Source: Candidatus Harrisonbacteria bacterium RIFCSPLOWO2_01_FULL_44_18 (lineage in GTDB: Bacteria; Patescibacteriota; Minisyncoccia; UBA6257; WO2-44-18). From it: 33,430 nucleotides of DNA. The DNA is taken from the NCBI GenBank assembly GCA_001817915.1, contig MHJJ01000005.1, positions 1 through 33,430 of the forward strand, written 5' to 3'. Of this stretch, positions 1-33,430 are shown piece after piece. The translations under genes and the position numbers were made by a program. Below the pieces are notes generated by a model, which did not search any database, had not been told where the DNA came from, and saw only the letters and a program-made list of their open reading frames with translations. The number at the start of each line of letters is the position of its first letter. Position 1 is the first letter of the stretch.

Positions 1-1100
1 ACTTCCACTACTGCTACCACCACTTTATTAGGAGCCCTAGGAGTCGGCACTTCCACTCCTGCGGAAAGATTAGCCACTGCCGGAAGACTCTATGTCGGCG
101 GCACTGGGACTTCCACGATTGAAAATAATCTTTTGGTGAGAAATGCTTTGCAAGTCGGGACAGGGTCGCTTTATTTGGATACCAACAGTTTAACTAATCT
201 CACCGGTAATTTAATTTTGCAAAAAACCGGAGGCAACAAAGTCGGAGTGGGAACCTCTACTCCTTTCGGCTTGCTTTCCGTTGAACACACCGCTGGGAAT
301 GTGGGATTTGTCGTGGGGTCTTCAACGGCAACAAGTTTTATAGTGGATGCGGCTGGCAATGTTGGTGTTGGGACGGCAAATCCCGGCAGTGCTTATGGAG
401 TTGTATCAAAGTTGGGTCTTTCGAATAGTGGGGAGCATACCTTTCTTGATATTAATGCACCGTCAGGTAAAATCGCTGCCGTATCATTTTCAAATGCGGG
501 TTCAGATCAGTGGTATATTAGTGGTCGAGGAACTTACGATACTCCTAATAATCGCTTAGCGATTGTAGACGCCAGCAGTGAGCGTATGACTATTTTGTCT
601 GGTGGCAATGTCGGCATCGGAGTGAGTAATCCTGCTTCGAAACTTCATGTTGCTAGCGGCAACACCACGTCGGCGACTGTAATATCAGCAAGCGATAGTG
701 CTGGGGATACAGGGGCATTCGTTGCTTTATGGTCGGGAGCCTCTGGCATATCAAATGCCCCGGCTATTATTTGGTCAGCCGGGGAAGATTTGCGCATTGG
801 TGGAGGTATAACCGACATTGATGGAGGAACTGGTTTCGTAGAAATGATGAGAATTACAGATGCCGGTCTCGTCGGCATCGGCACGACCACCCCTTATGCC
901 GCCCTGTCAGTAGTCGGCGCCAGTGGCGTGGTTGCCGAGGTTTATACCGCCACTTCAACTACTGCCACCACCACTTTACTAGGAGCCCTAGGAGTAGGTA
1001 CTTCCACTCCTGCTGAAAGATTAGCCACTGCCGGAAGACTCTATGTTGGCGGCGCCGGAACTTCCACGATTGAAAATAATTTGATTGTCAGAGGCGCCCT
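1..1100 (+). repeat. Two copies of a ~130-bp module in the giant gene (about 1-140 and 950-1095)
   Basis: Both copies encode TTLLGALGVGTSTPAERLAT followed by a GRLYVGG...TIENNL stretch and differ at few bases. The first is cut by the window edge, so more copies may lie upstream. Confidence 0.75.
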
Positions 1101-4100
1101 TCAAACAGGAGTCGGTTCTACTTACTTGGACACCAACGGCCTTCAAAGTCTTTCCGGTAACCTTACTGTCAAAGCTAGCGGCGCCAACAATCTCTTGCTC
1201 AACCCTACTGGCGGCTTTGTCGGCATTGGCACTACCTCGCCTACATATACTTTGGCTGTCCACAATACTACGCAAGTACCCGCCATCTCGCTATCCGCCA
1301 CTACATCAGTTTATTGGACTAAGCGAGGCGGCGATGCCGTCAATTCTTCTTGGGACGCGACTTATGGATATGTATCTACTATGACTACCTACAATGGCAA
1401 GCTTTACGCGGGGCTAGGTTATGGTGCCGGCCAGGGCGAGGTCTGGGAGTATAATTCTGCTTCTACCACCGTTTGGACCAAGGTAGGTGGCGACGCCGTC
1501 AATTCCTCGTGGGCCGCCGCGGCTGATGTTTTTTCTATGACCACTTACAATGGCAAGCTTTACGCGGGCCTAGGTTCTAGCGGTGCCGAGGTCTGGGAAT
1601 ACAATGGCTCAACCTGGACCCAGATTGGCGGCGACGCCGTCAATTCTTCCTGGGGCACGACTTATGAATATGTATATTCTATGACTACCTACAATGGCAA
1701 GCTTTACGCGGGTCTAGGTTATAGTACTGGCGAAGCCGAAGTTTGGGAATACAATGGTTCTGCTTGGACCCAAGTCGGCGGCGATGCTGTCAACTCCTCC
1801 TGGGCAGACGCTACTTATGGAACTGTATATTCTATGACTACCTACAATGGCAGACTCTACGCGGGGTTAGGAACTAGCGCCGGCGCCGCCGAAGTCTGGG
1901 AATACAACGGCTCCAGCTGGTCTAAAATTGGCGGCGACGCCGTCAATTCCTCTTGGGCTGACGCGACTTATGAATATGTACATTCTATGACTACCTATAA
2001 TGGCAGACTCTACGCGGGGTTAGCAAGTGGTGCCGGCGAGGCCGAAGTTTGGGAATATGATTCTGCTTCTACCACAGTTTGGACCAAGATAGGCGGCGAC
2101 GCCGTCAATTCTTCCTGGGCTGACGCGACTTATGAAATTGTATATCCTATGACTACCCACAATGGCAAGCTTTACGCGGGGTTAGGTGAAACCGCTGGCG
2201 ACGCCGAAGTCTGGGAATACAACGGTTCTGCCTGGACCAAGGTAGGCGGCGACGCCGTCAATTCTTCCTGGGCTGACGCGACTTATGAACGCGCATATTC
2301 AATGACTACCTATAATGGCAAGCTTTACGCGGGGTTAGGTTGGACTGCCGGCAACGCCGAAGTCTGGGAATACAATACTGATTCCATAGCCATCGCCAAA
2401 AGCGGCACGGGAATGACCCTCGGCAATTCTTTGACGCTAAGCCGAAACAACCGAGTGGGTATCGGCACTGATGACCCCCAATTTGATTTGGATGTTTATG
2501 GCAATTTCCGAGTCGGCGGCTCCACTATTGTAGCCACTTCAAGCCGTGTCGGTTTCGGCACTTCTACTCCCTGGGGATTGTTCTCAATTGAGTCAAGTGT
2601 TCAGACTAATAATCAAACACCAATTTTCGTAGTTTCTGATTTTGGTACTTCTACCCCGCAATTATTGGTTAGCGCCGCTGGCAATGTCGGCATCGGCACT
2701 ACTTCTCCCTATGCCCGACTCTCCGTAGTTGGTTCTACTGGTGTAGTTGCTCAACAATTCACCGCCACCTCTTCAAGCGCCACTTCCACCTTGCCTGTTA
2801 TCGCCGCTTTTGATCCCACCGGCAATGTCGGCAGTGCTCTAGGCCGTTTGATTATCAACGCCGCCACCACCACCGGCGAACTTTGGCTCAATCCATACGG
2901 CGGCAAAGTCCACATCGCTTCTTCTTCTCCTGATCAAGTTAATTTAGTAGCGGGTGGAGCAGGATTCAGCGTTTCTACTACGACGTATTTTGGAGGGAAT
3001 GTCGGAATAGGGACGACATCCCCGGCCTCCGGTCTTCTTTCTGTTGAAAACACAGGCAGTGGTTACAGTCTTTATGTAACTGATTCGGCATTAGATACTA
3101 GCCCATTTGTAATTGATGCCAGCGGCTACGTCGGGATAGGCACAAGTAACCCTCAAGATGTGCTTCACATCGGCAACGGATCTGATGCTCCTGCTTTTGG
3201 GTTCGTGGGGCAGAAAGTTTATATAACATTTAACGGCGAATCTGATTTGTTTATTCGAGATTCTACAAATAATGTAGAGGCTAGAATGACCGCGTACAGC
3301 GGAGGAGTAATACTCGGGTCAGTTACTAATCATAAAGTAGAATTTTATCAGAATAACGCGACTAAAATGGTTTTAGATACTGATGGGGAGTTCGGGATTG
3401 GCGTAGATCCCCCCACCGCGCAATTAGATGTCGTGACGGGTACGACAGGCGCCAGTAATTGGGCGGCCAGATTAACAAACTTGAACGCAACAAATCCCTG
3501 GGGACTTTTAATTAACACAGCTGCCAACTCTAACTCTATTTGGGGATTAGAGATTAGAAATAATACTAGTAGAACAGATTTTGTAGTAACTACTGCCGGC
3601 AACGTCGGTATTGGGACATCAACTCCTGGCACTACTTTAGCTGTCCAAGGATCAGCGGTTATCAATGGGCCTCTTACTACTTACAACACCCTGACTCTTT
3701 CTAGTTTGGTAGCCACAACTTCCGCCACTTCCACTTTCGCGGGACCGATTGCTTCAAACGCGAGTGATGGAAGATTGATAATCCACGGCGCCACCACCAC
3801 CGGCGAATTGTGGCTGAATCCGTATGGAGGAAAAGTTCATGTAGCCAGCTCAACCCCATCAGCCAATCTTCTCGCCAGCGGCGTAGGTTTCAGCGTTTCC
3901 ACAACGACGTATTTTGGCGCTAATGTGGGGATAGGGACGACTTCCCCCGGCGGGCTACTTTCCGTATCTGCAAACGGAACAGCACCTGCTTTTCTTTTAA
4001 ATCAAACTTCAACTGGGGACTTGCTTACGCTTCAAGATGGCGGTTCAACAGTTTTTGTGGTTAAAGATGGCGGCAACGTCGGCATCGGGACGGCAAACCC

Positions 4101-6711
4101 GGGGACCCTCTTGGACATTAAAGATACAACTACGGCGAATACAAGTGGTCAGAATATTTTGACGCTGCAATCGGATTATATTGGAGCTACTGTAGGAAGT
4201 GGGGGGAGGATTGTATTTAAATATCAAGGCGGAACTCAGGAAACGGCCGATATTAGAGCTTATACTTTTGGTACTGGTGCTACGGGACTTGCTTTCGGCA
4301 CGGGATTTAATGCAGTCACGACCAAAATGGTAATTAACAATGCTGGCAGTGTTGGCATTGGGACGACAGACCCTCAAGCGATTTTGGATGTGCAAGGAAC
4401 TGGGGCCGCGGGTTACACGGTTATGCGAATAAATAATGATCAAGTAGGAAACACACTCGGTTGGTATATGACTTTAGCAAGCGGTGCTAGCCCCGGAACA
4501 GCTAGGGGTTACTTCGGTGTAGGCAAACCAACTGGAGGAACTGCGACGATTTTTACTAATGAAACTGCTGATTCGGTTGGTTTACGCTCTGAAGGTTATT
4601 TATATTTAGGGAGTGGAAACGCCGCAGATATGACTATTGATACAAGCGGCAACGTCGGCATCGGCACTACTTCTCCTGGCACTTTGCTTTCAGTTGCCGG
4701 TTCAGCAGTCATCAATGGACCCACTACTTTATACAATTCGGTTACCTTACCTTCATTAGTAGCTACCACCACTGCCACTTCCACTTTTGCCGGACCGATT
4801 GCGTCAAATGCCTCCGATGGCAAACTAATTCTTCACGGAGCCACCACCACCGGCGAATTGTGGCTCAATCCTTATGGCGGCAAAGTCCACATCGCTTCTT
4901 CTTCTCCTGATCAAGTTAATTTAGTAGCGGGTGGAGTAGGATTCAGTGTTTCTACGACGACGTATTTTGGCAGTAATGTCGGAATTAGTACTACTACTCC
5001 ATGGGGCCGGCTCTCTGTCGAAATGGATACGACCAATCCTGCCTTCGTAGTATCTAATCAAGGCAGTTCTACTCCCGCTTTCTATATTGGGGGAGTTAAT
5101 GAAAATGGCCGAATCGGCATTGGGACGTCAAGTCCGAAAGTCACATTTTCAGTGGGAGGCGATTTTCTCGCGTCCTCAACCAGCGGGTTTATCGCGGCTG
5201 GCCAACAAGGAGTAATACAGGTAAATCCTGGTTTTGGGTCGACAGGGGTGATATTAAGAGCAGTTGGCACAACTCCGTATGTAATTGCGCAACTTGGAAC
5301 GACAAATGATACGAACAGCGCCTTTATCGTATACGATTCACTTGATAATGCCCGGTTTACGGTGTATGCGAATGGGAACGGCGTTTTCAGCGGCAATTGC
5401 AGCGATGCCGCCGCCGGCGGCGGATGTACTGCTGACTACGCTGAAGTATATCATCGCGACCCTGCCGATTTTATGGAAAAAGGCGACTTGCTTTCGTTAA
5501 ACCCCGCGACCGGCAAACTTGTTCGCGCTGATAAAAACAATTCCAATATTCTTGGCGTATTTTCTTCATCGCCCGGTTCTTTGATTGGGCAACGGAAGAA
5601 CTCAATATCGCTTGGCGTTGGCACGACCGTGCTTGATGATTTGGACCCCGATGAGATTCCGATTGCGCTTGTGGGGCGTGTTCCGCTTAAAGTCAATCTT
5701 GAAGGCGGTGAAATAAAAATCGGCGATCCGATTACAGTTTCTTCCGAATCGGGAATTGGCATGAAAGCCACTAAGGCGGGAAGGATCATCGGCTACGCGT
5801 TAGAGAATTACAATTTGGGGACATCGGAAGTCCAAAATATTGACGGCAATTCGGGGACTTCCGATGTCCAAAATATTGGCAAGATTTTAGTCTTCATTAA
5901 CCTAAGTTACTGGATGCCCGTTGAACTTGGAGACCAAGAAGACTTAGCGGCAGATTCTTCTGGTTTATTGGCCCAAGTTATTGATATAGTAGCTAACTGG
6001 CTGGAAAATGCTTTTGTGAAAATCAAGGAATTGGTGGTGGAGAAATTGAAAATTGGCAGTCCCGAAAAACCAACCGGCATCACTTTGTATGATAAATCCA
6101 CTGGCGAACCTTATTGTTTGGAAATCATAGGTGGCGCGCCTGTTTCCACGCCGGGCGAATGCGGGACATCGAATGTCGGGACTTCCGATGTCTCCCCGAC
6201 ATCCGATATCTCAAATATTGATGATTCTCCCGCCGAAAGCGGATCCGCCGAAGGCGGACAGATATCGGATGTCGAAAATATTGATACAATTGCCCCCACC
6301 ATCATCATTAACGGCGACAACCCAACCCAAATTGAAGTAGGTTCAAGCTATGTTGATCTCGGCGCGACTGTAACCGATTCCGATGGGGCAGGCAATGTCA
6401 ATGATAATCTAAGTATTTATTACCAAGTGGATGGTGTTTCGACCCCAAATGATGGCCGCGAACCCCCAGATGGTTCGGCAGGCTCACCACAAGGAATTGA
6501 CACCAGCATCCCCGCTACCCACACTATTACTTATACCGCCACCGACCAAGCCGGGAACACCGCTGCCGCCACGAGAGAAGTAATTGTTTTTGACCCGTAC
6601 GCGGGCGATAATTTGGGGACTTCCGATGTCCCAAATATTGACGCGAATTCACAGGACATCGGAAGTCCAAATATTGATTCCGAGCTTCCGCCAGAAGAAC
6701 CGTCTTTGTAA
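1..6711 (+). CDS. Giant repeat surface protein (5' end outside the window)
   Basis: The frame is open from base 1, so the true start lies upstream; 2236 residues are visible. Numbered from base 1, it holds many short repeats of the form GNVGIGTTSP followed by an LSV strand, as in phage-fibre-like and CPR surface proteins. A block of seven near-identical ~50-residue repeats (about 439-792, WxxxGGDAVNSSW...YNGKLYAGL...AEVWEYN) looks like a beta-propeller. A GELWLNPYGGKVH module occurs three times. ADYAE at about 1811 opens a domain resembling the intramolecular chaperone/autocleavage domains of tail appendages. A helical segment (about 1990-2020), a GITLYD/TGEPYC motif and a DUF5011-like Ig domain (about 2097-2198) follow. 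No C-terminal anchor is visible. Near the end, short GTSDVxNID peptides are encoded by palindromic DNA repeats. A role in surface display or attachment is inferred from architecture, not shown. Confidence 0.85.
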   Translation, partial: TSTTATTTLLGALGVGTSTPAERLATAGRLYVGGTGTSTIENNLLVRNALQVGTGSLYLDTNSLTNLTGNLILQKTGGNKVGVGTSTPFGLLSVEHTAGNVGFVVGSSTATSFIVDAAGNVGVGTANPGSAYGVVSKLGLSNSGEHTFLDINAPSGKIAAVSFSNAGSDQWYISGRGTYDTPNNRLAIVDASSERMTILSGGNVGIGVSNPASKLHVASGNTTSATVISASDSAGDTGAFVALWSGASGISNAPAIIWSAGEDLRIGGGITDIDGGTGFVEMMRITDAGLVGIGTTTPYAALSVVGASGVVAEVYTATSTTATTTLLGALGVGTSTPAERLATAGRLYVGGAGTSTIENNLIVRGALQTGVGSTYLDTNGLQSLSGNLTVKASGANNLLLNPTGGFVGIGTTSPTYTLAVHNTTQVPAISLSATTSVYWTKRGGDAVNSSWDATYGYVSTMTTYNGKLYAGLGYGAGQGEVWEYNSASTTVWTKVGGDAVNSSWAAAADVFSMTTYNGKLYAGLGSSGAEVWEYNGSTWTQIGGDAVNSSWGTTYEYVYSMTTYNGKLYAGLGYSTGEAEVWEYNGSAWTQVGGDAVNSSWADATYGTVYSMTTYNGRLYAGLGTSAGAAEVWEYNGSSWSKIGGDAVNSSWADATYEYVHSMTTYNGRLYAGLASGAGEAEVWEYDSASTTVWTKIGGDAVNSSWADATYEIVYPMTTHNGKLYAGLGETAGDAEVWEYNGSAWTKVGGDAVNSSWADATYERAYSMTTYNGKLYAGLGWTAGNAEVWEYNTDSIAIAKSGTGMTLGNSLTLSRNNRVGIGTDDPQFDLDVYGNFRVGGSTIVATSSRVGFGTSTPWGLFSIESSVQTNNQTPIFVVSDFGTSTPQLLVSAAGNVGIGTTSPYARLSVVGSTGVVAQQFTATSSSATSTLPVIAAFDPTGNVGSALGRLIINAATTTGELWLNPYGGKVHIASSSPDQVNLVAGGAGFSVSTTTYFGGNVGIGTTSPASGLLSVENTGSGYSLYVTDSALDTSPFVIDASGYVGIGTSNPQDVLHIGNGSDAPAFGFVGQKVYITFNGESDLFIRDSTNNVEARMTAYSGGVILGSVTNHKVEFYQNNATKMVLDTDGEFGIGVDPPTAQLDVVTGTTGASNWAARLTNLNATNPWGLLINTAANSNSIWGLEIRNNTSRTDFVVTTAGNVGIGTSTPGTTLAVQGSAVINGPLTTYNTLTLSSLVATTSATSTFAGPIASNASDGRLIIHGATTTGELWLNPYGGKVHVASSTPSANLLASGVGFSVSTTTYFGANVGIGTTSPGGLLSVSANGTAPAFLLNQTSTGDLLTLQDGGSTVFVVKDGGNVGIGTANPGTLLDIKDTTTANTSGQNILTLQSDYIGATVGSGGRIVFKYQGGTQETADIRAYTFGTGATGLAFGTGFNAVTTKMVINNAGSVGIGTTDPQAILDVQGTGAAGYTVMRINNDQVGNTLGWYMTLASGASPGTARGYFGVGKPTGGTATIFTNETADSVGLRSEGYLYLGSGNAADMTIDTSGNVGIGTTSPGTLLSVAGSAVINGPTTLYNSVTLPSLVATTTATSTFAGPIASNASDGKLILHGATTTGELWLNPYGGKVHIASSSPDQVNLVAGGVGFSVSTTTYFGSNVGISTTTPWGRLSVEMDTTNPAFVVSNQGSSTPAFYIGGVNENGRIGIGTSSPKVTFSVGGDFLASSTSGFIAAGQQGVIQVNPGFGSTGVILRAVGTTPYVIAQLGTTNDTNSAFIVYDSLDNARFTVYANGNGVFSGNCSDAAAGGGCTADYAEVYHRDPADFMEKGDLLSLNPATGKLVRADKNNSNILGVFSSSPGSLIGQRKNSISLGVGTTVLDDLDPDEIPIALVGRVPLKVNLEGGEIKIGDPITVSSESGIGMKATKAGRIIGYALENYNLGTSEVQNIDGNSGTSDVQNIGKILVFINLSYWMPVELGDQEDLAADSSGLLAQVIDIVANWLENAFVKIKELVVEKLKIGSPEKPTGITLYDKSTGEPYCLEIIGGAPVSTPGECGTSNVGTSDVSPTSDISNIDDSPAESGSAEGGQISDVENIDTIAPTIIINGDNPTQIEVGSSYVDLGATVTDSDGAGNVNDNLSIYYQVDGVSTPNDGREPPDGSAGSPQGIDTSIPATHTITYTATDQAGNTAAATREVIVFDPYAGDNLGTSDVPNIDANSQDIGSPNIDSELPPEEPSL
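1315..2376 (+). repeat. Seven tandem ~150-bp propeller-like repeats inside the giant gene
   Basis: Seven units of about 50 codons follow one another without gaps. Each begins with Trp, then GGDAVNSSW, an MTTYNGKLYAGL strand and AEVWEYN. DNA identity between units is high, including silent positions, which points to recent amplification or gene conversion. Seven is the commonest blade number of closed beta-propellers, so the block could form a complete one. Confidence 0.85.
2863..5000 (+). repeat. GELWLNPYGGKVH module, three dispersed copies
   Basis: Copies start near 2863, 3790 and 4840. The second and third share a longer upstream block (from about 3600 and 4650) that includes SAVINGP and FAGPIASNASDG. 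Long in-gene DNA repeats like these are substrates for recombination and can also collapse in assembly. Confidence 0.75.
5819..5878. repeat. In-gene palindromic repeat, AAATATTG family
   Basis: A 15-base arm GGACATCGGAAGTCC (5819-5833) and its perfect inverse GGACTTCCGATGTCC (5855-5869) are each followed by AAAATATTG. In frame they encode peptides of the GTSDVQNI type. Related palindromes lie at 6197-6274, 6617-6668 and, between genes, at 8996-9037 and 15149-15190. Confidence 0.75.
6197..6274. repeat. In-gene nested palindromes of two families
   Basis: Outer arms CGACATCCGATATCT (6197-6211) and AGATATCGGATGTCG (6260-6274) are exact inverses. Each is followed by AAATATTG or AAAATATTG. A second palindrome type, GGATCCGCC-gaa-GGCGGA, sits in the loop near 6241-6258. 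Confidence 0.7.
6617..6668. repeat. In-gene palindromic repeat near the 3' end of the giant gene
   Basis: GGACTTCCGATGTCC (6617-6631) and GGACATCGGAAGTCC (6654-6668) are exact inverses, each followed by CAAATATTG or AAATATTG. The arms are the same as at 5819-5869 but in the opposite order. Confidence 0.75.
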
Positions 6712-6766
6712 TCGCGCTTTGAGCGCCGCCGAGATTCTGGAATTATATAATTCCGCCAAACGATAA
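6701..6766 (+). pseudogene. LamG-domain C-terminal relic (frame 2)
   Basis: In frame 2, overlapping the end of the giant gene, the reading NRALSAAEILELYNSAKR-stop matches the usual end of bacterial LamG/concanavalin-like repeats (YNRALSAAEI...). No in-frame domain body precedes it, so it is read as a leftover of a degraded or recombined surface-protein gene. It could also be the former C-terminus of the giant protein, separated by a frameshift. Confidence 0.55.
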
Positions 6767-6773
6767 CACAATA

Positions 6774-6805
6774 ACATCCTTACAAACTTGAGAATGTAAG
6801 GATGT
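6774..6805. other. 11-bp perfect hairpin after the giant gene
   Basis: ACATCCTTACA (6774-6784) pairs perfectly with TGTAAGGATGT (6795-6805). Only ATTTACG follows, so this is at best a weak terminator on the plus strand. Confidence 0.5.
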
Positions 6806-6868
6806 ATTTACGAGTTTACGAGGCGAGATTTTGTAAAGAACACCTTAATAGCGCTTGTAGGGTAGGTG

Positions 6869-6883
6869 TGCTATATTAATTAA
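6869..6883 (+). promoter_or_regulatory. Extended -10 promoter placing the start site at the ATG
   Basis: TGC-TATATT has its hexamer at 6872-6877. Exactly six bases separate it from ATG 6884, so the mRNA would begin at or next to the start codon. No convincing -35 box is seen. Confidence 0.55.
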
Positions 6884-7183
6884 ATGACCAAGCAAAGCAA
6901 AGATAAAAAAATAGAAGAAAGGTACTTTGGTGTGATTTTGGAAAACATGGATTCGAAATTAGATTTGCTTGTAGAGGGGCGCCAAGTTTCAGATAAGAAA
7001 ATAGATAGAGTGGACGGAAAAGTTGATGATTTCAGAAAGGAAGTTGATTATAAATTTGAAGTTGTTTTTGATGAGCTGAGAATTATCCGGAACGAATTGA
7101 AAGAAAAAGTAGGCCGTGAAGAATTCGCTCTACTAGAAAAGAAGGTCTTGAAATTAGAAAAAGTAATCAATAGACAAAATTAA
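6884..7183 (+). CDS. Small charged coiled-coil protein
   Basis: 99 residues, rich in Lys, Glu and Asp, with heptad-like spacing of Leu/Ile/Val/Phe from about residue 20 to the end (for example DDFRKEVDYKFEVVFDEL and LLEKKVLKLEKVI). There is no signal peptide and no membrane segment, so it should be cytoplasmic. A six-base gap from an extended -10 box to the ATG suggests a leaderless transcript. It lies between two LamG relics, as if inserted into, or spared within, a decaying surface-protein locus. Similar short coiled-coil proteins of unknown role are common in CPR genomes. I cannot assign a function. Confidence 0.6.
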   Translation: MTKQSKDKKIEERYFGVILENMDSKLDLLVEGRQVSDKKIDRVDGKVDDFRKEVDYKFEVVFDELRIIRNELKEKVGREEFALLEKKVLKLEKVINRQN

Positions 7184-7252
7184 TTCTCTGGCCCCATTGA
7201 TGAAGTCCGCGTCTATAACCGCGCCTTGAGCGCCGCTTATGAATCATCTTAA
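7184..7252 (+). pseudogene. LamG-domain relic running into the AI-2E gene start
   Basis: Right after the stop of the coiled-coil gene the same frame reads FSGPIDEVRVYNRALSAAYESS-stop. This is the typical ending of a LamG repeat (IDEVRVYNRALSAAE...). The next gene's ATG (7239) lies inside this relic in another frame. Confidence 0.65.
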
Positions 7253-8288
7253 ATCTCAACTTTATTTTTTTCTGATTTTGCTTTTCGGGCTGCTCTGGCT
7301 TAGTTTTTTAGTTTTTCGGCCTTATTTTAATGTTCTTGTTTTTGCCGCGGCCTTCGCGGTGGTTTTTCACCCGCTTTATGACAAAATTTTAGAACGGTTG
7401 AAAAATCGAGCCGGTCTGGCCGCGTTTTTAACAACGGTTATCGTTATAGCCGTTGTCATAGTTCCGTTGGTCTTTTTCGGCTATTTAGCTTTTCAAGAAG
7501 TTAAGCAGATATACGCGCAAGCGGCAGGAAACGGACAAATCTTTTATTTATCAACGGTTTTTACGGCATTACAAGAGAAATTTCCGAATGTCATTCCGAA
7601 CATTTCAGAAAATTTTTCTCAATACGCGCGGCAAATTTTATCTTTCTTGTTCAACAATTTAGGCCCGATTTTTTCAAAAGTTTCCCAGGGCATCATCGGC
7701 ATTTTTTTGGCCGCTCTGGCATTTTATTATCTTTTGAAAGACGGCCCCAAACTTAAAGAAGCTTTGATAAAATTCAGTCCTTTGAGCGACAGCTATGATC
7801 GGGATATTTTCGATAAGCTGCGAGCGGCGGTAAATTCAGTCATTAAAGGAAGTCTATTGGTGGCTTTAGCGCAGGGCATATTAACCGGCGTTGGACTTGC
7901 CATTTTTGCCGTTCCCAGTCCGGCTCTTTGGGGAATGGTGGCGGTAGTCGCATCGCTTATTCCGGCGATTGGCGCGGGGGTCATTATTTTGCCGGCCGCC
8001 ATCTATCTTTTTATTGCCAGCGGCCCTATTTTTGGTTTGGGAATTTTACTTTGGGGAGCGTTGATTGTCGGCCTTATTGATAATTTATTGCGTCCAAAAT
8101 TGATTGAGCGAGGCATTCACATCCATCCGCTTCTTATACTTTTTTCGGTTTTGGGCGGCATTGGCTTTTTCGGCGTAACCGGATTTTTACTCGGTCCGCT
8201 TATATTGAGTTTGTTATTCGCGCTTTTGGACATTTATCCTATACTGATAGAGAAACATAAGCTTGATAACGAAAATAGCAATACATGA
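7239..8288 (+). CDS. AI-2E/PerM family membrane transporter
   Basis: 349 residues, close to the usual length of the AI-2E (UPF0118/PerM) family. It has N-terminal hydrophobic segments (about 8-50), a further one near 65-90, a polar middle with the ISENFSQYARQ stretch, and a hydrophobic C-terminal half. The conserved family signature is seen near residues 275-290 (LIVGLIDNLLRPKLI). Members are multi-pass inner-membrane proteins implicated in export of small molecules or ions; the substrate here is unknown. The start lies within a LamG relic and has no clear ribosome-binding site, so transcription signals may derive from the earlier locus. It overlaps a 25-codon ORF by ATGA. Confidence 0.85.
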   Translation: MNHLKSQLYFFLILLFGLLWLSFLVFRPYFNVLVFAAAFAVVFHPLYDKILERLKNRAGLAAFLTTVIVIAVVIVPLVFFGYLAFQEVKQIYAQAAGNGQIFYLSTVFTALQEKFPNVIPNISENFSQYARQILSFLFNNLGPIFSKVSQGIIGIFLAALAFYYLLKDGPKLKEALIKFSPLSDSYDRDIFDKLRAAVNSVIKGSLLVALAQGILTGVGLAIFAVPSPALWGMVAVVASLIPAIGAGVIILPAAIYLFIASGPIFGLGILLWGALIVGLIDNLLRPKLIERGIHIHPLLILFSVLGGIGFFGVTGFLLGPLILSLLFALLDIYPILIEKHKLDNENSNT

Positions 8289-8362
8289 AGAAAATTTTCG
8301 GCATAATCGTAATTTCTTTTATTATTTTATCGTTTGTTTTGTCTTTGCTGCCGATTTTTTAA
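8285..8362 (+). CDS. 25-residue single-membrane-span peptide (tentative)
   Basis: An ATG overlapping the stop of the transporter gene (ATGA at 8285-8288) opens a 25-codon frame: two lysines, then an unbroken hydrophobic stretch (FGIIVISFIILSFVLSLLPIF). The ATGA overlap is typical of translational coupling. It could be a genuine membrane microprotein or the truncated start of a lost membrane gene. Length alone gives no statistical support. Confidence 0.35.
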   Translation: MKKIFGIIVISFIILSFVLSLLPIF

Positions 8363-8405
8363 TCTCACGAGATTTTTTTCGTGGTGGCCGCAAAATGAGA
8401 CAGCT

Positions 8406-8969
8406 ATGACTAATTCGAAAGAGCTTAAAGGTCACCTAGTAAAGAATTTGATAATTCTTGCTATCAGTGTCAGTGTGGCTATTTTTTTGGCAAAGACTGG
8501 AATTTTTGAAAATATCCTGGGAACATCAAAAAGCGTTAGATTTTTTGGCAGCTTCATCGCCGGTTTATTTTTTACTTCAGTTTTGACAGTCGGTCCGGCG
8601 ACTGTCGCGTTGGGAGAATTGGCTCAAATGAATTCAGTATTTTCAGCGGCGCTTATCGGAGCTATCGGTTCGGTAATGGGCGATCTGATCATTTTTAGAT
8701 TCGCGAAAGATCGCATTACCGATGATTTTGTCGCGCTTTTTGAAAGGCCTAAGGTTCAGAGATTGGTTCATCTTTTGAGACTTGAAATTTTCCGGTGGCT
8801 GCTGCCCCTTATCGGCGCCTTAATTATAGCTTCGCCGCTGCCGGATGAAATCGGACTAGCAATGATGGGTCTTTCAAAAATCAGAACCAGCCGCTTTATT
8901 CTTTTATCTTATGTTTTAAACTTTGTCGGGATTCTAGCCGTTGGTCTTGTCGCTAAGGGATTAATGTAG
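8406..8969 (+). CDS. Multi-pass membrane protein, DedA/VTT-like (tentative)
   Basis: 187 residues from ATG 8406; an in-frame upstream ATG at 8334 would add an unlikely Cys/Phe/Trp-rich leader. Hydrophobic segments are at about 14-33, 45-67, 73-93, 128-148 and 160-185. The stretch IASPLPDEIGLAMMGLSKI, followed by a final transmembrane helix, resembles the C-terminal part of DedA/VTT (SNARE-associated) proteins, where acidic and Pro residues line a re-entrant loop. The similarity is from memory and partial: the usual N-terminal E/F-x3-P features are not evident. Function unknown; possibly lipid transport or turnover if the family link holds. Confidence 0.6.
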   Translation: MTNSKELKGHLVKNLIILAISVSVAIFLAKTGIFENILGTSKSVRFFGSFIAGLFFTSVLTVGPATVALGELAQMNSVFSAALIGAIGSVMGDLIIFRFAKDRITDDFVALFERPKVQRLVHLLRLEIFRWLLPLIGALIIASPLPDEIGLAMMGLSKIRTSRFILLSYVLNFVGILAVGLVAKGLM

Positions 8970-8976
8970 GAGGAAG

Positions 8977-9037
8977 GATTTCGGGAATCGATAGCGGATT
9001 TCGGGAATCCTCTGGATTCCCGAAATCCCGAATATTG
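8977..9037. repeat. Intergenic palindrome, AAATATTG family, with an extra half copy
   Basis: GGATTTCGGGAATCC (8996-9010), loop TCT, GGATTCCCGAAATCC (9014-9028) is a perfect 15-bp stem, followed by CGAATATTGAA. A partial second left arm precedes it at 8977-8990. Compared with the copy at 15149-15181, one stem base pair is changed on both sides (C-G to T-A). Confidence 0.75.
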
Positions 9038-9048
9038 AATTGTTCTGG

Positions 9049-9101
9049 CGTCCCGCCTTCGCCCCCCTTTTTTTAAGCGGGGCTTCGGCGAGGCGAAGGC
9101 C
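9049..9101. repeat. GC-rich GCCTTCGCC-type palindrome
   Basis: CCGCCTTCGCC, then a T-rich tract, then GGGGCTTCGGCGAGGCGAAGG can fold back on itself. The same word family recurs at 6241-6258, 16249-16282, 20136-20171, 27189-27219 and 32144-32174. Confidence 0.55.
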
Positions 9102-9111
9102 TGTGGATAAC

Positions 9112-9143
9112 TTCTTTTGAAAAGCGATTTAATATGCTATAAT
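9112..9143 (+). promoter_or_regulatory. Orphan extended -10 promoter
   Basis: TGC-TATAAT (hexamer 9138-9143), with TTTTGA about 17 bases upstream, points toward the end of guaB. No ORF follows; a terminator hairpin begins 17 bases downstream. TGTGGATAA at 9102-9110 lies just upstream. Confidence 0.55.
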
Positions 9144-9156
9144 AAATATTACAAAA

Positions 9157-9190
9157 AATAAAAAGGCGCGGTGAGGGCGCCTTTTTATTT
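9157..9190. terminator. Bidirectional terminator at the guaB 3' end
   Basis: AAAAAGGCGC (9160-9169) pairs perfectly with GCGCCTTTTT (9177-9186) around a 7-base loop. T-rich tracts follow on both strands. It serves guaB on the minus strand and any transcript from the 9138 promoter on the plus strand. Confidence 0.8.
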
Positions 9191-10594
9191 TTACTGATTT
9201 GGCCTTGGCAGACTTTCTTTGCTGCCGTTTTCGGTGATTTTGACGAATTCGGCTTTTTGCCAGAATTCTTTGATGGCGCGCGCCCCGGCATAACTCATTC
9301 CGGACTGCAGGCCATCGATCAGCGCTCCAATTATTTTTTTCGCCTCGCCTTTATAAACAACTTTCGTGCTTATCCCTTCCGGCTCCCGATCTTGTCTTTC
9401 GGAATTTTTATCCACGGATTGCCTGTCTAATGACGCGTCGCGCGACGCCAGCCCCCGATAGATTTTTACCGCCGCGCCGTTTTCAATAAAATATTCTCCG
9501 GGCGATTCTTTGGTGCCCGCTAAAAGATTGCCAACCATAATCGTTGAGGCGCCGGCGGCGATAGCCTTGGCCGCGTCTCCGGAATTTTTTATGCCGCCAT
9601 CCGCGATAATCGGAATATCTTTCGCGACTTTCTTAGCTTCCATTATCGCCGTTAGTTGCGGCATGCCCGCGCCGGCGACAATTCTAGTGGAACACGCCGC
9701 GCCCGGTCCGATGCCAACTTTGACCGCGTCCGCTCCGGCTTTTATCAAGTCTGTTACTCCTTGAGGAGTAGCCACATTGCCGGCGATAATGTCGGTTTTT
9801 TTAAATTTACGTTTCAGGTTTTTTAATAAATCAATGGCGCTTTTGTGATGTCCGTGGGCGATGTCTATTATTAAAGCGTCTGCGCCGGCTTTGACAAGTT
9901 TCTCGGCTCTTTCGGCTCCGTCTTTAACGCCGATAGCCGCGCCAACCAAAAACCTCCCGTTTTTGTCTTTCGCCGCGTTTTGATGCTGGGAGATTTTTTT
10001 AAAATCCGAAGCGGTTATCAATCCGGCCAAACGGCCGCGCTTATCCACTAACGGCAATTTTTCAATTTTATGCTCGTCTAAAATTTGAACCGCTCTTTTG
10101 AGGGATACGCCTTTTTTCGCGGTAACCAATCTGGCGCGAGCCGTCATTATGTTTTTAACTTTTAAATCCAAATCTTTTTTGAAACGCACATCCCGGGAAG
10201 TGAGGATGCCCTCAAGATAGTTTTTCGCGTCGCAGACCAAAATTCCGGTAATGCGGTTTTTGCGCATTACTTCAAGGGCTTCGCCTAATGTCGCGTCTTT
10301 AAAGATTGTAATAGGATCGGCGATTAAAATATTTTCCGCACGTTTTACTCGGCGGACTTCTTCCATTTGTCTTTCTATCGGCATAAAGCGATGGATTATG
10401 CCGATACCGCCTTCCACCGCCATAGCAATAGCCATTTCAGATTCCGTAACGGTGTCCATATTCGCGCTGACAATCGGGATATTAAGCTCAATGCGGCGCG
10501 AGAATTTTGTTTTAAGACTGATTAATTTCCGAGAAGGGATATCGGAATATTTCGGAATAATCAAGACATCATCGAATGTAAAACCCTCGATCAT
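9191..10594 (-). CDS. guaB: IMP dehydrogenase
   Basis: Oxidises IMP to XMP with NAD+, the first committed step of GMP synthesis, in the cytoplasm as a tetramer. 467 residues. [10 protein letters not shown] lies near the N-terminus, two CBS domains at about 94-203, GNVATPQGV near 272, and the catalytic-loop motif [11 protein letters not shown] has its Cys at 301. [14 protein letters not shown] (about 332) and [15 protein letters not shown] bind the IMP phosphate. The flap is short ([10 protein letters not shown] to PEGIS). It is transcribed away from rmuC; its -10 box lies six bases before the ATG, suggesting a leaderless mRNA, and it ends at a hairpin terminator. An isolated guaB may reflect purine interconversion rather than de novo synthesis; no other purine gene is in the window. 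Confidence 0.95.
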
Positions 10595-10630
10595 TCTTGT
10601 ATTATAGCATATTTCTTTTATAATTAGCGC
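10595..10630. promoter_or_regulatory. Divergent guaB/rmuC promoters, both predicted leaderless
   Basis: Only 36 bases separate the two ATGs. On the minus strand TGC-TATAAT (hexamer 10601-10606) ends six bases before the guaB ATG. On the plus strand TATAAT (10619-10624) ends six bases before the rmuC ATG, with TTGTAT at 10597-10602 as a possible -35. The two polymerases would share the same DNA. Confidence 0.7.
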
Positions 10631-11671
10631 ATGGACTTCGCGCTTTTCGTCATTTTATTTATTGTTATCGTCGCTGGATTCGCGGCGTTGTTTATTTTTT
10701 TAAAAAAAGGAACGTCTGAAAAAGCCGATAGCCAAGCCCTGCTTTTATTGCAGAATCAGATAAATGAGGTTATTCGCACTTTGGACATCAAATTAGGGGA
10801 ATCAACTAAAGCGATTCGTCAGCAGTTCGGAGAAAGCGCTAAGATTGTCCGGGATGTCACGGAAAGATTGACCCGTTTGGACGAAACCAATAAACAGGTC
10901 GTCAACTTTGCCGATCAGCTGAAGGGCTTGCAGGATATTTTAAAAAATCCAAAGCAGCGCGGCGTTTTAGGAGAATATTATCTGGAAACGGTTTTAAAAA
11001 ATGTTTTGCCGCCGAACTCGTATCAAATGCAATATCCTTTTAAAGACGGCACGATTGTTGACGCGGCGATTTTTATAAAAGACAAGGTTATTCCGATTGA
11101 TTCAAAATTCAGTTTGGAAAATTACAATCGTATTTTGGAAACCCACGATGAAGCCGATCGCAAGCGCTTGGAAGAAGCTTTTAGAAATGATCTTAAGAAT
11201 CGCATTGACGAGACATCAAAATACATAAAGCCGGAAGAGGGGACTATGGATTTTGCGTTTATGTTTATTCCAGCCGAGGCGGTTTATTATGATTTGTTAA
11301 TCAACAAAGTCGGCGCGGTAAAAGCCAACACTCGCGATTTGATTGAATACGCTATTGTCCAGAAAAAAGTAATTATCGTTTCCCCGACTTCATTTTTGGC
11401 TTATCTTCAAACGGTTTTGCAAGGATTAAAGGCCATGCAGATTGAGGAATCGGCAAAAGAAATTAGAAAACGCGTAGAGGAATTAGGGAGGCATTTGGGC
11501 AGTTACGAAACTTATATGAAAAAACTCGGCGCTCATCTTGGCACAACTGTTAGTATGTACAATAATGCGTATAAGGAATTGGGGAAAATTGACAAGGACG
11601 TTTTGCGGATTACAGGAGAAGCGGTTGAAGTTGAACCAAAGGTTTTGGAGCAACCAACGATTGAGGAATAA
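10631..11671 (+). CDS. rmuC: RmuC-family DNA recombination protein
   Basis: 346 residues: an N-terminal membrane anchor (about 4-25), a coiled-coil-prone region (about 35-95), then the RmuC domain. Recognised family segments are GVLGEYYLETVLKNVLP, DAAIFIKDKVIPIDSKFSLE, FMFIPAEAVYYDLL and VSPTSFLAYLQTVLQGLKAMQ. The fold is related to restriction-type nucleases. In E. coli, RmuC limits inversions at short inverted repeats, which is notable next to the many palindromes in this genome, though any link is inference. It is divergent from guaB with a -10 box six bases before the ATG. A CTCATTCG/CGAATGAG hairpin (11694-11711) follows the gene. Confidence 0.9.
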   Translation: MDFALFVILFIVIVAGFAALFIFLKKGTSEKADSQALLLLQNQINEVIRTLDIKLGESTKAIRQQFGESAKIVRDVTERLTRLDETNKQVVNFADQLKGLQDILKNPKQRGVLGEYYLETVLKNVLPPNSYQMQYPFKDGTIVDAAIFIKDKVIPIDSKFSLENYNRILETHDEADRKRLEEAFRNDLKNRIDETSKYIKPEEGTMDFAFMFIPAEAVYYDLLINKVGAVKANTRDLIEYAIVQKKVIIVSPTSFLAYLQTVLQGLKAMQIEESAKEIRKRVEELGRHLGSYETYMKKLGAHLGTTVSMYNNAYKELGKIDKDVLRITGEAVEVEPKVLEQPTIEE

Positions 11672-11725
11672 AGTCGCCTCCAGCAGTTATGGACTCATTC
11701 GCACGAATGAGCGAATAACAAAAAC

Positions 11726-12382
11726 ATGTTTAGCGAACCGATACTAGAAAGACGGCAGCAGGTTTTGTATGACCAAAAATGGAAGAAATTCCTGCGGCGT
11801 TCTTGGCCGTTTCAATATATTCCTTTTATTGAGTTTGTCCTTGGAGCCGGGTCAATGGCGCTGGGGAACGCGACGCCAGAATCGGATTTTGATGTTATTG
11901 TTGGCGCGCGTTTTGGCCGGATTTTTACGGCAAGATTCTTTTGTTTTTTAACTTTTAGTTTGCCGGGTTGGTGGGTTGATCACCGACTTAATAAAGTAAA
12001 AGACAGATTTTGCTTCAACCATTTTGTTACGGAAAATTCTTTTCGGTTATCGCCCCCTTATGATATCTATGGGAAAAATCTTTATCAAAAGCTGGTTCCT
12101 ATTTTAGGCAAGCCGGAAATAATTGATGCTTTTTTAGCGGCGAACCGCGATTGGGTGGGAGTCGGCATCAATTATCGCGATGATTTACGTCACCTTCATA
12201 AAGAGTCGGGCGCCGTAAAATTTTTTTTTGAAAAGATTCTTGGCGGACGGTTAGGCAATCAACTGGAAAGAATTCTTAAGGCAATTCAAATCAGAAAAAT
12301 CGAACGAAGTTTAGAAAAAGAAAGGCAGTATAAACCCAGAATTAAGTATGATGATGACGAACTGGAATTCCACTGGTACTAG
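11726..12382 (+). CDS. Nucleotidyltransferase-fold protein
   Basis: 218 residues. GAGSMALGNATPESDFDVIV (about 40-59) fits the minimal nucleotidyltransferase signature: GS, then D-x-D (Asp54, Asp56), which binds metal and NTP. The rest is not assigned; a basic C-terminal helix (KAIQIRKIERSLEKE) precedes an acidic end. Related proteins modify RNA, antibiotics or toxin partners, or act as antitoxins of the MNT type. No HEPN gene is adjacent, so a HEPN-MNT pair is not supported. The start is the first ATG after rmuC (54 bases away); no Shine-Dalgarno is visible. Function unknown beyond the fold. Confidence 0.6.
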   Translation: MFSEPILERRQQVLYDQKWKKFLRRSWPFQYIPFIEFVLGAGSMALGNATPESDFDVIVGARFGRIFTARFFCFLTFSLPGWWVDHRLNKVKDRFCFNHFVTENSFRLSPPYDIYGKNLYQKLVPILGKPEIIDAFLAANRDWVGVGINYRDDLRHLHKESGAVKFFFEKILGGRLGNQLERILKAIQIRKIERSLEKERQYKPRIKYDDDELEFHWY

Positions 12383-12453
12383 ATCCTCTGGACGAATTGG
12401 AATAAATTGTTTAAACTAAATATAGTTTGTACCTTTAAATTTTAGGTGAAGGG

Positions 12454-12870
12454 TTGGACATCAGCGAAGGTCTGAAATCTGAAGCCAAAGCTCTTGAGGC
12501 AGTTCAAGAATTGCAACGTCGAAATTGGTCGCACAAGGGTTATTTAATCTTAAAAGCCGCCAGAACTTACCGCCACCCAAATGATAAAATTAGAAAGCTG
12601 GAATCAAAAAAGGTTGATCTAGTTATAGTTTTCCGAGATCCTAACGGGCACCCAGCGGTATTTGTTTTACAAATTAAGTCTACTCCCAAATCTTTCAGAC
12701 ATTTTTGTAATAATTCAAAGCATGCGAATATCAAATGTCTTTTGGTGCTAAAACACGAAATCATGGAAGATGTCATGCCAAGATTAAAGAAGATTTTGGA
12801 AGAGGTTATAGATACCGGTGGGCGTAAAAACAGATTCTTCCGCAGGAAAATTGATATAAAGTTACTCTGA
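12454..12870 (+). CDS. Hypothetical protein, possible PD-(D/E)XK nuclease fold, TTG start
   Basis: 138 residues. There is no ATG at the 5' end of the frame; TTG at 12454 follows AGGTGAAGG, a fair ribosome-binding site, and an in-frame stop lies 18 bases upstream. The segment VDLVIVFRD...AVFVLQIKS (Asp55, then Gln73-x-Lys75 after a beta strand) resembles the D...(E/Q)xK core of restriction-like nucleases. The C-terminal quarter is strongly basic (GGRKNRFFRRK). It ends just before a GC-rich hairpin that also overlaps the groE promoter. The nuclease reading is inference; no family is recognised with certainty. Confidence 0.55.
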   Translation: MDISEGLKSEAKALEAVQELQRRNWSHKGYLILKAARTYRHPNDKIRKLESKKVDLVIVFRDPNGHPAVFVLQIKSTPKSFRHFCNNSKHANIKCLLVLKHEIMEDVMPRLKKILEEVIDTGGRKNRFFRRKIDIKLL

Positions 12871-12882
12871 CGAGTAACGGCG

Positions 12883-12914
12883 GGGGGCTTGACAAGCGTT
12901 AAGCCCCCTATTAA
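12883..12914 (+). terminator. Hairpin overlapping the groE promoter
   Basis: GGGGGCTT (12883-12890) pairs with AAGCCCCC (12901-12908), followed by TATTAAATTT. It may terminate the upstream gene. The -35 TTGACA of the groE promoter is partly in its stem. Confidence 0.5.
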
Positions 12915-12917
12915 ATT
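12889..12917 (+). promoter_or_regulatory. groESL promoter
   Basis: TTGACA (12889-12894), a 17-base spacer and TAAATT (12912-12917) give a sigma-70-type promoter with a start site near 12924, immediately before the CIRCE-like element. Confidence 0.65.
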
Positions 12918-12925
12918 TAGAATTA

Positions 12926-12952
12926 TTAGCAGTCTAGGGTCGAGACTGCCAA
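12926..12952. promoter_or_regulatory. CIRCE-like operator (HrcA type)
   Basis: TTAGCAGTC, nine bases, GACTGCCAA: the same 9-9-9 layout as the CIRCE consensus TTAGCACTC-N9-GAGTGCTAA. The change C to G in the left arm is matched by G to C in the right arm. Position at the predicted start site of groESL is the classic one for HrcA repression. hrcA itself is not in the window. Confidence 0.7.
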
Positions 12953-12958
12953 AACCTT

Positions 12959-13028
12959 ACCAATATACGAATCAAGCACGAATATACCAATATACGAATT
13001 ACGCAAAAGATTAGTTATATTTGTATAT
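12959..13028. repeat. groES leader: direct repeats and hairpin
   Basis: ACCAATATACGAAT occurs at 12959-12972 and 12986-12999. The second copy's ATATACGAAT can pair fully as RNA, with one G-U, with ATTTGTATAT at 13019-13028, about 30 bases before the groES ATG. Confidence 0.55.
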
Positions 13029-13058
13029 CGGCGCTAGATCTGTATATTAGTGAAGTAT

Positions 13059-13349
13059 ATGAATTTTAAACCGCTTTCAAATCACATTTTTATAGAGCCG
13101 ATTGAGGAGAGCAAAACTACGAAATCGGGGATTGTCCTCCCGGACACGGCCGAAAAAGAAAAACCCATCAAGGGGAAAGTAGTGGCCGTCGGGCCGGGAA
13201 AGTTTAACGAAAAAGGGGCGTACATTTCTATGTCCGTGAAAGTCGGCGATAAAGTTTTATTTAAAAAATACGGACCCGACGAAATCGAAGTTGACGGCAA
13301 AAAATATTTGGTCGGGGAAGAAGATGACATTTTGGCAATAATAGAGTAA
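13059..13349 (+). CDS. groES: Co-chaperonin GroES
   Basis: 96 residues from ATG 13059, exactly the usual GroES length; a GTG nine bases upstream (13050) would add three residues and is less likely. It opens with NFKPLSNHIFIEPIE, carries the mobile loop that docks on GroEL (about residues 16-32, ESKTTKSGIVLPDTAEKE with the hydrophobic IVL tripeptide) and ends in EEDDILAIIE. It forms the heptameric lid of the chaperonin. It is co-transcribed with groEL 81 bases downstream and should be heat-regulated through the CIRCE-like element. No Shine-Dalgarno is visible. Confidence 0.95.
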   Translation: MNFKPLSNHIFIEPIEESKTTKSGIVLPDTAEKEKPIKGKVVAVGPGKFNEKGAYISMSVKVGDKVLFKKYGPDEIEVDGKKYLVGEEDDILAIIE

Positions 13350-15065
<1,716 letters not shown>

Positions 15066-15068
15066 GAT

Positions 15069-15087
15069 AGTTTCACTTCGTGAAACT
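15069..15087. other. Hairpin just after groEL
   Basis: AGTTTCAC, loop TTC, GTGAAACT: a perfect 8-bp stem three bases past the groEL stop, without a T tract. Confidence 0.5.
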
Positions 15088-15107
15088 CGCGGACTAACGC
15101 AGATTTA

Positions 15108-15127
15108 CCTGCCTGCCGGCAGGCAGG
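15108..15127. repeat. 20-bp perfect palindrome, CCTGCCTGCC type
   Basis: The arm CCTGCCTGCC is followed directly by its exact inverse. As I recall, this word is a frequent dispersed repeat in Parcubacteria-like genomes, where it often appears as LPAGRQA when translated. Confidence 0.65.
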
Positions 15128-15148
15128 CGCGGACCTCGCGGATTAATT

Positions 15149-15190
15149 GGACTTCGGGAATCCAATGGATTCCCGAAGTCCCAAATATTG
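15149..15190. repeat. Intergenic palindrome, AAATATTG family
   Basis: GGACTTCGGGAATCC (15149-15163), loop AAT, GGATTCCCGAAGTCC (15167-15181): a perfect 15-bp stem followed by CAAATATTG. It is the sister copy of 8996-9037. Confidence 0.75.
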
Positions 15191-15194
15191 AACA

Positions 15195-15230
15195 AAAAAT
15201 CGCCACCTTGCGTAAAGCGGCGATTTTTGT
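15195..15230 (+). terminator. groESL terminator
   Basis: AAAAATCGCC (15195-15204) pairs perfectly with GGCGATTTTT (15219-15228). The T tract is immediately followed by an extended -10 promoter. Confidence 0.8.
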
Positions 15231-15236
15231 TATACT
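15228..15236 (+). promoter_or_regulatory. Extended -10 promoter for the small-gene pair
   Basis: TGT-TATACT has its hexamer at 15231-15236. The expected start near 15243 leaves a leader of about 22 bases containing GAAAGGGGA before ATG 15265. Confidence 0.55.
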
Positions 15237-15264
15237 AACAGCTAGTAATTTGAAAGGGGAAGCA

Positions 15265-15636
15265 ATGGAAGCAATCACGGCTATTCTTGTTTTTTCTTTG
15301 AGTTTTTCGATTCAAGAAGGCAGCGAAGATAGCAGATTCCGCGGTGTCGGCAAAATTCTGGAATTGAACGACGCCAGAATCGCCGATTTTTATCATAAGT
15401 CAAACAGCGAGTTTATTAATGTCTGCCTTGTTTGGAGAAGGACTTCATATTGGGCGCAGATTCATATTGATTCGGCTAGATTACAATTGCGCGCCGAGCG
15501 CCGTTATGTAGGTTTGAGCGGAACTATTGAAGTAGGAAGTCGGATTTGCAAGAACGCGGTTATCTCTGCGCCAAGAATTCCTTATTATCTGATCAGACGG
15601 CAAATCGCGGAATTCCGTAGAAACGGAGGTGGATAA
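15265..15636 (+). CDS. Hypothetical secreted or membrane-anchored protein
   Basis: 123 residues from ATG 15265, chosen because AAAGGGGA lies just upstream and a promoter sits at 15228. The N-terminus is short and hydrophobic (ITAILVFSLSFSI) and could be a signal or anchor. The rest is polar and mixed, with an Arg-rich end. I do not recognise the family. The next gene's ribosome-binding site GGAGGT is embedded in its last codons, and the next ATG follows after one base, so the two genes are probably made together. The strong Shine-Dalgarno contrasts with the ribosomal genes in this window. Confidence 0.55.
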   Translation: MEAITAILVFSLSFSIQEGSEDSRFRGVGKILELNDARIADFYHKSNSEFINVCLVWRRTSYWAQIHIDSARLQLRAERRYVGLSGTIEVGSRICKNAVISAPRIPYYLIRRQIAEFRRNGGG

Positions 15637-15637
15637 A

Positions 15638-15877
15638 ATGGCCGATCCATATCTTGACCGACAGATCGCTTTTGTTGAAGAGATGCTTTTGAGCTTTTGT
15701 CTGCGCAATGGATTGCCAAATGTGCCGCAAGGCGTTTTACAAAAAGCTGCTCGAGATTTTGTCATCGCCAACCAGCAAGAAACGGCAAAATCGTCGCTCA
15801 ACAACGATTTAAAAAGAGCGATTGAACTGCTAGAGAAAGCTAGGAGATTACTTCAGAACCCCAAGCCCCCTGCTTAG
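15638..15877 (+). CDS. Hypothetical small helical protein
   Basis: 79 residues from ATG 15638, preceded by GGAGGTGGATAAA (a GTG nine bases earlier falls inside that ribosome-binding site and is rejected). It is predicted mainly helical: DRQIAFVEEMLLSF, then LQKAARDFVIANQQE, then DLKRAIELLEKARRLL. There is no signal or membrane segment. It is coupled to the preceding gene by a one-base gap. Its stop codon lies inside the left arm of a strong terminator, so the operon ends here. Family and role unknown. Confidence 0.6.
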   Translation: MADPYLDRQIAFVEEMLLSFCLRNGLPNVPQGVLQKAARDFVIANQQETAKSSLNNDLKRAIELLEKARRLLQNPKPPA

Positions 15878-15892
15878 CAAGGGGCTTTTTTA
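15863..15892 (+). terminator. Terminator of the small-gene pair
   Basis: AAGCCCC (15863-15869) pairs with GGGGCTT (15881-15887), with inner TGC/GCA pairs, followed by TTTTTTA. The stop codon at 15875-15877 is in the hairpin. Confidence 0.85.
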
Positions 15893-15950
15893 TTGTTTGT
15901 CTAAATTCTCAAGTGTCAAAATCACGAAGAGAATTTAGCTACAAACAATA
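15891..15950. repeat. Inverted repeat abutting the terminator
   Basis: TATTGTTTGT (15891-15900) pairs perfectly with ACAAACAATA (15941-15950). Inside it, TAAATTCTC (15902-15910) pairs with GAGAATTTA (15929-15937). Confidence 0.7.
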
Positions 15951-15959
15951 AACCCCGTA

Positions 15960-16197
15960 CCAATTTTGCCATTGCCAAACAAAAGATATAAATTTTTTAG
16001 AAATACAACTACAACCGCTCGCGAAGTGCATGCGTTCACCCCCTCACTCAAAATAACGGCGGCTGTTATGTGTTATTATGTATTTTTTTTGCAACGTTGC
16101 TTTTGTGGGTAAAACTAACAATATCATTTTGAGTGAGGGGGTGAACGCAACCCTTGATGGGCGAAGCGCTTCGCCGCTGTTAAACTTGCAAAATTGG
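15960..16197. repeat. Nested inverted-repeat element, possible MITE or structured RNA
   Basis: Outer arms CCAATTTTGC (15960-15969) and GCAAAATTGG (16188-16197) are exact inverses. Inside, a 23-base arm at 16032-16054 is the exact inverse of 16126-16148. The centre holds the palindrome GCAACGTTGC (16091-16100); GGCGAAGCGCTTCGCC (16160-16175) is another perfect palindrome. No ORF is seen here. The 415-base gap between genes (15878-16292) is almost wholly inverted repeats. No target-site duplication was found. Confidence 0.7.
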
Positions 16198-16248
16198 CGC
16201 TGGGGTTGTTATTATTAGGCTTGGTTCTTTGAAAAATCGGCGAGGCAA

Positions 16249-16282
16249 AGCCCGCCTACGCCAAGGCTTCGGCGAGGCAAAG
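16249..16282. repeat. GCCTACGCC/GGCTTCGGCGAGGC palindrome
   Basis: A GC-rich imperfect palindrome of the family described at 9049-9101. It ends immediately before the AAAGGAGG ribosome-binding site of the lipoprotein gene. Confidence 0.45.
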
Positions 16283-16292
16283 GAGGTGGCAG

Positions 16293-16694
16293 ATGAGCAG
16301 AGCCGCGTTTTTGGCAGTTATTGTTTTAGCATTGTTGTTTACTTCTTGCGGCGTTCGGATTCGGGTTGGCATCGTGACGCCGCCAGGGTCGGGACCTTAT
16401 CCGAGCCCAAATTATTGGTATATTCATAATGCTTTGATTGATTGTAATGGAACTTATTTTAATGATGCCACTGGAGATGTAAGTTTTTTGGTTAATGATA
16501 ACGGTCGCGTTAGGAGAGTTGAAGTTCCGCCGCATCGAGTGCGGCTGTTGTTAAGAATTTATGAGTATCGTTCTACGGTCTTGGATGCCGAAATGACGGA
16601 TAGCTATCATGCCAGCGAAGCGACAATTTATTGTCACACGCAGAGCACTTACAGATACTGGCAGGATCGTTTGGTAAACTGGAGGCGGCGATGA
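16293..16694 (+). CDS. Putative small lipoprotein
   Basis: 133 residues from ATG 16293, preceded by AAAGGAGGTGGCAG. The N-terminus is a short signal peptide ending in LLFTSCG; Cys19 would be the lipidated residue, although Phe at -3 is not the usual Leu. A Pro/Gly/Tyr-rich linker (PPGSGPYPSPNYWYIHN) follows, then a small domain with two further Cys (about 51 and 114) that could pair outside the membrane, and an Arg-rich end. The family is not recognised. It overlaps the next gene by ATGA, so the two are translationally coupled. Confidence 0.6.
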   Translation: MSRAAFLAVIVLALLFTSCGVRIRVGIVTPPGSGPYPSPNYWYIHNALIDCNGTYFNDATGDVSFLVNDNGRVRRVEVPPHRVRLLLRIYEYRSTVLDAEMTDSYHASEATIYCHTQSTYRYWQDRLVNWRRR

Positions 16695-16888
16695 GAACTG
16701 TATTAGTCCTATTGCTAATTTGGGAATTTCTTTGGAAGGCGGCGGCGTTATGGAAAGCCGGGAGGAATAATCAGGTTTGGTGGTTTGTCGTGCTTTTGAT
16801 CTTGAATACCGCCGGCATCTTGCCGATTCTTTATCTGCGTTTTTTTCAGCGCAAAGTAAGTATTGATTCCCGAAACCGATTGAACTGA
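16691..16888 (+). CDS. DUF5652-like small membrane protein
   Basis: 65 residues from ATG 16691, which overlaps the stop of the lipoprotein gene (ATGA) and is preceded by GGAGGCGGCG. It has two hydrophobic segments (about 2-14 and 28-47). The pattern WEFLWKAAALWKAGR...WWFVVLLILNTAGILPILYL matches what I recall of DUF5652, a ~60-residue family frequent in CPR bacteria with unknown function. Coupling to a lipoprotein suggests an envelope role, by inference only. Confidence 0.7.
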   Translation: MRTVLVLLLIWEFLWKAAALWKAGRNNQVWWFVVLLILNTAGILPILYLRFFQRKVSIDSRNRLN

Positions 16889-16916
16889 TATCTGAAACCC
16901 CGTTTGTTATGTAATG

Positions 16917-16967
16917 TATAATAGGATTACGGGAATCATTTCGAGCGCAAACAGCGCTCGATTTTTT
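16917..16967 (+). ncRNA. Promoter-terminator minigene (candidate ~40-nt RNA)
   Basis: TATAAT (16917-16922) is followed, about 18 bases later, by TCGAGCGC (16941-16948), loop AAACA, GCGCTCGA (16954-16961) and TTTTTT. A transcript starting near 16929 would be little more than a terminator hairpin. It could instead simply be a terminator for the DUF5652 gene with a chance -10 box. Confidence 0.4.
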
Positions 16968-17036
16968 ATCATTTTGCTTTGTAAAATCGCGAACTCCGCT
17001 GACTTAATCCACGCACTAGAACAAGTTTGGTGCGGC

Positions 17037-17080
17037 AAGAATCGGGTTATTCCCGCTATAGTGGGAATAACCCGATTCTT
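17037..17080. repeat. 18-bp perfect inverted repeat
   Basis: The 18-base arm 17037-17054 (starting AAGAATCGGG) is exactly inverted at 17063-17080 around an 8-base loop. It stands between convergent genes but has no T tract, so it is not a standard terminator. The remainder of 16968-17151 shows only short GC-rich hairpins near 17118-17148. Confidence 0.75.
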
Positions 17081-17151
17081 AGGTACGCTTTGCGTTCAGG
17101 GCAAGCGCGGACTTACACGGAAAATGATTTTCCCGCGTTTTGCCGCGTAGA

Positions 17152-17757
17152 TTAAAGAGCAAATTGTTGTCCGGTGAAAATCCAAAAGATGAATTGCGCC
17201 ACTGGAGGAAGTAGGAAAAACGCGACCAATAACGCGAGAAAAATGCCGGCAAAACCCAATTTCATAAAATATTGCCACTGGCGGGGAAACAGATCGGCAA
17301 ACACTTTTGAGCCGTCTAGGGGCGGAAAGGGGATAAGATTAAATAAGCCCAAAAAAATATTTATATAAACAATCAGTGCCAGAAGTTCTAAGAAAATCGA
17401 GGGATCGACTGCCGCAACTAAAACCCTTAAGATCAATCCTAAAATCAAAGCCAGCATCAGATTTGTGGCCGGACCGGCCACGCCGACTTTTAACGACCCG
17501 TATTTTTGATCCCGTAAATTGTAGGGGTTATAAGGAACCGGTTTTGCCCAACCGATGAAAATTCCGGAAGTAAAAAGCAAAAATAAAGGAACAATAATCG
17601 TGCCCCAAAGGTCTATGTGGGGAATCGGGTTTAGAGTTAATCTTCCGGCGTCTTTGGCGGTTGTATCGCCCAATCGGTAAGCGACCCAGCCGTGAGCGTA
17701 TTCATGAAAAACCGCCGACAATATTATTACAAGATATAGAAAAAATCTTACGTCCAT
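17152..17757 (-). CDS. Site-2 protease family (M50) membrane peptidase
   Basis: 201 residues with several transmembrane segments. Zinc ligands lie in HEYAH (residues 18-22), within the first hydrophobic segment, and the third ligand in NLIPFPPLDG (140-149), as in the short M50 proteins. Members cut substrates within the membrane; many release transcription factors or process anti-sigma factors. There is no PDZ domain, so it belongs to the minimal class. An ECF sigma gene lies about 4 kb away; a link is speculative. TATAAT at 17764-17769 is six bases from the ATG, so the mRNA is probably leaderless. Confidence 0.9.
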   Translation of the reverse strand: MDVRFFLYLVIILSAVFHEYAHGWVAYRLGDTTAKDAGRLTLNPIPHIDLWGTIIVPLFLLFTSGIFIGWAKPVPYNPYNLRDQKYGSLKVGVAGPATNLMLALILGLILRVLVAAVDPSIFLELLALIVYINIFLGLFNLIPFPPLDGSKVFADLFPRQWQYFMKLGFAGIFLALLVAFFLLPPVAQFIFWIFTGQQFAL

Positions 17758-17769
17758 AACTAAATTATA
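17758..17769 (-). promoter_or_regulatory. -10 box of the M50 gene, six bases from ATG
   Basis: On the minus strand TATAAT (17764-17769) is followed by TTAGTT and then the ATG. The same six-base spacing is seen at guaB, rmuC, lemA and the coiled-coil gene. Confidence 0.6.
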
Positions 17770-17784
17770 AAGAGTTTAAGACTT

Positions 17785-17815
17785 TTTGTATATAAAAGCC
17801 CCGATCATACGGGGC
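17785..17815 (-). terminator. Terminator of the CYTH-kinase gene
   Basis: CGGGGC/GCCCCG arms (17810-17815 and 17798-17803) enclose the stop codon of the upstream gene, and TTTTATATA follows on the minus strand. Confidence 0.6.
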
Positions 17816-19622
17816 CCGCGAGATTTCGCGTAACAATTTCTAAATACGATTTTTTCGTTGCTTGCGATTTTGGAATTCCAAGTTTCTTGGCAAGCCGCCT
17901 AATTTTAGCGCCATCATTTTTATTAGTTGAACAAACTTCAATGAATTTTTCCCCATTCTGGTCTTGCAGTAATTGATCAAGCGCGACCACCAAGCCGTCA
18001 ATAAAAAATAAAGTTCGTTTTTTTGAGACTACGGCAAGCTGGCGATAATCTTTGTGGAGCAATCTTTCAATTTCCGGACTAATCGGGATGTCCAGCCGCG
18101 CCCTAAGCCGCAAATCATTTTCAATCAGCGGACCTTTATAGGTCAGCGTTAAGTCCGGCGCGCCGTCAATTTCTTCCACGCGTACTCGGATAATTTCATC
18201 GATCTGCCGCAACCAAATCGCGCTTCCAATCTTGGGAATAAAGTACCCGTCATATTGTTTAACCGATCCAAGTTTTTGAGCGCCGACGGCAGTGAGATCG
18301 TCTTCGTTAACATTGCCGGCTGGAAATTTAATTTGGAGTTCAAAACGGCCGGCTCGCTGCGATTCTTTGGCGGGGTCATATTCATTATGAATGACGATAT
18401 CGGCCTTTTCTTTTGTCGGCTGCACGTAAGCGTCGTGCATCGGTTCTACCGTGGCGAGGAAATATCCGAGAATCTCTCGGAGACTTTGGTTAGTGCGCCC
18501 GGCAACCGCGTCGCGCATTAGCCGCCGAAGCATTCTGCCATGCATGCCGATGTCCACAAATATCTTTATGTCGGCATGATCGGCCACTTCCGGTTTTAAC
18601 GCGAAAAGCCCCTCAACAATAACCGCTTTTACCGGCGGGAATTCTTCCGCGCCTTCCCGTCGGCCAGTCGTAAATGAGTATTTCGGTTTATTAAGGACAG
18701 GCAATCCGTTGGCGAGTAAATCAAGGTGATTTTCAAGCAGGCCAAGATCTAGCGCTTCCGGTTGATCCCAATTTAACTCCGGATGCTGTTTCATGAAATC
18801 AACGCCGCGATAATAGTCATCCATGCTCAAAATTTTCGCGTCTGCCAGCAGTTCTGATAATTTCTGCGCCACCGCTGAAGTTTTGCCCGAAGCCGATCCG
18901 CCGGCAACGGCAATAATGATTGGACGCGCATCGCGATTTTCCATCAGATTTTTCGCTAAAGAAACGGCCCTATTTATTCCGGTTTCCAGATTAAACTTCT
19001 CGGTAATCCCCAGCCCCCTTTCATATTTAGAAAGGGTTGAAATTTTAAGGCCGAATTTCTTTTGCAATATTTCGGCGATTTGCTTTAAAGATTCTTCGGT
19101 CGCGCCTTTATTTTCCAATTCAATCTCAAACTCCATTGGCTTGTCAGTATCTAAAAAAGAAATTTGATCAAACGCGGCTTCTATTTTTTCCGTTTGCTTT
19201 TCAATTTGCCGACTAAGAATCATCTTAGTTCTTTGAGTTTTAACTAACAAAATCGGCGACTTTCCTTCTTTTCTTAACATTTCTAGCCACCTGGCGAATA
19301 CGGTAATTCTGTCTATCCAGCTGGAGGCGCGCTCCACTTTTTCCGTTTCGATTCTATTGAACGCTCCTCCATCTTTTGGCAAAGGAAATTTATTAGTCAA
19401 GATTAACTCTTGGTCTTTACAGCGGAGCCGAACGCTTTCGCCGCGCTGTAATAAAGCCTTGTCCGAAGTATCGAAATAAAGATCAAAATGGGTTTCTACT
19501 TTCGCTGACCCCACTTTAAATCCTTCTATTTCCGAATTTGAGAAGAAAAAATCTAGCACGGCGCGGAAAGTCCTTTCATCAGCCAGAAATTTAAATTCTT
19601 GCTCGACATTTGCCGCTTTCAT
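17805..19622 (-). CDS. CYTH - uridine kinase - CYTH fusion protein
   Basis: 605 residues in three domains. Residues 1-205 form a CYTH (triphosphate tunnel) domain with the ExExK signature EQEFK (7-11), then Arg/Lys-rich strands and an EFEIELE strand (164-170). Residues 230-420 are a uridine kinase/phosphoribulokinase-type P-loop kinase: GGSASGKT (241-248), SMDDYY (266-271), IVEGLFAL (335-342). Residues 425-605 look like a second, more divergent CYTH-like domain (FELQIKFP, RVRVEEID, LTLTYKGP, FIDGL). CYTH domains hydrolyse or sense triphosphates such as PPPi; plant TTM1/2 also join a uridine-kinase-like domain to CYTH. Substrate here unknown. GGAGGCAGA precedes the ATG, a rare clear Shine-Dalgarno here. 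Confidence 0.85.
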   Translation of the reverse strand: MKAANVEQEFKFLADERTFRAVLDFFFSNSEIEGFKVGSAKVETHFDLYFDTSDKALLQRGESVRLRCKDQELILTNKFPLPKDGGAFNRIETEKVERASSWIDRITVFARWLEMLRKEGKSPILLVKTQRTKMILSRQIEKQTEKIEAAFDQISFLDTDKPMEFEIELENKGATEESLKQIAEILQKKFGLKISTLSKYERGLGITEKFNLETGINRAVSLAKNLMENRDARPIIIAVAGGSASGKTSAVAQKLSELLADAKILSMDDYYRGVDFMKQHPELNWDQPEALDLGLLENHLDLLANGLPVLNKPKYSFTTGRREGAEEFPPVKAVIVEGLFALKPEVADHADIKIFVDIGMHGRMLRRLMRDAVAGRTNQSLREILGYFLATVEPMHDAYVQPTKEKADIVIHNEYDPAKESQRAGRFELQIKFPAGNVNEDDLTAVGAQKLGSVKQYDGYFIPKIGSAIWLRQIDEIIRVRVEEIDGAPDLTLTYKGPLIENDLRLRARLDIPISPEIERLLHKDYRQLAVVSKKRTLFFIDGLVVALDQLLQDQNGEKFIEVCSTNKNDGAKIRRLAKKLGIPKSQATKKSYLEIVTRNLAGPV

Positions 19623-19727
19623 TCTGCCTCCTTCCTACGAGTTTTCCTTTTTCAAAGTGCCAAGATATTATAATGCGCGAGTCAGATTTACGCAATCGTA
19701 TGGTCGTAATTTTAGTAAGAAAATTTA

Positions 19728-19814
19728 CGGAGGCGAGAGGATTCGAACCTCTGATGCCATTTCTGGCATAGCTGCTCTCCAAGCAGCCGCACTAGACCGC
19801 TATGCGACGCCTCC
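19728..19814 (-). tRNA. tRNA-Ser (GGA)
   Basis: The acceptor arm GGAGGCG/CGCCTCC is perfect, with discriminator G. The anticodon stem GCTGC/GCAGC encloses loop TTGGAGA (anticodon GGA). A long variable arm (TGCC/GGCA) is as expected for serine, and the T-arm GAGGTTCGAATCCTC is canonical. CCA is not encoded. Confidence 0.95.
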
Positions 19815-19819
19815 ATGCC

Positions 19820-19891
19820 TGGACCCGGCGGGATTTGCACCCGCTTCTTCACTTACCAAGGGTGAGATTTTACTCCATAAACTACAGGCCC
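19820..19891 (-). tRNA. tRNA-like gene, probably Thr (GGT), with a defective anticodon stem
   Basis: Acceptor GGGCCTG/CGGGTCC (with wobbles), T8-A9, D-stem GTTT/AAAT with GG in the loop, and T-stem GCGGG/CCCGC all fit a 72-base tRNA. The anticodon region CACCC-TTGGTAA-GTGAAG matches E. coli-type tRNA-Thr(GGT), except that the 3' strand lacks two G (GTG, not GGGTG), leaving only TCAC/GTGA. Read with a C-A closing pair, the anticodon would be TGG (Pro), but T at 37 argues against it. The T-loop is TGCAAAT, not TTCRAAT. CCA is not encoded. It may be functional but odd, or a pseudo-tRNA. It ends five bases from tRNA-Ser. Confidence 0.6.
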
Positions 19892-19913
19892 GAATCCAGG
19901 CATTAAAATTTTA

Positions 19914-19954
19914 TCATAAAAAACATAAATAGCCACTTTCGTGGCTATTTATGT
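19914..19954 (-). terminator. lemA-htpX operon terminator
   Basis: The perfect 14-bp stem 19923-19936/19941-19954 (arm GTGGCTATTTATGT, loop of four) is followed on the minus strand by TTTTTTATGAT. Confidence 0.75.
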
Positions 19955-19997
19955 GGTAAGTGAAGATTTTTAATCTGCGGTTTATGCAGATCTCACC
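19955..19997. other. Rearranged antisense copy of the tRNA-Thr anticodon arm
   Basis: The plus strand carries GGTAAGTGAAG (19955-19965), GGTTTATG (19979-19986) and ATCTCACC (19990-19997). The same words occur on the minus strand inside the tRNA, but there in the order GTTTATGG, ATCTCACC, GGTAAGTGAAG. A minus-strand transcript would therefore hold two blocks (8 and 11 bases) complementary to the tRNA's anticodon arm. ATCTGC/GCAGAT forms a local hairpin here. Confidence 0.5.
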
Positions 19998-20042
19998 TAA
20001 TTAATATGGTAGCAAATCCTATGGTCATGTCAAGCGGCACAA

Positions 20043-20978
20043 TTAAATTTCCAGGCCGCGGAGGGCTTTAACGCGCTCTTCCACGGGCGGATGAGTCATA
20101 AATAAATGGTGAAGCCAAGAAGTTTTTTGCCTGCCTTTTCCGCCCAGGGCGGATCCGCCTTCGGCGGAAAACGGATTATTTATCCAAAGATGGGCAGTGG
20201 CGTTATGAGCCATACGAAGCGGCACGGGATCAGAGGAAATTTTTATTAAAGCGTTAGCTAGCCCCTCGGGGTATCTGGTTAATAGAGCTCCGGAGGCGTC
20301 GGCTAAAAATTCGCGTTTTCGAGAAATCGCGAGCCGCATCAGGGTCGCGACAATCGGCGCCAAAATTATTAAAGCAATGCCGATCAGCAAAAAAACCGGA
20401 TTAACCGCGCTTCGCTGACGCTGACCGCCGAATCCGCCTCGCCATAGCATTGATCTTAAAAAGAAATCCGCGGCTAAAGAAACAAACCCAACCAAAATCA
20501 CTGCCATGGTGGAAATCAGCATATCCCGATTGCCAATGTGCGAAAGTTCGTGGGCAATTACTCCTTCCAGTTCTGAACGATCTAATTTTTCCAACAAGCC
20601 GGTGGTAACCGCCACTACCGCGTGTTCGGGATTTCGTCCAGTCGCGAAAGCGTTGGGCGCTTGTTCATCAATTAAATAGACTTTCGGCATCGGCAAACCG
20701 GCGGTAATCGCCAGATTTTCAACAATGCGATAGATCTCCGGGGCATTTTCCATTTCAACGGGCCTTGCATGGGATATCCTCAAAACAATTTTATCCGAAT
20801 ACCAATAGCTGACAAAAGCCGTAGCCGAGCTAAAAACAACCGCTATTACTAAAATATCGGGATTGTTAAATACGTAAGAAAATAGCCATCCCAATCCGAT
20901 GACTACAATTAAGAAGCCCGTGAATAAAACCCAAGTCTTTCGGATATTGGAATCGCGATGAGCGTATAAAGAAGCCAT
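20043..20978 (-). CDS. htpX: HtpX-family membrane zinc metalloprotease
   Basis: 311 residues, M48B family. Two N-terminal transmembrane segments (about 15-35 and 41-58), HELSH (143-147) with zinc-binding histidines, a further hydrophobic pair (about 155-172 and 193-215), and the downstream RKREFLADA with the third zinc ligand Glu. In E. coli HtpX degrades damaged membrane proteins under envelope stress. Residues near 278-290 (FSAEGGSALGGKGRQ) are encoded by a GC-rich palindromic repeat, probably an in-frame insertion in a tolerated loop. It lies 19 bases after lemA, a common pairing, and ends at a terminator near 19954. Confidence 0.93.
   Translation of the reverse strand: MASLYAHRDSNIRKTWVLFTGFLIVVIGLGWLFSYVFNNPDILVIAVVFSSATAFVSYWYSDKIVLRISHARPVEMENAPEIYRIVENLAITAGLPMPKVYLIDEQAPNAFATGRNPEHAVVAVTTGLLEKLDRSELEGVIAHELSHIGNRDMLISTMAVILVGFVSLAADFFLRSMLWRGGFGGQRQRSAVNPVFLLIGIALIILAPIVATLMRLAISRKREFLADASGALLTRYPEGLANALIKISSDPVPLRMAHNATAHLWINNPFSAEGGSALGGKGRQKTSWLHHLFMTHPPVEERVKALRGLEI
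20136..20171. repeat. GC-rich palindrome inside htpX
   Basis: TTTTCCGCC (20136-20144) and GGCGGAAAA (20163-20171) flank GGGCGGATCCGCC; alternative stems TCCGCCC-a-GGGCGGA and TCCGCC-ttc-GGCGGA are also possible. It adds a Gly/Ala-rich stretch to HtpX. Same family as at 6241-6258. Confidence 0.65.
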
Positions 20979-20997
20979 CTACTTCGGAACTTATAAC

Positions 20998-21552
20998 TTA
21001 TAACTTAACCCGTACTGGTTCTTTTTCTTCGGCGGTAGCGACTTCAAAGAATTTTTGTTCATGAAAACGGAATACTCGCGCGACTGCGTTCGTGGGAAAA
21101 CTATGAATTTTCGTGTTAAGATCCCGAACCATCGTGTTGTGAAAGCGGCGCGCGGCCTGAATTTTATTTTCCGTGTCGGCGAGCTCTCTTTGAAGGTCCA
21201 GAAAATTGGCATTTGCTTTCAAGTCTGGATAATTTTCCGCCACCGCGAATAAGGTTTTAAGAGTGCCGGAAAGCATATTTTCGGCATTTTCTCTTTTGGG
21301 ATCCAAAAGATCGCCGCCGGCGCCCATCACTTGAGTCCTGGCTTTTGTGACATTTTCCAGCACGGTTTTTTCATGCTGCATATATCCCTTGACGGTTTCG
21401 ATGACATTGGGGATCAGGTCATACCGGCGTTTTAATTGGACATCAATGTCGGCCAAGGCCTCTTTTGCTCGAAAACGCAGACGTATTAAACTATTGTAGG
21501 TCCAAATCACCCACAAAACCGCGGCGCCCGCGATTACATAAATTATTGTCAT
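20998..21552 (-). CDS. lemA: LemA family protein
   Basis: 184 residues: one N-terminal transmembrane segment (about 2-20), then a long helical-bundle domain with the family signature YNSLIRLRFRAKEALADIDVQ and RRYDLIPNVIETVKGY, and LQRELADTENKIQAARRFHNTMVRDLN. LemA proteins expose their helical domain outside the inner membrane and often pair with HtpX; the exact role is unclear. It is the first gene of lemA-htpX. TTGACT-16-TATCAT lies upstream with the -10 six bases from the ATG, again a leaderless arrangement, and it shares an inverted -35 region with the divergent sigma gene. Confidence 0.93.
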   Translation of the reverse strand: MTIIYVIAGAAVLWVIWTYNSLIRLRFRAKEALADIDVQLKRRYDLIPNVIETVKGYMQHEKTVLENVTKARTQVMGAGGDLLDPKRENAENMLSGTLKTLFAVAENYPDLKANANFLDLQRELADTENKIQAARRFHNTMVRDLNTKIHSFPTNAVARVFRFHEQKFFEVATAEEKEPVRVKL

Positions 21553-21603
21553 TTTTTAATGATAACTTGACTGCGCGTAAAGTCAATGTATTATTGTGGA
21601 TAA
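21553..21603. promoter_or_regulatory. Mirror-image divergent promoters of lemA and the ECF sigma gene
   Basis: TTGACT (21567-21572) and AGTCAA (21581-21586) are exact inverses, and each is the -35 of one direction. Minus strand: TTGACT-16-TATCAT (21559-21564), six bases to the lemA ATG. Plus strand: TTGACT-16-TATTAT (21589-21594), nine bases to the sigma ATG; these nine are TGTGGATAA. The shared arms could be bound by one regulator or by the sigma factor itself. Confidence 0.65.
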
Positions 21604-22167
21604 ATGGAGTCAGATTGGGCCGAAGAAAAAGACGAGGTTATTCTGGCGGCGTCTTTGAAAGACCCGGCAGTTTTTGGTTTGCTAGTAGATCGTTACCAGG
21701 GGGCGTTTTTGCGCAAAGCCCTGGGCGTTGTCCGCCAAAAAGAAGAAGCGGAAGACATAGTGCAGGAAACTTTTGTGAAAATATACCGAGCCGGCGATTC
21801 TTTCAAAAAAATGCCCGACATTGAATTTAAAAGCTGGGCCTATAAAATTCTTATGAATACCTCTTTCACGCATTATCAAAATTTGAAGAAAAAATTGGGC
21901 GCCAGCGAGTATTTGGACCCGGATTTGCATAACGAGATAGCTGGAGAGGACGGCCGCGCGGCGGATTTTATCAATGACGCCAGAACCGAAGTGGGCGCGG
22001 TAATCAATAAAATGCCGGAACATTTAGCCAAAGTTTTGAAACTTTATTATCTTGACGACAAATCTTACAAGGAAATCTGCGAGATTGAAAATATTTCCAT
22101 TGCCACGCTGAAAATGAGACTTTTTCGCGCCAAACGATTGTTTCATAAATTGAGCGCCGGAATATGA
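21604..22167 (+). CDS. ECF-type sigma-70 family RNA polymerase sigma factor
   Basis: 187 residues. Region 2 runs from about 25 to 95 (LLVDRYQGAFLRKALGVV, EDIVQETFVKIYR at 50-62, FKSWAYKILMNTSFTHYQNLKKK). Region 4 is at about 130-182 (MPEHLAKVLKLYYLDDKSYKEICEIENISIATLKMRLFRAKRLF), a helix-turn-helix that reads the -35. There is no region 3, as in extracytoplasmic-function sigmas. The last codons overlap the next gene (ATGA at 22164-22167), which encodes a membrane protein; this is where anti-sigma genes usually sit. It is divergent from lemA-htpX, pointing to envelope stress control. No Shine-Dalgarno; near-leaderless start. Confidence 0.92.
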   Translation: MESDWAEEKDEVILAASLKDPAVFGLLVDRYQGAFLRKALGVVRQKEEAEDIVQETFVKIYRAGDSFKKMPDIEFKSWAYKILMNTSFTHYQNLKKKLGASEYLDPDLHNEIAGEDGRAADFINDARTEVGAVINKMPEHLAKVLKLYYLDDKSYKEICEIENISIATLKMRLFRAKRLFHKLSAGI

Positions 22168-22505
22168 AGTACAAGATTTTATTCAAGGTATATTTAATCT
22201 GGTTTTTTAGGCGAATTTTACCGCTGATGGTTTTGCAGGTTTTAGTTTTGATACTCGCGCTTAAAATTTTTGCCGGGCAAGTTTTTGTCGCCAAAGTTTT
22301 TGAAAACGCGGCAGTGACCGCTCGCGCCGGTTACTGGGATTTTTTTAAGTATTTGGTCTCGGCATTTTTTCAAACTCGACCGCTGATTCAAGTCGTCATT
22401 TTAATTATGCTGGGATTCGGAGCTTTAATCTTGAGGGATATCGGCAGAGCATTGATTACTTACGCGGGACTTAAAGTTCCAGGAGGCAGGAACTTAGGAG
22501 AATGA
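22164..22505 (+). CDS. Two-span membrane protein coupled to the sigma factor
   Basis: 113 residues with hydrophobic segments at about 7-40 and 75-95, joined by a ~35-residue polar loop (FENAAVTARAGYWDFFKYL). The N-terminus is short and basic (MKYKILFKVYLIWFFRR). Translation is coupled to the sigma gene by an ATGA overlap. By position it could hold the sigma factor at the membrane, but none of the usual anti-sigma features is seen: no cytoplasmic zinc-binding HxxxCxxC and no RskA-like domain. Family not recognised. Confidence 0.65.
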   Translation: MKYKILFKVYLIWFFRRILPLMVLQVLVLILALKIFAGQVFVAKVFENAAVTARAGYWDFFKYLVSAFFQTRPLIQVVILIMLGFGALILRDIGRALITYAGLKVPGGRNLGE

Positions 22506-22671
22506 AGTTTTCGTGGGCTTACGCTTATGGCCCTTTGCGAAGTGTGAAGGTGGATAACGCGCGGCTATTTTTTTTGTTTATGGTCTAATTCGCGCGAATA
22601 GGAGAATTGAAGAATTAATAAAAATTTGTAATCACGAAATCAAACCTCGGGCTTCTAGTTTTATAAGCAGC

Positions 22672-22759
22672 AAAGGTCGTATTGAACACCCCACATTCAG
22701 AACTCATCTCAATAATAATTCCTAACGCGATTATTATTGAGATGGGTTCAGTGACCTTT
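22672..22759. ncRNA. Large structured element before the str operon
   Basis: The 20-base arm 22700-22719 (GAACTCATCTCAATAATAAT) pairs with 22730-22749 over its full length with one T-G wobble. An outer AAAGGTC/GACCTTT pair (22672-22678 and 22753-22759) closes the structure. This lies in the 581-base gap 22506-23086, which holds no ORF. Confidence 0.6.
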
Positions 22760-22765
22760 CGATAT

Positions 22766-22852
22766 TATAATGGGTTATATTAAACGGAAGAGATAAAACC
22801 TTCCTCATAATAATGACCCGACAGAGCGCCTCATTCGACCGGGCGCTTTGTT
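22766..22852 (+). ncRNA. Promoter-to-terminator segment, candidate small RNA
   Basis: TATAAT (22766-22771) or TATATT (22776-22781) is followed about 50 bases later by AGCGCC (22825-22830) / GGCGCT (22842-22847) and TTGTTGTT. It would give an RNA of about 70 bases with no ORF. The terminator is weak. Confidence 0.35.
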
Positions 22853-22936
22853 GTTAATCCAAGCCTATTTCTCCCTTTATGTCAGCTATAGCGCGCATAA
22901 CGGAAGTATTGAATGGAAGTATTGGTTGACACGGAT

Positions 22937-22965
22937 TTGACATGCTAGTTAGGAAATTATAAACT
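22937..22965 (+). promoter_or_regulatory. Likely str-operon promoter
   Basis: TTGACA (22937-22942) has TATAAA 15 bases or TAAACT 17 bases downstream (22958-22965). A second TTGACA sits at 22926-22931. This gives a leader of about 115 bases before rpsL. Confidence 0.5.
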
Positions 22966-22979
22966 AGAGACTAAGTTCT

Positions 22980-23078
22980 AGTTATAAGTCGTAAGTTCCG
23001 CTCGGTATTGCCTCGCTGTAAGTTTTACCGGCTTTGTAAAATTTCTAAAATTAAACTTATAACTTTTAACTTATAACT
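22980..23078 (+). promoter_or_regulatory. rpsL leader hairpin
   Basis: AGTTATAAGT (22980-22989) is the exact inverse of ACTTATAACT, present twice (23055-23064 and 23069-23078). The later copy ends eight bases before the rpsL ATG, so two alternative stems are possible. The lemA-htpX spacer uses the same AACTTATAAC word. Confidence 0.55.
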
Positions 23079-23086
23079 GAAGTAAT

Positions 23087-23500
23087 ATGCCGACTATTAG
23101 ACAGCTGTTAAAAAAAGGAGGCAGGAAAAAGCTTGTTAGCAAGGTAAAAGCGCCGGCTCTGCGCCGTTATTTTAATTACCTAAAAAATAAACCCATAAAA
23201 GTTTCTTCGCCATTTAAACGGGGAGTTTGCCTTAAAGTTTTTACTACTACGCCCAAGAAACCAAACTCGGCTTTGCGTAAAGTCGCCAGAGTTCGGCTTA
23301 CTAACGGCGCGGAGATTACGGCCTATATTCCCGGCGAAGGCCACAATCTGCAGGAGCACTCGGTGGTTTTGGTTCGCGGCGGCAGAGTTAAAGATCTGCC
23401 GGGCGTCCGCTATCATATAGTAAGAGGCGTTTTGGATATGAGCGGCGTTGAAGCTCGCAAACAACAGAGGTCGAAGTATGGAACTAAAAAACCCAAATAG
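23087..23500 (+). CDS. rpsL: Ribosomal protein uS12
   Basis: 137 residues, about 13 longer than E. coli S12 because of extra sequence between the basic N-terminus and KRGVC ([18 protein letters not shown]). The decoding-site core is intact: [21 protein letters not shown] with the streptomycin-site lysine of PKKPNS, and [28 protein letters not shown]. It sits in the decoding centre of the small subunit. It is first in the str operon, after a ~115-base leader with inverted repeats. No Shine-Dalgarno is visible. Confidence 0.97.
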
Positions 23501-23511
23501 CGATTAGTATT

Positions 23512-23558
23512 TAGCGACTAGCGACTAGAAAAATAAAATTTCTAGTGGCTAGTGGCTA
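23512..23558 (+). promoter_or_regulatory. Long hairpin between rpsL and rpsG
   Basis: A 20-base arm at 23512-23531 pairs with 23539-23558 at 18 of 20 positions around a 7-base loop; the two exceptions are G-G oppositions. The arms are built from CTAGCGACTAG and CTAGTGGCTAG words. It ends 11 bases before the rpsG ATG. Confidence 0.65.
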
Positions 23559-23569
23559 GTGGCTAGTTT

Positions 23570-24037
23570 ATGAGGAAAAAACGCAATTACAAACGAGAAC
23601 ATAAGCCCGATTTTAAATACGGCAATGTGGCAGTCGGCCGGTTTACTAATTATGTAATGGAGAAGGGCAAGAAATCGACCGCCGAGAAAATTGTTTATGG
23701 CGCTTTTGATTTTATTCATAAGCAGACCAATCAAGAACCGATGGCGATTTTTGAAAAAGCGATGGAAAACGCCTCGCCGCTCGTGGAAGTCGCGTCTCGA
23801 AGAATCGGCGGCGCGAATTATCAAGTGCCAAGAGAAGTAAGGGGAGACAGAAAATTTATGCTGGCCGCGCGCTGGATTATTAGAGCGGCGCGAGCGAAAA
23901 AAGGCCACCCAATGGCGCAAAAATTAGCCGAAGAGATATTAGCGGCATCAAAAAACGAAGGAGCCGCCATTAAGAAAAAACAGGACACTCACCGCATGGC
24001 CGAAGCGAACAGAGCTTTCGCGCACTTTTCTTGGTAG
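23570..24037 (+). CDS. rpsG: Ribosomal protein uS7
   Basis: 155 residues, the normal S7 length. Recognised segments are GRFTNYVMEKGKKSTAEKIVYGAF, FEKAMENASPLVEVASRRIGGANYQVP, MLAARWIIRAAR and HRMAEANRAFAHFSW. It is the main organiser of the 30S head and binds near the E site. The start ATG lies directly downstream of the strong hairpin at 23512-23558 with no Shine-Dalgarno. In E. coli S7 represses its own operon through the rpsL-rpsG intercistronic region; a similar role for this spacer is plausible but unproven. Confidence 0.97.
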   Translation: MRKKRNYKREHKPDFKYGNVAVGRFTNYVMEKGKKSTAEKIVYGAFDFIHKQTNQEPMAIFEKAMENASPLVEVASRRIGGANYQVPREVRGDRKFMLAARWIIRAARAKKGHPMAQKLAEEILAASKNEGAAIKKKQDTHRMAEANRAFAHFSW

Positions 24038-24079
24038 GTTTTACCAATTACTAATTTGCGCTAATTAGGCGAATGGCTA

Positions 24080-24484
24080 ATGGCAAAAAAGATTGATCTC
24101 ATTCATCCCGCGTTAAGCTACAAAATCGTTGGCTGTGCCTTTAGGGCTCACAACGCCCTAGGCGGGGGTCAATTAGAAAAATATTATCAACGGGCCCTGG
24201 CCGAAAGCTTTAAGGCGTCTGATTTATCGTTTAAAGAACAGGCGTATTTCCCAATAAGTTTTAGAAATAAGACAATTGGTAAAAATTTCATTGATTTTTT
24301 GATAGAAGAAAAAGTTGCGGTTGAAATTAAAGCTGGAACAAGGTATTCTAGGAATCACGTTTTGCAAACACTGAATTATCTTAAAGTAAGTGATTTAGAA
24401 TTAGCAATACTGATAAATTTTGGCAAAGAAGAAGTCAGTTTTAAGCGGTTGGTTAATGTTCAGAAAGATGTGCCGCTAGCTTAA
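24080..24484 (+). CDS. GxxExxY-family protein inside the str operon
   Basis: 134 residues. GGGQLEKYYQRAL (about 28-40) matches the GxxExxY signature, and IDFLIEEKVAVEIKAG carries a PD-(D/E)XK-like core (Asp72, Glu82, Lys84). The family is named for the motif and predicted to be nuclease-like; its function is not established. ATG 24080 is chosen; ATG 24073 is in another frame. It sits between rpsG and fusA, where these two are normally adjacent, and spacers on both sides look like the other str spacers, so it has probably been captured by the operon. Confidence 0.85.
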   Translation: MAKKIDLIHPALSYKIVGCAFRAHNALGGGQLEKYYQRALAESFKASDLSFKEQAYFPISFRNKTIGKNFIDFLIEEKVAVEIKAGTRYSRNHVLQTLNYLKVSDLELAILINFGKEEVSFKRLVNVQKDVPLA

Positions 24485-24585
24485 TCCGTAATTCGTTATT
24501 AGCTTAATTAGTGTCAATTAATAATTAGTAGTAACACGAGATAAGCCATTGGCCTAATTAGTATAAATTAGTAATTAGTATTTAT
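24485..24585. repeat. AATTAG-word spacer before fusA
   Basis: The 101-base gap consists largely of repeats of AATTAGT, TAATTAG and ATTAGT in both orientations, running up to the fusA ATG. No Shine-Dalgarno, -10/-35 pair or ORF is evident. Confidence 0.5.
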
Positions 24586-26721
24586 ATGAGACTATATCCT
24601 ATCGAAAAAGTTCGCGATATCGGCATTATCGCCCATATAGACGCCGGCAAGACAACCGTTTCTGAACGGGTTCTTTTTTATACCGGCGTTGCCCATAAAA
24701 TCGGAGAAGTTCACACCGGCGATACCATTATGGATTGGATGGAACAGGAACGCGAGCGCGGCATTACTATTACCGCCGCGGCCACAACTTGTTTTTGGAC
24801 ACCGACTTATGTTCGTCGAGAGGTAAAACCCGACGGGCATCTTGCTTCCGGCCCGCGCGACCCCAATGAACATCGCATCAATCTTATTGATACGCCCGGG
24901 CATATTGATTTCACCGTGGAAGTGAAACGATCCTTGCGCGTTTTGGACGGCGCCGTGGTTGTTTTTGACGGCGTGGCCGGCGTTGAGCCGCAATCTGAAA
25001 CTAATTGGCGTTACGCCGATGAATATGGAGTTCCTCGCGTTTGTTTTATCAATAAACTTGATCGGATGGGAGCGAATTTTGAAAACGATATTCGATCTAT
25101 CCAAGAACGGTTAAATCCCAATGCCATACCTATTCAAATCCCGATTGGCATAGAAAGTTCTTTCGAGGGCGTAATCGATTTGTTAAGAATGAAGGCCTAT
25201 CGTTTTGAAGGAGAAAAAGGCGAACAAATAGTTGAAGGAGAAATTCCGGAAAATCTGCGCGCGGAAGTTAATAAATATCGCAAGGAACTTATAGAAAAAA
25301 TTGTTGAGCAAGATGATCAAGCGATGTCGAATTATCTGGAAGGCAAAGAACCTTCTTTGGATGAATTAAAAAAGATTTTGCGGAAAGCTTCTCTCAAAAC
25401 CGCGATTATTCCCATTCTTTGCGGTTCGGCTTTGAAAAATAAGGGCGTGCAATTGGTGCTTGACGCAGTGGTGGATTATTTGCCGTCGCCGATAGACCTG
25501 CCTCCTACGAAAGGCCTTGACGTGAAAACCGGAGCGGGACTGGAGCGCCATCCCAAAGACGAAGAGCCGATGGCGGCGTTAGCTTTTAAAATCGCTTCTG
25601 ATCCTTTTGTCGGTTCTTTGACGTATTTCAGAGTTTATTCCGGCGTATTAAAGCGCGGCAGTTACATTTATAACGCCGCCAAGGATTTTCAAGAAAGAGT
25701 CGGCCGAATAGTGCGCATGCACGCGGATAAACGGGAAGAAGTTGAAGAAATTCAGGCAGGCGATATTGGCGCCATCGTCGGATTAAAAAACACCACTACC
25801 GGCGATACGCTTTGCGATCCGCAAAATCCGATTGTGCTGGAAAAAATTATTTTCCCCGAGCCGGTCATCTCGGTTCGCGTAGAACCGAAAACCAAAGTTG
25901 ATCAAGAAAAGATGGGCATCGCTTTGCGCCGTTTGTCGGAAGAGGATCCGACTTTTCGCGTCAGCGGCGATATGGAAACCGGCGAGACGATTATTTCCGG
26001 CATGGGCGAACTGCATTTGGAAATTATTGTTGAACGGATGAAGCGGGAGTTTAAAGTTGAAGCCAATACCGGCAAGCCCCAAGTTGCTTATAAAGAAACG
26101 GTCAAAGGAACGGCCGAAGCGGAGGGCAAATATATCCGTCAGTCCGGCGGCCGAGGTCAATACGGGCATGTTTGGCTTAGAGTGGAATCCAACGAACGCG
26201 GCAAGGGCTTTGAATTTATTAACGAAATTAGGGGCGGCGCGATTCCGCAAGAATTTATTCCGGCAGTGGAAAAAGGCGTAAAAGAAGCGATGGATAAAGG
26301 CGTGGTGGCCGGTTTTCCGTTTGTGGATACCATAGTCGCTCTTTACGACGGGTCTTTCCATGAGGTTGATTCTTCAGAAGCGGCTTTTAAGATCGCCGGC
26401 TCTATCGCCTTTCAAGAAGGCGCTAAACGTGCCAAGGCGGTAATCTTGGAGCCGATTATGAAGGTTCAGGTAATCGCGCCGGCAGATTTTTTGGGTGACG
26501 TTACCGGAGATTTAAGTTCTAAACGCGGCAAGATTGAAGCGATGAACGATCGGATCAATGTAAAAATTATTGATTCAAAGGTGCCTTTGTCAGAGATGTT
26601 CGGATACGCCACAAGCTTGCGTTCAATGACTCAAGGCCGGGGATCTTTTACGATGGAATTTTCTCATTATGAAGAAGTGCCGAATAGCGTTGCCCAACTT
26701 ATAAAAGAAGGGAAAAAGTAG
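24586..26721 (+). CDS. fusA: Elongation factor G
   Basis: 711 residues, five-domain EF-G. The GTPase motifs are AHIDAGKTT (about 17-25), [11 protein letters not shown] in switch I, DTPGH (about 101-105) and NKLD (about 156-159). Between FW and [11 protein letters not shown] lies an insert of about 15-20 residues ([20 protein letters not shown]) compared with E. coli. Domain IV ends with the tip segments [14 protein letters not shown] and [13 protein letters not shown], and domain V carries [11 protein letters not shown]. It drives tRNA-mRNA translocation and ribosome recycling. A repeat-rich spacer precedes it with no Shine-Dalgarno. Confidence 0.97.
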
Positions 26722-26769
26722 TTTTTATGCGAGAAACACACAGTCATTGAAAAACCGATTTGACGGAAT

Positions 26770-26973
26770 TTGACGAAACAGAAATGGGCAAATACAATAG
26801 AATTGGTTCTTTGCGAGGTCTGCGTGGAAAAACAGAAGTGCGGATGCTGCGGAAAGAAAGAATATATTCCCACCCATCAATATGTGAAATTTGATGGAAT
26901 TATTTATTATCTCTGCGGCGCGTGTTGGGATATTTTTCGCGCTTGGTTTTTCCGAGGCCAGAGATCTTCATAG
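26770..26973 (+). CDS. Small cysteine-rich, putative zinc-ribbon protein (TTG start)
   Basis: 67 residues. Cysteine pairs CEVC (about 15-18), CGCC (about 24-27) and CGAC (about 49-52) could bind one or two zinc ions. An aromatic C-terminal stretch (IIYYLCGACWDIFRAWFF) follows. There is no ATG in this frame before the cysteines; TTG 26770 is the first candidate after a stop at 26761, and no ribosome-binding site is obvious, so the start is uncertain. It lies between fusA and tuf and ends just before a strong hairpin. The cysteine spacing is the main reason to believe it is a gene. Confidence 0.5.
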   Translation: MTKQKWANTIELVLCEVCVEKQKCGCCGKKEYIPTHQYVKFDGIIYYLCGACWDIFRAWFFRGQRSS

Positions 26974-26981
26974 TGATTGAC

Positions 26982-27044
26982 CCCCACACCAAACGAGTTT
27001 CAAGATCCCATAATTCAAAAACTCGAACTCGTTATGGTGTGGGG
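26982..27044. promoter_or_regulatory. Hairpin upstream of the tuf promoter
   Basis: CCCCACACC (26982-26990) pairs with GGTGTGGGG (27036-27044), and AACGAGTT (26992-26999) with AACTCGTT (27026-27033). TGTGGATAA follows at 27052-27060. Confidence 0.6.
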
Positions 27045-27060
27045 ATTGAATTGTGGATAA

Positions 27061-27094
27061 GCCCCCTTGACATCCAAGGGGGCGTTTGTATAGA
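27061..27094 (+). promoter_or_regulatory. tuf promoter overlapping a hairpin
   Basis: TTGACA (27067-27072), 16 bases and TATAGA (27089-27094). The -35 lies within a GCCCCCTTG/CAAGGGGGC hairpin (27061-27083), the same layout as at the groE promoter. The leader is about 160 bases. Confidence 0.6.
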
Positions 27095-27188
27095 ATCGTA
27101 ATATTGCTTGCCTCGCCGAAGTTTTAACGCGGGCAGGTCGTTAATAATAAAAGAGTCGAACAATATTAATTTAAAGAGCAGCGGTATG

Positions 27189-27219
27189 GCGATCCGCCTT
27201 CGCCGAAGGCTTCGGCGGA
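27189..27219. repeat. GC-rich palindrome in the tuf leader
   Basis: ATCCGCC...GGCGGAT arms enclose TTCGCCGAAGGCTTC. Same family as 9049-9101. Downstream, TTTTGTC and GACAAAA form a further pair whose right arm runs into the tuf ATG. Confidence 0.55.
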
Positions 27220-27259
27220 TGTTTATTTTGTCAGCCAATCGCTTCGCTCTTGGGACAAA

Positions 27260-28459
27260 ATGGCAGAAAAAGAAAAGTTTGTGCGGACTAAACCGCACGT
27301 AAACGTCGGAACAATTGGACACGTTGACCACGGCAAGACTACCTTGACCGCGGCTTTGACGCACGTCCTTTTCCTCAAGGGTTTTGCTAAAAAAGAAGAG
27401 TCGGTCGACGATATTGACAACGCGCCGGAAGAAAAAGCCCGCGGTATTACCATTGCCCTGCATCACTCTGAATATGAGTCGGACAAACGTCACTACGCGC
27501 ACATTGACGCTCCCGGACACGCTGACTACATCAAAAACATGATTACCGGCGCGGCCCAGATGGACGGCGCGGTTTTGGTTGTTTCAGCCGCCGATGGGCC
27601 GATGCCTCAAACGCGAGAGCATATTTTGCTTGCCCGTCAAGTAGGAGTGCCGGCTTTGGTTGTGTTTTTAAATAAAGTTGATATGGTTGATGATCCGGAA
27701 CTTATTGATTTGGTTGAATCAGAAGTGCGTGAGCTTTTGAAGAAGTATGAATTTCCCGGCGACCAAACGCCGGTTATTAGGGGATCGGCTCTGAAAGCCT
27801 TAGAAGCCAAGTCGCTTGATGATGCCGCCGTCAAACCAATTTTAGATTTGGTTAAAGCTCTTGATGAATATATCCCTGAGCCGGTCCGAGATGTCAGCAA
27901 ACCGTTTTTGATGCCCATTGAAGATATTTTCTCAATTGAAGGACGCGGCACGGTCGTGACCGGAAGAGCGGAACGAGGCATTGTCAAAATCAATGAGGAA
28001 GTGGATATTGTCGGTTTGAAACCGACGCAAAAAACCGTGGTAACCGGCATTGAAATGTTTAATAAATTGCTTGACGAAGGGCGAGCCGGCGACAATGTTG
28101 GAATTCTGCTTCGTGGACTTAAGAAAGAGGACGTGGAGCGCGGACAAGTAGTCGCGAAACCCGGCAGCGTTAATCCGCATACTGAATTTGACGCTGAAGT
28201 TTATATTTTGAGCAAAGAAGAAGGCGGCCGGCACACTCCGTTTTTCAAAGGTTATAAACCCCAGTTTTATATCCGAACAACTGACGTTACCGGCGAAGTT
28301 ACTTTGCCCGCGGGCATGGAAATGGTGATGCCGGGAGACACTGTTAGTTTCGCGGTCAAGTTGATCGCGCCGGTTGCCCTGGAAGAAAAACAGAGATTTG
28401 CCATTCGAGAGGGAGGAAAGACGGTGGGGGCGGGAGTAGTTACCAAGATATCCAAATAA
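27260..28459 (+). CDS. tuf: Elongation factor Tu
   Basis: 399 residues. GHVDHGKTT (about 21-29), [13 protein letters not shown] in switch I, DAPGHADY (the usual Cys of DCPGH is Ala here), NKVD and the SALKALE region of G5 are all in place. Domains II-III end in [17 protein letters not shown]. It delivers aminoacyl-tRNA to the ribosome. It has its own predicted promoter at 27067-27094 and a ~160-base leader. The ATG is preceded by GGGACAAA, part of a stem, with no Shine-Dalgarno. rpsJ follows after 70 bases, joining the str and S10 groups. Confidence 0.97.
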
Positions 28460-28523
28460 GCGACTAGTATTTAGCGATTAGCCATCCCGCTTAGCGAGAT
28501 GGCTAATGGTTATGCTAGTGGCT
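28459..28523 (+). promoter_or_regulatory. Two-tier hairpin between tuf and rpsJ
   Basis: Inner arms ATTAGCCATC (28477-28486) and GATGGCTAAT (28498-28507) are exact inverses. Outer AGCGACTAG (28459-28467) pairs with CTAGTGGCT (28515-28523) with one G-G opposition, the same words and mismatch as in the rpsL-rpsG hairpin. It ends six bases before the rpsJ ATG. Confidence 0.65.
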
Positions 28524-28529
28524 AGCTGA

Positions 28530-28859
28530 ATGGTTAAAGCAAAGGAAATTGAAAAAGAAAAATTGAGATTGCGCATCAAGGCCTATGATCATAAATTGAT
28601 CGATAGTTCTTGTCGGCAGATTGTGGACACCGCTAAGCGCTTTGACGCTGAAGTAATCGGTCCCATTCCGCTGCCCACGGAGATGCATAGATATACGGTT
28701 AATCGCTCAACGTTTGTTCATAAAGATTCGCGGGAACAATTTGAACTTCGAGTTCACAAACGATTGGTCGACATATTCAATCCCAAAGCCGCTTTGATAG
28801 AAGCGCTGTCAAACTTAAATCTTCCGGCGGGGGTGGACATAGAAATTAAAATGGCGTAG
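28530..28859 (+). CDS. rpsJ: Ribosomal protein uS10
   Basis: 109 residues, slightly longer than E. coli S10 (103) through an N-terminal Lys/Glu extension. The core is [43 protein letters not shown] and [19 protein letters not shown]. In the 30S head, and also the transcription antitermination factor NusE. First gene of the S10 group, but followed by a terminator-like hairpin (28888-28917) before rplC, so downstream genes may depend on readthrough, antitermination or another promoter. Confidence 0.97.
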
Positions 28860-28887
28860 AATTGTTTGGCTAGTCTGCGTGTCCTCT

Positions 28888-28917
28888 AAATAACCGCGGC
28901 ATAGCGGTTATTTTTAT
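28888..28917 (+). terminator. Terminator-like hairpin between rpsJ and rplC
   Basis: AAATAACCGC (28888-28897) pairs perfectly with GCGGTTATTT (28904-28913) around six bases, followed by TTATAGA. This is unusual inside a ribosomal operon and could be an attenuator. Confidence 0.65.
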
Positions 28918-28922
28918 AGAAT

Positions 28923-28941
28923 TTGTAAAGAGAATTTACAA
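28923..28941 (+). promoter_or_regulatory. Hairpin touching the rplC start
   Basis: TTGTAAA, loop GAGAA, TTTACAA: a 7-bp stem ending one base before ATG 28943. Confidence 0.55.
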
Positions 28942-28942
28942 T

Positions 28943-29365
28943 ATGACAAAATTTGTGGGAACAAAATTAAAAATGTATCAGATTTGGAAAGACGATAAGG
29001 CAATCGGCGTGACGCCCGTTAAGTTGGACAATGGCGCGGATTTAACGTCTTTGAAAGTCGGCGATTTAGTTAAAGCGAGCGGCATTTCTAAAGGACACGG
29101 TTTTCAAGGGGTGGTAAAAAGGCACGGATTTTCCGGCGGACCGAAAACTCATGGTCAAAAAAATCGACATCGCGCCCCCGGTTCCATCGGCAATACGACT
29201 CCCCAGCGGGTTCTGCCCGGCAGAAGAATGGCGGGACATATGGGAGTGGAAAGAGTGACAATCAAGAATCTGGAAATTGTTGATATTAATAACGATCAAA
29301 GAATTTTATTTCTAAAGGGCGCAGTAACCGGAAATGAGGGCGGCAGAGTGGAGATTTATAGCTGA
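28943..29365 (+). CDS. rplC: Ribosomal protein uL3, unusually short
   Basis: 140 residues against about 205-210 for most bacterial L3. The start ([25 protein letters not shown]) corresponds to the first strands, and the C-terminal core is intact (GTSKGKGF-like [54 protein letters not shown]). What is missing is about 60-65 residues between them, so this looks like an internal loss rather than a late start: no in-frame start or coding resemblance is seen upstream. L3 organises the peptidyl-transferase region through the retained loop. Confidence 0.93.
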
Positions 29366-29372
29366 TTCTATA

Positions 29373-29395
29373 AATTTTATAATAATTATAAAATT
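29373..29395 (+). promoter_or_regulatory. Hairpin touching the rplD start
   Basis: AATTTTATAA (29373-29382), loop TAA, TTATAAAATT (29386-29395): a perfect 10-bp A/T stem two bases before ATG 29398. Confidence 0.6.
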
Positions 29396-29397
29396 GC

Positions 29398-30012
29398 ATG
29401 AAAACTCAAGTCTACAATTTAAAAGGCGAAAATGTGGGCGAGATCAATTTGCCGAATAATATTTTTTCCCGGCCCTGGAATTCTGATTTAGTGCATCAAG
29501 TGTTGCGAGCGCAATTGGCTAATCGCCGTCAACCATGGGCTCATGCCAAGGGTCGGGGAGAAGTGAGCGGCGGCGGCAAAAAGCCGTGGCGTCAAAAACA
29601 TACCGGGCGAGCAAGACACGGGTCCATCCGTTCTCCTATTTGGAAAGGCGGCGGCGTTACTCATGGCCCAGTTAAAGAAAAAAAATACGAGCTGAAAATC
29701 AATAAAAAGATGCTTCGGGCCGCGATTTACAGCGCTTTATCCAAAAAACTGGCTGATAATGAATTAAAAATCATTGATTCTTTAAAATTAAATTCGTTTA
29801 AAACAAAAGAATTAAATTTGGCGCTTGGACAATTTTTAAAGAAATCGTTAAGCGCGCTTTTGGTTCCGGCAATGGAGAACAAGCTTATTTATCGCGCCTC
29901 GCGCAATATTCCCAATATTAAAAGTTCGTCCTCAAACGCGCTGAATGTTTATGATATTTTGAAATATAAAAATGTTTTGATAGATAAAGAAGCAGTGCCG
30001 GAGATTAAGTAA
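29398..30012 (+). CDS. rplD: Ribosomal protein uL4
   Basis: 204 residues, normal length. NIFSRPWNSDLVHQVLRAQLAN, then the exit-tunnel loop AHAKGRGEVSGGGKKPWRQKHTGRARHGSIRSP, then HGPVKEKKYELKINKKMLRAA, are all standard. The loop lines the peptide exit tunnel near L22. In E. coli L4 also represses the S10 operon by acting on its leader; whether that occurs here is unknown. The start codon lies directly after an A/T hairpin without a Shine-Dalgarno. Confidence 0.96.
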   Translation: MKTQVYNLKGENVGEINLPNNIFSRPWNSDLVHQVLRAQLANRRQPWAHAKGRGEVSGGGKKPWRQKHTGRARHGSIRSPIWKGGGVTHGPVKEKKYELKINKKMLRAAIYSALSKKLADNELKIIDSLKLNSFKTKELNLALGQFLKKSLSALLVPAMENKLIYRASRNIPNIKSSSSNALNVYDILKYKNVLIDKEAVPEIK

Positions 30013-30037
30013 TTAAGAAAATAAGTTATTAAGAGCT

Positions 30038-30316
30038 ATGAATAAATTTTTAGTTAAACATCCAATAATTACCGAAAAGGCGACTGACCTAAGTCATTTA
30101 GGAAAGTATGTTTTTTTAGTTGATGACGAGGCCTCATCTCCGGAGATTAAAAAAATTATTGAAACAAAATACGGCATTGATGTCATTCGCGTCAATGTTA
30201 TCAACGCGAAACCCAAAAAGAGAAGATTGGGCCGGAATCAAGGAGTGAAACCCGGCTACAAAAAAGCGATTGTTACTCTGAAAAAAGGCCAGAAATTGGA
30301 TATCATGCCGCATTAA
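30038..30316 (+). CDS. rplW: Ribosomal protein uL23
   Basis: 92 residues. VKHPIITEKATDLSHLGKYVFLVDDEASSPEIKKIIETKYGIDVIRVNVINAKP is the conserved fold, and the basic GRNQGVKPGYKKAIVTLKKGQ follows. It sits at the tunnel exit and docks signal recognition particle and trigger factor. The spacing to rplD is 25 bases, and a weak AAGAG before the ATG is the nearest thing to a Shine-Dalgarno in this operon. Confidence 0.96.
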   Translation: MNKFLVKHPIITEKATDLSHLGKYVFLVDDEASSPEIKKIIETKYGIDVIRVNVINAKPKKRRLGRNQGVKPGYKKAIVTLKKGQKLDIMPH

Positions 30317-30327
30317 ATATAGATATG

Positions 30328-30340
30328 TAAATATTTAAAT
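30328..30340. repeat. A/T palindrome before rplB
   Basis: The 32-base rplW-rplB spacer contains ATATTTAAATAT, a perfect 12-base palindrome, about 10 bases before the ATG. No Shine-Dalgarno is seen. Confidence 0.4.
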
Positions 30341-30348
30341 ATTGAAAT

Positions 30349-31179
30349 ATGAAAAGTTATAAACCAACAACTCCGTCGCGGAGACAATTAGTGACTGTAG
30401 ATTATTCCGGTTTGAGCAATGTTAAGCCGTTGAAATCTTTAACCGCCAAGATATTAGACTCTGCCGGCCGAAATAATCGGGGCAGGATTACGGTGCGCCA
30501 TCAGGGCGGGGGAAATAAAAAAACCTATCGCTTAGTTGATTTTCTTCAAGACAAACTTGATGTTCCCGCGAAAGTGGAGACTATAGAATACGATCCTTAT
30601 CGGACTGCTTTTATCGCGCTTATTCTTTACAAAGACGGCGAAAGGCGTTATATCCTCGCGGCCAAAGATTTAAAGGTTGGCGATGAAATTCTGACATCTA
30701 ATTCCGCTCCGCTGAAAACAGGAAATCGAATGCAGCTTAAAAACGTTCCCATCGGCTATTTTGTTCATAATGTGGAGATGAGAAAGGGCAGCGGAGGAAA
30801 GATTGCTCGGTCTGCCGGCTCTTATGCCGAGGTTTTGGCGCACGAAAGCGGACTTACGGATTTAAAACTTTCTTCCAAAGAGATTCGCAGAGTTTCTTCC
30901 GAGGGCCTTGCTTCCATTGGACAGGTTTCTAATCCTGATTATAATTTGATAAATATCGGCAAAGCTGGAAGATCTCGTTGGTTAGGGATTCGACCAACGG
31001 TTCGCGGTTCAGTTATGAATCCGGTAGATCATCCCTATGGAGGCGGCGAAGGTCGTCAGCCTCGAGGCACCAAAAGGCCAAAAACCCGATGGGGCAAGGT
31101 GACCGGCGGTCGCAAGACCAGAAATAAAAAGAAGTGGTCGAATAAATTGATATTACAGAGGCGACCTAAGATTAGGTAA
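30349..31179 (+). CDS. rplB: Ribosomal protein uL2
   Basis: 276 residues, standard length. GRNNRGRITVRHQGGGNKKTYR lies near the N-terminus, then the SH3-like core, and the functional loop NPVDHPYGGGEGRQPRG, where the conserved His of VDHP is present (the second His, common in other bacteria, is Tyr here). The basic tail KTRWGKVTGGRKTRNKKKWSNKLILQRR contacts 23S rRNA. It is needed for subunit association and peptidyl transfer. It is followed by a 108-base spacer with a long inverted repeat. Confidence 0.97.
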   Translation: MKSYKPTTPSRRQLVTVDYSGLSNVKPLKSLTAKILDSAGRNNRGRITVRHQGGGNKKTYRLVDFLQDKLDVPAKVETIEYDPYRTAFIALILYKDGERRYILAAKDLKVGDEILTSNSAPLKTGNRMQLKNVPIGYFVHNVEMRKGSGGKIARSAGSYAEVLAHESGLTDLKLSSKEIRRVSSEGLASIGQVSNPDYNLINIGKAGRSRWLGIRPTVRGSVMNPVDHPYGGGEGRQPRGTKRPKTRWGKVTGGRKTRNKKKWSNKLILQRRPKIR

Positions 31180-31181
31180 TT

Positions 31182-31266
31182 TCTGCGTCGGTTTAGCGTA
31201 AAAGTTCAGTGTCAGTTCAGCGATTTCAGCAGACGAATGCGGAACAGACGCTAAATAAGACGCAGA
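31182..31266 (+). promoter_or_regulatory. Long-range hairpin between rplB and rpsS
   Basis: TCTGCGTC (31182-31189) pairs with GACGCAGA (31259-31266), and TTTAGCG (31192-31198) with CGCTAAA (31249-31255), both perfectly. The loop holds further TTCAG/AGACG words. It ends 21 bases before the rpsS ATG. Confidence 0.65.
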
Positions 31267-31287
31267 ACAGACGCGAAAAATCAAACC

Positions 31288-31623
31288 ATGTCACGAAGTT
31301 CCAAAAAAGGTCCATATGTAGATCCAAAGCTATTAAAAAAAATAGCTAAATTATCGCCGGGCGATAAAACTGTTATAAAAACTTGGGCGAGAGATTCCGA
31401 AATCGCGCCGGAAATGGTAGGATTCACATTCGGCGTTCATAACGGCAAAGATTTTATTACGGTTACCGTTAAAGAAGAGATGGTAGGCCATCGATTGGGA
31501 GAATTCGCGTTAACTCGTAAATTTACCAGACATGGAGGTAAAATGCAGCGTGAGCTGGAAGCCGCGCAGAGTCAAAAAGAGGCCGAAGCTAAGACAGCCG
31601 CGCCGCCAGCAGCAAAGAAATAG
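31288..31623 (+). CDS. rpsS: Ribosomal protein uS19
   Basis: 111 residues, about 20 longer than E. coli S19 because of a Lys/Glu/Ala/Pro-rich tail ([19 protein letters not shown]). The core is normal: [65 protein letters not shown]. It sits in the 30S head near the A-site finger; the disordered tail resembles that of the neighbouring L22. It is nine bases before rplV, the tightest spacing in the operon. Confidence 0.96.
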
Positions 31624-31632
31624 GCGTTATTT

Positions 31633-32133
31633 ATGAAACAAATCGCGAAACTTAAATATCTGCATATGGCGCCGCGCAAAGTGCGGTTAATCGCCGATAC
31701 CCTAAAGGGTTTGCCGATCTCGGAAGCCGAGGCGCAGCTTTTAACGCGATCTCAGCGAGTTGCCGGTCCATTACTTAAATTACTTCGATCGGCGATCGCT
31801 AATGCCAAAAATAATGCCAAGCTGGATAGTAATAAATTATTTGTGGAGAGCATCAGAGTTGATCAGGGCCCCATGCTCAAAAGAATTTTGCCGCGAGCCC
31901 AGGGACGGACTACGCCTATTCAAAAAAAGATGAGTCACATAACCGTGGTTTTGGAAGAAGCCGCCGCGCCAACGACTCCGCGGTTTACGATCGCGCCGCC
32001 TCCCAAAAAAGAAAAGAAAACCAAGAAATCCGCCGTTAAGAAACCGGCATTGCGTGAAAAAAAGGAAGAAATAACCAAAAAGCCCGAAAAGGCCGGATTC
32101 TTCAAAAGATTATTTAGAAGAAAGTCAGTATAG
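31633..32133 (+). CDS. rplV: Ribosomal protein uL22 with long basic tail
   Basis: 166 residues against about 110 in E. coli. The L22 domain fills the first ~110 residues (KYLHMAPRKVRLIADTLKGLPISEA, LLRSAIANAKNNAKLD, RILPRAQGRTTPIQKKMSHITVVLEE, with the tunnel hairpin). The rest is a Pro/Lys/Glu-rich tail (APPPKKEKKTKKSAVKK...) ending in GFFKRLFRRKSV, likely an exposed amphipathic helix. The stop codon is part of a hairpin arm (32128-32136) pairing with the spacer before rpsC. L22 lines the exit tunnel; the tail could contact membrane or rRNA, by inference. Confidence 0.95.
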   Translation: MKQIAKLKYLHMAPRKVRLIADTLKGLPISEAEAQLLTRSQRVAGPLLKLLRSAIANAKNNAKLDSNKLFVESIRVDQGPMLKRILPRAQGRTTPIQKKMSHITVVLEEAAAPTTPRFTIAPPPKKEKKTKKSAVKKPALREKKEEITKKPEKAGFFKRLFRRKSV

Positions 32134-32211
32134 CGATGCAGGTAACCCGCCTTCGCATAAAGCTTCGGCGGGTTGCTCAATTTTGTAACTTCGCTATACT
32201 CAGACAAAATT
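32128..32211 (+). promoter_or_regulatory. Competing hairpins at the rplV-rpsC junction
   Basis: Stem A: GTATAGCGA (32128-32136, includes the rplV stop) with TCGCTATAC (32191-32199). Stem B: AATTTTGT (32179-32186) with ACAAAATT (32204-32211). They interlock, so both cannot form as simple hairpins. Inside A is AACCCGCC (32144-32151) / GGCGGGTT (32167-32174). B ends three bases before the rpsC ATG. Confidence 0.65.
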
Positions 32212-32214
32212 GGC

Positions 32215-32886
32215 ATGGGACAAAAAATTAGACCAGATTCATATAGATTGGGTATTTTCCGAGATTGGGTAGCCAGGTGGTTCCCGCGGAAGCGATTTAA
32301 AGACTACTTGGAGGAGGATCTTTTGATACGCAAAATTATTCAAGAAAAAATCGGCGCCGCCGGCATTACCAAAATCGAAATTGAAAGAAACGCCAATGCT
32401 CATCGAATTTTCATTAAGGCGGCCCGGCCCGGCCTGGTTATCGGCCGCGGCGGAAAAGGCATAGAATTGCTTTCTCAATCCATTGAGGGCGCGCTGAAAA
32501 AATTATTTAAAGATCGCGGCAAACCCCAAACCGCCGTTTCTTTAAGTCTGAACGTTGAAGAACTTAAACGATCCGAGATTTCCGCGGTTAACGTCGCCCA
32601 AAATATCGCGGCAGACTTTGAAAGACGCATGCCTTTTAGGCGGACTATCAAAAAATATCTAGAAAATATTATGCAAAACAGAGAAGTTCTTGGAGGAAAA
32701 ATCAGAGTTTCCGGGAGACTTGACGGAGGAGAAATTGCCCGTCGCGAGTGGCTATCCAAAGGCAGTCTGCCCCTTCAAACATTAAGGGCCAACATTGATT
32801 ATGGGGAATCCACGGCCTTTTGCGCCTACGGCACTGTCGGAATAAAGGTTTGGATATATAAAGGAGAAATTTTTACCAAAAAATAA
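32215..32886 (+). CDS. rpsC: Ribosomal protein uS3
   Basis: 223 residues from ATG 32215; the in-frame ATG at 32173 would add 14 residues that are not S3-like, and MGQKIRPDSYRLG is the standard start. The KH domain motif RPGLVIGRGGKGIE is at about 76-89, and the C-terminal half has RRMPFRRTIKKYL and GKIRVSGRLDGGEIARREW. It is at the mRNA entry channel with helicase activity. The start is preceded by a stem (ACAAAATT) of an interlocking hairpin pair and has no Shine-Dalgarno. Confidence 0.97.
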   Translation: MGQKIRPDSYRLGIFRDWVARWFPRKRFKDYLEEDLLIRKIIQEKIGAAGITKIEIERNANAHRIFIKAARPGLVIGRGGKGIELLSQSIEGALKKLFKDRGKPQTAVSLSLNVEELKRSEISAVNVAQNIAADFERRMPFRRTIKKYLENIMQNREVLGGKIRVSGRLDGGEIARREWLSKGSLPLQTLRANIDYGESTAFCAYGTVGIKVWIYKGEIFTKK

Positions 32887-32933
32887 AAGTTATAATTTTT
32901 TATAACAATTATAAATTTTTTAATTATTATAAT
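32887..32933. promoter_or_regulatory. A/T-rich rpsC-rplP spacer with TTATAA words
   Basis: The spacer contains TTATAATTTTTTATAACAATTATAA-like repeats (in shorter words: TTATAA, ATTATAA) that can fold in several ways, and ends in ATTATAAT before the ATG. TATAAT at 32928-32933 touches the ATG. No Shine-Dalgarno. Confidence 0.45.
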
Positions 32934-33347
32934 ATGCTAGTACCAAAGAAAGTAAAACATCGAAAATGGCAAAAGGGCAGGTCTTTGAATAGGCGGCTTG
33001 ATACTCGGGGCGCTAGTTTGGCATTCGGGAGTTTTGGTTTAAAGGCGGAGAGCAGCGGCTGGATTAATTCTCGTCAAATCGAAGCTACTCGGCGGACAGT
33101 CAGTAATTTTATTAAAAGAGAAGGCAAAATTTGGATCAGAATTTTTCCCGATAAGCCGATAACCAAGCGTCCGCCGGAAATTACTATGGGCGGCGGGAAG
33201 GGGGCGGTTGATCATTATGTTTTTCCGGTGCGTCCCGGCAGGGTTATTTTGGAAATGGATGGCGTTCCCGAGTCGATCGCCAAAGAAGCGCTACGTTTAG
33301 CCGGGCATAAACTGCCGGTTAGAACCCGAATGATAAGTAAAATGTAA
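32934..33347 (+). CDS. rplP: Ribosomal protein uL16
   Basis: 137 residues, standard length. MLVPKKVKHRKWQKGRSLNRRLDTRGASLAFGSFGL is the usual opening, then IEATRRTVSNFIKREGKIWIRIFPDKPITKRPPEITMGGGKGAVDHYVFPVRPGRVILEMDG. The GGGKGAVDHYVFPV segment corresponds to the loop near the A-site tRNA, and the Arg at the usual hydroxylation position (PVRPGR) is present. rpmC would be expected next but lies outside the window. Confidence 0.97.
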   Translation: MLVPKKVKHRKWQKGRSLNRRLDTRGASLAFGSFGLKAESSGWINSRQIEATRRTVSNFIKREGKIWIRIFPDKPITKRPPEITMGGGKGAVDHYVFPVRPGRVILEMDGVPESIAKEALRLAGHKLPVRTRMISKM

Positions 33348-33427
33348 TACTAATATACTAATTCATGCTAATGATACGAATGGCAACTAATAAATTTTAT
33401 ATTCGTATTCATTGGTATAATTAGTAT
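33347..33427. promoter_or_regulatory. Spacer hairpin after rplP
   Basis: ATACTAATAT (33347-33356) faces ATAATTAGTAT (33417-33427), nearly fully complementary. Inside, ATACGAAT (33374-33381) and ATTCGTAT (33401-33408) are exact inverses. The word ATACGAAT is shared with the groES leader. Confidence 0.55.
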
Positions 33428-33430
33428 GTA

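Follow-up and report, generated by a model that had tools for sequence, protein, structure and literature searches.

The gene for an ECF-type sigma factor that is followed immediately by a gene for a small membrane protein of no recognised family raises the question of whether the two products form a sigma/anti-sigma pair and, if so, what they control. The locus lies in a 33,430-nt stretch of DNA (hereafter, the window) from contig MHJJ01000005.1 of Candidatus Harrisonbacteria bacterium RIFCSPLOWO2_01_FULL_44_18 (GCA_001817915.1). The genome assembly comprises 752 kb in 14 contigs, the window being part of contig C5, and, among named organisms, Ryanbacteria, Sungbacteria and other Parcubacteria are closely related. 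Other genes of the window include a repetitive open frame of 2192 residues (133–6711) that is rich in GIGT(T/S)SP-like repeats and probably encodes a surface protein; a single 605-aa open frame (17805–19622) that combines a CYTH domain with a uridine-kinase/phosphoribulokinase-type domain; and a GxxExxY-type gene, so named from its sequence (24080–24484), which appears to interrupt the str operon, with rpsG on one side and fusA on the other.

The sigma factor and its membrane partner

The sigma factor gene (21604–22167, plus strand) encodes a protein of 187 amino acids that contains regions 2 and 4 (Pfam Sigma70_r2, 3e-13, and Sigma70_r4_2, 5e-13) without region 3, the domain composition of ECF sigma factors, and that also scores above the cut-off of TIGR02937. 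The nearest solved proteins by sequence are AlgU, RpoE, SigW and SigH, and sigma factors are the top Foldseek matches of a model of a read-through fusion of the pair from locus L226. Three sigma factors of this genome exceed the Pfam region-2 cut-off; two of these are ECF-sized, and the third, whose open frame is long, probably represents the housekeeping sigma factor. The partner gene (22164–22505, plus strand) encodes a protein of 113 amino acids with a basic N-terminus and two hydrophobic spans, and its start codon overlaps the stop codon of the sigma gene (ATGA). Both open frames, the overlap and the two spans are located exactly as in a preliminary description of the window.

ECF sigma factors are usually held by a membrane anti-sigma factor encoded alongside. 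The preliminary description had proposed that the membrane protein plays this role as a potentially new type, a proposal that would have been undermined by loss of the membrane gene beside the sigma gene in relatives. No such loss is seen. The close sigma factor is present in 93 of 384 genomes sampled from the class (E <= 9e-46; the next match is at 3e-37), and the partner is found in all 93. Beyond these, the partner is matched well in one genome where the sigma gene is cut at a contig end (G292) and weakly in another (G058). Similarly, in a set of 101 relatives, the 15 genomes that encode the close sigma factor, including that of the window (E <= 5e-53; next match, 2e-22), are exactly the 15 that encode the partner. 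The partner gene lies directly 3' of the sigma gene, on the same strand, in 116 of 116 loci, i.e., 105 distinct loci of the class and 11 more from the order. A phylum-wide genome sample yielded no match to the pair outside this class. The genomes sampled for these comparisons are draft assemblies that are in many contigs and largely incomplete. A search for a natural fusion of the two proteins found none. An apparent open frame of 24,121 amino acids near 224 kb in contig C15 of genome G022 (L268) proved to be spurious, produced by a masked stretch of N.

For the partner of the window, Pfam, NCBIfam, PHROGs and the PDB sequences yield no match, no Pfam family is common to 84 members examined, and the model of the partner alone matches no fold in the PDB (Foldseek). 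Conservation across 105 members (~96 effective) is highest in the N-terminal cytoplasmic segment, K-x-R-I-M-R-R-V-Y-x-I-W-F-x-R; span 1 is followed by a conserved VFVxxVxxN, with the final N in 92% of the members, and span 2 is preceded by (F/Y)xxxAFxxT and followed by R-D-x-x-R. The AlphaFold2 model built from 84 sequences is confident (pLDDT 90) and consists of helices 2–39, 42–53, 57–70 and 73–102, so that the N-terminal segment and span 1 form one 38-residue helix, followed by two short outer helices and span 2. The cytoplasmic parts accordingly amount to ~16 and ~15 residues, with an outer segment of roughly 35 residues. These cytoplasmic parts are shorter than those of any anti-sigma domain known to us.

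Comparison with the established anti-sigma classes, as defined in PMC7406223, places the partner in neither class I nor class III, in line with the earlier statement that it contains no known anti-sigma domain. Class I proteins (RseA, RsiW, ChrR, MucA) are, like the partner, encoded beside ECF sigma factors of the RpoE/SigW/AlgU type, but their N-terminal cytosolic four-helix domain, which often carries Hx3Cx2C and averages about 100 residues (PMC7406223), is missing here: ~16 cytosolic residues precede span 1, Hx3Cx2C is absent, and there is no Pfam match. Features of class III, the RsbN-type helical domain, were not detected, given that no PDB chain is matched by sequence. There is a parallel to class II, represented by CnrY, the partner of CnrH in Cupriavidus, which is likewise a very small membrane protein with a short cytosolic helical part. 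However, CnrY binds its sigma factor via two cytosolic helices, whereas the protein described here has two spans and a single short N-terminal helix that runs into span 1 in the model, and no sequence similarity between the two was found.

Gene order and co-occurrence suggest that the partner is an anti-sigma factor. That it is instead a tether, a positive signalling subunit or an envelope effector under the control of the sigma factor appears unlikely. The very short cytoplasmic segments and the failure of every anti-sigma model to match would fit such a role, as would the lack of covariation: in mean-field DCA of 102 sigma–partner pairs (~81 effective), the true pairing performs no better than shuffled ones. 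A structural model of a read-through fusion (L226) contains a confident sigma factor and membrane hairpin, but the artificial joint is spanned by one long helix and the model offers no interface readout. Against a role other than inhibition, the strict one-to-one co-occurrence and the tight gene order constitute the usual sigma/anti-sigma pattern, and the most conserved part of the protein is precisely its cytoplasmic helix.

Promoters of the sigma gene

The gap between the sigma gene and the divergent lemA-htpX genes (20043–21552) contains two interleaved promoters of the housekeeping type that were detected by pattern match. The one facing the sigma gene (21567–21594, plus strand) consists of TTGACT (21567–21572) and TATTAT (21589–21594); the one facing lemA (21559–21586, minus strand) consists of TTGACT (21586–21581) and TATCAT (21564–21559). 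The spacers are 16 nt long in both. Thus, the -35 boxes that had been described as exact inverses, TTGACT and AGTCAA, are indeed present with this geometry. The suggestion that this mirror-image element is special, or represents the sigma factor's own promoter, is not supported: each promoter differs from TTGACA-16-TATAAT by two mismatches, and the boxes are inverses of each other because both are near-consensus and face opposite ways. Sites of this kind number 13 in the window, against 3.75 expected. The 752-kb genome has five matches to the narrower pattern TTGACT-N15-17-TATYAT, two of them in this gap, and none to a reversed-pattern control. A role of the mirror-image element as an operator was also considered and dropped. 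The start codons of both genes are located ~6–10 nt past the -10 boxes and, therefore, both transcripts look leaderless; furthermore, each -35 box lies within the spacer of the other promoter, so that occupancy of the two promoters by polymerase would be mutually exclusive. In one family of the order to which the window genome belongs (L208, L218, L221, L225, L226 and L229), the sigma gene is directly preceded by tRNA genes, sometimes separated by a gap of only a few tens of bases, and likewise looks leaderless.

The relatives point to a different type of promoter for this sigma factor. Two-block expectation maximisation on 101 regions upstream of the sigma gene yields AACcTTTTt-N10-gcGTTATA, with a log-likelihood of 138 compared to 8–16 in shuffles and a spacing of 10 in 92% of the sites; upstream regions of the sigma gene show no enrichment of TATAAT-type -10 boxes. 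An AAC-type -35 box is typical of RpoE/SigW-like sigma factors. In the family as a whole, such a box with fixed spacing is found at the promoter of the sigma operon itself; the region upstream of the window's sigma gene is without the motif, the lemA/sigma gap scoring 1.7 bits at most. The sigma factor of this family is predicted to read AACcTTTT-N10-GTTATA.

These observations bear on the reading, implied by the preliminary description, in which the sigma factor recognises TTGACT-16-TAT(C/T)AT, shared with lemA-htpX, and HtpX or an M50 protease cuts the partner. In the window, the two promoters and the genes of the two proteases are indeed close to the pair, and two other families (L076 and L175) also have lemA-htpX beside it, upstream and co-directional, a rare but recurrent neighbourhood. 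However, both promoters are of the consensus housekeeping type, and the motif of the sigma factor in the relatives is a different one. The link to lemA-htpX is weak as well: it adjoins the pair in 3 of the 105 loci, in two different orientations, and among 80 genomes with the pair, 67 encode htpX, elsewhere in 64 and next to the pair in three. Adjacency in three different families is slightly more than would be expected by chance, but it is not a conserved feature. The M50 protease gene is found where it had been reported (17152–17757), but its proposed connection to the pair is not supported, as no other locus has an M50 gene adjoining. Linked site-1 and site-2 proteases, the hallmark of RIP-controlled sigma systems, are thus not a feature of these loci. 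We consider this reading highly improbable and have dropped HtpX and the M50 protein as proteases linked to the pair.

A predicted small RNA downstream of the membrane gene

When the motif matrix, trained on sigma upstream regions, was applied without refitting to the regions downstream of the membrane gene, matches above 12 bits were obtained on the sense strand in 18 of the 116 loci, compared to none on the opposite strand and 0.9 in dinucleotide shuffles. In the order that includes the window genome, 13 of 26 downstream regions score above 8 bits (1.6 in the control). The density of matches above 14 bits is 196 per 100 kb upstream of the sigma gene, 34 downstream of the membrane gene and 1.2 elsewhere in the same loci; the first of these values is partly circular because the matrix was trained there, but the second is not. 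In several families, the downstream promoter overlaps the stop codon of the membrane gene, and in five loci (L164, L171, L172, L180 and L206) a match precedes the membrane gene itself. Altogether, a promoter above 12 bits is present on either side of the pair in 52 of the 116 loci, under half. A strict motif search away from the locus in 80 genomes produced ~27 sites against ~20 in the control, which suggests that the regulon may be small.

In the window, the evidence for an ECF promoter is a single 18-bit site: the predicted promoter GACCTTTCG-N10-GGGTTATA (22753–22779, plus strand), which is the best match in the window at 18.0 bits, where five shuffled windows reach at most 14.3. It is followed by a predicted small RNA (22786–22853, plus strand), proposed on the basis of its fold and a position common to the relatives, which ends in a terminator hairpin with a 13-pair stem, GAGCGCC..GGGCGCTTTGTTG (22819–22853, plus strand); the 71-nt stretch 22783–22853 has a fold z-score of -5.0. 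Further upstream, there is a possible second, degenerate ECF-type promoter, GAAATC ... GTTTTA (22638–22663, plus strand; 1.7 bits), located 8 nt before a AAAGGTCG element (22672–22679, plus strand), a spacing that is the same as in the relatives. The putative transcript from this weak promoter would form a single long hairpin of 190 nt (z = -8.3), in which AAAGGUCG and the GACCUUU of the second promoter pair with each other. The genome contains three copies of a 16-bp repeat, AATAATTCCTAACGCG: one at 22712–22731 in the window, inside the long hairpin in the gap that separates the membrane gene from rpsL, and two at C5:47489 and C14:30379 of the same genome (G000), so that the copy of the locus in the window may have been remodelled by a mobile or repetitive element. 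One copy of the repeat matches the TTGACT pattern by accident.

Across the loci, the predicted RNAs downstream of the membrane gene are ~65–190 nt long and terminator-ended, with fold z-scores of -3.4 to -8.5, and match no Rfam family. A de novo motif search on 300-nt downstream regions at first returned coding-like sequence, presumably that of an rluD-type gene next door; in the narrowed regions, the top motif is AAAGGTC, the element represented by AAAGGTCG in the window. AAAGGTC is found in 33 of the 116 loci (3–4 in shuffles; reverse complement in one), and the density of AAAGGTCG is 62 versus 2.3 per 100 kb. In the families outside the order of the window genome, the RNA often begins with A-AAAGGTC(G/A). 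Within that order, many of the RNAs instead form a long hairpin in which CCUCA(C/U) is left unpaired and which precedes the terminator, with z-scores down to -8.5; the CCUCA could pair with the Shine-Dalgarno sequence GAGG.

By sequence, many of these loci contain candidates for the parts expected of a small RNA gene, namely, an ECF-type promoter, a short structured transcript and a terminator. Alternatively, the short RNA might be the 3' untranslated region or terminator of the sigma operon, or else a leader or attenuator of the next gene. We regard this as rather unlikely, considering that a matrix trained elsewhere matches in these regions, on the sense strand only, and that the next gene varies among the families. 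Moreover, in L177 and L205 the promoter, the AGGTCG motif and the terminator are all located on the opposite side, upstream of the sigma gene, which suggests that the RNA unit changes position yet remains part of the locus. The placement of the RNA between the operon and the following gene, as well as its terminator, are nevertheless what a 3' untranslated region or leader would display, and many loci have no above-threshold promoter at this position.

A putative surface-signalling cassette

Given the invariant pairing, the recurrent promoter motif and its positions, and the RNA-like folds, the interpretation that we favour, with moderate confidence, is that the partner and the small RNA represent a minimal membrane-anchored anti-sigma factor of a new sequence family together with an RNA whose transcription is driven by the sigma factor. 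The locus would then serve the Parcubacteria-type class as a compact unit for signalling at the cell surface, in which the co-translated two-span protein holds an RpoE/SigW-like ECF sigma factor inactive at the membrane. The sigma factor would bind the short, basic N-terminal cytoplasmic helix (K-x-R-I-M-R-R-V-Y-x-I-W-F), whereas the ~35-residue outer segment with VFVxxVxxN would sense the envelope, such that envelope stress, through a change at the outer loop, would release the sigma factor. Once freed, it would act on AACcTTTT-N10-GTTATA promoters of its own locus and of the small RNA; these candidate promoters precede the sigma gene in many relatives and sometimes the membrane gene, and often directly follow the latter. 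In the window genome, the sigma gene would be transcribed from the housekeeping promoter that overlaps the one of lemA-htpX, and the recognisable sigma-dependent promoter would be that at 22753–22779, after the membrane gene. The RNA would act by base pairing, with CGACCUUU or GAGG at translation starts as candidate target sites.

In its logic, as opposed to homology, this arrangement resembles the sigmaE-RseA-MicA/RybB system of E. coli and Salmonella, which combines autoregulation through an AAC-type -35 box with sigma-dependent small RNAs (PMC1804206). Both include an ECF sigma factor and an adjacent membrane protein, and sigma-dependent RNAs are predicted here as well. In contrast to RseA, the partner has two spans and no known anti-sigma domain; the RNA is encoded at the sigma locus and is not homologous to MicA or RybB; and there are no linked Rse proteases. 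A more specific formulation, which we put forward only tentatively, is that the partner defines a fourth, minimal class of membrane anti-sigma factors, with two spans and docking by the single N-terminal helix KxRIMRRVYxIWF, combined at one locus with a sigma-driven RNA that carries either a AAAGGUCG 5' element or a CCUCA-loop hairpin.

The bacteria in which the pair occurs are tiny and for the most part uncultured. Patescibacteria possess few regulators in genomes of about 1 Mb or less, and to our knowledge almost nothing is known about surface sensing in these organisms. The pair, encoded by roughly one in four genomes sampled from the class, together with the predicted promoter and the neighbouring RNA, offers a signalling circuit that is open to direct testing and may represent a new architecture of anti-sigma factors. 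Targeted literature searches for sigma-controlled small RNA families of this group returned none, and the RNA described here may be the first of which we are aware. If this interpretation is correct, the locus would be a self-contained sigma/anti-sigma/small-RNA cassette specific to one class of Patescibacteria.
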